Assembly: GCA_011525805.1 (NCBI GenBank)
Contig: WYBR01000003.1
Coordinates: forward strand, 1 to 64,000
DNA from: Vicinamibacteraceae bacterium
GTDB lineage: Bacteria; Planctomycetota; Phycisphaerae; Phycisphaerales; UBA5793
Direction: 5' to 3'
Length of the DNA: 64,000 nucleotides
The stretch's first letter is position 1. Each line of letters opens with the position of its first letter. Under the pieces are notes generated by a model. That model saw nothing but the letters and a program-made list of their open reading frames with translations. It had not been told where the DNA came from and did not search any database. Below, piece by piece: positions 1-64,000 of the stretch. The position numbers and the translations under genes were made by a program.

Positions 1-9
1 CGCCCACGA

Positions 10-396
10 CCAACACCCGTGCTTACGCGTGGGGCTCGGTTCCAATCATCGCCACGCGATGATCCGAGCCCCGACTGTGAGGGAGGGTCATCGCCGAACA
101 CCGGCCTTCGCGGTTCGCTTTGGCAAGAGTCATGCTCACGCGACAGCGCTCACACGATCGCTCCGGCCGCACGTCGTCTGCGCGTTCACGTCCAACACCC
201 GTGCTCACGCGTGGGGCTCGGTTCCAATCATCGCCACGCGATGATCCGAGCCCCGACTGTGAGGGAGGGTCTTCGCCGATCACCGGCCTTCGCGGTTCGC
301 ATTGGCAATGGTCCGGTCGCGCCGACACGCCATCGATCGTCGTCACCCGCTGCCGCCCACACGTCCAGGGCCCGTGCTTACGCGTGGGGCTCGGTT
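10..396. repeat. Direct-repeat array with internal hairpins
   Basis: Two nearly identical units of about 120 bp start near 10 and 191, a spacing of about 182 bp. A third, truncated copy lies at about 363-396. Each full unit holds a nested palindrome (31-72 and 213-254): outer arms GGGGCTCGG/CCGAGCCCC and inner arms ATCATCGC/GCGATGAT. The unit continues with a conserved stretch around GAGGGAGGGT...CGGCCTTCGCGGTTCGC. The sequence between units is not conserved. Translations in this stretch are repetitive and Arg-rich, so no gene is called in 1-508. This looks like an intergenic palindromic repeat family, not CRISPR, because the units are too long and too few. Confidence 0.85.
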
Positions 397-508
397 CTTC
401 GCTTCGCTTACACTTCTCCACCATGCCCGATCTCCGTCAGCATCCTGAGCGACGTTCGCGCTGCGGAACGGAAACTACGAAGCGGGATCCCGCGATCGGC
501 GGCGGCGC

Positions 509-1117
509 GTGACCTGGCGCGAGTGGAAAGCGGCCTGGCGATGGTGGAACGTCGTGGCAGTCGCCCTGCTCACCATGGCGCCTCTGCTGGTGTTCGTTCT
601 CTTGACGTTCCATGATGAGTCTCTCTTCTGGGAAGACTCTGATGATCCTTGGCTGAATCAGTTGCGATCGGTGCTGAACTTCGTCGCGCTCCTGGCCGCA
701 GCGAGTCCCGTCATTTGGATTTTCGTCGTGACGCCCTGGCTCGAATCCGCTGACACGCGATTCAACGAGCGCATGCCGCCGGCGAGGCGGTTGCGGCTCG
801 TACTCGTTCTTGCCTGGACGCCGGCGCTGGTTACAGGCGGCATCGTATTCGTCCTGTTGGGAGATGCGATCTTCTGGTGGTGGCGCAACTCGCGATGGGA
901 TCCGGAAGGGCTCAGCAGCATCTGGATGTGGTTGATGATCGCGCTGGCGTTGACGTGGGGATGGCAGTTCGGCCGACTGCTGTGCCGCCGTCTTATCCGG
1001 TCGCAGCAGCGCGCCCGCGTCTGCTTCAGCTGCGCCTACAGCCTCGCGGAGACACCGAACTGTCAGCGTTGTCCGGAGTGCGGGCAGGCGGTGCGCGAGG
1101 CTGGGACTGGATCGTGA
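509..1117 (+). CDS. Membrane protein with C-terminal zinc ribbon
   Basis: A protein of 202 residues with a GTG start. It has about four hydrophobic segments (roughly residues 14-34, 52-74, 95-120 and 135-155) and then a C-terminal zinc-ribbon-like motif, CFSCAYSL...CQRCPECG, with two cysteine pairs. It belongs to the same loose class as the proteins at 30768-31454 and 44627-45058 in this window, which also join transmembrane helices to a C-x2-C...CPECG module. Such proteins are frequent in planctomycetes and their function is not known. The start is uncertain because no strong ribosome binding site precedes it. Confidence 0.7.
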   Translation: MTWREWKAAWRWWNVVAVALLTMAPLLVFVLLTFHDESLFWEDSDDPWLNQLRSVLNFVALLAAASPVIWIFVVTPWLESADTRFNERMPPARRLRLVLVLAWTPALVTGGIVFVLLGDAIFWWWRNSRWDPEGLSSIWMWLMIALALTWGWQFGRLLCRRLIRSQQRARVCFSCAYSLAETPNCQRCPECGQAVREAGTGS

Positions 1118-1267
1118 CCCTTTCCGAGCGGTCGGCATCAAAGCCGCATGACCACGCTCCCCCGGGCGCGAATTCATGCCGCGATTGGTGGCGACGAGGC
1201 CGAACCGGCCAAACTCTTCGCCGCTTCGCGCCGTAGCATCTCACACCGGGCGCGAGAGAGCCGAGCG

Positions 1268-2203
1268 ATGCAGACGATGCAGTGCATGGAGGTGTGGGGC
1301 GGCAACGGGCTGGTGGACAGCGGCGTTTCCATGGCCGGCCTCGACGCCTGGGTCTTCAGTCGGCCCTACGGCTACAGCGAGACGGGTGGCGACGTCCACT
1401 ACGTCTCCTCCTGCGCCACGGGGCGCATCACCCGCCTGCTCGTGGCCGATGTGAGCGGGCACGGGGCCGAGGTGGCGGATGTCGCGGCGAATCTGCGCCG
1501 CCTCATGCGCCGCTTCATCAACTACATCGATCAGAACGCCTTCGTGCGCGAGATGAACGGTCAGTTCAGCGCCCTGTCGCAATCCGGGCGCTTCGCCACG
1601 GCGCTGGTGACGACGTTTTTCGCGCCGACGAACGAGGTGTCGGTGTGCAACGCCGGCCATCCGCCGCCGCTGCACTACAGCGCGAAGAAGCGGACATGGT
1701 CGGTGCTGGAATCCACTTCACGCCAGTCCGCCGGCGGCGCCAACATTCCGCTGGGAATCGCCGACCTCGGCGACTACGAGCAGTTCGGCGTGCGCCTGGG
1801 CATCGGCGACCTCGTGCTGTGCTACACCGACTCGCTCATCGAGTCGCGCGGCGCCGACGGCGCCCTGCTCGGCGTGAATGGTCTGCTCGAAGCCGCGCGC
1901 CGTGTCGAAGCGTCGAACCCCACGGAGTTCGTCCACGCGCTGCTTGATGCCGTCGCGAAGTTACACGAGGGCAACCTCGATGGCGACGACGTGACGGTCC
2001 TGCTCTTCCGCCCCAACGGCATGTCGCCGTGCGTGCCGATCCGCGACCGCCTCCTCGCGCCGCTTCGGATACTCAAGTCGCTGGCGAGATCGGCCCTGCG
2101 CGGCGGAGGGGACGGCGGATTCCCGGAGATCAGCATCGCCAACATCGGCGGCGCGCTCTTCACGCGACTCAACCGCCGCACGGGCCTCACGCGCGAGCCG
2201 TGA
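1268..2203 (+). CDS. PP2C/SpoIIE-type serine phosphatase
   Basis: A predicted metal-dependent serine/threonine phosphatase of the RsbU/SpoIIE class, about 311 residues. Metal-binding aspartates appear in order: SETGGDVHYV, LLVADVSGHG and, near the end, GDDVTVLLF. NAGHPPPL and LCYTDSLIE are also family hallmarks. These enzymes usually dephosphorylate anti-anti-sigma factors or other STAS-domain partners in stress signalling. No sensor domain or membrane segment is visible, so input must come from a partner protein. The reading frame is open upstream to 1148, but the ATG at 1268 follows a purine-rich stretch (GCGCGAGAGAG) and gives the usual catalytic-domain length. The partner protein is not in the window. 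Confidence 0.85.
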   Translation: MQTMQCMEVWGGNGLVDSGVSMAGLDAWVFSRPYGYSETGGDVHYVSSCATGRITRLLVADVSGHGAEVADVAANLRRLMRRFINYIDQNAFVREMNGQFSALSQSGRFATALVTTFFAPTNEVSVCNAGHPPPLHYSAKKRTWSVLESTSRQSAGGANIPLGIADLGDYEQFGVRLGIGDLVLCYTDSLIESRGADGALLGVNGLLEAARRVEASNPTEFVHALLDAVAKLHEGNLDGDDVTVLLFRPNGMSPCVPIRDRLLAPLRILKSLARSALRGGGDGGFPEISIANIGGALFTRLNRRTGLTREP

Positions 2204-2469
2204 CGGCGACCGCGCCTTTGCGGGTGCGCATGGCGTCGCGCAAGTGATCTGGCCATCCACAGGTCTTGATTGGCGATGCGGCGTCGGCTCGTCCCGCGGG
2301 GGCGGCGCGCACGGCGTCGGGGGCGCGGATCGCCACCGGGGCCGGGGAATTTGCGCCATTCCGACGGGATTTGTTGTCCACTTTTGCGCCGCATTGCGAG
2401 GATTGTGGCGAGGGTCGGCGGCGGTCGGAGCGCTCCGGCGGCGGACCCGGGAAGAAAGGAAAGTGCATC

Positions 2470-3414
2470 ATGAATCGGCAGATCGGCTCACTGTTCGCGG
2501 CGGCGTGCGTGGCGGCTTGGGCGTCGGCGTCTCTGGCTCAGCAGATCCCCACCCGCGCCCAACTCAACACCATCCTCGGCGGCAACCAGATTCTCGAAGA
2601 CTTCGAGTCCTTCAACGTCGCCAGCGGCTCGGCGGTGAACCTCAACGTCTTCGTCCTCGATTCGACGACCATCGCCAACTCGCAGGGGCCGGGCCTCGTG
2701 GAGCCGTGCGCGCGATACGTCGATCCCTCGAGCGTGCAGTTGCAGTGGAACGGCGCCAACTACTTCAGCCTGCCGACCAAAACGCTGATGGGCAACGGGT
2801 CGATCCCGATGTTCGAGATCGAGTACCCCGCGCCGGGAGTGCATGCGATGGGCGTGGACGTGTACGGCTTCGCGGGCTTCGGCTACTCCGGGGCGGTCGC
2901 GTTCTTCGACGTGAACGGCGGCTTCCTCGGCAGTTTCCCGATCACCGTGCCCGGCGGCAACGCGCCGGTCTTCGTCGGCTGGCAGCACAACGCACCCGTC
3001 GGCATCGGCAAGGTGCAGATCCGCGGCAGCAACGGCTGGACGTGGAGCCCGATCGTGGATGACCACGGCTACGGCCGCACGGGCGGGAGCCTGCGCGTGA
3101 CCGGCGTTTGCCCCGGCCCGATCACCGTCTCCTGGGCCGGCGCCACGCCCAGCCGCCCGATGCGAATTCTCTTCTGCAACACCACCGGCAACTGCGTGGT
3201 GCCGACCGGGCCGTGCCAGGGCACGCAACTGGGCCTGGGCCCGTGCGGCGGCGTGATCTCGGTCTTCACGGGCAACACCGGTGCGCTGGGCAGCGGCAAC
3301 CTCAACGCCAACGCCGGCCCGGCCGCGTGCCTCCGCTGGCTGCAGATGATCGTCGTCGAGCCGCCCAACAACTGCCCCGCCTGCAGCACCACCAACGTCG
3401 CGCAGATTCCCTGA
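2470..3414 (+). CDS. Secreted protein with CPGP-type C-terminal domain
   Basis: A protein of 314 residues. A signal peptide is clear (basic start, hydrophobic core, SLAQ cleavage region near residue 23). The body is rich in Gly, Asn and aromatic residues, typical of a beta-sandwich surface protein. The last third begins with CPGPITVSWAGATP and has several cysteines. This C-terminal module closely resembles the end of the FG-GAP protein at 23366-24934 (CPGPMTLEVSGATP) in spacing, Pro-Gly motifs and Cys positions. The ATG at 2470 follows a good ribosome binding site (GAAAGGAAA). An intrinsic terminator follows at 3453-3487. Exact function is not recognised. Confidence 0.75.
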   Translation: MNRQIGSLFAAACVAAWASASLAQQIPTRAQLNTILGGNQILEDFESFNVASGSAVNLNVFVLDSTTIANSQGPGLVEPCARYVDPSSVQLQWNGANYFSLPTKTLMGNGSIPMFEIEYPAPGVHAMGVDVYGFAGFGYSGAVAFFDVNGGFLGSFPITVPGGNAPVFVGWQHNAPVGIGKVQIRGSNGWTWSPIVDDHGYGRTGGSLRVTGVCPGPITVSWAGATPSRPMRILFCNTTGNCVVPTGPCQGTQLGLGPCGGVISVFTGNTGALGSGNLNANAGPAACLRWLQMIVVEPPNNCPACSTTNVAQIP

Positions 3415-3452
3415 CTTCATCCGGCGCGCGGAGAGGAGAAGGATGAAGCGCA

Positions 3453-3487
3453 GCGCCCCTCCCGAACGGGAGGGGCGCCGGCGTTTT
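3453..3487 (+). terminator. Intrinsic terminator
   Basis: A perfect 12-bp stem (GCGCCCCTCCCG, AA loop, CGGGAGGGGCGC) is followed closely by TTTT. It lies between the convergent genes ending at 3414 (+) and 3506 (-), so it could serve both, but the T-run favours the plus strand. Confidence 0.85.
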
Positions 3488-3505
3488 CTCGCTGACGAGG
3501 CCCGT

Positions 3506-3952
3506 TCACGGACGCGCCGGCGTCACCTCGGCCGTCTCCACCGGCAGGTGCGTCTCGATTCGCTCGAGGATCAGGCGCGAGAGCGACTCGTCGCCGAAGG
3601 TCCCGACGCGGATGCGAATGCGCGAGAGCATGGTCGTGTCCTTCGAGATGCGGATGCGCACCTCGCGCCCTCCCTGGGTGTGGGCGAGGATGCGGGCCTC
3701 GACGTCGCTGCGGTCGCGCTGCGAGACGACAAAGCCGAGGCGCTCCATCGCGGTGAGCGAGGCGTCCCAGGACTGGTCGAGCGTGGCCCGCTCGATCGCT
3801 TCGAGTTCGCCGACGACCTGGGTGTAGTTCGCGGCCGGCTCCGCCGGACGGCTTGTCGCGCACGCGCTCAACGCCGCCGGCAGCGACGCCAGCGCGAGCG
3901 CAACGGTCCTTCGGAAGAGCGCACGGGACGGGCGGAGGGTGTGGTTGTTCAT
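3506..3952 (-). CDS. DUF3568-like lipoprotein
   Basis: A 148-residue predicted lipoprotein. The N-terminus has a basic stretch, a hydrophobic core and a lipobox-like LSAC (Cys near residue 31). The mature part has the pattern of the DUF3568 family: a helix followed by ...SLTAMERLGFVV, then an RIRISKDTTMLSRIRIRVGTFGDE segment ending in a helix containing LSRLILERI. The VGTFGDE motif is the most recognisable element. Members are small outer-envelope lipoproteins of unknown role. It is convergent with the secreted protein upstream and may be expressed with the protein at 3995-4351 behind it, separated by about 42 bp. Confidence 0.75.
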   Translation of the reverse strand: MNNHTLRPSRALFRRTVALALASLPAALSACATSRPAEPAANYTQVVGELEAIERATLDQSWDASLTAMERLGFVVSQRDRSDVEARILAHTQGGREVRIRISKDTTMLSRIRIRVGTFGDESLSRLILERIETHLPVETAEVTPARP

Positions 3953-3994
3953 GGCGTAAATGTACGGCGGCCGGGGAGCGCGGAAAACCCTCGG

Positions 3995-4351
3995 TCAGCG
4001 CGGCAGGGCATCGAGCCCGGCGAGGAGGTCGGGCAACCGGTCCGCAAACCGGCCGCGCGGCATGGTCTCCGAGGCCCCCGCCGCCCGCGCCGCCTCGAAC
4101 GCATCGACGTTGACGTGCGGCCCGAAGGCCAGCGTGCGCAGCGGAGGATCGAGGCGCGCCGCGGCCGCGATCAGTTCCATTCCCGCCTCTCCCGCCTCGA
4201 GATCGACGATCAGGGCGCCGGCGGGCTGCTCGGCGAGCGCAGCGCGCAGGCGCTCGACGCTCCGCACCGGCCGCGTGGCGACGCCGATCGCCTCGCCCGT
4301 CGAGCGGATGCGCGTGGCGAAGATGAGATCGGCGCAGCAGTAGAGGATCAT
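3995..4351 (-). CDS. Degenerate receiver-like (CheY-fold) protein
   Basis: A small 118-residue protein with the alternating beta/alpha pattern of a response-regulator receiver. The segment GALIVDLEAGEAG occupies the position of the phosphorylated strand, with its Asp retained. The later LAFGPHV strand and AGA turn match the beta-4/alpha-4 region. The acidic pair normally found after beta-1 is missing (the start is MILYCCADL), and the usual conserved Lys near the end is replaced in a segment reading ETMPRGRF. Phosphorylation is therefore doubtful, and it may be a phosphorylation-independent binding module. No output domain is present. Confidence 0.55.
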   Translation of the reverse strand: MILYCCADLIFATRIRSTGEAIGVATRPVRSVERLRAALAEQPAGALIVDLEAGEAGMELIAAAARLDPPLRTLAFGPHVNVDAFEAARAAGASETMPRGRFADRLPDLLAGLDALPR

Positions 4352-4364
4352 GGGAGATCGTAGG

Positions 4365-4464
4365 GCGGCACGGCGTGGCGCTTCGCGTCACTATGCGCTC
4401 ACGGCAGGCACGCTCGAACGCCCTTGCCTGCTTGGCATAGCCAGGCGAAGCGCCAGGCCATGCC
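4365..4464. other. Long imperfect hairpin element between genes
   Basis: Nested inverted arms pair across about 100 bp: TGGCGCTTCGC (4376-4386) with GCGAAGCGCCA (4445-4455), CTATGC (4391-4396) with GCATAG (4435-4440), and GGCAGGCA (4403-4410) with TGCCTGC (4425-4431). It lies between the 3' end of the cobalamin-binding gene and the start of the receiver-like gene. It could be an RNA structure, an attenuator or a small palindromic repeat. It lacks a T-run on either side. Confidence 0.5.
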
Positions 4465-4492
4465 ACCCAAGGCGCGCCAGACGACTCACGCG

Positions 4493-5398
4493 TCAGAGCA
4501 ACCGCCAGGGGAAGTTGCGGGGGATCAGGCGGGCGCGCTTGTGCAGGTGTCCCACCAGCCAGCAGAAGGCGTCCACCAGCCGCGGGCCGGGGCGGTTGAA
4601 CATCGCGCTGCCGTCCACAAACGCGACCCGGCCGTCGCGCACGGCGCGCAGATCCCGCCACCATCGCTTCTCGCGCAGCGGCGCGAGTTCGCGCATTGTC
4701 CACTCGAGGCCGGCGCCGCAGGGAGCGATGATGAGGTGCTCAGGATCGCAGGACGCGAGTTCATCCGCGGCGATAACGCGGCTCGGCTTGCCCGGACCGT
4801 TGAGAGGATGCTGCGCTCCGGCAGCCTGAATGAGTTGCGGCGTCCAGTGTCCGCCGACGAAGAGCGGATCGAGCCACTCGAGGAACGCCACGACGGGCCC
4901 GGATTCGTACGCGTTCACGCAGTCCCTGGCTGCGAAGTACCGCTCGCGCAGGGCGACGACGGCGCGTTCGGCCTCGCCGCTGCGGCCGATCGCCTCGCCG
5001 AGGCGCAGCAGGTCATCGAACACCCCTTCGAGGCTGGTGGGGTTGAACGCGAGTATCTTCGGCCGCGGGCGGAGCGAACCGGCGACGTGCTCAACGCGGC
5101 GCCGGTCGATCGAACAGACCGCGCAAAGGTCCTGGGTGAGGATGAGGTCAGGTCGCAGCGCCGCGAGTCGCGCCTCATCGAGGACGTACAGACCCTCTCC
5201 GCACGCGAGATGCTGGCGCACGGCGGCGTCAATGGCCGCGCTCCCGCCCGAAGAGTCGATCCGCTGGGCGGTCAGCGCCGCGACGCGCGCGACGTCGGGC
5301 GGGTGATCGCACTCATGGCTGCGGCCGACGAGCAGTTCAAGCGCCCCGATGGCGCCGAGCATTTCGGTGGCGGCGGGGAGGAGGCTGACGATTCGCAT
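4493..5398 (-). CDS. Cobalamin-binding protein, BtuF-like
   Basis: A 301-residue periplasmic-binding-protein fold of the BtuF/helical-backbone class (COG0614 type). Family features are the opening [17 protein letters not shown], then [20 protein letters not shown], a central ...[17 protein letters not shown], and a C-terminal [18 protein letters not shown]. The SLLPAATE and EWLDP segments are typical of cobalamin-binding members. The frame stays open upstream to 5872, but that part is antisense to acetyl-CoA synthetase. The ATG at 5398 begins exactly at the family start. There is no signal peptide and no adjacent btuCD, so it may act in the cytoplasm or as an orphan component. Confidence 0.85.
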
Positions 5399-5492
5399 CG
5401 ATGGGGATCGTAGACGTCGCGCGGGCTTGCAAGGCCGGGGCGGCGCGGCTACAACCACCCGGCAAAACGTCCCCCACTGGCCGGAGGAAGTC

Positions 5493-7490
<1,998 letters not shown>

Positions 7491-7512
7491 CGGGGGTGCG
7501 ATTCACGCGATG

Positions 7513-7557
7513 AACGTCAAAGCCCAGGCAGGGCCATGCCTGGGCTTTGACGTTTTT
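7513..7557 (+). terminator. Strong intrinsic terminator after acs
   Basis: A perfect 18-bp stem (7513-7530 with 7537-7554) with a 6-nt loop ends in a run of T. The stem begins AACGTCAAAGCCCAGGCA. The left arm is preceded by A residues on the opposite side, so it may also end transcription of the convergent PilZ gene. A similar stem is seen after the PEP-CTERM gene (30720-30747). Confidence 0.92.
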
Positions 7558-7579
7558 CTGCGCCGAAGCGTGCTGGCCC

Positions 7580-8257
7580 TCAGGCGTTCGCCGCGAGGCG
7601 GCGGAGTTGGGCGCGCTGGCAGGCCATGCTGATCTGCTGGCAACCCTTGCGCAGGCTGCTTTCGCCGTGGCGCTCCTCCATGCAGTGCAGGCCGTAGCGG
7701 AAGCGCCCGCCGGGAAGTTCCTTGACGCTCTGCACGACGGCGCGGCCGCGAAACTCCTTGCCTTCATGCCGAAGCACGGCCGCGACGACGTCGCTGATCT
7801 TGTAACTCGACTTGGCGATCATCGCGAACCCCGTCGCGCTCACGTCCATGAGCGGGCAGTTCTTCTCGATGCCGAGGTCGCCCGTGATGTTCGCCACGAC
7901 GGTACAGACGCGGAAGGATTCGCGGCTCTCGGCGGAGATCGGCTGTCCGACGAGGCGGCAGCCGAAGACCGGCCCGCCGTTCTTCGCGCCCGGCGCGGCG
8001 AGTTGCGACGCATCCCCATCGCCGCACCCGGTGCGGGGATCGTGCACCGCCACGACGCTGGCCGACTGCTTGGTGAACTGCCGGTTGAGATCGAAGAACA
8101 CCAGCACCGTCGCGCCGGCGCTCACCGTCAGGTCGCCGCCGGAGAGTTGGATCGAGAACACCTCGCCGCTCACGGCCAGGACCGTCGCGGGATGGAGGAT
8201 GCGCTTGTCGGCATCCCGGCCACAGGTAACGAAAACCTCAGCGCCTTTCGACAGCAT
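7580..8257 (-). CDS. PilZ-domain protein
   Basis: A 225-residue cytoplasmic protein with a PilZ-like architecture. An N-terminal beta domain (YcgR-N-like, about residues 1-95) is followed by a PilZ domain holding the c-di-GMP signatures: RESFRV at about 112-117 (RxxxR-like, with one Arg replaced) and DVSATGFAM at about 139-147 (D/NxSxxG). The C-terminal strand region reads GGRFRYGLHCMEE. It probably binds cyclic di-GMP and influences motility or surface behaviour. The degenerate first motif makes binding uncertain. It is transcribed toward acs and shares the terminator region. It may lie in one unit with the 8408-9097 gene upstream (150-bp gap). Confidence 0.8.
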   Translation of the reverse strand: MLSKGAEVFVTCGRDADKRILHPATVLAVSGEVFSIQLSGGDLTVSAGATVLVFFDLNRQFTKQSASVVAVHDPRTGCGDGDASQLAAPGAKNGGPVFGCRLVGQPISAESRESFRVCTVVANITGDLGIEKNCPLMDVSATGFAMIAKSSYKISDVVAAVLRHEGKEFRGRAVVQSVKELPGGRFRYGLHCMEERHGESSLRKGCQQISMACQRAQLRRLAANA

Positions 8258-8407
8258 GGTCGCAGCCCTCGATGGTTTCTTGGAATACGTCAGATCCGGA
8301 CCATCATGTCAGGTCGGCACGATGGCCGGGCGGCTGAATCGAAAACTGCGGAAGGCACCTCATGAAGTTCGCCGCCGGGCCGACCGCACGACTTATCAGC
8401 CGCTGCC

Positions 8408-9097
8408 TCAGCGATCGCCCCGCAGCGCGAGGATGAGTTCCACCTTGCCGATCTGCTCGTCGAGGGTGCGGGCGATCTCGACGGCGCTGCGGCCGCGGTC
8501 GGCCAGTTCATAGACGCTGGCGCTGAGCGGGTCCGGGGGCGGGGCGGCGAAGCGGTCCGCCGACGCGAGCACCTCGACCGCCGGCGCCTCTTCCGCGAGC
8601 GCCTCGTGCTCGCCCGAGCGCATCGGCTCAGCGCCGGCCACCTTGCGCGGCCGTTCGCTCAGCGCCGTCCGCGTCGGGCTGATCGAGGCGCCGACTCGCT
8701 CGTCAAGCGCATCTTCCAGTTGCCTGATCCGTTCATCCGCCTGGCGCAGCAGGATTTCGAGGGTCCGGCACCGGGTGTCGAGTTCGCGGATCAGCAGGCG
8801 CACCGACTCATGAGCGGCGACAATCTGAGAGTCATCGACGGCCGCGGGATGAGCGCGGCGGCTTTCCATCGCCCCACGACGCGCCGGCGGATGATCCTCC
8901 ACGGCGGAGTCAAAACGAGCGGAAGTCCCCGCGGGCAGGCCGGCGGCGAACGCCGGACTGATGTGCCGCGACGCGGCGCGGCGACTGAGTTTGAAGCGCA
9001 GGTTCATCAGGAGAAGGAACGAAAGAAGCGAAACCCCCGCCGCCATCAGCAGGCCGGGCAGGTGCTCGGAGAAGCCGAAGGTCGTTGAGGACGGCAC
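8408..9097 (-). CDS. Membrane-anchored coiled-coil protein with C-terminal HTH-like segment
   Basis: A 229-residue protein. One transmembrane segment lies at about residues 12-32, then a variable basic/Pro-rich region, and a coiled coil at about 95-135 (VRLLIRELDTRC...RQADERIRQLEDAL). A C-terminal helix-turn-helix-like stretch reads VYELADRGRSAVEIARTLDE followed by QIGKVELILALR. That ending resembles the DUF2802/DUF6115 C-terminus found in SwrB-like flagellar and motility proteins. With the neighbouring PilZ gene it suggests a motility or surface-sensing role, but this is inference. Confidence 0.6.
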   Translation of the reverse strand: MPSSTTFGFSEHLPGLLMAAGVSLLSFLLLMNLRFKLSRRAASRHISPAFAAGLPAGTSARFDSAVEDHPPARRGAMESRRAHPAAVDDSQIVAAHESVRLLIRELDTRCRTLEILLRQADERIRQLEDALDERVGASISPTRTALSERPRKVAGAEPMRSGEHEALAEEAPAVEVLASADRFAAPPPDPLSASVYELADRGRSAVEIARTLDEQIGKVELILALRGDR

Positions 9098-9191
9098 GGT
9101 TCACCTCCCTCGGTCATTCAGGTCGGCCGGGGCATCCATGGCCCGCGACCCATCAATCCGCCCTCCGTCCGGTTATCGGTACTATTGAGCC

Positions 9192-10253
9192 GTGAACATG
9201 ACCAAACGCTCCTCCCCCCACCCCCGTCCGCCCGCGACCGGCGCCGCCGAGGTGCCCTCGACGCGGCTGGCGTTCGTTTCGGCCGTGGCCGCCGCGCTTG
9301 ACCGTCGCTGCGGCGTCGGGGCGGGCGAGCGGCTGGTCCTGGCGGTCAGCGGCGGCGCCGATTCCTTCGCCCTCCTCCTCGCGCTGACGGCACTGGCGCG
9401 GCGGTCACACCGCGGCTATCGCCTGACGGTGGCACACGTGAACCACCACCTGCGCCCCGGGGCGGGCCGCGAGGCGGAGATGGTCGGGCAGGCGGCCGAG
9501 CGCCTCGGACTGCCCTTCGCGCTGCGCGATGTGCATCCGAAACGGGAAAGGGGCAACGCGGCCTCGGCCGCGCGCCGCCTGCGCTATGAAGCGTTGGCCG
9601 AGGTCGCGGCCGAGACGGGCTCGGCCGCGATCGTCACGGCGCACCACGGAACGGATCAACTCGAAACGGTGCTGCTCGCGCTGATGCGCGGCGCCGGGCC
9701 GGAGGGACTGGCCGCCCTCGCCTGGCGCAGCGAGCGATGGGGCGCGACCGTTATCAGGCCGCTGCTCGATCGCACGCATGAAGACTGCGTCGATCTTTGC
9801 CGCCGCAGCGGCTGGACGTGGGCGGAGGATCCGTCGAATCGGGACGAGGCCCGGAGGCGCAACGCGCTGCGGGCGAATCTCCTGCCCCGGCTGCTTGAAC
9901 TCGCGCCCGATCTCGATCGCCGGATTCACCGCACGACGGACCTGCTGCGGGAGGCGGCGGAGCTGGTCGAGCGCGAGGTGGCGCGAGTCTTTCCCGACCC
10001 GCGCGCCGGCGAGTTCGACCGGGCGGCGCTGGCGGCGGAGGGGCCGCTGGTGATCGGCGCCGGCCTGCGGCGCGCGGCCGCGGTGCTCGGCGCGCCGCTC
10101 GATGATCTGACCCACGAGGTGGTCCGGCCCGCAGTCGATGCGATCATGGACACGGGCGTGCGACGCCCGCGGCGCTATCACTGGCCCGGCCGCGTGACCG
10201 TCGCCGTCCGAGCCCGGGTCGTCGCGCTCAGCCGCTCCGCCGGACGGAAGTAA
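9192..10253 (+). CDS. tilS: tRNA(Ile)-lysidine synthase
   Basis: TilS attaches lysine to C34 of the minor isoleucine tRNA(CAU) using ATP, changing its decoding from AUG to AUA. The PP-loop is clear at about residues 53-60 (LAVSGGADSFALL), followed by the VAHVNHHLR motif and the AHHGTDQLETVLLALMRGAG segment. Later ...WAEDPSNRD and RNALRANLLPRL complete the catalytic core. At 353 residues it is shorter than enterobacterial TilS, with a reduced C-terminal substrate-binding part, as in many planctomycetes. The start is GTG at 9192 or ATG at 9198. It is probably essential. Confidence 0.93.
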   Translation: MNMTKRSSPHPRPPATGAAEVPSTRLAFVSAVAAALDRRCGVGAGERLVLAVSGGADSFALLLALTALARRSHRGYRLTVAHVNHHLRPGAGREAEMVGQAAERLGLPFALRDVHPKRERGNAASAARRLRYEALAEVAAETGSAAIVTAHHGTDQLETVLLALMRGAGPEGLAALAWRSERWGATVIRPLLDRTHEDCVDLCRRSGWTWAEDPSNRDEARRRNALRANLLPRLLELAPDLDRRIHRTTDLLREAAELVEREVARVFPDPRAGEFDRAALAAEGPLVIGAGLRRAAAVLGAPLDDLTHEVVRPAVDAIMDTGVRRPRRYHWPGRVTVAVRARVVALSRSAGRK

Positions 10254-10317
10254 GAGACCCCGGCGAACCGACGGCGATTCCGGCGGAATCTCGGGCAGGA
10301 ACAGACAGGAGAATCGG

Positions 10318-11037
10318 GTGGACAGTCGAGTCATGGCTCTGGGAATCCGCGACCTCAAGTTCCGCTACGCGCCGGGCAGCGCGTGGGTGGTCGATGTGCC
10401 CGCCCTCGATCTGGAGCCGGGCGAGCAGATGCTCCTCACCGGCGGCTCGGGCCGCGGCAAGAGCACGCTGCTCAACCTCATCGCGGGCCTGGTCGACCCG
10501 GCGGAGGGGCGCGTCTTCGTCGGCGGGACCGACATCCACTCGCTGCACGGCGCCGCGCGCGACCTGCATCGCGGCCGGACCATCGGCGTCATCTTTCAAA
10601 CCTTCAACCTGCTTCACGGCTTCAGCGCGGTCGAGAACGTGATGACGGCGATGATGTTCTCAACCATTCCGCGGCGCGAGCATCGCGGCCGGGCCGAGCA
10701 ACTCCTCGCGCATCTCGGCATCGACCGGCCCGACGCCGACCCAGACCGCCTGAGCGTCGGCCAGCAGCAGCGCGTCGCGGTGGCGCGGGCGACGGCGTGC
10801 GACCCCGTCCTCGTCCTCGCCGACGAGCCGACCGCGAGCCTCGATCCGGAAAACGCTGTCACGGCCATGGACCTCATCCAGGCGATCTGCCGCGAGAAGA
10901 ACGCCGCGCTCTTGTGCGTGAGCCACGACCCGTCCATGAAGGATCGCTTCGAGAGGCAGGCGTCGCTCGAGGAACTGGCGCGGGGCGAAGCGGCCGAAGT
11001 GTCCGTTGCGGCCGCCGGCGCGGGAAAGCGAGGCTGA
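10318..11037 (+). CDS. ABC transporter ATP-binding protein (LolD/MacB type)
   Basis: A 239-residue ABC ATPase. Walker A is GGSGRGKST, the Q-loop lies in IFQTFNLLHGFSAVENV, the signature is LSVGQQQRVAVARA, Walker B is VLVLADEP and the switch histidine is in VSHDP. Sequence and neighbour place it in the LolD/FtsE/MacB group, which works with MacB-type permeases to move lipoproteins or other envelope substrates rather than drive classical import. The GTG at 10318 follows a good AGGAG, and an ATG five codons later is the alternative. The permease starts 2 bp after the stop, so the two are translated together. Confidence 0.92.
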   Translation: MDSRVMALGIRDLKFRYAPGSAWVVDVPALDLEPGEQMLLTGGSGRGKSTLLNLIAGLVDPAEGRVFVGGTDIHSLHGAARDLHRGRTIGVIFQTFNLLHGFSAVENVMTAMMFSTIPRREHRGRAEQLLAHLGIDRPDADPDRLSVGQQQRVAVARATACDPVLVLADEPTASLDPENAVTAMDLIQAICREKNAALLCVSHDPSMKDRFERQASLEELARGEAAEVSVAAAGAGKRG

Positions 11038-11039
11038 TC

Positions 11040-12308
11040 ATGGCGATGACGGACTTCACCATCATCAGCCGTTCGATGACCGCCCGGCTCTTCTCGACGA
11101 TCACGACGGTGATCACCGTCGCCGTCGCCGTCGGCCTGATGCTCCTGCTGCTGAGCCTGCGCAAGGCCGGGGAGGAGGCGTTCAGCCGCGGCGCGGGCAA
11201 CATGCACCTGCTGGTGAGCCGCGACAGCAGCGCGATGGTCTCGGTCCTCAACGGCATCTTCTACGCCAACGCGCCGCAGCGCCCCATCGACTGGGCGAAG
11301 TACGAGCAGATCACCTCGAGTTACCCCATTGACTGGGCCATCCCGACGCAACTGGGCGACAGCTACCGCGGGCACCCCGTCATGGCCACGACCCGCGAGT
11401 TCTTCACGAAGTTCCAGCCCGATCCGTCGAATCCCTGGCAATTGCGCGAGGGCGAGTACTTCGACCAGCCGTTTGAGGTCGTGCTGGGGTCGAACGTGGC
11501 GAGGCGCACTGGCCTGAAGCGCGGCGAGAAGATCGTCCTCACGCACGGCATCGCCGAGGAAGGGCACGAGCACCCCGAGTTTCAGTACGAAGTCGTCGGC
11601 ATCCTCGAACCGACCGGCACCAGCCACGACCGCGCCCTCTTCACCGACCTCGAAAGCACCTGGATCATCCACGCCCACGACCGGCGCCTGCGCGAAAACC
11701 CGAATGCGACGCGCACGACTTCGGCCGACCTCGCGCCCGCGGACCGGCTCATCACCGGCCTCTACGTCGCCCTGCCGACGCGCGAAGGCTCGCGCGTTCC
11801 CGCCGTGCTCCAGCAGGTCTTCGACATGATGCGCCGCGACACATCCATCACCGTCGCCCAGCCAGGCGATGAGACGCGCAAACTCTTCGAGATCATCCGC
11901 AACATGAACCTGCTCTTCGTGGGCATGGCGGGGGTGGTCATGGTCAGCAGCGGCATCTCGATCATGCTCGCCCTCTACAACTCGATGGAGCAGCGCAAGC
12001 GCCAGATCGCGGTCCTGCGCGTCCTCGGCTGCAGCCGGGCGAGGATTTCGTCGCTCGTGCTGACGGAGTCGGCGATGATCGGCTTCCTCGGCGCGGCGGC
12101 GGGGATCGCGGTGTGGCTCGTCGGCTCGCAGGCGGCGGCGGCGATACTCAAGGACATGCTGGGCCTCGTCGTTACGCCGCGCCTCGACGCCGCCACGACG
12201 CTCATCATCCTGCTCGCCACCGTCGCCCTTGCCTCGCTCGCGGGCATCGTCCCCTCCGTCGTGGCATATCGCACAAGCGTGGCGCGGAATCTCCGGCCGA
12301 TCGGTTGA
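11040..12308 (+). CDS. FtsX/MacB-like ABC permease
   Basis: A 422-residue integral membrane permease with the MacB/FtsX layout. There is one N-terminal transmembrane helix (about residues 20-42), a large extracytoplasmic domain (about 45-275) and three C-terminal helices. The family motif region ALYNSMEQRKRQIAVLRVLG, with GCSRARISSLVLTESAMIG, lies at about residues 310-345. It pairs with the ATPase immediately upstream. A DUF3299-like protein follows 128 bp downstream. That trio resembles zinc-responsive transporter clusters with DUF3299 proteins in some proteobacteria, so the substrate could be a metal-linked or envelope component, but nothing here proves it. Confidence 0.9.
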   Translation: MAMTDFTIISRSMTARLFSTITTVITVAVAVGLMLLLLSLRKAGEEAFSRGAGNMHLLVSRDSSAMVSVLNGIFYANAPQRPIDWAKYEQITSSYPIDWAIPTQLGDSYRGHPVMATTREFFTKFQPDPSNPWQLREGEYFDQPFEVVLGSNVARRTGLKRGEKIVLTHGIAEEGHEHPEFQYEVVGILEPTGTSHDRALFTDLESTWIIHAHDRRLRENPNATRTTSADLAPADRLITGLYVALPTREGSRVPAVLQQVFDMMRRDTSITVAQPGDETRKLFEIIRNMNLLFVGMAGVVMVSSGISIMLALYNSMEQRKRQIAVLRVLGCSRARISSLVLTESAMIGFLGAAAGIAVWLVGSQAAAAILKDMLGLVVTPRLDAATTLIILLATVALASLAGIVPSVVAYRTSVARNLRPIG

Positions 12309-12436
12309 GGGCCGCGCGACCCGGCCCAGTCCCCGAACCGCGCGGCAAGCGGCCGTCTACCATTCCCCGTGCCCGTGGTGGGGCGATTCCGGCGGCCGCG
12401 ACCCGAAGGCGGCTGCGCGGGAGGAAGGATCGATCC

Positions 12437-13648
12437 ATGAAGATCTTCTGGGGTCTCATCGGAGTGCTGGCGATCATCGCCGCGGCCCTGCTCGTCGGCG
12501 GCGGCGAACCCAAGACGGCGGGCTCCTCGAGCGAATCGCTTGCCTCCGGCGAAACTCTCTACGATGCGCTGAGCGAAGCGCCACCGCACGCGCCCGAGGC
12601 GCTTGCCGCCGGCCCCAAGGCAGCGCCCGTCGAGGCGCCGACGGGAACCCACGCCGAGCTGAACGCCCAAGCGCCTGTCGAGGCGCCATCTTCTCCGCCC
12701 GCGATCAACCAGGCTCCACCCGCACCGGCCGACGCGGGGGCGCAGAATGCAGCGGCCCAGCCGAGCACCCAGGACGCAGCACCGTCAAACGCCGGAGAAG
12801 CGATCCCGACCGGCGATGCCGCGCCGTCCGGCATCGACTCCGCACCGACACGCTCCGATGGCGAGACGCCGATCCTTCAGCCCAACGCGCCCGCCGACAT
12901 CTCCGCGTCGCCGTCGAAGGAACGCGATCCTGTCAAGGAGGAACTCGATTCACTCATCGACGACCTGACTCGAAGCGCCAAGGAAGATTCGCCGGCCGAA
13001 GCAGAACCGAGCAGCAAGGAGGCGCCCGAAGGCGGCGCTGCTCCGGTCGAGGCCGGTGCGGGCGCGGAGTCGACCGATCCCGCCGCGACTGGCGCGGCTG
13101 CGGCGGAAGCGCCGGCCGCCGTTCAAGGCGAGGCGTTGCCCGCCCCCGCGCCCGATCCGCTCAAGCCCGAGATCGTCCCCTCGAAGTTCGAGGAGCGCGA
13201 AGATGGTTCGACGCTCGTGGATGCCCGCTTCGTGATTCGCGGCAAGGGCACGAAGGAAGAGCCCTACCAGGTCACGTGGGACATGCTCGTCGCCACGGCC
13301 GAGTTGTACGACCCGCGGCGCAACCGCCTCAAACTCCCCGAGCGCGTGAAGATGCTCGACGGCAAGTACGTGACGATTGTCGGCTACGTCGCGTTCCCGA
13401 TCGTGGCGGAGGGGGCGAACGAGATGCTGGCGATGCTCAATTCGTGGGATGGATGCTGCATCGGCGTCCCCCCCACTCCCTACGACGCCGTCGAGGTGCG
13501 CCTGCGCACGGACGCCACGGCCGAGCAGATGCTGCTGAACTGGGGCAGCGTAACGGGGCGCTTCAAGGTCGAGCCCTACCTCGCCGCCAACTGGCTCCTC
13601 GGCCTGTACCTCATGGAGGATGCCGTCCTCAAGGCTGAAGGCCCGTGA
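12437..13648 (+). CDS. Membrane-anchored DUF3299-like protein with Ala/Pro/Glu linker
   Basis: A 403-residue protein. A single N-terminal transmembrane helix (about residues 3-21) is followed by a long low-complexity region rich in Ala, Pro, Glu and Ser (about 25-240), and then a folded C-terminal domain of about 155 residues. The domain contains GKYVTIVGYVAFP and a conserved NSWDGCCIGVPPTPYDAVEV segment. This matches the DUF3299 pattern, in which a GACIHVPPPPPN-like motif follows an OB-like strand set. The linker would let the domain reach across the envelope. It is the third gene of the ABC cluster, suggesting a shared role. The linker length is unusual. Confidence 0.75.
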   Translation: MKIFWGLIGVLAIIAAALLVGGGEPKTAGSSSESLASGETLYDALSEAPPHAPEALAAGPKAAPVEAPTGTHAELNAQAPVEAPSSPPAINQAPPAPADAGAQNAAAQPSTQDAAPSNAGEAIPTGDAAPSGIDSAPTRSDGETPILQPNAPADISASPSKERDPVKEELDSLIDDLTRSAKEDSPAEAEPSSKEAPEGGAAPVEAGAGAESTDPAATGAAAAEAPAAVQGEALPAPAPDPLKPEIVPSKFEEREDGSTLVDARFVIRGKGTKEEPYQVTWDMLVATAELYDPRRNRLKLPERVKMLDGKYVTIVGYVAFPIVAEGANEMLAMLNSWDGCCIGVPPTPYDAVEVRLRTDATAEQMLLNWGSVTGRFKVEPYLAANWLLGLYLMEDAVLKAEGP

Positions 13649-13841
13649 GATGGAGCGCCGCGCGCCTCGAAATCACCTGAGCGGCGCAACGTCGCCACCC
13701 AACCGCCAGGCTCCCGCCCGCGGCTCTCTAAAGCCCGTCATTCCCTCGATGCCTTGATGCCTTTCCCTCGTGCCCAGCGCCTCGTGCCCAGTGCCTCTTA
13801 CTTCAACGCCCTCACCACCGCCCTCAGAGAGACTCACTTCA

Positions 13842-15062
13842 ATGACTGACCGTCCGTCCAACGTGGACCGCGAACTGCAGGCCGAGATCGACGCCGCGCT
13901 TGGCGACATGAGCCTGGAAGACATCGTCGGCGGCGGCGCGCCGCGCCGCGCGGCGGCGCCTCCGGGCCAGGGAAGCAAGCGCATTCCCCGCCTCGAGCCC
14001 GGAACCCGCCTCACCGCCGCCGTCTCGCGCCTCGGCCTCGAAGACGCCTTCATCGAACTCGGCCCCAAGATGCTCGGCATCTGCTCCCTGACCCAGTTCG
14101 AGCACAAGCCCGAGGTCGGCGAAGAAGTCGACTTCATCGTCAACCGCGTCGACTGGAAGCAGGGGCTGGTCGATCTCGGACGCGCGGGGGCCGTGCAGAA
14201 GGGCGAATGGGACACCCTCCAGAAGGGCCAGACGATCGAAGCGCAGTGCACGGGCGTCAACAAGGGCGGCCTCGAACTGCGCGTCGGATCGCTCCGCGCC
14301 TTCATGCCTGCCGGCCAGGTCGATCGACAGCACATCGACGACCTCTCCACGCTCATCGGCCAATCGCTCACCTGCGAGGTGATGGAAATCAACCGCGAGA
14401 AGCGCAACCTCATTGTCTCGCGCAAGGCGGTGCAGGAGCGCGAGGCGGCGATCCAGCGCGAGAAGACGCTCGAGACGCTCGCCGTCGGCCACGAGATCGA
14501 GGGCGTCGTCCGCCGCATCATGCCCTTCGGCGCGTTCGTGGACATCGGCGGGGTGGACGGCCTGGTCCACGTCAGCGACCTCTCCTACGAGCGCGTCCAC
14601 AAGCCCGAGGACGTCGTCCACGAGGGGCAGACGGTGCGCGTCAAGGTCCTCAAGATCGACGACGGCGGGCACAAGATCTCGCTGGGCATGAAGCAGTGCC
14701 AGGCTGATCCCTTCACCACCGCCGGCGCCACGCTCGCGCCGGGCGCTGAAGTCGTCGGAAAGGTCGTGCGCCTCGCCGACTTCGGTGCGTTTGTCCAGAT
14801 CGCGCCGGGCGTGGACGGCCTCATCCACATCTCCGAACTCTCCCACGAGCGCGTCAACCGCGTCAACCAGGTCGTCAAACTCGACGAGATCGTGCGCGTG
14901 AAGGTGCTCAGCATCGATCCGGCGAGCCGGCGCATCAGCCTCTCGCTCAAGGCGATGAAGGCCAAGGAGCAGGAAGAGGCGCCGCGCCACATCGACAGCG
15001 GCCTGGCGCGCCTCCGCGCCAAGTGGGGAACCGACAAGCCCCTCAAGGGCGGATTGTGGTGA
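13842..15062 (+). CDS. S1 RNA-binding repeat protein (RpsA-like)
   Basis: A 406-residue protein with four S1 domains. The first two are divergent (about residues 45-115 and 125-200). Two well-conserved ones follow: VGHEIEGVVRRIMPFGAFVD...HVSDLSYERVHKPEDV (about 215-285) and GAEVVGKVVRLADFGAFVQI...HISELSHERV (about 305-375). The C-terminus reads WGTDKPLKGGLW. It could be a ribosomal protein S1 homologue or a related RNA-binding translation or decay factor. Having four rather than six domains, with a short leader, is common outside proteobacteria. The upstream 190 bp contain a degenerate GATGCCTTGATGCCT repeat and no gene. Confidence 0.85.
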   Translation: MTDRPSNVDRELQAEIDAALGDMSLEDIVGGGAPRRAAAPPGQGSKRIPRLEPGTRLTAAVSRLGLEDAFIELGPKMLGICSLTQFEHKPEVGEEVDFIVNRVDWKQGLVDLGRAGAVQKGEWDTLQKGQTIEAQCTGVNKGGLELRVGSLRAFMPAGQVDRQHIDDLSTLIGQSLTCEVMEINREKRNLIVSRKAVQEREAAIQREKTLETLAVGHEIEGVVRRIMPFGAFVDIGGVDGLVHVSDLSYERVHKPEDVVHEGQTVRVKVLKIDDGGHKISLGMKQCQADPFTTAGATLAPGAEVVGKVVRLADFGAFVQIAPGVDGLIHISELSHERVNRVNQVVKLDEIVRVKVLSIDPASRRISLSLKAMKAKEQEEAPRHIDSGLARLRAKWGTDKPLKGGLW

Positions 15063-15190
15063 GATCGGGAGCGGCGTGAGGCGCGAGGCCGCTTGCGGCT
15101 TCGCGATTCCCATCCTCCCACCGCGCGGCGTACCCTTCTTCCCCCAGGCCCTGAGTCCCGCTCCCCCCGGTCCCCGCTCCCCACGTCCCC

Positions 15191-15724
15191 ATGCACTTCG
15201 CCGTCGTCAGTTGCTCGCTCGATCCCGACAGCCGCAGCCGCCTGCTCGCCCGGCGGGCGCACGAGCGTCTTGCATCGCGCGGCGTGCTCGCGGACTGGCT
15301 CGACCTGGTCGAGCATCCTCTCCCGCTGTGCGATGGCGGCGCGTGCTATGGCGATCCGAACGCCCGCCTCGTCAAGGAGCGGCTCCGCGCGGCGCGCGGC
15401 ATTCTCCTCGCCACTCCCATCTACAACTTCGACGCGAGCAGCGCCGCCAAGAACCTCATCGAACTCACCGGCAAGGACGTCTGGGCCGACAAGGTCGCCG
15501 GCTTTCTCTGCGCCGCGGGCGGCCAGGGCAGTTACATGTCGATCATGGCCCTGGCCAACAGCCTCATGCTCGACTTCCGCACCCTCATCCTCCCGCGATT
15601 CGTTTACGCCACCGGGCGCGACTTCGCCGATGGCGAAATCGCCAGCGAGTCGATCCGCGAACGGATCGACCGCCTGGCCGATGATCTCGTGCGATTCACC
15701 GCCGCGCTGAGCGCGACGCCGTGA
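15191..15724 (+). CDS. NADPH-dependent FMN reductase family flavoprotein
   Basis: A 177-residue flavodoxin-like reductase. The N-terminal strand-loop FAVVSCSLDPDSRSRLLARR matches the FMN phosphate-binding loop of the FMN_red family (usually GSxRxxS). The central ILLATPIYNFDASSAAKNLIEL corresponds to the PxYN motif, and GFLCAAGGQGSYMSIMALA to the third flavin-contacting loop. Substrate is not predictable: members reduce FMN, azo dyes, chromate or quinones. The start ATG lies after a C-rich, T-poor leader without a clear ribosome binding site. It is convergent with ndk. Confidence 0.85.
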   Translation: MHFAVVSCSLDPDSRSRLLARRAHERLASRGVLADWLDLVEHPLPLCDGGACYGDPNARLVKERLRAARGILLATPIYNFDASSAAKNLIELTGKDVWADKVAGFLCAAGGQGSYMSIMALANSLMLDFRTLILPRFVYATGRDFADGEIASESIRERIDRLADDLVRFTAALSATP

Positions 15725-15752
15725 GGCCCCGGGGCCGCGCGGGCGGCGCGTG

Positions 15753-16223
15753 CTACTCGGGCTTGCCGCCGCTGAGGTCGTAGACCCATCCCTCGTGGCT
15801 GCGCTTCCACTCGAGCACTTCGCCCGAGCCGAAGAACAGCGCCAGTTCGCGCTCCGCCGATTCGGGGCTGTCCGAGCCGTGAATGAGGTTGAAGGAGTTG
15901 GAGACGCCGAAGTCGCCGCGGATCGTCCCCGGCTCGGCCTTGGAGCCGAAGGTGGCGCCCATGAGTTTGCGGCTGATCGCAATCGCTCCGACGCCGCGCA
16001 CCGCGAGCACGAGGACGGGCGAAGAAGTCATGAACCGCACCAGACCCTCGTAAAACGCCTTGCCGAGGTGGTCGCGGTAGTGCTGGGCGGCGAGTTCCGG
16101 GCTGATACGCATCAGGCGCGCGCCGACGATCTGCAGGCCCTTGTCTTCAAAGCGCGCGATGATGCGCCCGATGAGGCCGCGCTGCACGGCGTCGGGCTTG
16201 AGGATGATCAGGGTCGTTTCCAT
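15753..16223 (-). CDS. ndk: Nucleoside diphosphate kinase
   Basis: Transfers the gamma-phosphate between nucleoside triphosphates and diphosphates by a phospho-histidine intermediate. At 156 residues it is slightly longer than usual. The start TLIILKPDAVQRGLIG contains the conserved nucleotide-contacting Lys. The active-site His115 lies in NLIHGSDSPESAERE, the family hallmark. RGDFG just before it is also conserved. It stands alone, convergent with the FMN reductase and divergent from the AsmA-like gene. Confidence 0.97.
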   Translation of the reverse strand: METTLIILKPDAVQRGLIGRIIARFEDKGLQIVGARLMRISPELAAQHYRDHLGKAFYEGLVRFMTSSPVLVLAVRGVGAIAISRKLMGATFGSKAEPGTIRGDFGVSNSFNLIHGSDSPESAERELALFFGSGEVLEWKRSHEGWVYDLSGGKPE

Positions 16224-16446
16224 GCGGGGATGCCTTTCAGTCTGGCGCCGGGATTCGTACGTCGCGGTCGACCCCCCGATGCTCGACGTGGCCTGACACT
16301 AGCGAGGCAGAAACCCGCTCGCCACTCCATGATTTACCGGAAACCGCCCCGGCCCGTTTCCGGGCGGAGCGGCTACTGTTAGAGTGCGTCCGCGCGATGG
16401 AACTTCGTCCCGCCGACCGCGGCCGGCGCACCGAAAGGAGCATCCC

Positions 16447-17337
16447 ATGAAGAAGGTCGTCCTCAAACTCGGCCTCGTCGTCGTTCTCATTCTCGTCGTC
16501 GCCATCGCGGCCGGCGCGTTTTACATCGACTCCATCGCGCGCCAGGGGATCGAAGGCGGCTCGACCTACGCGCTCGGCGTGCCCACCAGCCTCGACAAGG
16601 CGGATGTGGGCCTCCTGAGCGGCGAGTTCTCGATGTCGGGACTCAACGTCTCCAATCCCGAGGGTTTCACCTCGCCCCACTTCCTCGCGCTGAGCGAAGG
16701 CTCCGTCTCGGTTTCGCTCGGATCGCTGCGCCAGGAGGTCGTCGAACTGCCGACGCTCATCCTCAGCGGCATCTCGATGAACCTCGAACGCGCCGGCGAC
16801 AAGTCCAACTACAAGGTCATCCTCGAGAACCTCAAGCGCTTCGAATCCGGCGGCGGCCCGCCCGACAAGAAGCCCGAGGAAGGCGGCAAGAAGTTCGTCA
16901 TCCGCAACCTCGAGATCCGCGATGTCAACGTCCACGTCAACCTCATTCCCGCCGGCGGCGAACTCACAAAGGTCGATGTCCCCATCGACCTCATTCAACT
17001 CAAGGACGTGGGCAGCGGAGGCGAAAGCGTGCGGATGAGCGACCTCGCCGGCGTGATCCTCAAGACCATCATGACCGTGGCCGTGCAGAAAGGCGGCCAA
17101 CTCCCCGGCGACATCGCCACCGAACTCACCAACGGCCTGGGCGAACTTCAGAACCTCGGCGACCAGGGCATCACCGTGCTCCTCGGCGACGGCGGCGTCG
17201 TCCAGACCTTCGGCAAGACGGCCGAAGAACTCGGCAAGCAGGCCGAGGAAGGCGCGAAGAAACTCGGCGATGAGGCGAAGAAGATCGGCGAGGGCATCGG
17301 CAACATCTTCGGCGGGGATGACAAGGACGACAAGTAG
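16447..17337 (+). CDS. AsmA-like envelope protein
   Basis: A 296-residue protein with an N-terminal signal anchor (about residues 5-27) followed by an AsmA/DUF748-type beta-strand domain: ...LGVPTSLDKADVGLLSGEFSM, SGLNVSNPEGF and a repeated L-x-x-I-x-V pattern. The C-terminal 75 residues form a charged amphipathic helix with GEEAKKLG-like heptads, ending in GDDKDDK. Proteins of this group span the periplasm and are linked to outer-membrane lipid homeostasis. A role here is inference. The ATG follows GAAAGGAG, a good ribosome binding site. The acidic tail and coiled coil distinguish it from typical AsmA. Confidence 0.75.
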   Translation: MKKVVLKLGLVVVLILVVAIAAGAFYIDSIARQGIEGGSTYALGVPTSLDKADVGLLSGEFSMSGLNVSNPEGFTSPHFLALSEGSVSVSLGSLRQEVVELPTLILSGISMNLERAGDKSNYKVILENLKRFESGGGPPDKKPEEGGKKFVIRNLEIRDVNVHVNLIPAGGELTKVDVPIDLIQLKDVGSGGESVRMSDLAGVILKTIMTVAVQKGGQLPGDIATELTNGLGELQNLGDQGITVLLGDGGVVQTFGKTAEELGKQAEEGAKKLGDEAKKIGEGIGNIFGGDDKDDK

Positions 17338-17360
17338 GGGGCGAGGGATCGAGGCATTTG

Positions 17361-17397
17361 TTTAGCCGCGACCCGAAGGCTCTGCGCAGGGGAGCGC
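17361..17397. repeat. Dispersed repeat (TTAGCCGCGACCCG family)
   Basis: The sequence beginning TTTAGCCGCGACCCGAAGGC and continuing to GGGGAGCGCG recurs almost unchanged at about 45816-45851, in both cases near GGGATCGAGGCAT or GGCATCAAGGGATCGG motifs. It is imperfectly palindromic through CTCTGCGCAG. The gap 17338-17577 holds this repeat and the ribosome binding site of the next gene, and no other gene is seen. Confidence 0.75.
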
Positions 17398-17577
17398 GCC
17401 GACGCTGACCGTGCGTGCAATCACGCCCGCGCACCGAAAGCGGTTCGTCCTGTACGTCTTTGAGACATGTGAGCCGAATCGGATGGTTTTCTCTGGAAAG
17501 CGCCCGCGCGACGTGGTACGCTCTTTCGGGGTGCGCAATCGCGCGTCGGCGCCCGGCGGCGCCGGGAGGGAGCCAAC

Positions 17578-19092
17578 ATGTTCAAGCATCGCGACCGTTC
17601 CAGCGTGAGCCTGCTCTCGGCGCTCCTGGCGCCGGGCATGGCGTGCGACTGCGTTCTCGGCCAGATTCAGTTTGGCGAGCCTCAAGGCGTTCTATGGCGT
17701 TGGGGTTCGGCGACTTGCCTCATCCATGATGTCAACGCGGATGGCCTCAATGACATTGTCGTGGGAACCTCAGTCTACGTGAATCGAGGCCAGGGGTGCT
17801 TCCCGCTGGGAGGATCCGTCAGCGGATTGCGCGGCATCGTGAGGCGGGTGGGAGACCTTGACGGCGACGGCACCGCGGACTTCGTCGCGACGCGCACCTT
17901 GGGGGCAAGCCACTGGCTCGAATGGTGGTCCAGCAGCGCGAACCGCGTCTGGAGCCTGCCGACGCCTGATGCCCTGAGCAGCCTTGTGCTCTGTGACTTC
18001 GACCGGGACGCCGACCTTGACGTCGTCGCGGGCGAATACCTGCCGTACTCCGGCCTGACGACCCTTCTGCGGTGCTACCGCAACGACAACGGCATGCTCA
18101 CACAGTCTCAGGTCATTCAGTTGCCTGCCAACGCAGCGTGGGACCTGGTCGCCGGAGACGTGAACGGCGACGACTGGCCCGACCTCGCCGTGGTGAACGC
18201 CGATGGTGACAACGGGGAATACGGCTTTTCGACCTACCGGACCTATCTGGTGATTCACGAGAATGACCGTCGCGGAGGATTCGCTCGTTCCGCGGTCATG
18301 GATCTCGACCTTCGCGGAATCGATGAGGCCCATGATATTGAGGCGGGAGACATGGACGGCGACGGCGATCTCGATTTTGTCGTCGGAGTTGATCGAATCG
18401 CCTTCGGCAGCGATACGGGCAAACTCCTTGCACTCACCAACGACGGCGACGGCCGGTCATTCACCCGCCTTCCTTCCGTCGACCTGATCGGCGAAGTCAC
18501 GCGAGTGGCCATCGCCGACTTCAATACCGACGGCCGCCTCGACCTCGCCGTCACGAGCGGCAGTTACCTGCTGCTCGCCCGCAACCTCGGCGGAATGCGC
18601 TTCCGCGTGGACTCGCGCAAGCGCATTGGCGGATGGGACGGAGCATCGGTGTACGCCGGCGAACTGACCGGCGACGGGCAGGTTGACCTTCTCGTCGGCG
18701 TCTACAACGAAAGGGTGATGTGGTATGAGAACCTCACTCCCTACTCCGGCCCCGGACTCCTCCAGAGCGATCTCGTGCGCGGCCGGCAGGCGGGGATCGG
18801 CGTCCGCGGCGCTGGGCCGCATGAACTCGTCCACTTCCTCTTTTCGCTCGAAGGCGAGGGGCACAGCGTCGGCCAGCCGCTGCTCGGCGGGATGACGCTC
18901 AACCTCCTCCACCCCATCATGTACCTCGGAAGCGCCCGCGCCGATGCGCAGGGGCGGGCGGGCCTCGTGCTCCACATCCCCCCCGATGCGCCGCGCGGCA
19001 CCGTCACCACCCAGGCCGTCATGCGTCGCGGCCTCAACGGCGAAGACTCCGTCAAGACGCCCTTCCACACGGCGCCGATTCTTGATCCGTGA
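17578..19092 (+). CDS. Secreted FG-GAP/VCBS beta-propeller protein
   Basis: A 504-residue secreted protein. Residues 1-28 look like a signal peptide (basic, then hydrophobic, ending near VLGQ). Seven repeats follow, each with a calcium-loop-like DxDxDGxxD motif: DVNADGLND, DLDGDGTAD, DFDRDADLD, DVNGDDWPD, DMDGDGDLD, DFNTDGRLD and a final ELTGDGQVD. This suggests a seven-bladed propeller of the VCBS/FG-GAP (integrin-alpha) type. After the propeller a beta domain (about 400-500) includes DAQGRAGLVLHIPPDAPRG, which resembles the C-terminal module of the other secreted proteins here. It probably acts at the cell surface. The start is well placed after GGGAGGGAGCC. Confidence 0.85.
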   Translation: MFKHRDRSSVSLLSALLAPGMACDCVLGQIQFGEPQGVLWRWGSATCLIHDVNADGLNDIVVGTSVYVNRGQGCFPLGGSVSGLRGIVRRVGDLDGDGTADFVATRTLGASHWLEWWSSSANRVWSLPTPDALSSLVLCDFDRDADLDVVAGEYLPYSGLTTLLRCYRNDNGMLTQSQVIQLPANAAWDLVAGDVNGDDWPDLAVVNADGDNGEYGFSTYRTYLVIHENDRRGGFARSAVMDLDLRGIDEAHDIEAGDMDGDGDLDFVVGVDRIAFGSDTGKLLALTNDGDGRSFTRLPSVDLIGEVTRVAIADFNTDGRLDLAVTSGSYLLLARNLGGMRFRVDSRKRIGGWDGASVYAGELTGDGQVDLLVGVYNERVMWYENLTPYSGPGLLQSDLVRGRQAGIGVRGAGPHELVHFLFSLEGEGHSVGQPLLGGMTLNLLHPIMYLGSARADAQGRAGLVLHIPPDAPRGTVTTQAVMRRGLNGEDSVKTPFHTAPILDP

Positions 19093-19167
19093 CCGACCGC
19101 GCGAAGCGGCAAGGACCGGGCGCGGGCTGGGGAGGCGCATGCTCCCCGCCGCGTAGAGGGATGCAGG

Positions 19168-19356
19168 GCGACCGCGCTTTCAGCGGCGAGCGATCTACTC
19201 CCTCCCCCGGCATTGCGGGGGAGGGCTGGGGTGGGGGTGAATCGGCGACTTGTGAGGCGATTGCGATCGAAGACCTCGTGCCACGCCGCTGCCCCCACCC
19301 CTTCCCCTCCCCCGCAAAGCCGGGGGAGGGGCATGCACTCCGACGCTTCTTGAAAG
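19168..19356. repeat. Inverted pair of CCCTCCCCCGGC hairpin repeats
   Basis: The intergenic stretch 19093-19454 holds two inverted copies of a repeat. The left copy (core 19199-19239) contains CCTCCCCCGGCATTGCGGGG and then GGGTGGGGGT. The right copy (19291-19332) is its reverse complement with changes. Flanking sequence also pairs (GACCGCGCTTTCAGC against GAAAGCGCGATTACC). Each copy folds into its own hairpin. A related copy lies inside the cysteine desulfurase gene at 54911-54952. There is no gene in this stretch; the frame open across it is low complexity. Confidence 0.8.
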
Positions 19357-19454
19357 CGCGATTACCGTGTAAACGGACATGCCCGGCCGGCGCAGAGCCT
19401 TGGCCCGACCTACGATCCCCTCTCTCGCTAACGCCATCAAACGCAGGAGTATCC

Positions 19455-21473
19455 GTGACGACCATCGCTTCGCCAGGCCGTGCTGCTGTTCGCCCGGGTC
19501 GTGGTGCGCCCGATGCCGATGCGGACCCGCTCGTTGCAGCCGCGAGCGAGTCGCTGGACCGCGCGGTCGCCGCGCTGCTCTCGCTCCAGAAGCCCGACGG
19601 CCACTGGTGCGCGGAACTGCAAGGCGACTCCATTCTCAACAGCGAGTACACGCTGATGAAGTGGATCCTGCGCCAGGAGGATGATCCGCGCCTGCCGAAG
19701 ATTCTCGCGTATCTCCGCCGCCTGCAGCGCGAGGACGGCGCGTGGGGGCAGTTCCCCGGCAGCGGCGTGGACGTCAGCGCGACGGTCAAGGCGTATGTCT
19801 GTCTGCTGCTCGACGGCGATTCGCCCGAGGCGCTGCACATGCAGCGCGCCGCGGCCGCGATCCGCGCGCACGGCGGGGCCGAGGCGTGCAACAGTTTCAG
19901 CAACTTCTATCTCGCGGCTCTGGGGCTGATCGACTGGGATGCCGTGCCCGCGATCCCGCCGGAGATGATCTACCTGCCGCGCTGGTTCTACTTCCACCTC
20001 GACAAGGTTTCGGCGTGGACGCGGACGATGATCCTCCCGCTGGCGATCTGCACGGCCCTGCGGCCCGTGCGCGCATTGCCCGCGGGCATCAACATCGATC
20101 ATCTCTTCCTTGACGGGCGCTTCAAGCGCACGCTCTCGAAGAAGTTCGACGCGTTTCCATTCACGTGGAACAATCTCTTCCTCGCCGTCGATCGCGTCCT
20201 CAAGGTGATTCAGAAGGCCGACGCCTCGCCGCTGCGCCGCCGGGCGCTCAAGGCGGCTGAGCGGTGGATTCTCGACCGGGCGGACGCGAAGCACACCGAG
20301 GGCCTGGGCGCCATCTTCCCGCCGATGGTCTACCTCCAGGTCGCCTTCGATGCGCTGGGCTACGCGCGTTCGCACCCGGTGATGCGTCAAGCGGAGCGCA
20401 ACCTCGACGATTTCATCATCGAGGAGGAGGATCACATCCGCATTCAGCCCTGCTTTTCACCGGTGTGGGACACGGGAATCGCGCTCTATGCGCTCACCGA
20501 GAGCGGCAGGACGATCTCGAATTCGCCCGAAGTCGCGCGAGCCTGCGACTGGCTGCGCGGCAAAGAGAACCGCCTCGCCGGCGACTGGTCGCGCACGGTG
20601 GATGCACAGCCGGCGGGGTGGTACTTCGAGTATCGCAACGAGTGGTATCCGGATGTCGATGACACGGCGATGGTGGCGATGGCGCTGCACCGCGCCGGCG
20701 GCGAGGCGAACCGCGCGGCCGGCAAACGCGGCGTCAACTGGATCCTCGCCATGCTCAACGACGACGGCGGCTGGGCGGCCTTCGACAAGACGCGCGATCG
20801 CCCCATTCTCGAAAAAGTCCCCTTCGCCGACCACAACGCCATGCAGGACCCCTCGTGCCCCGACATCACCGGCCGCGTGCTCGAGTGCCTCGCGTGGCAC
20901 GGCCTGCGCGCGGATCATCACGCCGTGCAGCGAGCCGTGAAGTTCATCCGCTCGCGCCAGGAGCCGGAGGGCTGCTGGTTCGGCCGCTGGGGCGTGAACT
21001 ACATCTACGGCACGTGGCAGGCGGTCGGCGGTCTGCGCCACATCGGCGTTGACATGACGCAGCCGTGGATCCGCCGCGCCGGCGCCTGGCTCAAGAGCGT
21101 GCAGAACGCGAACGGCTCATTCGGCGAGTCCGCCAACTCCTACGAAGACCCGTCGCTCAAGGGCGTCGGTCCATCGACCGCGTCGCAGACGGCGTGGGCG
21201 GCGATGACGCTCCAGACCATCTTCGGGCCGGATGATCCCGATCTCGCGCGAGCCATTCAGTGGCTGTGCGAAACGCAACTCAGCGATGATGATGCGCCGA
21301 ATCGATCAGTCAACCCCGATGGCGATCCGCCGGGGTCGTGGGTGGAGACGGAGTTCACGGGCACCGGCTTCCCGCGCGTCTTCTATCTGCGCTACCACCT
21401 CTATCGCCTGTACTTTCCGCTCATGGCGCTCGCACGATTCGTGCGCGCACGCGCCGAAGCCCACGTTCAATGA
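19455..21473 (+). CDS. shc: Squalene-hopene cyclase
   Basis: Cyclises squalene to hopene/hopanol, the first committed step of hopanoid synthesis; a monotopic inner-membrane enzyme of 672 residues. The catalytic DxDD motif is present as YPDVDDTAMVAMALH at about residue 400. Several QW repeats are visible (QKPDGHW, QREDGAWGQFPG, NDDGGWAAF, QEPEGCWFGRWG, QNANGSFGES). The frame is open upstream through repeat sequence, but the GTG at 19455, six bases after AGGAG, gives a normal N-terminus. The last codons and the stop lie inside a REP palindrome (21450-21490). No other hopanoid genes adjoin. Confidence 0.95.
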   Translation: MTTIASPGRAAVRPGRGAPDADADPLVAAASESLDRAVAALLSLQKPDGHWCAELQGDSILNSEYTLMKWILRQEDDPRLPKILAYLRRLQREDGAWGQFPGSGVDVSATVKAYVCLLLDGDSPEALHMQRAAAAIRAHGGAEACNSFSNFYLAALGLIDWDAVPAIPPEMIYLPRWFYFHLDKVSAWTRTMILPLAICTALRPVRALPAGINIDHLFLDGRFKRTLSKKFDAFPFTWNNLFLAVDRVLKVIQKADASPLRRRALKAAERWILDRADAKHTEGLGAIFPPMVYLQVAFDALGYARSHPVMRQAERNLDDFIIEEEDHIRIQPCFSPVWDTGIALYALTESGRTISNSPEVARACDWLRGKENRLAGDWSRTVDAQPAGWYFEYRNEWYPDVDDTAMVAMALHRAGGEANRAAGKRGVNWILAMLNDDGGWAAFDKTRDRPILEKVPFADHNAMQDPSCPDITGRVLECLAWHGLRADHHAVQRAVKFIRSRQEPEGCWFGRWGVNYIYGTWQAVGGLRHIGVDMTQPWIRRAGAWLKSVQNANGSFGESANSYEDPSLKGVGPSTASQTAWAAMTLQTIFGPDDPDLARAIQWLCETQLSDDDAPNRSVNPDGDPPGSWVETEFTGTGFPRVFYLRYHLYRLYFPLMALARFVRARAEAHVQ

Positions 21474-21490
21474 ACGTGGGCTTCGGCGCG
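21450..21490 (+). repeat. REP palindrome, copy 1 (perfect)
   Basis: Perfect 20-bp arms (CGCGCCGAAGCCCACGTTCA and its complement) around a single A. The TGA stop of squalene-hopene cyclase is formed at its centre, so the arms encode the final residues of that protein. Related copies are at 33040-33066, 33297-33331 and 33703-33739, next to and inside the RAYT gene. Confidence 0.95.
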
Positions 21491-21504
21491 CGAGGTCCAC
21501 TGAT

Positions 21505-23288
<1,784 letters not shown>

Positions 23289-23365
23289 CGCTCCCTTCGC
23301 GCCTCCATCGGACGCGGCAACTCGCGCGACGGCACGACACCGCTTGCTCGCCCGGCGAGTTCGCC

Positions 23366-24934
23366 TCAGCGGATCGCCGCCCGATTGCTCACGCGACAGA
23401 TAGCGACATCGACGGCCTGGGCCCACAGACCGCAGGCGGCGCCGGGCGCCACGCGGCTGAGACGGACAACTCCCTGCGAATCGGCGCGCAGGAGCAAGGG
23501 CGTGCCGGGGGCGAATGGCGGCTGAATGTCCAGAGCGGTCCCCGCGCACAGGCCGGAGGGAATGGTGTATGTCCCGCCGCGCGCCGAGGCGAGGAGCGCC
23601 ACGAGACCGCGCGGCGTGGCGCCGCTCACCTCCAGCGTCATCGGGCCGGGACAGGGTCCGGAGATCGTCAGCGCCGGCCCGTCGCGCTCGAAGACGTATG
23701 CGGACCCGTGCCCGTCGTCGTTCGGCGCGCCGATGATGCACGCGCTGCCCCGCAGCGCCGCGGACCGGCCGAACCAGTCGCCCGTCGCGCCGTCAACTGC
23801 GGTCAGTTTCTGCCTCTGCGACCAGGCGCCCGGCGCATCGGCCTCGAAGAGGTAGGCGGCGCCGGAGTTGCTGCCGAGGTCGCCGACCCAGTAGGCGCCG
23901 ACCAGGGCCACGTCGCCGTCGAGCGAGACGGCGATGCCGAACTGGTCGTTGGCCTCAGTGTCGACTCCCGTGAGTCTGGCTCGCTGGACCCACTCGCCAG
24001 GCCCGGTGCGCTCGAAGACAAAGGCGGCGCCGGCGTTGAGGCCGCGAAAGTCGTCGCTCGGTGCGCCGATGAGGAGCCGTGCGCCGCTCAGGTCGACGCT
24101 CGCGGCGAAGAAGTCGCCCTCGCGTCCTCCGTCGGCGCGGAGTTTCGCCTCCTCCACGAAGTCGCCGCCCGAGCGGCCGAAGACGTGCGCCGCGCCCGAG
24201 GCATAGCCGAGGTCGCCGTCCTGCGGTGAACCGATGACGAGCAGATCGCCGTCCAGGGCCACGCTCGAAGCGAAGAGGTCGTACGCCTCGCCGTCTGAAG
24301 CGGTGAGCCGCTGACGGAGTTGCCAGGCGCCGCCCGGATCGCGGGTGTAGACGAACGCGACGCCGGACTGGTACGCGGGCCCGGTGGCCTGCGGCGCGCC
24401 GACGATGAGCGTGTCGCCGCGCACCGCGACGCTGTGGCCGAAGCGGTCATCCTGCTCGCCTTGGGGCGCGACGAGTTTCGCTTCCTGCGACCATTGGCCT
24501 TGCGCATCGCGTCGAAAGACGTATGCAGCGCCCGCGTCGGCGCGCTGCCCGTCGGCGAAGATGGACCCGACGGCCGCGGCATCGCCGTCGATCGAGACGC
24601 TGAAGCCGAACCAGTCGAACGCCGCGCCATCCGCAGCGGCGAGGATGGCCTGCGGCGCCCACCGACCGAGCGCATCGCGCGTGTACAGGTGCGCGGCGCC
24701 GGCGTTGCGGACCACTCCGTCGCCGGCGATGGCGCCGACCACCATGGTCTCGCCGTCGAAAGAGACGGACTCGCCGAAGCCGTCATCCGCTTGCCCGCCG
24801 TCGGCCTGGAGTTTGGCGACCCAGCGCCAGGCCTGGGCCGCCGCAGGCGTGGCCGGCGCCGCGGCAAGAACCGCCAGCGCCCCGATCAGAAACAGCCGCG
24901 ACCGGCGGCGAGTAGTGAGATGAGTACGCAGCAT
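23366..24934 (-). CDS. Secreted FG-GAP protein with CPGP C-terminal domain
   Basis: A 522-residue secreted protein. The signal peptide is clear (basic LTTRRRSRL, hydrophobic core, cleavage near AAAQ about residue 34). Seven repeats of about 50 residues follow, with the FG-GAP pattern (DGFGESVSFDGETMVVGA, FDWFGFSVSIDG, DDRFGHSVAVRGDTLIVGAP and so on), consistent with an integrin-like seven-bladed propeller. The last 95 residues hold CPGPMTLEVSGATP and a late Cys pair, the same module as in the protein at 2470-3414. It is probably a surface protein of unknown binding target. The start ATG at 24934 begins the signal peptide; the upstream frame has none. Confidence 0.82.
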   Translation of the reverse strand: MLRTHLTTRRRSRLFLIGALAVLAAAPATPAAAQAWRWVAKLQADGGQADDGFGESVSFDGETMVVGAIAGDGVVRNAGAAHLYTRDALGRWAPQAILAAADGAAFDWFGFSVSIDGDAAAVGSIFADGQRADAGAAYVFRRDAQGQWSQEAKLVAPQGEQDDRFGHSVAVRGDTLIVGAPQATGPAYQSGVAFVYTRDPGGAWQLRQRLTASDGEAYDLFASSVALDGDLLVIGSPQDGDLGYASGAAHVFGRSGGDFVEEAKLRADGGREGDFFAASVDLSGARLLIGAPSDDFRGLNAGAAFVFERTGPGEWVQRARLTGVDTEANDQFGIAVSLDGDVALVGAYWVGDLGSNSGAAYLFEADAPGAWSQRQKLTAVDGATGDWFGRSAALRGSACIIGAPNDDGHGSAYVFERDGPALTISGPCPGPMTLEVSGATPRGLVALLASARGGTYTIPSGLCAGTALDIQPPFAPGTPLLLRADSQGVVRLSRVAPGAACGLWAQAVDVAICRVSNRAAIR

Positions 24935-25183
24935 GGCGGCACTCTTTCGATTGGGCGCGGCAAGCGCCGGGGAGCGTTCAAACGGACCGGACCAGTGGTT
25001 AACCGGACCGAGCCGCCGCGGATTCCGGGCGCGACACGCGAAAACCACCCCGAAAGCAGCCGTTCCCGCCGCTTTGCACGCGACAGAGAGGCAATCGAGG
25101 CGACACTTGAAGGGAGACGGCCGTTGCCGCCCGGAGTCGGCCCGGACGCCTATGAGTCAACCCGTGCAACCGAAGCAGGCCCG

Positions 25184-25447
25184 ATGACCCCTTCCGCCTT
25201 GAGACCCGACCAGGAACTGCTCGATGAAATTGTCCGCGAGATCCGATGGGATCCCCGCGTCGATCAAGCGGCGATCGCCGTTGACGTGAAGGACGGCATT
25301 GTCACGCTCTCCGGACAGGTGGACAGCGCCACGCGCCGGCTGGCCGCGTACGAAACCGTGTTGCGCGTGCGGGGGGTGCGCCGGGTGATCGACAACGTCG
25401 AAGTCGCACCCGGCGCATGCGCGCGCGACCTTCGCCAGGGCGAGTAA
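25184..25447 (+). CDS. BON-domain protein
   Basis: A small 87-residue protein consisting of one BON domain (about residues 12-72), with the typical order: helix (QELLDEIVREIRWDPRVD), two strands with a conserved DGIVTLSGQVDS turn, a helix, and a final VRGVRRVIDNVEV. The GxVDS and V-x-x-V pattern matches OsmY-like BON modules, which usually bind phospholipid or aid envelope stress tolerance. No signal peptide is visible, so it may be cytoplasmic. It is divergent from the FG-GAP gene and convergent with the response regulator. The 249-bp gap before it shows no other gene. Confidence 0.8.
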   Translation: MTPSALRPDQELLDEIVREIRWDPRVDQAAIAVDVKDGIVTLSGQVDSATRRLAAYETVLRVRGVRRVIDNVEVAPGACARDLRQGE

Positions 25448-25475
25448 CCGAACCACGGACGATCGACGCGCCGGC

Positions 25476-26138
25476 TTACACTTCCGCCACGCCTTCGCGT
25501 ATGGCGAATCGGACGAGTTCGGCCGTGGTGTGGATGTCAAGTTTGGCCATGATGCGCTCGCGGTGTCCGTCCACGGTCTTGGGGCTGCGGGCGATTGACT
25601 TGGCGATCTCAACGCGCGAGAGGCCGCGGCCGATGAGCCGAAGCACTTCCTGCTCGCGCTTGCTGAGGATTTCGAGTTTGGATCCGACGGCGGCGTCGTG
25701 CTGGGGCTTGGCGCCCTTGGTGGGCATGCAGCGCTCCGCGACCTTGGGGCCGAAGGCAAACTCGCCGCGCGCCACTTTGCGGATGCCGCGGATGATCTCG
25801 TCGGTGTCGTCGCTCTTGCAGAAGTAGCCCCAGACGCCGGCCTTGAAGGCGGCGCTGATGTAGTGGTCGCGGACATAGGCGCTGAGGATGATGACGCGCG
25901 TCTCGGGGAAGCGGGCCTTGATGTCGGAGGCGACCTCGAAGGGGTCCGGGCCGGGCATCTCGATGTCGAGCAGGACGACGTGGGGCCGGAGCCGGTCCAC
26001 TTCGCGGATGAGGTCTTCCGCCGAAGGCAGGCGTCCGATGCAGACGAGGTTGGGTTCGAGTTTGAACTTCGCCCTCAGGCCGTCCACGAGGAAGGCGTGG
26101 TCGTCGACGCAGAGGATCTCGATCTTCTTGCCGCTCAT
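25476..26138 (-). CDS. LuxR/NarL-family response regulator
   Basis: A 220-residue two-component response regulator. The receiver (about residues 1-125) shows the acidic pair DDH, the phosphorylated Asp in VVLLDIEMPG and Lys in FCKSDD. The LuxR-type HTH (about 155-215) reads LSKREQEVLRLIGRGLSRVE followed by KTVDGHRERIMAKL. Its start overlaps the end of the kinase gene 26135-28606 by 4 bp, so the two form a matched pair. Target genes cannot be told from sequence. Confidence 0.93.
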   Translation of the reverse strand: MSGKKIEILCVDDHAFLVDGLRAKFKLEPNLVCIGRLPSAEDLIREVDRLRPHVVLLDIEMPGPDPFEVASDIKARFPETRVIILSAYVRDHYISAAFKAGVWGYFCKSDDTDEIIRGIRKVARGEFAFGPKVAERCMPTKGAKPQHDAAVGSKLEILSKREQEVLRLIGRGLSRVEIAKSIARSPKTVDGHRERIMAKLDIHTTAELVRFAIREGVAEV

Positions 26139-28606
26139 CGGGAGGCTCCTTCATAGGCGTCAATCGTTTCGCGGATGACGCTTCGCACCTGCTCGAAGTC
26201 ATCGACGTCCTCGATGCAGAAGGCGTCGACGTGTCTCCACGCGCTGGGCGCGCGGCCGCAGAGGATGACCTGCCGCCGCTCCTGCCCGCGGAGGAACTGC
26301 TTGACGTGATCAATGTGCTCGTCGCGCGGCTCGACGACCCAGATGGCCGCGTCGCCCGGCTCGTCGGGCCCGCCGCGCTCGACCTCGAATCCGCCCGCGG
26401 CGAGCATGGTCTCGATGAGGGTGGCGAGGCGCGGATTGCTCAGCGCGAGGCGCGCCAGCCGCCGCTCGTCGCTCACGGGCTCTTCGGACTCCACCACGGG
26501 CAGGTCGAGGCCGATGTTCGTCCCCTTGCCCGGCGCCGACTCGACGAAGACGTGCCCGCCTGCAGCCTGCGCCACGCCACGCACCAGCGACAGCCCCATT
26601 CCCGTCCCCAGACCGCGCGGCTTGGTCGTGAAGAACGGATCGAAGATGCGCTGCTGAACTTCCGGCGTCATGCCGCGCCCGTTGTCGGCGACGCCCAGGC
26701 GGATGGAGATGCCGTTGGGGTCGCGCTCCGCCCAGAGGCGCACCAGGCCGCGCTCCCCGATCGCCTCGCCGGCGTTGACGACGAGGTTGAGGGCCGCCTG
26801 GGTGAGGCGGTGCGGCGCCACCGCCACGGGCGGCAGCCCGCGCGGAATCGACGCCTCGAATCGCGCGTGCTTCGGCACCGCCTTCTGAAGCAGCACGCTC
26901 ACCTGCTCCCACCACTCGTCGAGCACCGTCGTCGACTGCGACGCTTCGCTGTCGTCCGGATCGAGGGCGAGCAGGTGCAGCCCGTCGCTCAACTGCTGGA
27001 GGTAGTCGCACAGGCGGCGGACGATCATCAGTTCCCGGCGAGCCTCCTCGGGCAGGTCCATCGACTCGGCGGCGTCGAGGCGGCAGCGCATCGGCAGCAG
27101 GACGTTGTTCATGTCGTGCCCCAGCCCCGCCGCCAGCGTGCCGATCGAGGCGAGGCGGTCCGACTGCCGCAGTTTCTCGATCGAGTGCATGAGTTCGTCG
27201 GTGCGCTGCGCGATGAGGCTTTCGAGGTCTTCGCGGTGCGCCGCCAGTTCGCGCTCCATGCGGCGCTGCTCGGTGACGTCCACGCCCAGGCCCGCGACCG
27301 CCACGAGCGCGCCGCGCGAATCCCACACCACCGAGTTGTTCCACGCGATAAGGCGAGCCTCGCCCGATCGCGTGAGAATCTCATTCTCGTAGCGCGGCTC
27401 GATGCTCCCTGTGCGGATGGCGCGGCGGAATACCTCGCGCGTCGGCTCTCGATCCGAGGGCGGCAGGCAGGCATCGAACCAGTCTCGCCCGACGACTTCG
27501 TCGCGCTTCCAGCCGGTGAGGCGGAGGAAGAAGTCGTTGCAGAAGGTCACGACGCCGCCGGGATCGAGGGTGACGGCGATGATCTGGACGTGTTCGAGGA
27601 GGTTGCGGAACCGGTGCTCCGAGGCGGCCAGCGCATCCTGGAGGCGCTTGTGCTGCACCACCCGCCCGAGCGGCGCCACCGCCGCGGCGACCAGCGCCAG
27701 CAGCCGCTGGTCCGCCTCCTGACGCCGCCGCATGAAGAAGGCCATGACGGCCGCGACCTCGTGCTCGTGGAGGATTGGCACGGCGACCGCGGTCCGAAAC
27801 CCCGCCGCGCTCGCCGCCGTCGCCCGCTTGAAGAAGTCGTCGTCGCGCAGGTCGTCGAGCCACTCGCTCTTGCCCGACTGCCAGACGCGTCCGGGCAGAC
27901 CGACGCCCTTGCCGAATCGCGCCTCCGACGCGGCGCGCTGGAACTGGTCAAAGTGCGGATCGGTGCTGTACCACACCGGCGTGCCGACGAGGACCTCGCC
28001 GCCCGGCTCGGGCACCCACGCCTCGCCGTACTCCCACCCCGTCGCCTCGCAGATGCGCCGCAGCGCCTCGACCATCGCCGCGTCCAGGCTGGTCGCTTCG
28101 CCGATCGCCAGACTCAGTTCCTGGAGCAGGCGCAGTTCCTCCTCGACGCGCCGCCTTTGCGAGACGTCGTGGATGATGCCGGTGAACAGCGGCATCGACT
28201 CGCCCGGCACGTCCACGCGCGAAACGGAGATTTCGATCGGAAAGAGCGTCCCGTCCTTGCGCACCGCCTCGAATTCGCGCGTCCGGCCGAGGATGTTCGT
28301 CACGCCCGTGCGGCGGTAGGCTTCGAGGTAGCCGTCGTGCGCCTCGCGGTGCGGAGCGGGCATGAGCATGCTGATGTTGCGCCCGATCATCTCGTCGGGC
28401 GTGTATCCGAACACGCGCTCGACGGAGCGGCTCGCCGAGAGAATCGTGCCGCCGGCGTCGATCGTCACGATCGGGTCAAGCGTCGAATCGAGGATCGCCT
28501 GGTGCCGCGCGAGCAACGACGGGCCGGTGAGCACCTCGGCCGGCCGGGAGCGCCGCCCATCCTCCTCAGAACGGACGCCGGCGGGTTTTCGACGCAGGGG
28601 AGACAT
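26135..28606 (-). CDS. PAS/GAF sensor histidine kinase with terminal pseudo-receiver
   Basis: A soluble 823-residue kinase. Domains in order: PAS (about residues 28-155, with FGYTPDEMIGRNISMLMP, as in FixL-type sensors), GAF (about 165-325), a second PAS (about 335-455), the dimerisation/phosphoacceptor segment with His in AAGLGHDMNN near residue 497, and an ATPase domain with NLVVNAGEAIG, VADNGRGM and GTGMGLSLVRG. The last 110 residues resemble a receiver (AIWVVEPRDEH...QVILCGRAP), but the phosphorylated Asp position is replaced, so it is probably a regulatory pseudo-receiver. It is cotranscribed with the response regulator at 25476-26138. The input signal is unknown. Confidence 0.9.
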   Translation of the reverse strand: MSPLRRKPAGVRSEEDGRRSRPAEVLTGPSLLARHQAILDSTLDPIVTIDAGGTILSASRSVERVFGYTPDEMIGRNISMLMPAPHREAHDGYLEAYRRTGVTNILGRTREFEAVRKDGTLFPIEISVSRVDVPGESMPLFTGIIHDVSQRRRVEEELRLLQELSLAIGEATSLDAAMVEALRRICEATGWEYGEAWVPEPGGEVLVGTPVWYSTDPHFDQFQRAASEARFGKGVGLPGRVWQSGKSEWLDDLRDDDFFKRATAASAAGFRTAVAVPILHEHEVAAVMAFFMRRRQEADQRLLALVAAAVAPLGRVVQHKRLQDALAASEHRFRNLLEHVQIIAVTLDPGGVVTFCNDFFLRLTGWKRDEVVGRDWFDACLPPSDREPTREVFRRAIRTGSIEPRYENEILTRSGEARLIAWNNSVVWDSRGALVAVAGLGVDVTEQRRMERELAAHREDLESLIAQRTDELMHSIEKLRQSDRLASIGTLAAGLGHDMNNVLLPMRCRLDAAESMDLPEEARRELMIVRRLCDYLQQLSDGLHLLALDPDDSEASQSTTVLDEWWEQVSVLLQKAVPKHARFEASIPRGLPPVAVAPHRLTQAALNLVVNAGEAIGERGLVRLWAERDPNGISIRLGVADNGRGMTPEVQQRIFDPFFTTKPRGLGTGMGLSLVRGVAQAAGGHVFVESAPGKGTNIGLDLPVVESEEPVSDERRLARLALSNPRLATLIETMLAAGGFEVERGGPDEPGDAAIWVVEPRDEHIDHVKQFLRGQERRQVILCGRAPSAWRHVDAFCIEDVDDFEQVRSVIRETIDAYEGASR

Positions 28607-28723
28607 GGTCGCAGAGCCAAAGTGGTTGTTGGAACAGGTGATTATGGCATCGCGGCGCCCCGGCGACCGCGCGGGAGGCCCGCATCAGGGCGATTTCCCT
28701 GATGCCAGGGCCAACAATCGGGC

Positions 28724-29572
28724 ATGAGACCCCCCACCGCCTTCTCCATCCTCCTCACCTTCGCGCTCGCCATGTTCCTCGCTCCCGCCGCCCGCGGTCA
28801 GGAGGATGCCGCCGCCAACCCCCCGCCCGCCGCCGAGGCCGCCGCGCAAGCGCTGCTCGACTCTCCCCGCCACGGCGAGTGGATTGATGTGCCGTTGCCC
28901 GACTCGGAGACAACGATCCGAACCTGGGTCGTCTATCCGGAGCGGTCCGACACGGCCCCGGTCGTGATCGTCATTCACGAGATCTTCGGCCTGACGGACT
29001 GGATCAGGGCCGTGGCGGACCGACTCGCGGCCGAGGGCTTCATCGCCGTCGCGCCCGATCTCCTGTCGGGCAAAGGCCCGGGCGGAGGCGGGACGGACTC
29101 GTTCGAGGGAGACGCGGTGCGGGCGGCCATTCGCGGCCTCTCCGACGATGAGGTGGTCCAGCGCCTCGACGCGGTCCGCGCGCACGCGCTGGCCTTCCCC
29201 TCGGCGGGAAAGTCAAGCGCGACGATCGGTTTCTGCTGGGGCGGGACGGCGTCGTTCATGTACGCCACGCGCCAGGCCGAACTCAATGCCGCGATCGTCT
29301 TCTACGGCACGGCGCCGGAGGCGGGGCGGCTGGGCACGATCAAGTGCCCGGTCCTTGGTCTCTATGGAGGCGATGACAATCGCGTGACCTCGACGGTCGG
29401 CCCCACCGAGGCGGCGATGAAGGAGCGTGAACTCGAGTTCACGCCCCACGTCTACCAGGGCGCGGGGCACGGCTTTCTCCGCCAGCAGACCGGCCGTGAC
29501 GGCGCCAACGATCGCGCCGCCCGCGCAGCGTGGAAGGAGACCCTCGACTTCTTGCGCGCGAGACTCAAGTAG
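28724..29572 (+). CDS. Exported dienelactone hydrolase family protein
   Basis: A 282-residue alpha/beta hydrolase. The signal peptide is clear (about residues 1-25, ending AARGQ). The catalytic pattern of dienelactone hydrolases is seen: nucleophile Cys in GFCWGGTASFM, Asp in GLYGGDDNRVTS and His in YQGAGHGFLRQ, plus the early VIVIHEIFGLTDWIR with the conserved Glu. Substrate is not fixed by the sequence and may be carboxylester- or lactone-like compounds in the periplasm. The start codon is close to the kinase gene start on the opposite strand, so the two share a promoter region of about 118 bp. Confidence 0.88.
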   Translation: MRPPTAFSILLTFALAMFLAPAARGQEDAAANPPPAAEAAAQALLDSPRHGEWIDVPLPDSETTIRTWVVYPERSDTAPVVIVIHEIFGLTDWIRAVADRLAAEGFIAVAPDLLSGKGPGGGGTDSFEGDAVRAAIRGLSDDEVVQRLDAVRAHALAFPSAGKSSATIGFCWGGTASFMYATRQAELNAAIVFYGTAPEAGRLGTIKCPVLGLYGGDDNRVTSTVGPTEAAMKERELEFTPHVYQGAGHGFLRQQTGRDGANDRAARAAWKETLDFLRARLK

Positions 29573-29818
29573 CCCCATTCAGGGTCCCCGCACGGGACGG
29601 CGCGATCCACATCAAGTGAAGTGATCGGCCGGCAATCGCCGATCGCCTTGCCGCACCGCTCGATGAGTCGGGAGCCGCCCGAACTTGCCATCGCGTCATC
29701 AGGACCGCACCGCCGCTCGCGATTCGCACCGAATGAGGCTTATCGGTCGTGCGGATGGCTGTTTTCCGAGGAAACCGCACGAAAGGCCGAGTATTCCTCC
29801 CTTCCCGCCTGATTCTCC

Positions 29819-29847
29819 TTGACACGGCCCGGCCAGTGCGTTAGTCT
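29819..29847 (+). promoter_or_regulatory. Candidate sigma-70-type promoter
   Basis: A perfect TTGACA (29819-29824) is followed after 17 bp by TAGTCT (29842-29847), a fair match to the -10 box. It lies about 50 bp upstream of the PEP-CTERM gene start with its AAGGAGGGAAG ribosome binding site. The gap 29573-29898 otherwise shows no gene. Confidence 0.5.
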
Positions 29848-29898
29848 GCGGCATTCTCGGGCGCGACTCCGCGCGCCCTTCAGAAGGAGGGAAGATCG

Positions 29899-30690
29899 AT
29901 GAGCCGTGGAAACACAATGCTTTGCTGCGCCGGATTGGTTGCGTCGGCGCTCGCTTCGTCCGCTCTTGGACAGCGGATGGTCGCCGTGGACAGCAGCCGG
30001 GCGCTGTACGACATCGACCTGTCCACCGGGGCCAAGACCCAGTTCGGGACGGTGGGCAGCAACGCGGGCACGACGGGCGGCCTGGCGTATGACGCCGCCC
30101 TGGGCATCATGTATGTGTCGTCCACCTCGCTCGACTCGCTCTTCATCGTCGATCTCTCGACGGGAGAAGCAACGCTGGTCGGCGCCTATGGCGACTCGGC
30201 AATCGTCATGCACGGCCTCGAATGGGACTCGAGCACGGGCACGCTCTACGGGGCCTCATCGCACAACAACGGCCTGTACAACATCGACCTCATCACCGGG
30301 GCGGCCACGCTCATCGGCACCTCGGGCCTGACGAGTTTCACCAACCTCGGATACGATTCCGACGGCGACGTCATGTACGCGACCAACAGCGGCGCCGACA
30401 GTTTCTACCGCATGAACCGCGCCGACGGGACGGTCACGCTCATCGGCTCGCTCAACGGACCCACCAATCCCAACGGCCTCGCCTACAACCGCGACAACGG
30501 CCGCCTCTACCTCGTGGACAACAGCACGGACAACTTCTACTGGATCGACACGAACACGGGCACCGCCAACCTCATCGGCTCCATGGGGTCGGGCAACCTC
30601 CTGGGCCTGGCGTACATCCCGATCCCGGCGCCCGCAACCCTGGCGCTCCTCGGGCTTGGAGTGCTCGCGATCGGCCGGCGCCGCCGCTGA
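29899..30690 (+). CDS. PEP-CTERM surface protein with propeller-like repeats
   Basis: A 263-residue exported protein. The signal peptide ends near SALGQ (about residue 25). The body is made of repeats with the pattern LYDIDLSTGA..., LFIVDLSTGEA, LYNIDLITGAA, FYRMNRADGT and FYWIDTNTGT, each of about 35-40 residues, suggesting a beta-propeller. The C-terminus PAPATLALLGLGVLAIGRRRR is a PEP-CTERM sorting signal: a Pro-containing motif, a transmembrane helix and a basic tail. Such proteins are processed by exosortase and are often linked to exopolysaccharide. No exosortase gene is in the window. Confidence 0.88.
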   Translation: MSRGNTMLCCAGLVASALASSALGQRMVAVDSSRALYDIDLSTGAKTQFGTVGSNAGTTGGLAYDAALGIMYVSSTSLDSLFIVDLSTGEATLVGAYGDSAIVMHGLEWDSSTGTLYGASSHNNGLYNIDLITGAATLIGTSGLTSFTNLGYDSDGDVMYATNSGADSFYRMNRADGTVTLIGSLNGPTNPNGLAYNRDNGRLYLVDNSTDNFYWIDTNTGTANLIGSMGSGNLLGLAYIPIPAPATLALLGLGVLAIGRRRR

Positions 30691-30719
30691 TTGCAGCAAC
30701 CGGCCGTCTCATGACGTTC

Positions 30720-30747
30720 AAGACCCAGGCGGAGGCCTGGGTCTTTT
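30720..30747 (+). terminator. Intrinsic terminator after the PEP-CTERM gene
   Basis: An 11-bp stem AAGACCCAGGC/GCCTGGGTCTT with a 4-nt loop (30720-30730 and 30735-30745) runs straight into TTTT. It lies 30 bp after the stop. The convergent gene ends at 30768, so it may also serve that gene. Confidence 0.88.
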
Positions 30748-30767
30748 CGCTTCGACCCTCCCGAGAC

Positions 30768-31454
30768 TCAACCGCCGCACTCGGGGCAGCGCGAGCCGTC
30801 GGGCCGTCCCGTGCGCGGATAGCCGCAGTGAACGCAGCAGCCGGCGCGGCGCCGCCGCGCCTCGCGCAGCCGCCCGACGGCCGTGAAGAGAGCCAGCCAC
30901 GCGAGCGCGAACGCTGCGCTGTCGGCGATGAGTCCGGTCCAGATCGGAGTGAGCGGAAGGGCCCGCGGCTGAAACTCGCGGTCGCGCGGTAACTGCACGC
31001 CCCCTTCCACCCGATAGATGATGTCCGCGTTGCGCACCTGCGTCTTCCAGTGGATCGAGCACGTCAGCGCCTTGAGCGGCCAGCCGACTTCGCGGTACCA
31101 CGCCTGCATGTGCAGGTCGTCGAGCGAAGCCGGGCGAAGGTGGCGCGGCAGCGATTCGAGATCGACCTTCCGCGCCTCGAAGTCCTCGTTGCGCATCATG
31201 ATCGCCTGCCCGGAGATCTGAACAAACCAGTACGACACGACGCGGTGCCAGGCGTTGCGCCCCTGCGTGATCTCCCACACCTTGAAACCGTCGGTCGACT
31301 TCGCCAGCCCGACGGGCGTGGTCGTCGGCGGCCCGTACCCGTGCCGGCCGCGCGGCAGGAACATCGCGGCCCAGCCAATGAGCACCGTCGTCGCCAGCCC
31401 CAGCCCGAGGGAGGCGAGCAGGCGCGACGGCCGGTTGCGGCACGCGTTCGTCAT
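30768..31454 (-). CDS. Membrane protein with C-terminal zinc ribbon
   Basis: A 228-residue protein. There is one transmembrane helix near the start (about residues 12-33), an extracytoplasmic middle domain (about 40-175) containing WHRVVSYWFVQISGQAI, a second transmembrane helix (about 180-198) and a C-terminal zinc ribbon CCVHCGYPRTG...CPECGG. It is the same type as the proteins at 509-1117 and 44627-45058, though the middle domains differ. It has no recognisable catalytic motif. The ATG at 31454 precedes MTNACRNRPSRLL; the longer upstream frame is shadow. Confidence 0.7.
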   Translation of the reverse strand: MTNACRNRPSRLLASLGLGLATTVLIGWAAMFLPRGRHGYGPPTTTPVGLAKSTDGFKVWEITQGRNAWHRVVSYWFVQISGQAIMMRNEDFEARKVDLESLPRHLRPASLDDLHMQAWYREVGWPLKALTCSIHWKTQVRNADIIYRVEGGVQLPRDREFQPRALPLTPIWTGLIADSAAFALAWLALFTAVGRLREARRRRAGCCVHCGYPRTGRPDGSRCPECGG

Positions 31455-31718
31455 GCGGCAACGGTAGCCCCCGGCCCGGGGGCGGCCGGGCGAAAAAGTG
31501 TGACTCGCCTTTGCCCGCTGCCGCCCTGTCCTGCGAGTGTGGGGGTGGAGCGGTGTGCGGACCGGAGATGTACACCCTCGCGAACCCAACCGCTTGAAAA
31601 GGCCGGTCGCCGTCGTGGCGCCGGCGCATGCAAGGTGGACCTCAGACTGCAACCGGGTCCAGTTCCCGAACCACCCGGCGCAGCGAGGCAACAAACAGAC
31701 TCTGGAAGGAGTACAGAA

Positions 31719-32339
31719 GTGGCACGCAATGTTCTTCGTTACGCGTTTGGAATGGTCCTCACCGCCTGTCTCAGCGGCGCGGCGTCGGGCCAGTGCATCG
31801 TCAACCAGCCGTGGGATCTTCGCCATGCGTCGCACACGTCGATCGTGCGCACCTGCGGTCTTCCGACGCCCGCGCCCCTCGTGGCGGCGGACGACTTCAA
31901 GTGCCGCAGCGGCGGGACGCTCACTCACGTCCGCTGGTGGGGCACGCTGGCGCTGACGGCGCAGGTCGGCAAGCCCTACTACATCGCCATTCGCCGGGAC
32001 AACGGCAACTGCCAGCCCGCGGGCGTTCTCTGGTCGGCGTGCGTGACGCCGCAGGCCGTCTCCGTCGGCGTGGACTGCCAGGGTCGGCGGGTCTTCCGCT
32101 TCACCACGGCCGTTCCGCCCTTCGCGGTCGTCGCCGGGCAGAAGTACTGGATCCAGATTTCCGAGATCGACGACCAGAGCGCCCGCCCGGGTGTCGAGGA
32201 CTTCCGCTGGTCCGGCCGTCAGCCGCTGCGTCTGTGCCCGGCCGCCCAGATCAACGCGGCCGGCGGCATTCTCCAGCCGCTCATCGACCCCTGCGACGGC
32301 GCTCCCGACGACCTGAGTTTCGTCCTCAAGATCGTCTGA
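31719..32339 (+). CDS. Secreted protein of ADDF type
   Basis: A 206-residue exported protein. The GTG at 31719 follows AAGGAG and begins a clear signal peptide (ends near SGAASGQ, residue 25). The body starts with PLVAADDFKCRSGGTLTHVRW, the beginning of a beta-sandwich module common in planctomycete secreted proteins (ADDF...WWG). Four strands and several cysteines follow, ending at a hydrophobic FVLKIV. It lacks a PEP-CTERM tail. Function is unknown; it is probably an extracellular binding protein. The 264 bp upstream contain no gene, but several CCG-rich runs. Confidence 0.72.
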   Translation: MARNVLRYAFGMVLTACLSGAASGQCIVNQPWDLRHASHTSIVRTCGLPTPAPLVAADDFKCRSGGTLTHVRWWGTLALTAQVGKPYYIAIRRDNGNCQPAGVLWSACVTPQAVSVGVDCQGRRVFRFTTAVPPFAVVAGQKYWIQISEIDDQSARPGVEDFRWSGRQPLRLCPAAQINAAGGILQPLIDPCDGAPDDLSFVLKIV

Positions 32340-32372
32340 CGCGATCGCTGACCACGCTCCGCCTCTCTTCCG

Positions 32373-32400
32373 GGCCCGGACCACGCCAGTGGTCCGGGCC
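32373..32400. terminator. Hairpin between convergent genes
   Basis: The stem GGCCCGGACCAC/GTGGTCCGGGCC has perfect 12-bp arms with a GCCA loop. It is followed by TCGTTGTATT, only weakly T-rich. It lies between the secreted protein gene (ends 32339) and the DUF1801 gene (ends 32432), so it is probably a shared bidirectional terminator. Confidence 0.65.
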
Positions 32401-32431
32401 TCGTTGTATTCGGGTGCGGCGGGACGGGCGA

Positions 32432-33016
32432 TCAGCGCTTCTTCGCGGCCTTCTTCTTTGCCGCGCGGCCGGTCTTCCCGGCGCGCGTCGCGCCGCGCGC
32501 CGCCGGGGCATTCGCGGAGCGCTTGGCGCCGGTCTTCTTCGACGCCGGTCGGCGCCGGCCGGCGGAGGCATTCAGGTTTGACTCATACCGTGCGATGAGC
32601 ACCGCGACGGGAGTGCGCCGAATCGCTTCGCCGATCACGTCGAGCGGCAGATCCTCGAGCCGCTTGAAGCGGATGCAGGACTTGCCCATGTCGAGTTTGC
32701 GGCCCGACCTGGCCCAGGCGCTGCGGAACCACGCCTCTTCCTGCGGCGAGCCGTAAACGCCCATGAGATAGATCGCCATGTGATTCTTTTGTGAGGCAAG
32801 GCCGGCGAAGGGCAGCGGCTGTCTCGGATCGCAGTGATATCCCGGCGGATAGACGCGGTGCGGCACGCAGTAGCCGATCATCCCGTACTGCATGCACTCC
32901 TGATAGTCCTTGTCGAGGTTGGCGCGGATGACCTCGCGCACCGCCTCAAGCGCGGCGCGCCGGTCCTCTGGAAGGGTGGCGAGATACTCCGCGACTGTCG
33001 TTGCTTTGCTCTGCAT
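32432..33016 (-). CDS. DUF1801 protein with histone-H1-like tail
   Basis: A 194-residue protein. Residues 1-147 fit the DUF1801 fold: an opening helix with LATLPEDRRAALEAVREVI, then QECMQYGMIGYCVPHRVYPP, and a central AIYLMGVYG and FRSAW...GRKLDMGKSCIRFKRL. The C-terminal 45 residues (about 150-194) are Ala/Lys/Arg-rich, with repeated KKTGAKR, AGKTGRAAKKKAAKK motifs, like eukaryotic histone H1 or bacterial Hc1 tails. This suggests nucleic-acid binding. The gene ends in a terminator shared with the 31719 gene. A REP copy lies just ahead of its start. Confidence 0.8.
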   Translation of the reverse strand: MQSKATTVAEYLATLPEDRRAALEAVREVIRANLDKDYQECMQYGMIGYCVPHRVYPPGYHCDPRQPLPFAGLASQKNHMAIYLMGVYGSPQEEAWFRSAWARSGRKLDMGKSCIRFKRLEDLPLDVIGEAIRRTPVAVLIARYESNLNASAGRRRPASKKTGAKRSANAPAARGATRAGKTGRAAKKKAAKKR

Positions 33017-33039
33017 GGCGCAAGTGTAGTCGGACGCCC

Positions 33040-33066
33040 AAGCCCACGTTCATTGAACGTGGGCTT
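33040..33066 (-). repeat. REP palindrome, copy 2 (inverted)
   Basis: Thirteen-bp arms AAGCCCACGTTCA/TGAACGTGGGCTT around a central T. Because the centre is T rather than A, it is in the opposite orientation to the other three copies. It sits just past the 3' end of the RAYT gene (33070). Confidence 0.9.
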
Positions 33067-33069
33067 CGG

Positions 33070-33657
33070 TCACCGTGCTTCCGGGAACGACCATACCTCG
33101 GCGTACTCATTCGCGTGCTGCACGACGTAATTGCACACATTGATCTGATGCCGACGGTCCCGGATCGGGACGATCTTGCCGCGCTTTCCCCAGACCGGCC
33201 CCGAGGCCACGTGCCCTTCGCGCACAAGTCGCTTGGCGCTCCACTGTTTGGCGATCCCCATCAGGTGACGCACGGGGTCGTCAATCGCGGACGTGCGTCG
33301 AAGCCCACGTTCAATAAACGTGGGCTTCGACGGGCGCGCGGGGAGCTGCGCCAGGACGTGCAAGTGCGTCGCGGCCACCGCAATGGCGATGACCCGCACA
33401 TCATGTGCAACGAGAGTCTCTCGAAACTCCTCCAGCACGATTCGTCGCTGCAGAGCATTCAGCACCACGGCTGGGCGCTTCAACTTGCGATGCGCATCAG
33501 CATGACGCGTTTCAAATCGCCCCGGTGGAGGCGGCGATTTGTAATCACCTTGCACATGTTCACGATGCTTGCGGGTTCGGAAGCCGCGCGGGTCGCCGGG
33601 CAGCCAGGATCCGTAGGTCGACGTGATTGCGTGATACCAGTGGCGCCAGGCCGGCAT
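33070..33657 (-). CDS. REP-associated HUH transposase (RAYT/TnpA-REP)
   Basis: A 195-residue Y1 HUH nuclease of the IS200-like REP-associated type. It begins WYHAITSTYGSWLPGDPRGF, typical of this group. The HUH motif is ATHLHVLAQ (H98, H100). The likely catalytic tyrosine is in NVCNYVVQHANEYAEVW (Y177 candidate). Such proteins cut and rejoin at REP hairpins and spread them. REP copies lie at both ends (33040-33066 inverted, 33703-33739 direct) and a third lies inside the gene at 33297-33331, coding for SKPTFIERGLRR without breaking the frame. The ATG at 33657 has a GGAGG 8 bp upstream, which decides the start. Confidence 0.85.
   Translation of the reverse strand: MPAWRHWYHAITSTYGSWLPGDPRGFRTRKHREHVQGDYKSPPPPGRFETRHADAHRKLKRPAVVLNALQRRIVLEEFRETLVAHDVRVIAIAVAATHLHVLAQLPARPSKPTFIERGLRRTSAIDDPVRHLMGIAKQWSAKRLVREGHVASGPVWGKRGKIVPIRDRRHQINVCNYVVQHANEYAEVWSFPEAR
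33297..33331 (+). repeat. REP palindrome, copy 3 (inside RAYT gene)
   Basis: Seventeen-bp arms (GTCGAAGCCCACGTTCA against its near-complement, one mismatch) around a central A. It lies within the coding sequence of the RAYT, between the HUH motif and the C-terminal half, and encodes about 12 residues (about 110-121) in frame. The gene would otherwise be about 12 codons shorter. Confidence 0.9.
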
Positions 33658-33702
33658 GGTTGCGCCTCCGCTTGCAGGTCGATTCACATCTACTCTATTC
33701 AA

Positions 33703-33739
33703 CGCCGAAGCCCACGTTCAATGAACATGGGCTTCGGCG
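33703..33739 (+). repeat. REP palindrome, copy 4
   Basis: Eighteen-bp arms (CGCCGAAGCCCACGTTCA and complement, one mismatch) around a central A, in the same orientation as copies 1 and 3. It lies between the RAYT start (33657) and the hppA stop (33767), so the RAYT gene is bounded by an inverted pair of REPs. Confidence 0.9.
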
Positions 33740-33766
33740 CGTATTGCAGGTTGGAGGTGCGACGAC

Positions 33767-36376
<2,610 letters not shown>

Positions 36377-36608
36377 GTTCCGATCCTCGCGACTCCGATC
36401 CACCCTTGACGCAGGATCGGGTCAGACAAGAAGAAGTGAGATGCGACTCTCGAACGAAAACCGATGTCGATCGACTGACCGGCACCGGCTGAAGACTTCA
36501 CCAGATGTGCGTCCGCCCTGCCACTGCCGCCATGACGCGCTCGAGTCTGGATGGATGAGGAACCGAAGTCCGGCCGCCCACGGGATCGCGGCCGGTCCGA
36601 TCGACCGG

Positions 36609-36794
36609 TCAGGTGAGGAAGGGGCGACGAGGCTGGGTCCGCCGCGCTTCGCGGTTGCGGCGCTCCGAGGGCTTCTCGTAGTACTGGCGGCGCTTGATGT
36701 CCTTGGTCAGCCCTTCTTTTTCGCAGAGTTTCTTGAAGCGGCGGAGCATCTGCTCGACTGACTCGCCGCTGCGTGCCTTGATTCGAATGGCCAT
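36609..36794 (-). CDS. rpsU: 30S ribosomal protein bS21
   Basis: A 61-residue basic protein (MAIRIKARSGESVEQMLRRF, KKLCEKEGLTKDIKRRQYYE, KPSERR...), matching bacterial S21 in length and in the RFKK, RRQYYEKPS and RR elements. It sits near the decoding region and anti-Shine-Dalgarno of the 30S subunit. It lies alone between hppA and the 37008 gene. A GC-rich inverted repeat (CCGGTC/GACCGG) follows its stop but without a T-run. Confidence 0.95.
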   Translation of the reverse strand: MAIRIKARSGESVEQMLRRFKKLCEKEGLTKDIKRRQYYEKPSERRNREARRTQPRRPFLT

Positions 36795-37007
36795 GAGTCG
36801 TCACATTCCTCTCTGAACCAGCGATTTCAACAGAGCCGTATTGAAGCCCTCTGCCGACCGATTCTCAACTCGGGCGGGCTATCTATCTGCCCCGCGCCCT
36901 TCCGGCGGGCTGGGAGCGACAGCCGTCGGCGGCAGCCGATCGGCGTCGACCGGAGCGGGGCCTTTGGGGTGGAATGGAGGCTGTCTTCGCGAGGCCGCGC
37001 GCGGCGT

Positions 37008-37511
37008 CTACGCCGCGTCCTCATAACCATCCGACTCGGCCGGCTCCGCGAGCGGCCGGGGCCAAAGCGGGGCGTCGGCCGGCTCCGTCCAGTCCTCCGC
37101 CTGCGAGACGCGGATCTCCGACCGCTGGACCTTGCGGTACCCGAGGCGGCGGATGATCTCGAGGACGTCCGACCAGGAGGGGAAGGTCTTGTTGTTGACC
37201 CGCTTGAAGGCGTCGATGGCCATGAGGAAGAGGAACTGCTCTCCCGTCATCTCGCCTTCTTCGGCGCTGCGGGTGAAGTCAGTGCGGCGCCGGCCGGGGC
37301 CGCGGCGTCGTTCCAGGCCCGTCTGACCCGAACCGGGTCCGAACCGGCGGTCCGGCACCACTCGGCGATCCGCCACGCCCTCGCCCCGGGACTGGCCGTC
37401 CTCCGGGCCGTTCACCGGCTCGTCGGCGTTCGCCGGGGCCGCCGCCAGGCCGGGCTTGCGGTGAGGCTTCTCAGAGTTTGATCGGGACGACGGTCGATTC
37501 GCGCGAGGCAT
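37008..37511 (-). CDS. Conserved planctomycete-type hypothetical protein
   Basis: A protein of about 167 residues. The first 70 are basic, Pro/Arg-rich and probably disordered (GLERRRGPGRRRTDF at their end). A folded helical part follows (about 80-130): GEMTGEQFLFLMAIDAFKRV, NNKTFPSWSDVLEIIRRLGY and RKVQRSEIRV. The acidic tail ends DGYEDAA. I do not recognise a function; the helical core resembles small conserved proteins of planctomycetes. The start could be ATG 37511 or 37529. It lies between rpsU and the acidic protein gene, all leftward. Confidence 0.6.
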   Translation of the reverse strand: MPRANRPSSRSNSEKPHRKPGLAAAPANADEPVNGPEDGQSRGEGVADRRVVPDRRFGPGSGQTGLERRRGPGRRRTDFTRSAEEGEMTGEQFLFLMAIDAFKRVNNKTFPSWSDVLEIIRRLGYRKVQRSEIRVSQAEDWTEPADAPLWPRPLAEPAESDGYEDAA

Positions 37512-37574
37512 GGGCCACCCCCGTTGCATCCGCCGCGGCGCGGCGGCCTCCGGGGCGCCCGGCGCGACGGTCAG

Positions 37575-38006
37575 TCAGTCTTCTTCCTCTTCATCGTCGA
37601 AGACTTCCTCTTCCTCTTCCTCATCTTCGAGGAAATCGTCCTCTTCGTCCTCCTCCTCGTCCCAGAAGTCGTCGTCGTCGTCGTCCGCCTCGTCTTCGTC
37701 GACGTCTTCTTCGTCGAGGTCGGCGTCAAGATCCTCATCTTCGCCCTCTTCCTCGTCTTCCTCATCGTCGACGTCTTCGTCATCATCGTCAAGGTCGAGG
37801 TCTTCCTCTTCCTCGTCGATGCCCAGTTCGTCGTCCCCCTCCTCCTCTTCATCGTAGAGGGCGGGTTCGAGCGCGCCGTGGCATTGGGCGAGCGCGTCGA
37901 GAAGCGCGAGGGTGGACTCGGGGCGCTGGAGGCGACCAAGGAGTTCGTCGGCGGAAGCGACGCCGTAGACGGAGCAGGAGAGGATCGAAGAGGGGAAGTT
38001 CTTCAT
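37575..38006 (-). CDS. Extremely acidic Asp/Glu-tail protein
   Basis: A 143-residue protein. Residues 1-58 form a normal, partly helical domain (MKNFPSSILSCSVYGVASAD, LLGRLQRPESTLALLDALAQ). From about 59 to the end almost every residue is Asp or Glu, with a few Leu, Phe and Trp. Poly-acidic tails of this kind occur on histone chaperones, on DNA-mimic proteins and on RNA polymerase delta. The gene runs next to S21 and a conserved small protein. The opposite strand reads as poly-Ser and is a shadow. An ATG at 38006 starts the folded part; the upstream frame is not protein-like. Confidence 0.7.
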   Translation of the reverse strand: MKNFPSSILSCSVYGVASADELLGRLQRPESTLALLDALAQCHGALEPALYDEEEEGDDELGIDEEEEDLDLDDDDEDVDDEEDEEEGEDEDLDADLDEEDVDEDEADDDDDDFWDEEEDEEDDFLEDEEEEEEVFDDEEEED

Positions 38007-38107
38007 GGCAGTGCTGACCTTGAAAGGTGCGGTCGCGCGGTCAATGCGGCCGCCGGGTGGTTTGGTGCCCTTGCCGAACCGGCCCAACCCCGGGCCGAAG
38101 CGCGGGT

Positions 38108-38139
38108 ACACTACAGGGCACCGTTTGCTTGTCAAACGG
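38108..38139 (-). promoter_or_regulatory. Candidate leftward promoter overlapping a palindrome
   Basis: Reading the minus strand, TTGACA (38135-38130) is followed after 16 bp by TAGTGT (38113-38108). The -35 box lies inside a perfect palindrome CCGTTTG-CTTGT-CAAACGG (38121-38139). It is placed about 100 bp upstream of the acidic-protein start (38006) and may be an operator-overlapped promoter for it. Confidence 0.4.
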
Positions 38140-38163
38140 GACCGCCGATCTTTTCACCGCCCA

Positions 38164-38685
38164 ATGCAAGCCGGCCCCGGACCGCGGGGCAATCGCGGAG
38201 ATCACCCTGTGTTGGTCCCGGACGCCGACGACGCCCACGCACGATTCAACCTCTTCGCGCCGATCCTGGCGTGGATCGTGCCGGGGCTGGGGCACTGGTT
38301 CCTCGGGCATCGGCGGCGCGCGCGCCTCATCGCGGCGGGAATCGCGATCCTCTACTTCGGCGGACTGCTCCTCGGCGGACTGGGGGTGATCGACCGGCAG
38401 CAGAAGCCGTTGTGGTTCTACGGCCAACTGCTTGTCGGACCCGCCACCCCGATCATCAACGCCTGGCACGCCGCTCACTACCCGCCGAAGGATCCGACGT
38501 ACAGCGTCAATCACGCCTATGCCCGCCCCTCCTTCAGCCACAGCCACGAGATCCCCACGCTCTTCACCACCGTCGCCGGAATGCTCAACCTCCTCGCCAT
38601 TCTGGATGTGATCTTCCTGCCGCGCTTCCGGCGCGAGCAGCGGCCCGCCGGTCCGCCGGGCGGAGTGGAGCGCCGCGCCAAATGA
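38164..38685 (+). CDS. DUF6677-like membrane protein
   Basis: A protein of about 173 residues with at least three hydrophobic segments. The opening FAPILAWIVPGLGHWFLGHR is followed by a basic RRARLIAAG and then GGLLLGGLGVIDRQQKP. The C-terminal part LFTTVAGMLNLLAILDVIFL is a further helix. The pattern matches DUF6677, a family seen in planctomycetes. The frame is open to 38005 but the ATG at 38164 is the best supported start. Its stop overlaps the ATG of the next gene by 4 bp, so the two are translationally coupled and probably form a complex. Confidence 0.65.
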   Translation: MQAGPGPRGNRGDHPVLVPDADDAHARFNLFAPILAWIVPGLGHWFLGHRRRARLIAAGIAILYFGGLLLGGLGVIDRQQKPLWFYGQLLVGPATPIINAWHAAHYPPKDPTYSVNHAYARPSFSHSHEIPTLFTTVAGMLNLLAILDVIFLPRFRREQRPAGPPGGVERRAK

Positions 38686-38939
38686 ACACGCTCCTGCCGG
38701 CCCTGACGCTCGCCTATCGCCCCTTTCTCGATCCGATCGACATCAGCGGATGGTGGGGGTGGCTCGTCATTCCCATGGCCTTTCTCATCTCGATGGTGTA
38801 CAAGGCCATCCGCGTGCCGACGATGCGCCGCTACTGGCGGCAGGTCGTGAAGATGACCGTTCAGGTGATGGTCGTCATGCTGCTCATGTGCATCGGCCTC
38901 TACGTCATCGTCCTCTGGGCCGCCCCGCGCTACTTCTGA
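38682..38939 (+). CDS. Small membrane protein coupled to the DUF6677-like gene
   Basis: An 85-residue protein with two hydrophobic segments (about residues 24-40 and 58-80) joined by a basic loop (YKAIRVPTMRRYWRQVVKM). Its start overlaps the upstream stop as ATGA. It has no recognised domain. Its ending WAAPRYF is followed at 38952 by an imperfect palindromic repeat. Probably the partner subunit of the upstream protein; function unknown. Confidence 0.65.
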   Translation: MNTLLPALTLAYRPFLDPIDISGWWGWLVIPMAFLISMVYKAIRVPTMRRYWRQVVKMTVQVMVVMLLMCIGLYVIVLWAAPRYF

Positions 38940-38951
38940 AAACCATCCACG

Positions 38952-38986
38952 CCCACGATGAGGCTTTGCGAATCGTGGGATGCGTC
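38952..38986 (+). repeat. CCCACGAT...ATCGTGGG repeat, copy A
   Basis: An imperfect palindrome of about 35 bp beginning CCCACGATGAGGCTTTGCGA and continuing with ATCGTGGGATGCGTC, with arms CCCACGAT/ATCGTGGG. A nearly identical copy in the same orientation is at 63898-63932. Copy A lies just past the terminase gene end (39028). Confidence 0.9.
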
Positions 38987-38994
38987 CGCGATTC

Positions 38995-39018
38995 TGAGAT
39001 CTGAGATTTCAGATCTCA
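38995..39018. terminator. Terminator-like hairpin between convergent genes
   Basis: The stem TGAGATCTGA/TCAGATCTCA has perfect 10-bp arms with a 4-nt loop GATT. It lies between the end of the small membrane protein gene (38939) and the end of the terminase gene (39028), so it could end both. No strong T-run is present, so termination is less sure than for the other hairpins. Confidence 0.55.
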
Positions 39019-39027
39019 AATCCCCCC

Positions 39028-40494
39028 TCACGCATACTTCACCACCTTCGCCCGCCGCGCCTCCCCGTCGAGATTCACCACGAGGTAGCGCAGCGCATCG
39101 CACGCGTGATCGCTCCCGTCCTTCACCGGTTCGAGACTGTCCCTCTGCTCCGCCGGGTAGTGGTAGGAGCGCAGCGCCTCGATGAGCCGCGCGCAACGCG
39201 GATCGATGCGCAACGCCACGCGGCCATCGGCGCTGCGCAGAAGAGCCGAGACCGCGCGGATGCCCGCCAGCACCGCGCACGCCCGCGCGCGGATCTGGAA
39301 CCCCGCGCGCATGAGCAGCGACGCCGAACTCGTGCCGAGGTGCTCGTGGCGCTGAAAGCCCGCAGGGTCGATGCCGATCCACGCCAGCGGCCGCTTCGCG
39401 CTCCGCGCCCCAATAACCTCGATGTGCTGGCCGATCGTCATCTCCGAGGCGATGTGCTCATCGACGACGTGGACGCTCCCATCGCCGTGAACCCGCGCCC
39501 ACAGCACGACCGTCGGCGATCGGAAGCCGAAGTCCATTCCCGCCGCCCACGCGCCGCGCGATGCGTCCATCTCGACGAACGGCTCGACGTGCACCTTCTC
39601 ATCGAACTGTGCATAGACGCAGTCGCTGCGGCTCGGTTCGCGGCAGAGCATCTCGGCCGCCCATGCGGGCGGGTCGGTCCGCTGCTGCTGCGCCAGTGCA
39701 TCATCGACGCGGAAGAAGCCGCGGGCGCGGCGCGCCAGGGCGCCGCAGTCCTCCCACAGGCCGCATCCTCCGCACGGCCGGGACGGCGGGCAGCGCTCGA
39801 TCACTTCGAGCAGTCCCCAGCGGAACAGCCGCCGACCCCCCTGCTCGCGCACGAGGCGGTGCATCAGGCCGAAGGGCCGGTGCATCGTGCTCAGCGCCTC
39901 GATGCCGCCGCGAACGAAGACGTCGCCGCACTGCGCCGAGCGCGTCACGAACTGCGCCGCCTGCCAGACCTCGGGCGTGAACAACTCGACCTCGTCGCAG
40001 CGGAGTTTCTGCACCCGCAGGCCGCGCACCGACTGCTCCGATTGCGCCTGCACCTCGACGCGCGAGCCGCTCTTGAGTTGAATGTGCTTGCCCGTCGCCT
40101 TGCCTTCGAGCAGGTCGCCGAAGACGTCGCTCTCGATCATCTCGCGCAGGTAGGCGTGCATGCGCGAGGACTGCTCGAGCGAGCCTCCGAGGATGCGAAC
40201 TTGGATGCCGGGCTTGAAGAGCAGATCGAGAAGCGTGGCGATGGCGCCGTAGCGCGTCTTGCCCCCGCCGCGGTTCGCCCACACGATGCAGTCGCGCTGC
40301 GCGCCCGTCTCGAAGAAGGCGTGGCAGAGGTAGTCAAAGGGAGCACTGTGTCCTTCGAGGACCGCCCGGCGCGGCACGTCAAAACCCAGCACCGCGCGCA
40401 GATACCCGTGCAGTTCGTCCGCGGTCGCCGGCCGGATCAGCCGCAGCGCCCGGCGCACGTGCAGCGCCGTCGGTGAAGTCTCGCGCAGGAGCAT
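39028..40494 (-). CDS. Phage large terminase subunit
   Basis: A 488-residue DNA-packaging motor. The ATPase domain has Walker A WANRGGGKT (about residue 66) and a Walker B-like LRCDEVE (about 155). The RNase H-like nuclease domain has GMDFGFRSPTVVLW with the first Asp (about 324) and a late acidic DGSDHACDALRY (about 470). Between the domains is a four-cysteine motif CPPSRPCGGCGLWEDC. The ATG at 40494 begins 1 nt after the stop of the upstream gene, so they form one operon. A frame open upstream is shadow. It belongs to the same leftward operon as the five genes behind it. Confidence 0.9.
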   Translation of the reverse strand: MLLRETSPTALHVRRALRLIRPATADELHGYLRAVLGFDVPRRAVLEGHSAPFDYLCHAFFETGAQRDCIVWANRGGGKTRYGAIATLLDLLFKPGIQVRILGGSLEQSSRMHAYLREMIESDVFGDLLEGKATGKHIQLKSGSRVEVQAQSEQSVRGLRVQKLRCDEVELFTPEVWQAAQFVTRSAQCGDVFVRGGIEALSTMHRPFGLMHRLVREQGGRRLFRWGLLEVIERCPPSRPCGGCGLWEDCGALARRARGFFRVDDALAQQQRTDPPAWAAEMLCREPSRSDCVYAQFDEKVHVEPFVEMDASRGAWAAGMDFGFRSPTVVLWARVHGDGSVHVVDEHIASEMTIGQHIEVIGARSAKRPLAWIGIDPAGFQRHEHLGTSSASLLMRAGFQIRARACAVLAGIRAVSALLRSADGRVALRIDPRCARLIEALRSYHYPAEQRDSLEPVKDGSDHACDALRYLVVNLDGEARRAKVVKYA

Positions 40495-40495
40495 T

Positions 40496-40984
40496 TCAAT
40501 CCGCCCCGCACGGAGATGCGTCCGCCGCCTCGGCCTCGCCGCCATCCGCCGCCTCGGGTGGTGCGCCGGCCTCGCGGCCAAGCTCGCCCAGCAGTCGCCG
40601 CACGGCACCTTCGTCGATCACGCTCGGAACCGCGCCCGCCCGTTCGGCGGCGACCTCACCGCCGGTCAACGGGATCAGGCACACCTTCAGCAGATCTACG
40701 CACGCCTTGCGCGCCAGTTCGCCCGCGCCCTCGTCCTTGGCGAGTTCGAAGAGCCGCGCCGCGGCGAGCGTGCGGTAGCGGCTCACGAGCAGTTGCGCCC
40801 GCACGTCATTGAGGCGGCACAGGCCGTCGAGCGCGGCGATGGTGTCAGGCTGCGTGGCCCAACCCGCCAGCCATGTGAGCGTCAGCCGCTCCCGCCGCGC
40901 CAGTTCATCAAGATCCTGCTGCGCTTCGTAGAGCGAGTGCATCAGGCGCTCGCTTCGCTTCGAGTTGATGGATGACTGCTTCAT
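40496..40984 (-). CDS. Small terminase subunit candidate
   Basis: A 162-residue helical protein (KRSERLMHSLYEAQQDLDEL, ARRERLTLTWLAGWATQ, KACVDLLKVCLIPL) with an acidic, Ala-rich tail. It has no enzymatic motif and no clear HTH. Its place directly ahead of the large terminase (1-bp gap) and its size make it the best candidate for the small, DNA-recognising subunit. It overlaps the upstream ParB-like gene by 4 bp. Assignment is from position only. Confidence 0.5.
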   Translation of the reverse strand: MKQSSINSKRSERLMHSLYEAQQDLDELARRERLTLTWLAGWATQPDTIAALDGLCRLNDVRAQLLVSRYRTLAAARLFELAKDEGAGELARKACVDLLKVCLIPLTGGEVAAERAGAVPSVIDEGAVRRLLGELGREAGAPPEAADGGEAEAADASPCGAD

Positions 40985-41598
40985 GTTTGGCTCCGCGCGG
41001 GTGGTTGAGGATGGGGTTGGGCGTCGGCGTCGAGTCGCAGGTGCGCCACGAGTTGCTGCGATCGCGTGCCGGCATGACCGCTGAGCGCTTCGTCGAGTCG
41101 GCGCTTCTGCGCCGGCGTGAGGAAGAAGGTCACGGCGACGGGCAGATCGCCGGCGCGGATCGAAGGCGCGGGCGCCGGCGGCTCCAGGCGCACCTGCCTG
41201 AGCCGCTCGAGGCGCTCGGCATCTTCGGGGAGGATCTGCGGCAGGCGCTGCTCGCCGAAGCGCTGCCGCAGCGATTCGAGCAGGTCCGCCCGCCGCCGCA
41301 CCTCATCGCGCCCCTGCAATCGATTGAGCGTCGCGAGCAGCACCAGCGCCTCATCATCATCGACCTCCCACACCTCGCATCGCGCCGCCGTGCGGCCGAG
41401 CCGCCGCAGCGCTTCGGCCCGATGATGGCCGTCGAGAATCTCGTACGCCCCCGTCTCGCCGGGCATCGGCCGCACAATCAGGTGCGGATAGCGATCCGTG
41501 CGCTCGATGTGGCCCGCGAGTTTGACGAGCAGCCCTTCGGGCATCACGTTGGCGTTGTCCGCCCGGCTCCGAAGTTGCGTGAGGGGAATCTCGATCAT
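40981..41598 (-). CDS. ParB/Srx-like nuclease domain protein
   Basis: A 205-residue protein. It begins MIEIPLTQLRSRADNANVMP (ParB-N-like), with the signature ...YEILDGHHRAEALRRLG (GxHRxxA) at about residues 50-65. A helical part follows with LLESLRQRFGEQRLP. The C-terminal part has a Pro-rich linker and a short AQKRRLDEALSGH helix. ParB/Srx domains cut DNA, bind CTP or act in chromosome or phage segregation; this one stands in the packaging operon. The ATG at 41598 is coupled (ATGA) to the stop of the upstream gene. Confidence 0.78.
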   Translation of the reverse strand: MIEIPLTQLRSRADNANVMPEGLLVKLAGHIERTDRYPHLIVRPMPGETGAYEILDGHHRAEALRRLGRTAARCEVWEVDDDEALVLLATLNRLQGRDEVRRRADLLESLRQRFGEQRLPQILPEDAERLERLRQVRLEPPAPAPSIRAGDLPVAVTFFLTPAQKRRLDEALSGHAGTRSQQLVAHLRLDADAQPHPQPPARSQT

Positions 41599-42362
41599 GA
41601 CCGGCCTCGCTGCGGATCGTGGTGGAGGTAGTAGACGCAGCGCGACAGAAGGCGGTCGCGCGCCAGGCGCAGGACGTCGTCGAGGCCGGCAACCTGGGCC
41701 TTGCCGCGCGCCATGAACGCCGCACTGCGATGCCAGCGGCGCAGTTCGCCCTCGATCCACGCGCGCCGCGCCGCCTCAAGTTCGCCCAGGCGATGCGCGA
41801 GGAGCCGCGGCGAGGCGAGCAGCGTGCGCGGCCAGTTCACCTCGGTCATCGCGTCGAGCAGCCGGCTGTCGGCCGGCCGCGGCGGCGCCTCGTAGCGCCC
41901 CATGCCCGCGCGCTCGAAGAACGGGTTCACCCGTCCCATCGCCGCCAGCGCTTCGACGTAGGGCGTGTCGTCATGCGCCAGCGCGTGCTTCACGAGGCGC
42001 ACCGCCAGGCCGAGTCCGCGGTAGCGTGGCTCAAGCACGACGCGGGCGATGGTGCGCACCTCGGCGTTGAGCAGGTCCGCCGCCTCGCTTCGCCGCAGCC
42101 GCGCGTAGCGCCCGCCGGTGGCGTGGTCGCGCAGCGTGCAAGTGAGTTGCGGTCGCGTCATGACGAGGACTCCCACGAGCGTCGGCCGCGCGGCGGCGCC
42201 GGTGAAGCGAGCGACGGCGTCAGGCGCGTCGTGCCGCATCGCGTAGACCGCCGTCGGGGCGAAGGGCGAGCCGGAGCGGTAGTGGTGCTCCGCCAGGGCG
42301 CGGTAGTCGCGCAGGCTCCCCGCGTCGATGCGCAGCGTCTCGTCGGTCGGCAGCACGGTCAC
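41595..42362 (-). CDS. GNAT-fold acetyltransferase domain protein
   Basis: A 255-residue protein. The central part matches a GNAT N-acetyltransferase: VRTIARVVLEPRYRGLGLAV, RLVKHALAHDDTPYVEALAA and MGRVNPFFERAGM, containing the acetyl-CoA pyrophosphate loop (R-x-x-G-L-G-x-A type). The C-terminal 90 residues are helical and basic. It starts with GTG (42362), overlapping the ATPase stop in GTGA. The pair ATPase plus acetyltransferase recalls COG2401, in which an ABC-type ATPase is fused to an acetyltransferase domain; here they are separate genes. The substrate is unknown. Confidence 0.75.
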   Translation of the reverse strand: MTVLPTDETLRIDAGSLRDYRALAEHHYRSGSPFAPTAVYAMRHDAPDAVARFTGAAARPTLVGVLVMTRPQLTCTLRDHATGGRYARLRRSEAADLLNAEVRTIARVVLEPRYRGLGLAVRLVKHALAHDDTPYVEALAAMGRVNPFFERAGMGRYEAPPRPADSRLLDAMTEVNWPRTLLASPRLLAHRLGELEAARRAWIEGELRRWHRSAAFMARGKAQVAGLDDVLRLARDRLLSRCVYYLHHDPQRGRS

Positions 42363-43054
42363 GAAGCCCCCTCCGGGTCGCGAAGCCGCGAGCGGCGGTG
42401 AATCTCGATCCCGCCTCCGAGGGGCTTGCAGATCAGGACGTCCGGCTCAAGCGCTTCGATGAGATCCTCATGCGTCGTCGCGGCGATGAAGCACACGCGC
42501 GGGCTGCGGTCGACCCACCGCCGCACGTTCCGCGCCGCCGCCGCGGCCGTGAGACGGTCGAGCGTCGCGCCGAACTCGTCGGCCAGGATGACGATCTCGG
42601 CGAGTTCCTCCGCGTGCGTCGCGCGCTCGATGAGCCGCGCCAAGCCCAGGCGGTACCGCTGCCCATCGCTCAGTTCGCTCGGCCGGCGGAGCATCGCGAA
42701 CGCATCCGCGAGTCCGGCGAGCGAGAGGATCAGCGCCGCCTCCTCGACGGTCGAGCCGACCTGCTCGATGATCGGCCGGTCGTCGCGGCCGTTGAGCATG
42801 TCCTCGAAGCGCAGGCAGCCCGCGCATTCATCCGCGATGCAGCGGAGGATGGTGGACTTGCCGCTGCCGCTCGGTCCGGTGATGAAGATGACTTCGCCGC
42901 CGCATAGTTCGATCGCCGTGCGCGGGACGATGGTTCGCGGGCGCGCCTCATCGACCCCCAGGCCGAACATCGACGCGACTTCGAGCACGCGCTCGCTCGG
43001 CTCGACAGCGGTGGGAACGGCCCGTTCGACGGCGATGCTCCGGCGCCAGGTCAC
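42359..43054 (-). CDS. Soluble ABC-type ATPase (COG2401-like)
   Basis: A 231-residue ABC ATPase without membrane segments. Walker A is ITGPSGSGKST, the signature is LSDGQRYRLGLARL, Walker B is EIVILADEFGATLD and there is a terminal CFIAATTHED with the switch His. No permease gene lies near. It looks most like the ATPase half of COG2401 proteins, whose other half is an acetyltransferase; the GNAT gene follows with a 4-bp overlap. The GTG at 43054 overlaps the stop of the HTH gene. It may act on DNA or on the packaging motor; function is unproven. Confidence 0.8.
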   Translation of the reverse strand: MTWRRSIAVERAVPTAVEPSERVLEVASMFGLGVDEARPRTIVPRTAIELCGGEVIFITGPSGSGKSTILRCIADECAGCLRFEDMLNGRDDRPIIEQVGSTVEEAALILSLAGLADAFAMLRRPSELSDGQRYRLGLARLIERATHAEELAEIVILADEFGATLDRLTAAAAARNVRRWVDRSPRVCFIAATTHEDLIEALEPDVLICKPLGGGIEIHRRSRLRDPEGAS

Positions 43055-43539
43055 GACGCGCGGCTCCGCGGCTGTGTGTGCGGCTCGAATCCCATGGCCT
43101 CGTAGCGCGCCTTGATGTGCTCGACCTCGCGGCGGACGACGTGCATGGTGAGATGCGCCCGGCGGGCGGTGTCGCGCAGCGTGCAGCGCTGGAGCAGGTG
43201 CAGGTCCGCCACCTGTTGCCTCGCCTCGCTCCACTGTGAGCGGTGCGCGAGAATGAACGAGAAGAGCGGGCTTCGAAGGTGGCGAAGCAGGTCGCGCGTC
43301 CGCCGCCGCACCGTTCCGGGATGCACCCCCATGAGGCGCGCCAGTTGCCCGGCCGTCATCCCCTTGCTGTAAAACCCCTCGACGACCGCCCGGTCCTCGG
43401 GAGAGAGCAGGCTCGCCCGGTTGAGCACCCAGTCATCGTCCATCCGCTGGTCGGGGCGCCGATCAACGACCGGCTTCCGCCGTGCGTTTCCGAGGTCCGA
43501 TCCCGCCGCTGCTGCAATCTGGAGGATTCCGCTTGACAT
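43051..43539 (-). CDS. HTH (sigma region 4-like) protein, operon start
   Basis: A 162-residue protein. Its centre reads LSPEDRAVVEGFYSKGMTAG and then ARLMGVHPGTVRRRTRDLL, a sigma-70 region 4-like HTH. A second HTH-like stretch (ADLHLLQRCTLRDTARRAHL, then TMHVVRREVEHI) follows. It is the first gene of the leftward operon and probably a transcription activator of late genes or part of DNA recognition. The candidate promoter just before it would give a nearly leaderless mRNA, unless translation starts at Met33. Confidence 0.72.
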   Translation of the reverse strand: MSSGILQIAAAAGSDLGNARRKPVVDRRPDQRMDDDWVLNRASLLSPEDRAVVEGFYSKGMTAGQLARLMGVHPGTVRRRTRDLLRHLRSPLFSFILAHRSQWSEARQQVADLHLLQRCTLRDTARRAHLTMHVVRREVEHIKARYEAMGFEPHTQPRSRAS

Positions 43540-43548
43540 GGCGGTCCT

Positions 43549-43576
43549 ATTGTGTTAGGCTTTAGTACGGTGTCAA
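43549..43576 (-). promoter_or_regulatory. Leftward operon promoter
   Basis: Reading the minus strand, a perfect TTGACA (43576-43571) is followed by 16 bp and CACAAT (43554-43549), a 4/6 match to TATAAT. The expected transcript start is only a few bases ahead of the ATG at 43539. It lies next to the GTTCAC/GTGAAC palindrome. Confidence 0.6.
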
Positions 43577-43583
43577 GAGGGAA

Positions 43584-43620
43584 GTTCACAATGTCGTGAA
43601 CAAAGTGCGCACGTGTGCGC
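43584..43620. promoter_or_regulatory. Candidate operators in the divergent control region
   Basis: Two inverted repeats: GTTCAC-AATGTC-GTGAAC (43584-43601) and GCGCAC-GT-GTGCGC (43607-43620). The first lies 7 bp upstream of the -35 of the leftward promoter. The region separates the phage operon from the CI/LexA-like repressor gene, so these are candidate binding sites for that repressor. Confidence 0.5.
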
Positions 43621-43652
43621 GAATGTGGAGGAGCGACCCCACTGGAGAGGCA

Positions 43653-43801
43653 TTCACCACAGAGAGCACAGAGGGCACAGAAGAGAGGCATAAGTCATTT
43701 TTTGACAGCGGTTTGTGCCCGTTCCCACAGATCCGAATCGCTCCCTGACCTGATTCTTTCACCCTCCTGCCCCTCTGTGCCCTCTGTGCTTTCTGTGGTA
43801 A
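43653..43801. repeat. Inverted CACAGAG-type repeat element
   Basis: About 150 bp bounded by inverted arms. The left arm is TTCACCACAGAGAGCACAGA (43653-43672), continuing GGGCACAG. The right arm (43770-43801) is its near complement, with CTCTGTGCCCTCTGTGC. The interior is not repetitive. An element with the same arms lies in the cysteine desulfurase gene (54195-54370). It lies ahead of the repressor start (43825) and may carry or interrupt its promoter. Confidence 0.8.
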
Positions 43802-43824
43802 GGTCAATCGAGCAGAGCCTTGAG

Positions 43825-44622
43825 ATGTCCACCATCGGTTTGATGATCCGCCGGCGCAGGCAGGCGCTGGGGCTGACGCTTCAGCAGGTGGCCGAGCGCG
43901 CCGGTTGCGGCCGGGCCTATCTCTCGATGATCGAGACCGGCGCCCGCCCTGTGCCCGCCGAGCCGCTGCTCGCCGCGATCGAGCGGGCCCTGGCGATTGA
44001 GCCGGGTCAACTGATCGAGGCCGCGTGCTGGGAGGCGACGCCGAAAACGGTTCAGAAGGAACTCGCGGCGCTGCGGCAGCGCGAGGAGCGGGCCGCGGCC
44101 GTCGCCCGCTGCCTCATCGAGCACGGCCCGGACCTCGACGCCCTGCTGAGGTCGGGCATGCTCCACCGCTTCATCGAGGACCACACCCGCAACCACGATG
44201 AGCCGCTGCCCCTGCGCCTGCGCGTGCCGGTGATCAACGACGTCGCCGCCGGCGTGCCGCGCGAGTTCACCGACCTCGACTACCCCGCGGCCGTCGCAGA
44301 TGAGTATCTCGAGTGCCCCGACCTCGGCGACGCCGACGCCTTCGCCGCCCGGGTCATCGGCGACTCGATGGAGCCTCAGTACCGCGAGGGCGACATCGTC
44401 GTCTTCTCACCCGCCGCCGCCACGCCCGACGGCTGCGACTGCTTTGTGCGCCTCGAACCCGACCACGAAACGACCTTCAAGCGCGTGTTCTTCGAGGGTG
44501 AGGAGGGCAGACTGATCCGACTGCAGCCGCTCAACGAGCGCTACGAGGCAAGGGTAGTGGACCGCGAGCAGGTCGCGGGCCTCTACGCGGCAGTGTACGT
44601 GATGCGGCGCGTGGGGAGGTGA
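43825..44622 (+). CDS. CI/LexA-like repressor (XRE HTH + S24 peptidase)
   Basis: A 265-residue repressor. The N-terminal XRE HTH (about residues 5-60) reads MIRRRRQALGLTLQQVAERA and GCGRAYLSMIETGARPVP. The C-terminal LexA/CI-type S24 domain has the catalytic Ser in ARVIGDSMEPQYREGDIVVF (about residue 181) and the Lys in ETTFKRVFF (about 218). This suggests self-cleavage under DNA damage (RecA*). It is divergent from the leftward packaging operon, like a phage switch. The ATG at 43825 begins the HTH; no strong ribosome binding site is seen. Confidence 0.9.
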   Translation: MSTIGLMIRRRRQALGLTLQQVAERAGCGRAYLSMIETGARPVPAEPLLAAIERALAIEPGQLIEAACWEATPKTVQKELAALRQREERAAAVARCLIEHGPDLDALLRSGMLHRFIEDHTRNHDEPLPLRLRVPVINDVAAGVPREFTDLDYPAAVADEYLECPDLGDADAFAARVIGDSMEPQYREGDIVVFSPAAATPDGCDCFVRLEPDHETTFKRVFFEGEEGRLIRLQPLNERYEARVVDREQVAGLYAAVYVMRRVGR

Positions 44623-44626
44623 GGAA

Positions 44627-45058
44627 CTACATCCGCATGGCCGCGTATCCGCCCCAGGAGTTGAAGGCTGTCCAGAGCAGCAGCAGGAAGCAGACGACGA
44701 GCAGTATTCCCGAGGCGCGCGTGGCGAGGCGCCAGGCGGCGGCGAGGATCACCACCGTCGCCGCGCCCATCACGATGAACTCGAGCGGCTCATTCGGGTG
44801 GAGCAGCGCGCCGAAGAAGAAGCCCGGCAGGATCGGCCAGAGTTTCCACCACACGGCCTGTTCCTGGAAGGGGATCCACACCGCAAACGGGCCGTAGGCG
44901 CAGACGAGCACCACGATCAGCGCCATCCACCGGCGCGGCCGGCGGATCGACTGCCTTTGCGCCAGCGCCGCCAGGTCGAAGGCCGCGCCGCACTCCGGGC
45001 AGCGGTTCTCTCGCAGACCGGTGAAGTCGTAGCGGCACTTCGGGCAGCAGAGCGTCAC
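44627..45058 (-). CDS. Zinc-ribbon membrane protein
   Basis: A 143-residue protein with an N-terminal zinc ribbon (CCPKCRYDFTG...CPECGAAFD) and three or four transmembrane helices. The GTG start (45058) overlaps the NYN gene stop as GTGA, so they are coupled. It is one of three zinc-ribbon membrane proteins in this window; here the ribbon is at the N-terminus rather than the C-terminus. Function is unknown. Confidence 0.75.
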   Translation of the reverse strand: MTLCCPKCRYDFTGLRENRCPECGAAFDLAALAQRQSIRRPRRWMALIVVLVCAYGPFAVWIPFQEQAVWWKLWPILPGFFFGALLHPNEPLEFIVMGAATVVILAAAWRLATRASGILLVVCFLLLLWTAFNSWGGYAAMRM

Positions 45059-45747
45059 AGGAACTCTCCGGTGTCGAGTGACTCGACGTCGATCTCGTCG
45101 CCGGGCGCCCCTGCCTCGGCGGCGCTGCGCAGCGGCGGGCGGGAGGCGTGCTCGGCCGCTTGCGTCTTCGCCTCGCCTTCCTCGCGACGCGGCGAAGCGC
45201 GGCGGAGCGGCCGCGGCGCCTCGGCGACGCGCGGCTCATGCCCGATCATGCGCGGATCGAGGCCGAAGTAGTCGCGCCACCACTGCACGCTGCCGGGATC
45301 GAGGGGAATGGTGTACGCCTGCGCGGGCGGCGCGTGGCGCCGGTCGGCGCAGCGCCGCCAGTCAGACTCCAGGGCCTCAAGGAAGGCGTCCGAGCCCATC
45401 ACGCGGCAGCGCCTCCGGCGCGCCGCCCGCGCGATGCGCCGATCGGAGGAGACGACACTGAGGCGGTGCGGATCGGTGCAGGCGCGGATCGCGCGCTCGA
45501 TGTGCGTGTCGGCGTCGCGCCGGCTGCCGGTGTAGTGGATCGTCACGCCGAGGTTCGAGGCCGTGCTCGACTCGTCCACGCCGCCCACCCCCGGCCCGTG
45601 CCCATCGCACACAAGAGCCACGGGCATGTGCCGGAATCGGCTCACGAGAATGAGGTCGCGCAGTTCCAGCACTCCAAGACCCGCGAGGTCAGGCGGCAGA
45701 ACGCCCGTCACGTGCAGCACGTTGTAGGTATCAACGAGCAGCGCCAT
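45055..45747 (-). CDS. NYN/YacP-like RNase-fold protein
   Basis: A 230-residue protein with a PIN-like NYN domain (about residues 1-135). It starts MALLVDTYNVLHVTGVLPPD (first Asp-Asn), with VALVCDGHGPG, then RDADTHIERAI (acidic pair) and LSVVSSDRRIARAARRRRC. These match the YacP/Rae1 family, which cleaves mRNA on the ribosome. The C-terminal 95 residues are Arg/Ala/Glu-rich and probably disordered. It is coupled with the zinc-ribbon gene. The upstream 124 bp are occupied by a repeat. Confidence 0.8.
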   Translation of the reverse strand: MALLVDTYNVLHVTGVLPPDLAGLGVLELRDLILVSRFRHMPVALVCDGHGPGVGGVDESSTASNLGVTIHYTGSRRDADTHIERAIRACTDPHRLSVVSSDRRIARAARRRRCRVMGSDAFLEALESDWRRCADRRHAPPAQAYTIPLDPGSVQWWRDYFGLDPRMIGHEPRVAEAPRPLRRASPRREEGEAKTQAAEHASRPPLRSAAEAGAPGDEIDVESLDTGEFL

Positions 45748-45780
45748 GCGGGATGGTAGGGTGAGCGGGGATCAGGGCAT

Positions 45781-45851
45781 TGAGGCATCAAGGCATCAAG
45801 GGATCGGGCCTTTGGTTAGCCGCGACCCGGAGGCTCTGCGCAGAGGAGCGC
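45781..45851. repeat. Dispersed repeat with tandem GGCATCAA units
   Basis: TGAGGCATCAAGGCATCAAG followed by GGATCGGGCC leads into TTAGCCGCGACCCGGAGGCT, which recurs at 17361-17397. A shortened inverted piece (CTCGATGCCTTGATGCCT) lies near 13749-13769. The element fills the gap between mrpG and the NYN gene, and no gene is seen. Confidence 0.75.
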
Positions 45852-45871
45852 TCGGGCGCGGGCGCCTCGTC

Positions 45872-46330
45872 TCACACCGCGGCGGAGATGCGCGCCGTCG
45901 GATCGCTGCCGGGGTCACGCCGGGCCGGGCGGGATTGGGGAGATGCGGCCATGCCGCGCGGCGCATTGCAGGGCGACTTTCCCTCGCGGCGCTCCTTGTC
46001 CTGCTGCAGTTCGTCGGAGAGTTGCCGGTCCCAGGGCTTGAGGCCGTTGAGGTGCGCCGCCTTCGCGAGCATGTGGGACCCGACGGGCGCGGCGACGAGG
46101 GCGAAGACGATCGTCATGATCGCCTTGGTCGTGACGGCGAGGGTGCCGACGTGGAACACCGCCGCCAGCGCCAGGCCCATCACCCCCAGCGTCGAGCACT
46201 TGCTGCTCGCGTGCAGGCGGTTGTAGGCGTCGGGAAAGCGGACGATGCCCACGGCCCCGACGAACATGAAGAACATGCCGCACAGCGCGAAGAAGATGGC
46301 CAGCGCGTCACCGAGGAGAGACCAGGTCAT
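45872..46330 (-). CDS. mrpG: Mrp antiporter subunit G
   Basis: A 152-residue MnhG/MrpG subunit with three hydrophobic segments (about residues 6-30, 38-60 and 66-88). It contains the conserved VGIVRFPDAYNRLHASSKCS followed by TLGVMGLALA. A non-conserved hydrophilic tail (about 115-152, Arg/Pro-rich) overlaps repeat-like sequence. It is the last gene of the mrpABCDEFG cluster and overlaps mrpF by 4 bp. Confidence 0.9.
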   Translation of the reverse strand: MTWSLLGDALAIFFALCGMFFMFVGAVGIVRFPDAYNRLHASSKCSTLGVMGLALAAVFHVGTLAVTTKAIMTIVFALVAAPVGSHMLAKAAHLNGLKPWDRQLSDELQQDKERREGKSPCNAPRGMAASPQSRPARRDPGSDPTARISAAV

Positions 46331-46686
46331 GCGTTGCTCCGCCTGTTGAGGTTGCCGATGTACTGCGAGAAAGCGAGCGTGCTGGCGAAGCCGATGATCG
46401 CCACCACCAGCGCGCCGTCGAGGTAGGTCGTCGATTCCATGCGCACCGTCAGCAGGATGACGAGGCCGACCACCTGGTAGGCGAGCGTGTCGCCCGAGAG
46501 GACGCGGTCGGCGAGGTGCGGGCCGCGCACCATGCGGTAGAGGCACAGCATCATCCCGACGATGGCGAGCACGGCGCCGATTTCGAGAGTGAGAAAGAGC
46601 GCCGGCTGAAGCGGACTGGCCGCGGCGGCCAACGCCGGCGCCGGGCCGTGCGCCAGCGAGAGCATCGAGAGGACGGAGCCGTTCAC
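46327..46686 (-). CDS. mrpF: Mrp antiporter subunit F
   Basis: A 119-residue MnhF/MrpF subunit with three transmembrane helices. It contains MLCLYRMVRGPHLADRVLSG, then DTLAYQVVGLVILLTV, matching the family pattern. The GTG start at 46686 overlaps the mrpE stop as GTGA; an ATG at 46665 is the alternative. It is part of the operon. Confidence 0.9.
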   Translation of the reverse strand: MNGSVLSMLSLAHGPAPALAAAASPLQPALFLTLEIGAVLAIVGMMLCLYRMVRGPHLADRVLSGDTLAYQVVGLVILLTVRMESTTYLDGALVVAIIGFASTLAFSQYIGNLNRRSNA

Positions 46687-47159
46687 GAGAAGACCTCCTG
46701 CTTGAGCCGGTCGTGCAGGTCGCGCAGTTCGGCGATCGCGGCGGACCGGTCCTGCGCGTACATGCAGTGGACGTAGAGCCAGTTGTGATCGTCGGACACA
46801 TCCACGACGAGCGTTCCCGGCGTGAGGGTGATGCTGTTGGCGAGCACGGTGAGTTGCGTGTCGTTGAGGTCGGAGACGTCGTGGCGGAGGATGCGCGGCG
46901 TCTGGTGCAGGCCGGGAGTGATGCACTCCCAGGCGATCTTGAGGTTCGCCTGCACGAGGATCTTCATGAAGTAGATGCCGAAATGGAACAGGCGCCAGAC
47001 CTTGCCGGGATAACTCGGCCCCGGGCGCGTCAGGCCGTAGAGCGAGATGACGAAGAACCCGATGGCGAAGCCGATGATGACGTTGGGCGTCGAGGTGTTT
47101 GCCGTCAGCATCACGTAGACGACGGTGAGGAGGATGTTGAGCAGGAAGGCGTAGATCAC
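46683..47159 (-). CDS. mrpE: Mrp antiporter subunit E
   Basis: A 158-residue MnhE/MrpE subunit. The N-terminus has two hydrophobic segments (FLLNILLTVVYVMLTANTST, PNVIIGFAIGFFVIS), and the rest is an extramembrane domain with SITLTPGTLVVDVSDDHNWL, the family's most conserved stretch. It overlaps mrpD and mrpF by 4 bp. Confidence 0.92.
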   Translation of the reverse strand: MIYAFLLNILLTVVYVMLTANTSTPNVIIGFAIGFFVISLYGLTRPGPSYPGKVWRLFHFGIYFMKILVQANLKIAWECITPGLHQTPRILRHDVSDLNDTQLTVLANSITLTPGTLVVDVSDDHNWLYVHCMYAQDRSAAIAELRDLHDRLKQEVFS

Positions 47160-48769
47160 GGCGTCACCTCCGCGGCGCGGCCGGCGGCGAGTTGGGCCGA
47201 AGTCGCCCGGTACTTCGCCACCTCGTCGAGCGCCCCAGGCCCGAGCACGGCGACGATGTACTCATCCGGATCGGCCAGTTGCCTCCCGGCGCGGAAGGCG
47301 ATTTCGTACACCGGCTGGGCGCCGAAGCCCAGGAAGAGCGCCACCAGCACCAGCAGCGTCGCCCCGGCGTACGCCGGCCGCAGCGAGCCGCGGTTGGGCA
47401 GGTTCTCCGGCGTGCGCTCGATCGCCGCCGCCTGCGGCGACCAGAAGCAGTAACTCCAGATCTTGAGCATCGAGAGGAGCGTCAGCGCGCCCGTCAGCAG
47501 GCCGAAGATCGACAGCCACCAGCGCGTGTCCCAGCCCTCGCGGACGATGACAAGTTTGCCGAAGAACCCGCTCAGCGGCGGCAGGCCGACGAGGCTCATC
47601 GCGGCGATGAAGAAGACCAGCGCGAGGTACCAGTCGCGTCGCAGCAGGCCGCCCGAGCGGTCGAGATCGTCGGTGCCCGTGTGCCGCTCGATGATGCCGC
47701 AGCACAGGAAGAGGCAACTCTTCACGACCATGTGCTGGATCATGTAGAAGAGGCACCCCGCCAGCGCGATCTGCGTCATCAGCGCCAGCCCGAAGACCAT
47801 GTACCCGACCTGGCTGATGACGTGGACGGCGAGGATGCGGCGGATGTTGTGGTGCGAAACCGCCCCGAGCACGCCGAGGAACATCGTGAACGCGGCCGAG
47901 ATCGCCAGAATCGGCATGACGATCTTCGCCGCGTCCGAGCCCCCGTGCGCGAAGATCATCGGAAAGGTGCGGGCGATGGCGTAGATGCCGACCTTCGTGA
48001 GCATCCCGGCGAAGAGGCCCGCGATCGACACGTTGCAGGTGTAGTAGGTGTCGGGAAGCCAGAACCACAGCGGGAAGATCGCGCCCTTGAGGCCGAAGAC
48101 CAGCAGCAGCGCGATCGAGAGAGCGGCGAACCCCGGCGGCAGCGCCCGACCCTGCGCCTGGCGCTCGGCCACGAAGAGCGCGAGGTCGGCGAAGTTGAGC
48201 GTCCCCGTCATGCCGTAGACCAGCCCCGCCCCGATCACGAAGACCGTCGAGCCGATCAGGTTGAGCAGCACGTACTTGTACGCCTGCGTCATCTGCAGCC
48301 GCGTCCCGCCGAACGTCAGCAGGCAGTACGAGGCCATGAGCATGATCTCAAACGAGACGAAGAGGTTGAAGAGGTCTCCCGTCAGGAACGCCAGGTTCAC
48401 GCCGAACATCAGCAGTTGCACCAGCGCGTGGAAGTAGCGCTTCTCCGCCGTCGGCTCGACGGTCGAGAACGAGTGAACGTAGCACCCCAGCGCCACGAGC
48501 GAAGACGCGGCGAGGAGCAGGCCCGAGAGGCTGTCAAAGACGACCGAGATGCCGAAGGGCGCCGGCCAGGCCCCCATCTGCGAGACGAGAATGCCCGTCG
48601 GATGCGACCGCAGATGGACAAGCAGGCCGACCGCGAGCGCCGACGTGGCGAGGAAACTCAGCACGCCGAGCACGCGCGCGATCTGCACGCGCTGCTTGAG
48701 CAGCACGCCGATGACGCCCGTTCCCATGGGGATCGCGACGAAGAGGATGATGAGGTTCTCGAGTTTCAT
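47156..48769 (-). CDS. mrpD: Mrp antiporter subunit D
   Basis: A 537-residue subunit of the NuoN/MrpD type. The family features are visible: LTGDLFNLFVSFEIMLMASY with the key Glu, then LLVFGLKGAIFPLWFWLPDT with the key Lys, and LAVHVISQVGYMVFG. It probably forms one of the two ion-translocating channels together with MrpA. It belongs to the operon; only 4 bp separate it from mrpC. Confidence 0.95.
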   Translation of the reverse strand: MKLENLIILFVAIPMGTGVIGVLLKQRVQIARVLGVLSFLATSALAVGLLVHLRSHPTGILVSQMGAWPAPFGISVVFDSLSGLLLAASSLVALGCYVHSFSTVEPTAEKRYFHALVQLLMFGVNLAFLTGDLFNLFVSFEIMLMASYCLLTFGGTRLQMTQAYKYVLLNLIGSTVFVIGAGLVYGMTGTLNFADLALFVAERQAQGRALPPGFAALSIALLLVFGLKGAIFPLWFWLPDTYYTCNVSIAGLFAGMLTKVGIYAIARTFPMIFAHGGSDAAKIVMPILAISAAFTMFLGVLGAVSHHNIRRILAVHVISQVGYMVFGLALMTQIALAGCLFYMIQHMVVKSCLFLCCGIIERHTGTDDLDRSGGLLRRDWYLALVFFIAAMSLVGLPPLSGFFGKLVIVREGWDTRWWLSIFGLLTGALTLLSMLKIWSYCFWSPQAAAIERTPENLPNRGSLRPAYAGATLLVLVALFLGFGAQPVYEIAFRAGRQLADPDEYIVAVLGPGALDEVAKYRATSAQLAAGRAAEVTP

Positions 48770-48773
48770 GGGT

Positions 48774-49157
48774 TCAGGCGCCTTGCATCGCCTCCGCGGC
48801 GAGTTGTTCGACGTTCAGCGTGCCCGCCTTGCGCGACGTGAGCACGAGCAGCGAAAGCAGGAACGCCATGACGGCGAAGCCGATGACGATCGCCGTCAGG
48901 ATGAGCGCCTGGGGCAGAGGATCGACGATGCTGCTCATCGGGCGCGCCGCGTCGAACGCCTCCGTCAGGATCGGCGCCCCCTTGAGCAGTTGCGGTTCGT
49001 GGCGCACGGGTGTGCGGCTCATGGCGATGATGCTCAGGTTCGCCGCGTGCCCGAGCAGGAACACGCCCATGGCGATGCTCTTGAGTTCGCGCCCGGTCAT
49101 CAGGTAGATGCTCACCGCGAAGGTGACGGCGACGCAGATGGAGAGAATGATGGTCAT
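48774..49157 (-). CDS. mrpC: Mrp antiporter subunit C
   Basis: A 127-residue MnhC/NuoK-like subunit with three transmembrane helices. It contains YLMTGRELKSIAMGVFLLGH, then AANLSIIAMS, and a late DPLPQALILTAIVIGFAVMA, which is characteristic. It is followed by mrpD with a 4-bp gap and overlaps mrpB. Confidence 0.93.
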   Translation of the reverse strand: MTIILSICVAVTFAVSIYLMTGRELKSIAMGVFLLGHAANLSIIAMSRTPVRHEPQLLKGAPILTEAFDAARPMSSIVDPLPQALILTAIVIGFAVMAFLLSLLVLTSRKAGTLNVEQLAAEAMQGA

Positions 49158-49582
49158 TCCAGTTCCTCGCTCAGTTGCGTGATCATCCCCACCCCCACCC
49201 CGACCACCACGAGCATCACGCCGAGGTCAAACGCCATCGCCGACGCGTAGTGGAACGGGTGCGAGGAGAAGGGCAGGTGAAACTCGCCGACAGCCGAGCG
49301 CAGGAATGGCTCGCCGAGCAGCAGCGGGATGACGCTCGTGCCCAGCGCCAGCCCGAGCCCCAGGAAGATAAGGACTCGCGGATGGACGGGCATGAGGCGC
49401 AATTGCGCCAGCGCGCCATGGGACATGCGGTAGGTGCAGATCGCGGTCGCGAAGATCATGCCGCCGATGAACCCGCCGCCCGGCTCGTGGTGCCCCTTGA
49501 GCATCGCGTACATGGCGTAGAGCAGCGTGATGGGCAGGATCAGCCGCATCGAGTTGCGCAGGACTGGTGAGGAGATGGTCAT
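49154..49582 (-). CDS. mrpB: Mrp antiporter subunit B
   Basis: A 142-residue MnhB/MrpB subunit with four transmembrane helices. The family motif HHEPGGGFIGGMIFATAICT is present. The start overlaps the mrpA stop by 4 bp. Part of the same operon. Confidence 0.93.
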   Translation of the reverse strand: MTISSPVLRNSMRLILPITLLYAMYAMLKGHHEPGGGFIGGMIFATAICTYRMSHGALAQLRLMPVHPRVLIFLGLGLALGTSVIPLLLGEPFLRSAVGEFHLPFSSHPFHYASAMAFDLGVMLVVVGVGVGMITQLSEELE

Positions 49583-52056
49583 CGCGCGGCCCCTCCGGCG
49601 ATCTGTTCTTCGAATTCAAGTTGGGTCGGCATGGGCTTGCGCCGCGGGAACAGCGAGAAGACGCCCAGGGCGGCGATCGAGAGCACCGTGATCTCGCCGA
49701 GCGTGTCAAACCCGCGGAAGTCCACGAGGATGACATTGACGATGTTCCGTCCGCCGCCGCCGCGGCCGTCCGTCGCCTCGGTCCCGGTGTAACTGTGCCG
49801 GGCGAACCACTCGCCGAGTTTCGGCTCGGCGCCGCTCTGGGCCGCGACGAGCGTGAGCCAGCCGATCGCCACGCCCGTCAGCGTTCCCAGCGTGAAGCGC
49901 CACCAGCGCCCCGACGCCCGATCCGTCTCCTTCGTATCCGGCAGCAGGCGCAGCACCAGCACGAAGAGGATGACCGAGATGATCTCGAACATCAGTTGCG
50001 TCAGCGCGAGGTCCGGCGCCTGGTAGAGCAGGTACATGCCCACGACGCTGAACCCGCACGAGCCGAGGATGATGACGCGCACGACGCGCGACTGCACGAT
50101 GGGCATGAGGATCGCCGTGGCGCAGATGATCACGCCGAGCAGCACGCCCGGAATGAATTCAAACGCCGACTCCACCGCCGGCCAGCGCAGCATCTCGGGA
50201 TCGAGGGCCATCGACGCGACGTACGCGCCGAGGAACGCGAGCAGGACGAAGATGATGTAGTGGCGGAACCGCCCCGTCTGCACCGTGCGGAACGCCCGCC
50301 CGCCGCCCGTCACCGCCAGCCAGTACATCGCCGGGTAGATCCGGTCGTGCATATCCACGATCGCGCCGCGCATCAGAGGACTGAGCCCGACGGCCGCGCC
50401 GATCGCCATGCACGCGAGCGAGACGTACAGCGGCAGGGTCGGGTGCATGAAGGCGTGCAGCGCCGTGGGGATCGCCTCCGCCGCGTGCGATTCGAGGGGC
50501 GCGAACCACTGCCCCCACAGCCCCGGCGCCAGGCCGCCGACGTATTGCAGCAGCACCAGCGCCAGGCCGGGAATCCAGATGAGGTGCGCCCACGGGCCGT
50601 GCTCATGCTCGCCGTGACCGTGCGCGTGATCGTCATGCTCGTCGTGCGCGCCATGCGCCGCGGCTGGTTTCATCCCGCCCGGCCAGCCCATCAGCGTCGT
50701 CAGCAGCCGCACGAAGATCGCGACGTTGCACACCGCCGTGACTGCCGCCATCGCCATGAGCAGCATCCACCACGGGCCGATCGACTCCTGCGCGTGGTAG
50801 ATGGCGTAGAGGAAGAACTCCTTGGCCTGGAAACTGATCGTCCCCGGACCCGCCGCGAGCGCGTAACCCGCCAGGAGCATGGTGATGACCATCGCCGGCC
50901 GCTTGCGGATCGCGCCGCCCAGTTGCGTGATGTCGCGCGAAATGTAGTGCCCCAGCGCCCCGGCGATGATGAACAGCGGAGCCTTGTAGAATGCGTGGTT
51001 GGCGATCTGCGTGATGTCCCACTCGATGTTCGCGTGGCCGTGGTACTCGAGCGAGCCCAGCCCGTACATGCACATGAGCAGGCCCAACTGGCTCACTGTC
51101 GTGTACGCGAAGATGCGCTTCAGGTCGTGCTGGTTGAGGGCGATCGTCGCGCCCGCGACCATCGTGATCGCGCCGAGCGGGATGATGAGATCGCTCCACC
51201 ACTCCAGGGCCGCGAAGACGGGGAACATGCGGCCGGTGAGGAAGACGCCCGCCTTGACCATCGTGGCCGAGTGCAGGAAGGCCGAGACCGGCGTCGGGGC
51301 CGCCATGGCGCCGGGGAGCCAGTAGTGGAACGGCCATTGGGCGCTCTTCGTCGCCGCGCCGAAGAGCATCAGGATGAACGACCAGACAATGAGCGGATCG
51401 CTCACGTCGATGCGACCGGCCCCTGCGGAGAGCACTTCGCTCCACCGCCACAGGCCCCCGTCGCCGCCGGTCGCGTAGCCGAACATCAGCACGCCGCCCA
51501 TGAGGAACATCCCGCCCAGGCCCGTGGTGAAGAACGCCTGCATCGCGAGCTTCACGGCGTGGCGATCGTCGCGGTCCCACCCGATCAGGAGGAACGAACT
51601 GATGGACGTGAGTTCCCAGAACAGCACGGTGAGGAGCATGTAGTCGGCGAGGACGATGCCCATCATCGCCGTCGTGAAGAAACCGAGCGTCGGGAAGAAG
51701 CGGAACAGCGCGGCCTCGTCGCGCCCGAAGTAGCCGCGCGCATAGAGCACGATCAGCGCGCCGATGCCCGAGACGAGCAGGCCGAAGAACCCGCCCAGCC
51801 CGTCGGCAAGGAACGACAGGTTGAGATGCAGCACGGGGATCCACTCGATCACCGGCGTGGCGGCGGGCGCCTCCGGCGCCGAGACGCCGTGCGCCGCCAG
51901 GTGCTGCGCGAGGATGACGAAGGACGCGACCGGCCCGAGGAGCGCGATGAGCGTCCGGGCCGCGATCGCCCGCTTGGGCAGCCACAGCGTCGCGCACCCC
52001 AGCGCCGCCGGCGCGAGGATGCAAAGGAGCAGCCAGATCGTCTCTGAAGTGGTCAT
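49579..52056 (-). CDS. mrpA: Mrp antiporter subunit A
   Basis: The largest subunit (825 residues, NuoL-like), first gene of a complete seven-gene Na+/H+ antiporter cluster. Conserved features: VLFWELTSISSFLLIGWDRD, then MQAFFTTGLGGMFLMGG, and FLHSATMVKAGVFLTGRMFP. The C-terminal part, shared with MrpB/NuoJ-like sequences, includes VDFRGFDTLGEITVLSIAAL. A His-rich loop, HGAHDEHDDHAHGHGEHEHG, lies at about residues 467-487 and is not typical. All seven genes overlap or nearly touch, so they form one operon that would provide sodium extrusion and pH homeostasis. Confidence 0.96.
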   Translation of the reverse strand: MTTSETIWLLLCILAPAALGCATLWLPKRAIAARTLIALLGPVASFVILAQHLAAHGVSAPEAPAATPVIEWIPVLHLNLSFLADGLGGFFGLLVSGIGALIVLYARGYFGRDEAALFRFFPTLGFFTTAMMGIVLADYMLLTVLFWELTSISSFLLIGWDRDDRHAVKLAMQAFFTTGLGGMFLMGGVLMFGYATGGDGGLWRWSEVLSAGAGRIDVSDPLIVWSFILMLFGAATKSAQWPFHYWLPGAMAAPTPVSAFLHSATMVKAGVFLTGRMFPVFAALEWWSDLIIPLGAITMVAGATIALNQHDLKRIFAYTTVSQLGLLMCMYGLGSLEYHGHANIEWDITQIANHAFYKAPLFIIAGALGHYISRDITQLGGAIRKRPAMVITMLLAGYALAAGPGTISFQAKEFFLYAIYHAQESIGPWWMLLMAMAAVTAVCNVAIFVRLLTTLMGWPGGMKPAAAHGAHDEHDDHAHGHGEHEHGPWAHLIWIPGLALVLLQYVGGLAPGLWGQWFAPLESHAAEAIPTALHAFMHPTLPLYVSLACMAIGAAVGLSPLMRGAIVDMHDRIYPAMYWLAVTGGGRAFRTVQTGRFRHYIIFVLLAFLGAYVASMALDPEMLRWPAVESAFEFIPGVLLGVIICATAILMPIVQSRVVRVIILGSCGFSVVGMYLLYQAPDLALTQLMFEIISVILFVLVLRLLPDTKETDRASGRWWRFTLGTLTGVAIGWLTLVAAQSGAEPKLGEWFARHSYTGTEATDGRGGGGRNIVNVILVDFRGFDTLGEITVLSIAALGVFSLFPRRKPMPTQLEFEEQIAGGAAR

Positions 52057-52240
52057 GTCTTGACGTGAACTCCTTCAACCGGGATCAGCGGCGCTGTGCG
52101 TGCCGCCCGTTCCAAGTCCGGGAATACATCGTCAAAAAAAGAGGCCACCCGCGAAGAGACCGCGCCGCAGCCTCCAGATATCGCAAATTGACGTTCCCGC
52201 CTCCCGGCAGCGCAATTGTTGCGCGATCGCGGCCGCCCCG

Positions 52241-53755
52241 CTACTTCAGCATGAGGAACGTGCTGAGGGGCATCGTCACGATCCGCGGGTCATCCAAACG
52301 GGCTTCGTCCGTCTGCACGACCAGAAGGCCGAACGCGGAGTTGTTTGCCGCCTTTTCGATGAACGTCCGCAGCCCTTCGGTGTCCCGGAGCGGGTCGATC
52401 TTCTTCTGGTACTTGACCTCGACGGGGATGCGGCGCGTTCCGATGGTGATGACGTAATCGACTTCGGGCTGGTCCGGACGAGCGGGGAGATGGGCGACGT
52501 TGAGCGCGCTGATGGTGCTCAGCAGCGTGCCGGCAATGCTCTCGGCAATGCGCCCGGCCAGATCGCTCAAATGGGGTTCCCGAGCCAGCTCATCCGGCAC
52601 GAGCGGAATCGCCTCCTGGAGCCAACTGGCGCGCAGGGCGTGGTCGGCCAGGCAGATCTTCGAGTGGCCCTTCTTCTTCTTCAATCGCAACTCCAGCGGC
52701 GGCACGACGTGCAGGAGCATGGTATTGGCGAGAAACCGCAGGTAACTCGTAACACGCTGAACCCCGACATTGGCCTGCAACGCGCGCTGCACTTCTCGAG
52801 CCAGCGTCGCGGGGCCGGGCGACTGCCCGACGTAACGGCAGGCCAGACGGAACAGCTCCTCGAGGAGCGCCTCATCCCGTTTGCGCCCGCGCTCGCCGAC
52901 CCGCAGATCATGCTTGATGACCCGCTTGATCACCGTGTCGCGAAGTTCGCCCGCAAGGTGCGTCCAGCCGACATCAGGTCGATCGTGACCGATCGGATAC
53001 CCGCCCCGCTCCGAGAACCAGCGAAAGGCCCGGTCGCGCGACTCCGCGTGCTTCGCCCCTCGACGCGTCAACTCGATCCAGAAGTCGCGCTCATTGAGGG
53101 GCTCAAGCCCGTTGTCCGAGAGCATGGGCCCGCCGAGGTCCACTCCGTGAAACCGCGCGATCTCATTGAGCGACAGCACGCCGCAGTCAATCGTCGAGAT
53201 GCGTCCCGCGAGGCTGTCCCGCCCCATCTCCAGCCGGAGCGCGCTGCTCCCCGTCACGACGGCCTGCACGGTCGAATGATCGACGAGCGACTTGAGTTGT
53301 GCGTCCCATGCCTTGAGGTTTTGCACTTCATCGAAGAACAGGAAGGCCGGCCGGCCGGCGTGCGCCGCCTCGTTGAGCGTCGAATCGAGAATCGTGGCCG
53401 CGTACCACTCCACGAGCCGCAGAATCTTCTCCGACCGAAGGCTCTTGAGCGACTCCAGTTCGTCGAACTGGACCCTGAAAACCCGGTTCGGCGCCACGCC
53501 GCGCGCGAGAAGATCGGAGATCACCTGCTCAAGGGCGATCGTCTTGCCGATTCGGCGAGGCCCCCGCACCAGAACGATCGGCGCCAGGTTCCGTTCCAGC
53601 CGACGGTGAATCGCGTCGACGAGGAACCGCCGCGTCTCCGGCAGGCGCTTCATCTTCTTGCGCTCCCACCACGGATTCATGAAGCGAAGGTCGCTGACCA
53701 GATCGGCGCTAAGGCCGTGAATAGGGAACAAGGAGGGATCGACCGCTTCGCTCAC
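52241..53755 (-). CDS. AAA ATPase with DUF4143 domain
   Basis: A 504-residue protein of the AAA_14/DUF4143 class. The P-loop is VLVRGPRRIGKT (about residue 64) and Walker B is AFLFFDEVQNLK (about 140). Sensor and arginine-finger-like elements follow (VVTGSSALRLEMGRDSLAGR). The C-terminal DUF4143-like part has a restriction-endonuclease-like core VDYVITIGTRRIPVEVKYQK, whose D-x(n)-EVK pattern suggests a PD-(D/E)xK fold. Members are mobile, widespread and often counted as toxin-like or defence-associated; the function here is not established. The upstream 184 bp of the mrp operon show no gene. Confidence 0.88.
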   Translation of the reverse strand: MSEAVDPSLFPIHGLSADLVSDLRFMNPWWERKKMKRLPETRRFLVDAIHRRLERNLAPIVLVRGPRRIGKTIALEQVISDLLARGVAPNRVFRVQFDELESLKSLRSEKILRLVEWYAATILDSTLNEAAHAGRPAFLFFDEVQNLKAWDAQLKSLVDHSTVQAVVTGSSALRLEMGRDSLAGRISTIDCGVLSLNEIARFHGVDLGGPMLSDNGLEPLNERDFWIELTRRGAKHAESRDRAFRWFSERGGYPIGHDRPDVGWTHLAGELRDTVIKRVIKHDLRVGERGRKRDEALLEELFRLACRYVGQSPGPATLAREVQRALQANVGVQRVTSYLRFLANTMLLHVVPPLELRLKKKKGHSKICLADHALRASWLQEAIPLVPDELAREPHLSDLAGRIAESIAGTLLSTISALNVAHLPARPDQPEVDYVITIGTRRIPVEVKYQKKIDPLRDTEGLRTFIEKAANNSAFGLLVVQTDEARLDDPRIVTMPLSTFLMLK

Positions 53756-53797
53756 GTCCAGAGACTACACCCAGCGGAGGTCAGAGACAACACCGCC

Positions 53798-55240
53798 TCA
53801 CCCCACCGGCAGAACACGCTGCAGCCGCTGCACCACCGCCGCGATCACCTCCACCGCCGCGTCAACCTCCTCATCCGTCGTCTCCTCCGCGAGGCTGAAG
53901 CGGATCGAGCCGTGCGCGAGGCGCTCCTCAACGCCCATCGCCAGCAGGATGGGCGAAGGATCGAGCGAACCGCTGCTGCACGCCGCACCCGCCGAAGCGC
54001 ACACGCCGCGCTCGCTCAGCCCCATCAGGATCGCCTCCGCTTCGAGGCGGTCGAACGCGATGTTGGTCGTGTTCCACATCCGCCGACTCGGATCGGTCGC
54101 GCCATTCACGACGCTGCCGGGCACGCGCTCGAGGATGAGCCGCTCGAGCCGGTCCCGCCGCGCCGCCGTCGCCCGCGCGGCCGGATGCAGTGAACTCACC
54201 ACACAGGGCACAGAGAGATTCTCTGATTTGGATTGATCCGCCTCCTCCCCCGCTTCTCTCGGCGCTCTCTGCGATGAAGACTCCTCACTCTCTCCCTGCC
54301 CTCCCCGTGCTCTTCCCTCGACCCTGAGCGGCTCGGGACCGAAGGGCTGTGCCCTCTGTGGTGAAGTTGGATTCGAGAATCTCGACAGAGCCAACTCCGC
54401 CGCGACGCCCAGGCCGATGATGCCGGGCACATCTTCCGTCCCCCCACGGCGCTCGCGCTCGTGCGGCCCGCCGACGATCTGCGATTGCAGCCGCACGCCG
54501 CGGCGCACAAACAGCCCGCCGATCCCCTTTGGCCCGTGGAATTTGTGCCCCGCGAAACTCAGCAGATCCACGCCCAGCGCCCGCGCATCCGTGGGCAACT
54601 TGCCCACCCACTGCACCGCATCGGTGTGGAAGAGCGCTTTGCGGTCGATCGCCTTCGCCGCCGCAACCAGGTCCGCGAGCGGCTGGATCACGCCCGTCTC
54701 GTTGTTCGCCCAGATGATCGAGATGAGCGCGACGCGGCCGTCGTGCGACCGCATCGCCGATGCAAGATCATCCGGCGTCACCAGCCCCGCGCGCGACACG
54801 GGCAGGCGCACAATGGTGAAGCCCTCTTTCTCCAGTCGCTCCATCGCCTCGCGCACCGCCGAGTGCTCGACCGGTGTGGTGATGATGACATCACGAGCAA
54901 GGTGGATTCCACCCCCTCCCCCGGCTCTGCGGGAAAGGGCCGGGTTGGGGGTCCTCTCCTGCTCTCCTGCTCTCCTGCTCAACTCTCTGTGAGCCACTCC
55001 AAAGATCGCCAGGTTGCACGACTCCGTCCCGCTGGAGGTGAAGACAATCTCCGCCGGCTGCGCGATCAAGAGCCGCGCCACGGTTTCGCGCGCCAGTTCC
55101 ACCTTCGCCCGCACCTGCTGGCCGAAGCGATGCACGCTCGACGGGTTGCCCCAGTCGGCGCGCATCGCCTCCGCGACGGCTTCGACAACCTCCGCCGCCG
55201 GCCGCGTCGTCGCGTTGTGATCGAGATAGATCGCCCGCAT
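53798..55240 (-). CDS. Cysteine desulfurase (IscS/NifS type) with two repeat-derived insertions
   Basis: A class-V PLP enzyme that takes sulfur from cysteine for Fe-S clusters and tRNA thiolation; 480 residues, about 80 more than usual. The family core is intact: YLDHNATTRPAAEVV, TSSGTESCNLAIFG, the PLP-Lys in SFAGHKFHGPKG (K233) and the active Cys in SAGAACSSGS (C421). Two stretches lie outside the family: about residues 86-115 (Arg/Gly-rich) and about 287-351 (Glu/Ser-rich). They match sequences of dispersed repeats (54898-54990 and 54195-54370), inserted in frame. Whether the enzyme is active is not proven. The gene ends near the ATPase gene. Confidence 0.9.
   Translation of the reverse strand: MRAIYLDHNATTRPAAEVVEAVAEAMRADWGNPSSVHRFGQQVRAKVELARETVARLLIAQPAEIVFTSSGTESCNLAIFGVAHRELSRRAGEQERTPNPALSRRAGGGGGIHLARDVIITTPVEHSAVREAMERLEKEGFTIVRLPVSRAGLVTPDDLASAMRSHDGRVALISIIWANNETGVIQPLADLVAAAKAIDRKALFHTDAVQWVGKLPTDARALGVDLLSFAGHKFHGPKGIGGLFVRRGVRLQSQIVGGPHERERRGGTEDVPGIIGLGVAAELALSRFSNPTSPQRAQPFGPEPLRVEGRARGGQGESEESSSQRAPREAGEEADQSKSENLSVPCVVSSLHPAARATAARRDRLERLILERVPGSVVNGATDPSRRMWNTTNIAFDRLEAEAILMGLSERGVCASAGAACSSGSLDPSPILLAMGVEERLAHGSIRFSLAEETTDEEVDAAVEVIAAVVQRLQRVLPVG
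54195..54370. repeat. CACAGAG-type inverted repeat element inside the desulfurase gene
   Basis: The left arm is CACCACACAGGGCACAGAGA (54197-54216) and the right arm is CTGTGCCCTCTGTGGTGAAG (54349-54368). The interior is about 130 bp. The same arm family bounds the 43653-43801 element upstream of the repressor. It encodes about 65 extra residues in frame. Confidence 0.8.
54898..54990. repeat. CCCTCCCCCGGC-type repeat inside the desulfurase gene
   Basis: The core, 54911-54952, begins ACCCCCTCCCCCGGCTCTGC and continues to GGGTTGGGGGT. It is a diverged copy of the element at 19199-19239. It adds about 25-30 residues to the enzyme at residues 86-115, without a frame break. Confidence 0.75.
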
Positions 55241-55344
55241 GGCGGAGAATCATAGATCGCAGCGCGGCAGCGCCCGCTGGAGCCAGTCGCCGTCGCGCAC
55301 GACCAGCGTCAGGGAGGGTGCACGCAGGGCGGCGTGGCGCTTTC

Positions 55345-55629
55345 GCCCCGGAGGGGCGCCAGTGTGTAGCCACGGGTGGAGCGAGCCGAGGCGCAACCCG
55401 GCGAGTGGAACCCGTGGGCGGCGGCGCGCAAAGATTCCACCGCCCCGGAGGGGCGGAAGAGGTGTGCGCATCGCTGCACGCACAGGACGGACGAAAGCGC
55501 GCGCCTGGACTTCGACCCTCTCCATCGCCCCATCCGGGGCGAATCGAATCGAAGAGCGCCCGCATCCACGGGTTCCGCGATGCGAAGCATCGCTCCACCC
55601 GTGGCTACACTCCCGAACCCCTCCGGGGT
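55345..55629. repeat. Inverted pair of GTGTAGCCACGGGTGG repeats
   Basis: The left copy (55345-55421) contains CGCCCCGGAGGGGCG, then GTGTAGCCACGGGTGGAGCG and an end ...GGAACCCGTGG. The right copy (55566-55629) is its reverse complement: CCACGGGTTCCGCGATGCGA, then GCTCCACCCGTGGCTACAC and CCCCTCCGGGGT. The 452-bp gap 55241-55692 is mainly this. Frames across it are Arg/Pro-rich, and no gene is supported. Confidence 0.85.
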
Positions 55630-55692
55630 CAAGTCCAACAACTCCAATCCCGTGCCATAAGCCTGGACTACAGGCGCACCGCCCACTTTGAC

Positions 55693-57641
55693 TCACTCAT
55701 CTCCCTCAAACCCGTACGCCTCGGCCAGATCGATGGTGAACGACACCGTCATCCACGGCGAGACTTCGATCACCTCCGGACGATAGTCGTTCACATCCTC
55801 GCGCGGCAGCATCCAGATGTCGATCGCCTCGGGCAGAAGGCGAACGCTCCGCACGCGCACCCACACATTCATCGTCGAGCTAGGCCAGAGCGTTCGCCAA
55901 CCGGGTTCGGCGACGACCGCTGGCTCACCGCTGAAGGCCCGGCGTTCGGTCTCCTCATCGTGATAGGGCGCGAAGCGGTAGTCGAACTGGTCGTAGCGCC
56001 GCCGTGCCGCGTAGTCGCTCAGGTGCAGCAGGCGCCTGCGACCGGCGTGCTCCACGTCCTCCGGAGGCGGCACCGAGAGGATCGCGACATACTCGCCCCG
56101 CGACGGGCGTTTGGCCAACTCCTGAAACGACGTCCCCGGCAGAAAAAACCCGAACCACGGATCGATGATCGACCACCGGCCGGAGCAGAAAACTTCCAGG
56201 GAGGAGTGGCTGTAGAGCGTTTTGTCGATCCGCGGATCCGATCCCGGAATGCTCACTTGGGCGCGACGCGTGCGATACCCCAGGTCTTCGAGCAGTGCGC
56301 GAGTGAAGAGATTCATGCACGCGCAGAAACCACGATCGCGCCGACCGGTTTCTTCGACCGAGCGAATGCCCGTATCCTCCGCGACCGGGTAGATCTGGTG
56401 GTGCACGTATTCGTACACCTCGCGCAACTCATCGTCGCCCGTGGGCAAACCGAACCCGAGACGGCCCGCCGTCACCGCGACTCGCTCCCGCGACCCTTCG
56501 CGCTGCTCGTACTCCATCAGCACTCCGAGTCGGTACGGAGGCGTGAACGCCGGCCCGAAGTCGGGTTCGCGATCCAGCACGCGCAGCAGGTCAGGGCCAT
56601 CGACCCCCTGCCGGACCCGCGGCCGGCGATGCAGTTGCACGGTGTCGAATGTCGGAGCAACATCCAGTTCCCAGAAGTACAGCAGCGAAGGGTCCGCCGC
56701 CGCCAGGCGCATCTCCGGCCGCGCTTCGTTGATCACGGCGCCCTCCCGCGGCCATTCAATCCTGGGTGCCGGCAATCGTTCCTCCATGCGCGGCGGCGCG
56801 CCGGCATAGGGATCGATGAAGCGATGGCTCGAAACATCGCCCAGTGCAATGGCGTATCGCCGGCCATTGGTCCGCGGATCGCTGTTGTCCGAAGTCGAGA
56901 AGCGAACCGCGCCACCCAGATGCGCATATCGACCCGTCCCCGCTTCGACCACTTCCTCCCTCATTGCGTGTGCGCCGCGGAGGGGCACGCCGTCCTCAAG
57001 CAGTACGAGACGCGAGCCGTTCATCGTTTCCAGATCGGAGGGCCAGCCCAGAAGGACCGTCGGCAGGTGGTAGACGTACTCGAGTCCCACTCCCGGCTTG
57101 ATCGCATCGGCGGGGACGACGGCCACCGGTGTAAATCCCCAGCCCCACTGATCGGCAATTGAGTCCCGTGTGAACCTGATCGTGTATCTCCGCCCGTTCG
57201 TCCGCGGATCGCTGCCGTCCGTCGAAGAGAAGTACAGCGTCGGCCCCCAGTGCGAGAACCGCCCGCCGCCAATTTCGCGGATCTCCGCGTGAGGCCGCGC
57301 CGCCTGCGTCAACTCCACGTCATCCTCGAAAAGACGAAGACCCGTCTTCCGGTCGTCGCGCTCGTTGGGCGAGAGCAGCGGAATGCGCGCGATGAAGCAC
57401 AGGCCGCGCTCGGGCCGAATGTCCGTCAGCGGCAGGCGGATCTCGGAGAGGTTCGCCCCCCCCCATCGCGCTCGACGGCCGCCGGACGAACCTGCGCCGG
57501 CCCCGCCGCAGTCGCAGCCGACAGCCGGTTGTCGACCGAGCCGCCGGCGCGCCACAACAGCACCGCGCCCGAGGCCAGCGCTGCGCCGCCCGCAATCAGG
57601 GAAAGCAACGCCCGGCTCAGGTTGTCACCCGACTTGCGCAT
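55693..57641 (-). CDS. Transglutaminase-like protein with frameshift in a G9 tract
   Basis: A secreted or anchored protein of about 650 residues if the frame is corrected. The N-terminus begins at 57641 (MRKSGDNLSRALLSLIAGGA), a signal-anchor. At 57456-57464 a run of nine C (G on the coding strand) breaks the frame: before it the code reads ...PAAVERDGGG, after it ...NLSEIRLPLTDIRPERGL. The part after the break has two similar domains, each ending with DPRTNGRRY. A transglutaminase core follows: Cys in GFCACMNLFTRALLEDLGYR, His in YSHSSLEVF and Asp in WSIIDPWFGFF. Sequencing error, slippage or phase variation may explain the break. Confidence 0.7.
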
Positions 57642-57849
57642 CGAGCCATCCCCGCGGGAGCAGGATTCCGTGCGCCGCCCGCGCCCGCGAGGCATTGTAG
57701 ACTCGCGAGCACAGGCCGCGAGCCCGCGACGCCGCTTGACGCGGCGCATATCATCACCGCTCAATCCGGATTGCCCGCCGCCCTCCGCGCGGCCCAGAAA
57801 CAGCCCTCAGCGCAACCCTCTCGCCCGCGGGAGGGGGAGACAGCCCGCC

Positions 57850-58410
57850 ATGAAATCCACCGAACTCCGCCCCGGCATGGCGGTCCGCCTCGAAGGCAAC
57901 ATGTACGTCATCACGCAGTTTCAGCACATCACGCCGGGCAACTGGCGGGCCATGGTCAACCTCCGCCTCAAGAACGTCCAGACCGGCCTGGTCATGGAGA
58001 AGCGCTTCCGCAGCGGCGAAGACATCGAGCAGATCGACCTCGACCGCCGCGAGATGGAGTACCTTTACTCTGACGCCTCCGGACACGTCTTCATGGACAA
58101 CGCCACCTACGACCAGACCACGCTCAGCGACGACTTCGTCGGCGAGTCGATGAAGTTCCTCAAGCCCAACACCGTCGTCAATGTCCTCGTCTGCGAGGGC
58201 AAGCCCCTGACGATCGAACTGCCCGCGACCGTCGATCTGCTCGTCACGCAGACGACGCCCGCCATCAAGGGCGCCACGGCCACGAACCAACTCAAGGAAG
58301 CGACGCTCGAAACCGGCCTCAAGACGCGCGTTCCCCCCTTCATCGAAGAGGGTGAACTCATCCGAATCAGCACCGCCGACGGCTCCTACCAGAGCCGGGC
58401 GAAGGAATAG
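57850..58410 (+). CDS. efp: Elongation factor P
   Basis: A 186-residue EF-P, which relieves ribosome stalling at polyproline stretches. The three-domain order is present: a KOW-like N-domain (ELRPGMAVRLEGNMYVITQF), an OB domain, and a C-terminal OB domain with ...KGATATNQLKEATLETGL. The tip of domain I reads TPGNWRAMV: N31-W32-R33 replace the usual K (or R) modified by lysylation or rhamnosylation, so no modification is expected here. The start ATG fits the family N-terminus; the frame is open upstream. It lies divergent from the transglutaminase-like gene. Confidence 0.95.
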   Translation: MKSTELRPGMAVRLEGNMYVITQFQHITPGNWRAMVNLRLKNVQTGLVMEKRFRSGEDIEQIDLDRREMEYLYSDASGHVFMDNATYDQTTLSDDFVGESMKFLKPNTVVNVLVCEGKPLTIELPATVDLLVTQTTPAIKGATATNQLKEATLETGLKTRVPPFIEEGELIRISTADGSYQSRAKE

Positions 58411-58422
58411 GCCGCCTCGCGT

Positions 58423-59010
58423 TCAGCGCAGGTCGAGGACCAGCGTCGCCGACAGACGCTGATTGGGCAGGACGACTGTGGCGCCGAGCCGGGCCGTGTC
58501 GGGCGGATTCGCCAGGCCGTCCAGTCCGAGCCGCAAGCGGTACGTGCGCGTCACGTCATCGTAGTGGCGGGAATTGGCGTCGAGGTCGTTCAGATCAATC
58601 TCCCACGTTCCGAGGCGGGCGCTTCCCGGCAGCGCATCGGCCGCGAGCAGTTCCACCCGCACGAGGCCCACGCCCTTGGTCGTATGGCCGTAGCGGTCGA
58701 GAAACTCGATGTGCGCTTCGATGACCGACACCGCGCCCTCCTGGCGCAGAGCGTGCGTGAGCGGATGGATGCGGATGGAAGCGGGTCGGAAAGGCCAGGC
58801 GGCCGGCCGCGCCTCGTGCAATGGCTCTGCCTCCGGGCCGCTCAATCCACCCGGTTCGCCCGCACCCGGCTGGGCGGCGTCGGCCTCGGACATGGGGGCG
58901 ATGGGCTGTTCCTGCACCCGATCGCCTCCGCCGCGCTGCTCCGCGCAGCCGGCGAGCGCCGCGCACGCCGCGCACGCCGCCGCCATCGCCGTGATCCGCT
59001 GCCGCATCAT
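58423..59010 (-). CDS. Predicted lipoprotein, unknown function
   Basis: A 195-residue lipoprotein. The signal peptide MMRQRITAMAAACAACAALA ends in the lipobox LAGC (Cys near residue 22). A Gly/Ala/Glu-rich linker (25-70) follows, then a single beta-rich domain (about 75-195) with AVSVIEAHIEFLDRYGHTTK, LGTWEIDLNDLDANSRHYDD and a terminal LSATLVLDLR. The fold is not recognised. It is convergent with efp, with a gap of only 12 bp. The phage-type module begins behind it at 59073. Confidence 0.7.
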   Translation of the reverse strand: MMRQRITAMAAACAACAALAGCAEQRGGGDRVQEQPIAPMSEADAAQPGAGEPGGLSGPEAEPLHEARPAAWPFRPASIRIHPLTHALRQEGAVSVIEAHIEFLDRYGHTTKGVGLVRVELLAADALPGSARLGTWEIDLNDLDANSRHYDDVTRTYRLRLGLDGLANPPDTARLGATVVLPNQRLSATLVLDLR

Positions 59011-59072
59011 TGGAGGCTTCTCATCGGTGCATTCCCGGGGGCGCGATGAATCCACCAGAACGATAGATGACC

Positions 59073-59375
59073 CTAGCCCGCCTGATCCAATGACCGCCGG
59101 TCCAGGGCCCGGCAGCGCCGCAGTTCCCCGGCCACCTGCTCGCAGGCGCGGGCGAGGCGGTCCTGCCCCTCGCGCACCGCCGCCATCGCCGCCGTGTTGT
59201 CGCGGACCACGCCGAGCACCTCCCGCAGCGCCGTCCGCTCGTCGAGAAGGCGGGCGTGCGCTTCGCTCAGTTCCCGCTCGCGCTGGCTCGAGTGCCTTCG
59301 CTCGATGATCCACAGCAGCCCCATGAGGCCCGCGGCCCCGAACTGCGCCAGAGGTTGAAGGATGGACTCTTCCAT
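59073..59375 (-). CDS. Small membrane/coiled-coil protein (holin-like)
   Basis: A 100-residue protein with a short N-terminal hydrophobic helix (about residues 10-25, FGAAGLMGLLWIIERR) and a long coiled coil (about 30-95, heptads with E/L/R). The topology fits small phage holin or spanin-like proteins. It is the last gene of the phage head module. It has no catalytic motif, so the assignment rests on size and place. Confidence 0.5.
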   Translation of the reverse strand: MEESILQPLAQFGAAGLMGLLWIIERRHSSQRERELSEAHARLLDERTALREVLGVVRDNTAAMAAVREGQDRLARACEQVAGELRRCRALDRRSLDQAG

Positions 59376-59482
59376 GTTTCACGCGTCCCGTCGAATGCGC
59401 TGGATGCGAAGGCGCGAGCGGTCTCGCGAAGCGCAACACAGTGGTGCACGCAAATCCTCGATGCTTCAATGCATCTTTTCCC

Positions 59483-60130
59483 TCACCACCTCACAAACTG
59501 CACAACGCTCAGCGAGCGCACGACGTCCGCGACGCCGTCGCCGTCGAGATCGAGGCGGACGCGCGCCCGCTGGCGGGCCGAGGCAAAGCGCTGGCGATAC
59601 GAGGCGGCGCGCAGGCGCAGGTACGGCTCATCCGCGAGGATCGATGCGGCCGAGGCGAAGATCGCTTCGAGCGTCCCCAGCGATTCCACCTGCGCCATCT
59701 CGTCGGCGTTGACCACGGCCTCGACCGTCGCCTCTCCCTCCTCCGCCTCCGCCACGTCCGGCTCAATGCCGGCCATGCGCATGACCTGCCGGTGCAGGAC
59801 TTCAATCTGCGGGGCGAAGGAGCGCACCGTATACACCGCCGCGGCGCTGTCGGGAGGCGGCAGCAGCGGATCATCGATTCGCCGACGAAGCAGCGACACC
59901 GTCAGTTCCGTCGCCGAGACCCGCTCCACGACCTCCACGGCCCGGTCGCTGATGGAGATGACGTGGCCCGCTCCCACGCCCGCCGCCTCGAAGTCCGCCG
60001 ACGCCGAGGTGAACGACGTCCCGCTCACCACCCCGTCCGTCCCGCTCGCCAGCAGGAGCGAGGCGAACTGCACGTCGCGGAAGAGATTGGGTTCGAGCAC
60101 GAGCAGGTGACGATCGGCTGCGAAGGACAT
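59483..60130 (-). CDS. Phage head-tail connector-like protein
   Basis: A 215-residue protein. The N-terminal half is beta-rich (LLVLEPNLFRDVQFASLLLA, DGVVSGTSFTSASADFEAAG, AGHVISISDRAVEVVER), and the C-terminal half is helical, with RMAGIEPDVAEAEEGEATVE, ending in LDLDGDGVADVVRSLSVVQF. The gene follows the capsid gene and probably encodes a connector or completion protein. No clear family name; assigned by place and shape. Confidence 0.55.
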   Translation of the reverse strand: MSFAADRHLLVLEPNLFRDVQFASLLLASGTDGVVSGTSFTSASADFEAAGVGAGHVISISDRAVEVVERVSATELTVSLLRRRIDDPLLPPPDSAAAVYTVRSFAPQIEVLHRQVMRMAGIEPDVAEAEEGEATVEAVVNADEMAQVESLGTLEAIFASAASILADEPYLRLRAASYRQRFASARQRARVRLDLDGDGVADVVRSLSVVQFVRW

Positions 60131-60217
60131 GGCGAACCTCGTTGACGCGAAGGGAACATTCGGAAAACCGGCCGCGGACCGTCAGGCCCGCGACCGGGAG
60201 CGGAGGAGAGAGATGAA

Positions 60218-61393
60218 TTACGACGTGCCCAGCGCGCGAATGATCGCGTGAGCGTTCTCGTTGCGCATCTCGAGGGTGTACTCGCCGATGATCTCGCCGA
60301 CTTCCGAGTCGCCGGCGCTGCTCAGCGGCTTGTAGTGGAAACTGCGGCCCGCCAGCGGCATGACGCCCAGACGCGAGCGGTCGAGCAGGAGCACCGTGTC
60401 CGCGGGCACCCAGCGACTGAGCACGACCCGGCACACGCCGAAGTCCGACTCGTAGACCGCGACGAACTCGCGCAGGCGGTCGTCCTCGCTCGTGTACTGC
60501 CGGTTCGGGAAGAGCATCGAGTTGATGCGCCGCTTCTGAAAGCCGTTGACCACGATCGTGTCGATCGTGCCCGAACTCGACTCCCAGGCGATGCGCAGTG
60601 CGGCGTTGAGAATCTCTTCGGTGAGCAGGTCCTCGTTGACGCCCTCGCCGGGCGGAATGGCGCCGACGCCCGGCTAGAAGATGTTGGTGCTGATGCGGCG
60701 GATGACGCCGTCCATCGTGCGCCGCACGGTGGTCGAGCCTTCCTGATCCGCCGCCGGCGCCGTGCCGTTGATCACGCAGTTCTCCAGGTCGCGCACCAGT
60801 TCGCGCAGCCGCTGCTGCTTCTGGTAGTCGAGTTCATCGCGCAGGGCGTGGAGGCGGACCGCCTGCTGCGATCCCGAGACCTCGACGCTGGAGGTGAAGA
60901 TCTGCGTGTAGTTGCGCTGCCGCGTGCGATTGGTGAAGCGGCTGGCGGGCCGGTCGGCCCCTTCGAGCGCCGCGTTGCCGAGGATGTGAAGGACCTGGTC
61001 GTCGGCGAGCGCCTCGTTGGCCGTGCCGCCGTAGCCGCGGATCACCGTCAGCGTCTCCGTGCCGGTGTCCACGTTGGTCACGAGCATGACTTCGCGGCTG
61101 CCCTCCACCTGGATCTGGTCGCCGACGCGGAAAATCGAGGCGTCATCGACGACGAAGTTGGTGTCGGTGAGGGCGTTGACGTAGGTCGCGTCGTTGATCT
61201 GCCCGCGGTTGGGCAGGAGCGTGTCTTCGAGCCACTCGTGGATGGTGCTGATGGCCGGCCGCGCAGGATCGCCGAGGTGGTCGAGCAGCGGCGTCTCGTA
61301 GGGACTCACGATCCCGATGATGTCGGAGACGTCTTCGACGATCTCCGGCAGCGTCGCGCCCGCCGCGTAGGTTGCCTTTCCGGTGAATGACAT
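60218..61393 (-). pseudogene. SU10-type (DUF5309) major capsid gene with in-frame amber stop
   Basis: Reading frame from 61393 to 60218 with a single internal TAG at 60676-60674 (codon 240). The first part (239 residues) has YETPLLDHLGDPARP, VDDASIFRVGDQIQVEGSRE and SSVEVSGSQQAVRLHALRDE; it ends at ...GVIRRISTNIF-TAG. The frame goes on without shift: PGVGAIPPGEGVNEDLLTEE, then DTIVVNGFQKRRINSML, YESDFGVCRVVLSRWVPADT and GEYTLEMRNENAHAIIRALG. Both halves match the SU10-like capsid family and together have its full length (about 390). It is a nonsense mutation, a sequencing error, or read-through. Counted as broken. Confidence 0.8.
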
Positions 61394-61511
61394 GGAGGGT
61401 TCCTTTCAGTGTGTGTGTCGTGTTTGATCGATGCGCGTTGCTCAGTCGTGGGTCGCTGACCCGAGAGGCGTTGCGAGTGCGAGACGCGCTTGCGTGTTCG
61501 CCTCGTGCGCC

Positions 61512-62126
61512 TCATCGCGGCGCGCTGCGCCGCAGGTTCATGTAGTGCATGACGTCCGCGTTGTGTCCGCTGCGCCTCGCGGCGATGGCGGCGCGATCGA
61601 GGTCGCGCTCGCCCTGGACGGCCGGCTGCACCGCCGGCCCCATCGCCGCCGTGTGCCGCGGCGCGGAGTGATTCGTGCGGAACATCTGCGGCCGCCGGCG
61701 CCGCACGTTCTCGATCGCGGCGGCGACGTCAGCCTCGCCTTCGTTCAATGCCGACTCGACGAGCAGCCGCGCCGCTTCGAGATCCGTCGCGCCCGACTCG
61801 ACCAGCCCCGCTTCGATCGCGGCGCGCCGCTCCACCTGCGCCAGCCGCTGCTGCGCCGCCTGCGCTTCGCGCGTCGCCTCCTCAAGCCGCGCCCTGGTCT
61901 CCGCCAGTTCACGCTCCGCCGCCTGAGCCCGCTTGCGATAGCGGATCGCCTCGCTGACGCTCACCAGCCGTTCGCCCGTCTCGCGGACTTCGTTCGCCGG
62001 CGACGACGCCTCAGATTCAGCGGGCGCCGCATCGCTGGACGGCGTCGCATCATCCGGAGACGTTTCACTCAGTGCGTTCACCGCTTCGACGGGTTCGACC
62101 TCGATCTGTTCCGTTGCTTCGTTCAT
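61512..62126 (-). CDS. Phage scaffolding-like protein
   Basis: A 204-residue protein. The acidic, Ser/Ala-rich N-terminus (about 1-50) is followed by a long helix (about 55-110: YRKRAQAAERELAETRARLE, EATREAQAAQQRLAQVERRA) and a basic C-terminus with RRRRPQMF. Scaffold proteins of many phages have this acidic start, coiled-coil middle and basic end. It lies between portal and capsid, the normal scaffold place. Assignment is by place and composition. Confidence 0.68.
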   Translation of the reverse strand: MNEATEQIEVEPVEAVNALSETSPDDATPSSDAAPAESEASSPANEVRETGERLVSVSEAIRYRKRAQAAERELAETRARLEEATREAQAAQQRLAQVERRAAIEAGLVESGATDLEAARLLVESALNEGEADVAAAIENVRRRRPQMFRTNHSAPRHTAAMGPAVQPAVQGERDLDRAAIAARRSGHNADVMHYMNLRRSAPR

Positions 62127-62164
62127 GGCTCTGACTCCAATGCGCGTGTGCGATTGAGATGGAC

Positions 62165-63652
62165 CTACCGCGCCGGCTGCGGGTGCGCCCGAGGCCGGTC
62201 GCCGTAGCCGAGTTCAGCGAGAATCACCTCCGAAGGAACGCCCAGGTCGCGCTTCACCAGTGCATCGGCCAGCACGCGCGACTCATCCTGCGGGATCGGC
62301 GGCGCCCAGAGCGGCTCGACGCAGCGGTCGCACGGCTCGGTGCGCAGCCAGCCGGCCTGGTCGAGCGCCTGCAGCGCCATCGCGCACAGATCGCTCAGAC
62401 CCCGCCCGTAGAGTTGCCGCAGGCGCAGCGTCTTGCTGAGAATCCCCAGCAGCGAGATGCGCATCGCGTTCTCGCTCGACAGCGTGCCGACCTTGGCGCG
62501 GATCAGGCCTGCGGCAAGGGGCGTCACCGCGGAGATCTTGTCGATCGCTTCGCGCACTTCGCGAATGTGGCTCTCTTCGCTCGGGCTTTCCGCGTCGCCG
62601 CCGAAGGTGTCGATCGACGCCTGGGCGTTTTCCGTGATCCACATCTGCCCGGGCCCGACGGGCCGCTCGCCGAAGCCCTCGATTCCCTTGCCGAGGTACA
62701 TCTTGAAACTCTGCAGCGTCACTCGGTTCGCCCGGTCGCTCAGGCGCGTGTTGAGTTCATCCTGGAGGGGGATGAGCGGCTCAACTTCTCCCAGCCCCGA
62801 ATACTCGAAGGGGCGCCGCTGGTGCTGGACGTGCGCCACGGGCACGAAACCCAGCGCGTTCGGCTCATCGAGCACGAGTTGCTCATCCTCGTAGACCTGG
62901 CGGTGCGTCGCGGAGATGATCTCAGTGACGCTCGCCGTGGCGCGGCGAGGGGGCGCCTCGACGCGGCTGCGCGTCAGCCACGACCCGACGCGCGAGAGAA
63001 ACCCACCCCCCTCCACCTCGTTAAGCCAGCGCTCGTGGTGGATGATGCAGGCGTCGATGCGGCGATAATCCGTCGGATTGAGCAGCGCAAAGGCGCGCGG
63101 GCGCTCGACCACTTCAATGCGCATCGAGCGCACGATGTTGAGCAGTTCCTCCAGCCCCGCCGGCGCGCTCGCCTCGCGCCGCGGCAGTAGATCCAGGCGA
63201 AGCAGCAGATCGACGTGGCCGTAGATGGCGCCGAGGAGCACCGCTTCCTGGATGAGCCCCGTCGAGCCGTTGGCCTCGAAGAGCGCCTCGACGACTTCGC
63301 CGATCGTCTGCGCCAGTTGCGCCTCGCGGGCGCGGGAGACAAAGGCGACATCGCGTCCGGCGACGTAATCGACGACGGTTTGGACGCGCCAGCCGATGTC
63401 GTTCTCAATGACGATCTCCTTGGGCGGGGCGCCTTCGATGGGGCGCGTGAGGCGGTCGGGCAGGCCGGCGACCTGCGCCGCCCGCCAGTTCACCACGCCG
63501 CCAAATCCCGGGATCGGCTCCTCTTCGTTTCGGTAGTACGAGAGCAGGCGCTCGCACGCGGGCAGCGTCCGCTCTTCGTGTTCTTCGATCAGCAGTCGAA
63601 GGAGGGCCTCGGAGAGGTTGATGTCGGCGAAGGGATCGAGTTGATATGACAC
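62165..63652 (-). CDS. Phage portal protein
   Basis: A 495-residue protein with features of phage portals: a mixed N-terminal part (LSEALLRLLIEEHEERTLPA, VENDIGWRVQT-like), and a later GEVEPLIPLQDELNTRLSDR with ANRVTLQSFKMYLGKG, which is typical of portal cores. Further VTPLAAGLIRAKVGTLSSEN and LRQLYGRGLSDLCAMALQ follow. The frame is open upstream, but the GTG at 63652 (SYQLDPFADINLSE) follows AGGAG, which settles the start. It ends with TAG, so TAG is a real stop in this module. The scaffold and capsid genes follow. Confidence 0.75.
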   Translation of the reverse strand: MSYQLDPFADINLSEALLRLLIEEHEERTLPACERLLSYYRNEEEPIPGFGGVVNWRAAQVAGLPDRLTRPIEGAPPKEIVIENDIGWRVQTVVDYVAGRDVAFVSRAREAQLAQTIGEVVEALFEANGSTGLIQEAVLLGAIYGHVDLLLRLDLLPRREASAPAGLEELLNIVRSMRIEVVERPRAFALLNPTDYRRIDACIIHHERWLNEVEGGGFLSRVGSWLTRSRVEAPPRRATASVTEIISATHRQVYEDEQLVLDEPNALGFVPVAHVQHQRRPFEYSGLGEVEPLIPLQDELNTRLSDRANRVTLQSFKMYLGKGIEGFGERPVGPGQMWITENAQASIDTFGGDAESPSEESHIREVREAIDKISAVTPLAAGLIRAKVGTLSSENAMRISLLGILSKTLRLRQLYGRGLSDLCAMALQALDQAGWLRTEPCDRCVEPLWAPPIPQDESRVLADALVKRDLGVPSEVILAELGYGDRPRAHPQPAR

Positions 63653-63897
63653 GCGGTGCTCCTCGTGCGATGCGCTCGCCGCGTCTAGTCGCGGCCCTGC
63701 ATCGCGACGGGGCGGCGCGCCGGCGCGCGACCGCCGGCGCGCGGCCGCATCCGACCGAGCGTCCTCGACGCCGCCGGCAGTTCGACGGCATGCGTAGGAG
63801 GGTCTTCTGAGAAAAGCGCAGAGTGATTTCAGCATCGTGCGCGAGCGCGCGCCCCGATCGCGGCGGAGTGCCGATTGATGATCATCGCAACCACACC

Positions 63898-63932
63898 CCC
63901 ACGATGAGGCTCTGCGAATCGTGGGGTGCGTC
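63898..63932 (+). repeat. CCCACGAT...ATCGTGGG repeat, copy B
   Basis: CCCACGATGAGGCTCTGCGA with ATCGTGGGGTGCGTC, matching copy A (38952-38986) at all but two positions, in the same orientation. It lies about 245 bp ahead of the portal start. The stretch 63653-64000 shows no gene beyond this; the window ends here. Confidence 0.9.
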
Positions 63933-64000
63933 TACGCGCTTTGCGATTCGCGCAACGACCGTTCTCCGCGCGTTACAGGTCGCCCGCCTCGATTCGGCAC

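Follow-up and report, generated by a model that had tools for sequence, protein, structure and literature searches.

Gene content and layout of the operon

The window, a 64,000-nucleotide stretch of planctomycete DNA, carries a run of six genes on the minus strand, encoding a helix-turn-helix (HTH) protein, an ABC ATPase, a GNAT-fold protein, a ParB-like protein, a candidate small terminase subunit (TerS) and a large terminase subunit (TerL). Four of the junctions are 4-bp overlaps and the fifth is a 1-nt gap. The coordinates thus bear out the six overlapping or nearly touching genes reported in the first-pass annotation, although the interval quoted there (40496-43539) ends short of TerL. The identical gene order recurs in dozens of genomes, and this recurrence places the arrangement beyond chance. 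Relatives with complete genomes, such as ZRK34 (CP050848.1), carry the operon. Since our home-made gene caller assigned several genes of high-GC genomes to the wrong strand, the operon calls were based on profile matches instead.

The leading gene (43051..43539) encodes a protein of 162 aa with a sigma-70 region-4-like HTH (Sigma70_r4, 8.5e-7), whose profile was detected in 64 of 80 genome-contig loci. Its stop is overlapped, as GTGA, by the GTG start of the ABC ATPase gene (42359..43054, about 231 aa), which has no accompanying permease; the query used in database searches started at 43060, two codons upstream of this GTG. The ATPase matched ABC_tran above the Pfam cut-off (2e-9) as well as phrog_293 (7e-25), and its Walker A, signature and Walker B Asp-Glu motifs are conserved. 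A second GTGA overlap leads into the gene for the GNAT-fold acyltransferase (41595..42362, 255 aa; phrog_886, 9e-15). Pfam GNAT families matched this protein at about 3e-3, under the cut-off; R115 is invariant, and G116 and G118 are conserved at 90% or more. Its AlphaFold2 model (mean pLDDT 94) returned the GNAT fold in a search of the PDB. The best Foldseek matches of the model included TmcA, NAT10, KacT, AtaT and phage Mu Mom, with nucleic-acid acetyltransferases ranking first and a sequence identity of 12-18% in the fold match. VIA-align Z scores did not separate nucleic-acid from protein GNATs (12.1 for Mom vs 12.8 for the best match).

Through an ATGA overlap the GNAT gene is followed by the gene for the ParB-like protein (40981..41598, 205 aa), which was recognised by phrog_723 (7e-12), while Pfam ParB_N gave just 0.065, under the cut-off. 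Another ATGA overlap leads to the TerS candidate (40496..40984), named for its place before TerL, for which relatives point to an internal ATG near 40942 as the start. The search of PHROG with the window protein gave no match; among its family, 6 of 33 members matched the terminase small subunit phrog_2538, with a best E value of only 0.0067. The predicted structure (pLDDT 75) comprises an N-terminal HTH, a long helix and a C-terminal helix, an anatomy that would fit TerS, and it found no match among the families covered by a PDB fold search. TALE-chain matches of the same protein (6e-8) arose from numerous repeats, none of which passed by itself, and were deemed chance.

TerL (39028..40494), a packaging ATPase joined to an RNase H-like nuclease, begins 1 nt past the stop of the TerS-like gene. 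It matched Terminase_6C above the Pfam cut-off (2e-7), phrog_2 (2e-20) and, in a profile search, the terminase nuclease 5oe8 (2e-11). Walker A, the Walker B Asp-Glu and the three acidic motifs of the nuclease were kept in 41 of 41 aligned rows; TerL of genome G014, a short piece after a stop, is omitted both from these rows and from the tree described below, and the rows also lack four order genomes in which TerL was found later (G017, G031, G033 and G037). Between the ATPase and nuclease parts lies a four-Cys knuckle, which was considered as a cellular invention and dropped because viral contigs L213 and L214 bear it too. Profile matches of TerL to tandem cyanovirin (3s3y/3s3z, 5e-6), again scattered over repeats of which none passed singly, were also deemed chance.

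A divergent gene on the plus strand (43825..44622) belongs to the unit and encodes an S24 (CI/LexA-like) repressor of 265 aa (Peptidase_S24, 8e-16; HTH_31, 1e-12; phrog_4 repressor, 3e-28). It has the N-terminal HTH, the Ala-Gly bond and the Ser and Lys of a predicted self-cleaving repressor, and the residues concerned (Ala142-Gly143, Ser181 and Lys219) are invariant in 28 of 28 sequences. The repressor was present in 56 of 80 loci only, a shortfall that comes partly from contig ends. The region between the two divergent genes (43540..43824) presumably holds the operator and promoters: certain 8-mers, for example ATACCAAA, are shared by as many as 19 of 78 regions of this kind, against a shuffled maximum of 7, in counts that include near-duplicates and take no account of kinship or duplicate genomes. 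From these sequence features, control of the operon by DNA damage through the S24 repressor appears probable.

Chromosomal inheritance and the search for head genes

The operon is flanked by housekeeping genes (H+-PPase, rpsU, DUF6677 and the Mrp antiporter). Immediately outside the unit is a convergent pair on the plus strand (38164..38939), consisting of DUF6677 (38164-38685; 8e-20) and a small membrane protein (38682-38939). This pair marks a conserved site, as 15 loci from 4 families have it next to the operon; a distant family has TerL beside dnaA. A search of 298 class genomes detected TerL in 150 (E 1e-50), mostly as a single copy, and its tree tracks the GTDB families, with 10 groups requiring 9 changes, the minimum. 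All seven genes gave dN/dS values of 0.09-0.33. The identical flank pair in four families led us to drop a recent mobile island, and an intact or defective prophage was likewise dropped, with flanks, tree and selection all contrary.

It had been proposed that the ATPase-GNAT pair works with DNA packaging, and inheritance does tie the pair to TerL. Among 61 genomes of the order, 37 had both TerL and GNAT, 2 had TerL only, none had GNAT only and 22 had neither (Fisher 1.2e-14, uncorrected for kinship and for duplicate genomes). In this count the weak TerL match of the G030 prophage (2.6e-12) was not scored as positive, and G037 (88% complete, 650 contigs) was scored as TerL without GNAT. At the class level the two genes were retained together in 7 of 7 genomes, in four of which they are unlinked. 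Decay was seen in two genomes: TerL is in two pieces with no GNAT in G017, and carries a stop in G014.

No capsid, portal, head or tail gene was seen adjoining the operon. In the 39 TerL genomes, PF05065 was found in 7, PF04860 above the cut-off in 7 and PF05136 in 20, always on a different contig from TerL or at least 1 Mb off, and phrog_212 matches were similarly sporadic and distant. In all, 22 of these genomes hold other portal or capsid genes, and 17 gave no match to any of the four portal and capsid families searched, a set smaller than the full range of capsids. The search for one of the four, the portal family phrog_145, was discarded as evidence, for it matched no genome, controls included. 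As a positive control, the search did detect portal and capsid in the order prophages G030, G042 and G051, at a distance of a few kb from TerL; L180 is a further contrasting prophage with structural genes beside the terminase, unlike the operon. The window's own genome has six lambda-type portal loci (4 to 6 per genome in its genus), and these sets have a GpA-type TerL of their own in the three of the six stretches that are long enough to show one.

The first-pass description of the genes as lying inside a phage packaging operon is not supported, because the locus is chromosomal and vertically inherited and has no head genes seen adjacent. The operon is very probably a domesticated and inherited one without an adjacent capsid. 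With an inherited motor tied to an acyl-transferring ATPase, no shell genes seen beside it and a repressor that is usually present, the cell seems to have made a machine of viral origin its own.

Comparison with phages and other known systems

The closest likeness is found in phages of the SSU5/RHEph10/nickie/BUCTxx99 type, in which ParB-like, ABC ATPase and GNAT genes lie in one transcription direction, together with TerL in 3 of 4 records. The ATPase, GNAT, ParB-like protein and TerL share phrog_293, phrog_886, phrog_723 and phrog_2, respectively, with phage BUCTxx99. Among the 80 viral ATPase loci, 40 were too short and were excluded from the neighbourhood count; in the remaining 40, with enough flank, TerL was found in 37 and the whole set of ParB, ATPase, GNAT and TerL in 36. 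The neighbourhood is therefore neither unique to one genome nor a case in which the pair occurs mainly with unrelated genes. The phages differ from the operon in several respects: two ParB genes lead in SSU5-type phages and portal and capsid follow, whereas the operon opens with HTH, has its ParB-like gene behind GNAT, includes a divergent S24 repressor and does not continue into head genes past TerL. The four-Cys knuckle of the cellular TerL is absent from three phage TerLs.

In COG2401 an ABC ATPase and an acetyltransferase domain are fused. The first-pass proposal that the ATPase and GNAT form a split unit of this type is supported, because 30 of the 68 loci of relatives that hold both have them in a single open frame that begins with the ATPase. 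The same fusion is present in 12 loci of a second planctomycete family, where, among 13 genomes with a TerL match, 12 have it next to TerL. Set against the definition of COG2401, with phrog_293 and phrog_886 as the family profiles, the window differs in that the ATPase and GNAT are separate genes, overlapping by 4 bp and sharing an operon with TerL. Since the second family retains little else, the shared core appears to be ATPase-GNAT and TerL; there the Walker B Asp of TerL is replaced by Cys, which may, judging from sequence, make for a weaker motor.

TmcA/NAT10 and phage Mu Mom share the GNAT fold with the operon protein. TmcA/NAT10 also join an ATPase to a GNAT, the ATPase being of another kind. 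Gene transfer agents resemble the operon as chromosomal, inherited and selected phage-derived packaging enzymes; unlike it they have a head and tail cluster, and none was found with the operon among the families searched. PADLOC matches within the operon were limited to the ABC and HTH domains, with none for the GNAT, ParB-like, TerS-like or TerL proteins. The match of the ABC ATPase to mad3 (3.5e-14) spans a short stretch, and identity with the MADS defence system was dropped, the matches being deemed generic to ABC domains.

An open-licence literature search found no prior description of the operon and no mention of COG2401. However, the first-pass view that no system with this gene set had been described is too broad, given the ParB-ATPase-GNAT genes of SSU5/RHEph10/nickie-type phages, followed by TerL and portal in the three records showing that part. 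Furthermore, a GNAT coupled to an ABC ATPase has been predicted to acylate a base in DNA (Iyer et al. 2013, as cited in PMC7824862). The domain pairing is shared with the operon, a likeness drawn from a passage of PMC7824862 that concerns jumbo phages, for example Tenacibaculum phage pT24, rather than a terminase operon of cells.

Possible roles of the operon

The reading that we favour, still tentatively, is that the domesticated phage packaging module serves as a DNA-processing machine of the cell that has no capsid to itself and acts on the chromosome or on incoming DNA. In such a machine, DNA damage (a RecA filament) would cause the repressor to cut itself and turn the operon on. The ParB-like and TerS-like proteins would bind DNA and confer the choice of site, the ABC ATPase dimer would clamp the DNA and position the GNAT domain, and the latter would acylate a DNA base or else a bound protein. 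TerL would then load at the marked place, travel along the DNA and cut it. A more specific form, which we regard as possible with less assurance, is a non-packaging cell terminase, in which TerL and an ATP-driven, base-acylating ABC-GNAT enzyme would constitute a damage-induced machine that marks chromosomal DNA, travels along it and cuts it, class-wide and with its two-gene core in the second family. We know of no use for a packaging motor without a portal, and the purifying selection on the TerL motor speaks for packaging and against a capsid-free role.

Packaging would be retained if the operon were part of a gene transfer agent, with a terminase that fills particles with host DNA and with head and tail genes elsewhere, too divergent to recognise. 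Vertical inheritance, single copy, purifying selection and an intact motor and nuclease agree with this, as do the TerS-like partner and the damage-type repressor. We nevertheless consider it unlikely, as there is no adjoining head gene, the portal and capsid matches are remote and lacking altogether in 17 of 39 TerL genomes, and the lambda-type sets of the own genome bring their own GpA-type TerL where the stretches are long enough. Those sets are also what would make capsid piracy conceivable, that is, a cell terminase loading DNA into the heads of resident or incoming phages and so spoiling their packaging or moving host genes. The abundance of lambda-type portals in the own genus favours it, yet the same 17 genomes gave no portal or capsid match, and because lambda-type prophages use the unrelated GpA-type terminase, matching of TerL to their portals is doubtful; we rate piracy as improbable.

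A restriction-like defence role, in which ATPase-GNAT marks the cell's own DNA and TerL cuts unmarked DNA, would draw on the union of translocase and nuclease in TerL, on the modifying enzymes among the best structural matches of the GNAT model, and on the prediction, given in PMC7824862, that GNAT-ABC ATPase modifies DNA. Mobile defence loci are unlike this operon, which is inherited vertically across the class at a conserved site, and PADLOC recognised its ABC domain and none of the GNAT, ParB-like, TerS-like and TerL proteins; a defence role therefore seems rather unlikely. The decay in G017 and G014 is what a prophage remnant without present function would display. With the low dN/dS of all seven genes, catalytic residues kept in every aligned row and class-wide retention, such a remnant is highly improbable, and for most lineages it is refuted by the selection signal as read from the sequences.

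A viral packaging terminase that cells retain throughout a bacterial class, at a remove from capsid genes, would represent either the visible part of an unfamiliar planctomycete particle for gene transfer or a viral motor put to a new use in the cell. The COG2401-like ABC-GNAT enzyme is now linked to TerL by co-inheritance, and the old prediction of DNA base acylation thereby becomes testable.

Gene order and chromosomal setting

Reading of the sequence confirmed the six-gene arrangement proposed in the first-pass annotation. Genes for an HTH protein, an ABC ATPase, a GNAT protein, a ParB-like protein, a small-terminase-like protein and a large terminase (TerL) occupy the minus strand at 39028-43539, joined in order by GTGA, GTGA, ATGA and ATGA overlaps and then a 1-nt gap before TerL. 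The ABC ATPase, GNAT, ParB-like protein and TerL were identified with Pfam and PHROG, which assigned no family to the fifth gene; it stands in the small-terminase position, its predicted anatomy comprises an HTH, a long helix and a C-terminal helix, and its small-terminase PHROG match was weak (6 of 33 members). The divergent S24 repressor gene (43825-44622) was counted as the seventh gene of the unit. The proposed location inside a phage packaging operon was not borne out, since the operon is adjoined by housekeeping genes: its flanks encode an H+-pyrophosphatase, ribosomal protein S21, DUF6677, a YacP-like NYN protein and Mrp antiporter subunits. The DUF6677 pair adjoins the operon in 15 loci from four families. 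A very acidic low-complexity protein with long Asp/Glu runs (37575-38111) is kept only in the four loci of the genus.

Phage relatives and the ATPase-GNAT pair

The ATPase matched 33 phage records. In phages SSU5, RHEph10, BUCTxx99 and nickie the order is ParB, ParB, ATPase, GNAT; TerL and portal come next in the last three, whereas the SSU5 stretch stops at the record end. Eighty viral contigs were kept, 40 with enough flank for a neighbourhood count: 36 carried ParB, GNAT and TerL, one a fused form with TerL and three a fused form without it. Because phages and viral contigs commonly carry this set, ParB-ATPase-GNAT-TerL is a normal phage packaging module, of which the planctomycete operon is very probably a domesticated form.

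ATPase and GNAT share a single open frame, ATPase first, in 30 of the 68 loci holding both, which supports the suggested likeness to COG2401 as one of gene architecture. DNA nucleobase acylation has been predicted for GNATs coupled to ABC ATPases, in a passage of PMC7824862 crediting Iyer et al. 2013. For the predicted GNAT structure (pLDDT 94), top Foldseek matches were TmcA (5e-5), NAT10, KacT, AtaT and phage Mu Mom (5e-4); in VIA-align the best 50 entries spanned only Z 11.4-12.8, and protein N-terminal and small-molecule acetyltransferases scored above Mom (Z 12.1, rmsd 3.6, 145 aligned).

In f30, a planctomycete family of another class, the fused ATPase-GNAT lies directly before TerL in 12 of 13 genomes having a TerL hit, in a housekeeping setting that includes an arginase-like gene. 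Since no ParB, S24 or head genes were seen in the f30 stretches read, ATPase-GNAT plus TerL would be the two-part core. The f30 TerL has Cys in place of the Walker B Asp and keeps the nuclease residues. These loci (L182, L183, L197-L206) also have, upstream of the fusion, a short conserved gene of 70-84 aa whose product begins MDLSA-PYL and, downstream of TerL, a gene for a small membrane protein.

Distribution and inheritance

A TerL-profile scan of named genomes gave 305 confirmed stretches, 80 of which were kept. These are Planctomycetota/Phycisphaerales MAGs, except records titled just 'bacterium' or, once, Cyanobacteria, and include ZRK34 (CP050848.1), a complete genome. The MAG titled Cyanobacteria bacterium (L117, RHKP01000007.1), with a Phycisphaerales-type TerL, is probably a mislabelled or mixed bin. 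TerL was found at E 1e-50 or better in 150 of 298 genomes of the class Phycisphaerae, nearly always as a single copy. In a phylum sample of 294 genomes, 20 (the own genome, G000, included) matched at 1e-145 or better, all within the class; the top match outside it (7e-45) comes from L180, a genuine prophage that also encodes a small terminase, a portal and a protease. Additional domesticated terminases may exist, as TerL homologues in other planctomycete genomes (L184, L207, L210) stand alone amid housekeeping genes, near ffh-like and fusA-like genes.

Among 61 genomes of the order Phycisphaerales, TerL was present in 39 and GNAT in 37: both in 37, TerL only in two (the TerL of one is broken and the assembly of the other is fragmented), GNAT only in none and neither in 22 (Fisher 1.2e-14 without kinship correction). 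Genomes lacking both concentrate in family f3, with some in f5 and f6. All seven class-level genomes tested have both; in four of them TerL lies outside the operon, with GNAT about 30 kb off or on another contig, and in one of these four, read gene by gene, TerL adjoins dnaA.

The TerL tree (44 rows, 10 groups) required nine changes, the minimum. Families f1 and f2 each formed one well-supported clade, f5 and f9 each a single clade with weaker support, and f6 did not resolve as one (two changes). Pairwise dN/dS was 0.09-0.33 for all seven genes (up to five pairs). All 41 TerL rows compared retain the Lys-Thr of Walker A and the Asp-Glu of Walker B, together with the three nuclease motifs and the four cysteines. 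In the TerL of the window (39028-40494) the four-Cys knuckle (C236, C242, C245, C251), a possible metal site, sits between motor and nuclease; besides all 41 cellular rows, viral contigs L213 and L214 carry it.

Putative damage-type control and the capsid question

Residues Ala142-Gly143, Ser181 and Lys219 of the S24 repressor are kept in 28 of 28, which suggests that the operon is induced by DNA damage. As the likeliest mechanism we tentatively propose that damage would turn the operon on and that its products would mark DNA, translocate on it and cut it without a capsid of their own. The main rival, a gene transfer agent whose capsid went unrecognised, is rather unlikely. Across the 61 order genomes, PF05065 and PF04860 (the latter counted above cut-off) matched in 11 each, PF05136 in 25 and phrog_212 in 2; phrog_145 matched in none, and its controls were equally silent, so it is uninformative. 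None of the portal/capsid families searched was found in 17 of the 39 TerL genomes, and in the other 22 every hit lay on a different contig from TerL or was separated from it by 1 Mb or more. The search was able to detect such genes, because in prophages of G030, G042 and G051 with a ParB-ATPase-TerL module it found capsid and portal within a few kb of TerL; a divergent capsid may have escaped it.

The own genome (4.5 Mb) has six lambda-type portal loci; the three stretches of sufficient length each have their own GpA-type terminase, and no relative of the operon lies in any of them. These loci lie on contigs C16, C138, C18, C83, C44 and C74 (L307-L312), and five of them are about 87-92% identical in DNA; with the fourteen such loci of the order relative G030, they represent an unusual multiplication of related prophage-like sets. 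A lambda-type prophage (L301) has an N6_N4 DNA methylase frame with a ParB-like N-terminus at 2-1135.

Judged from sequence, the unit is very probably an inherited terminase operon that has been domesticated, with ABC-GNAT as its partner and a putative damage-type control.
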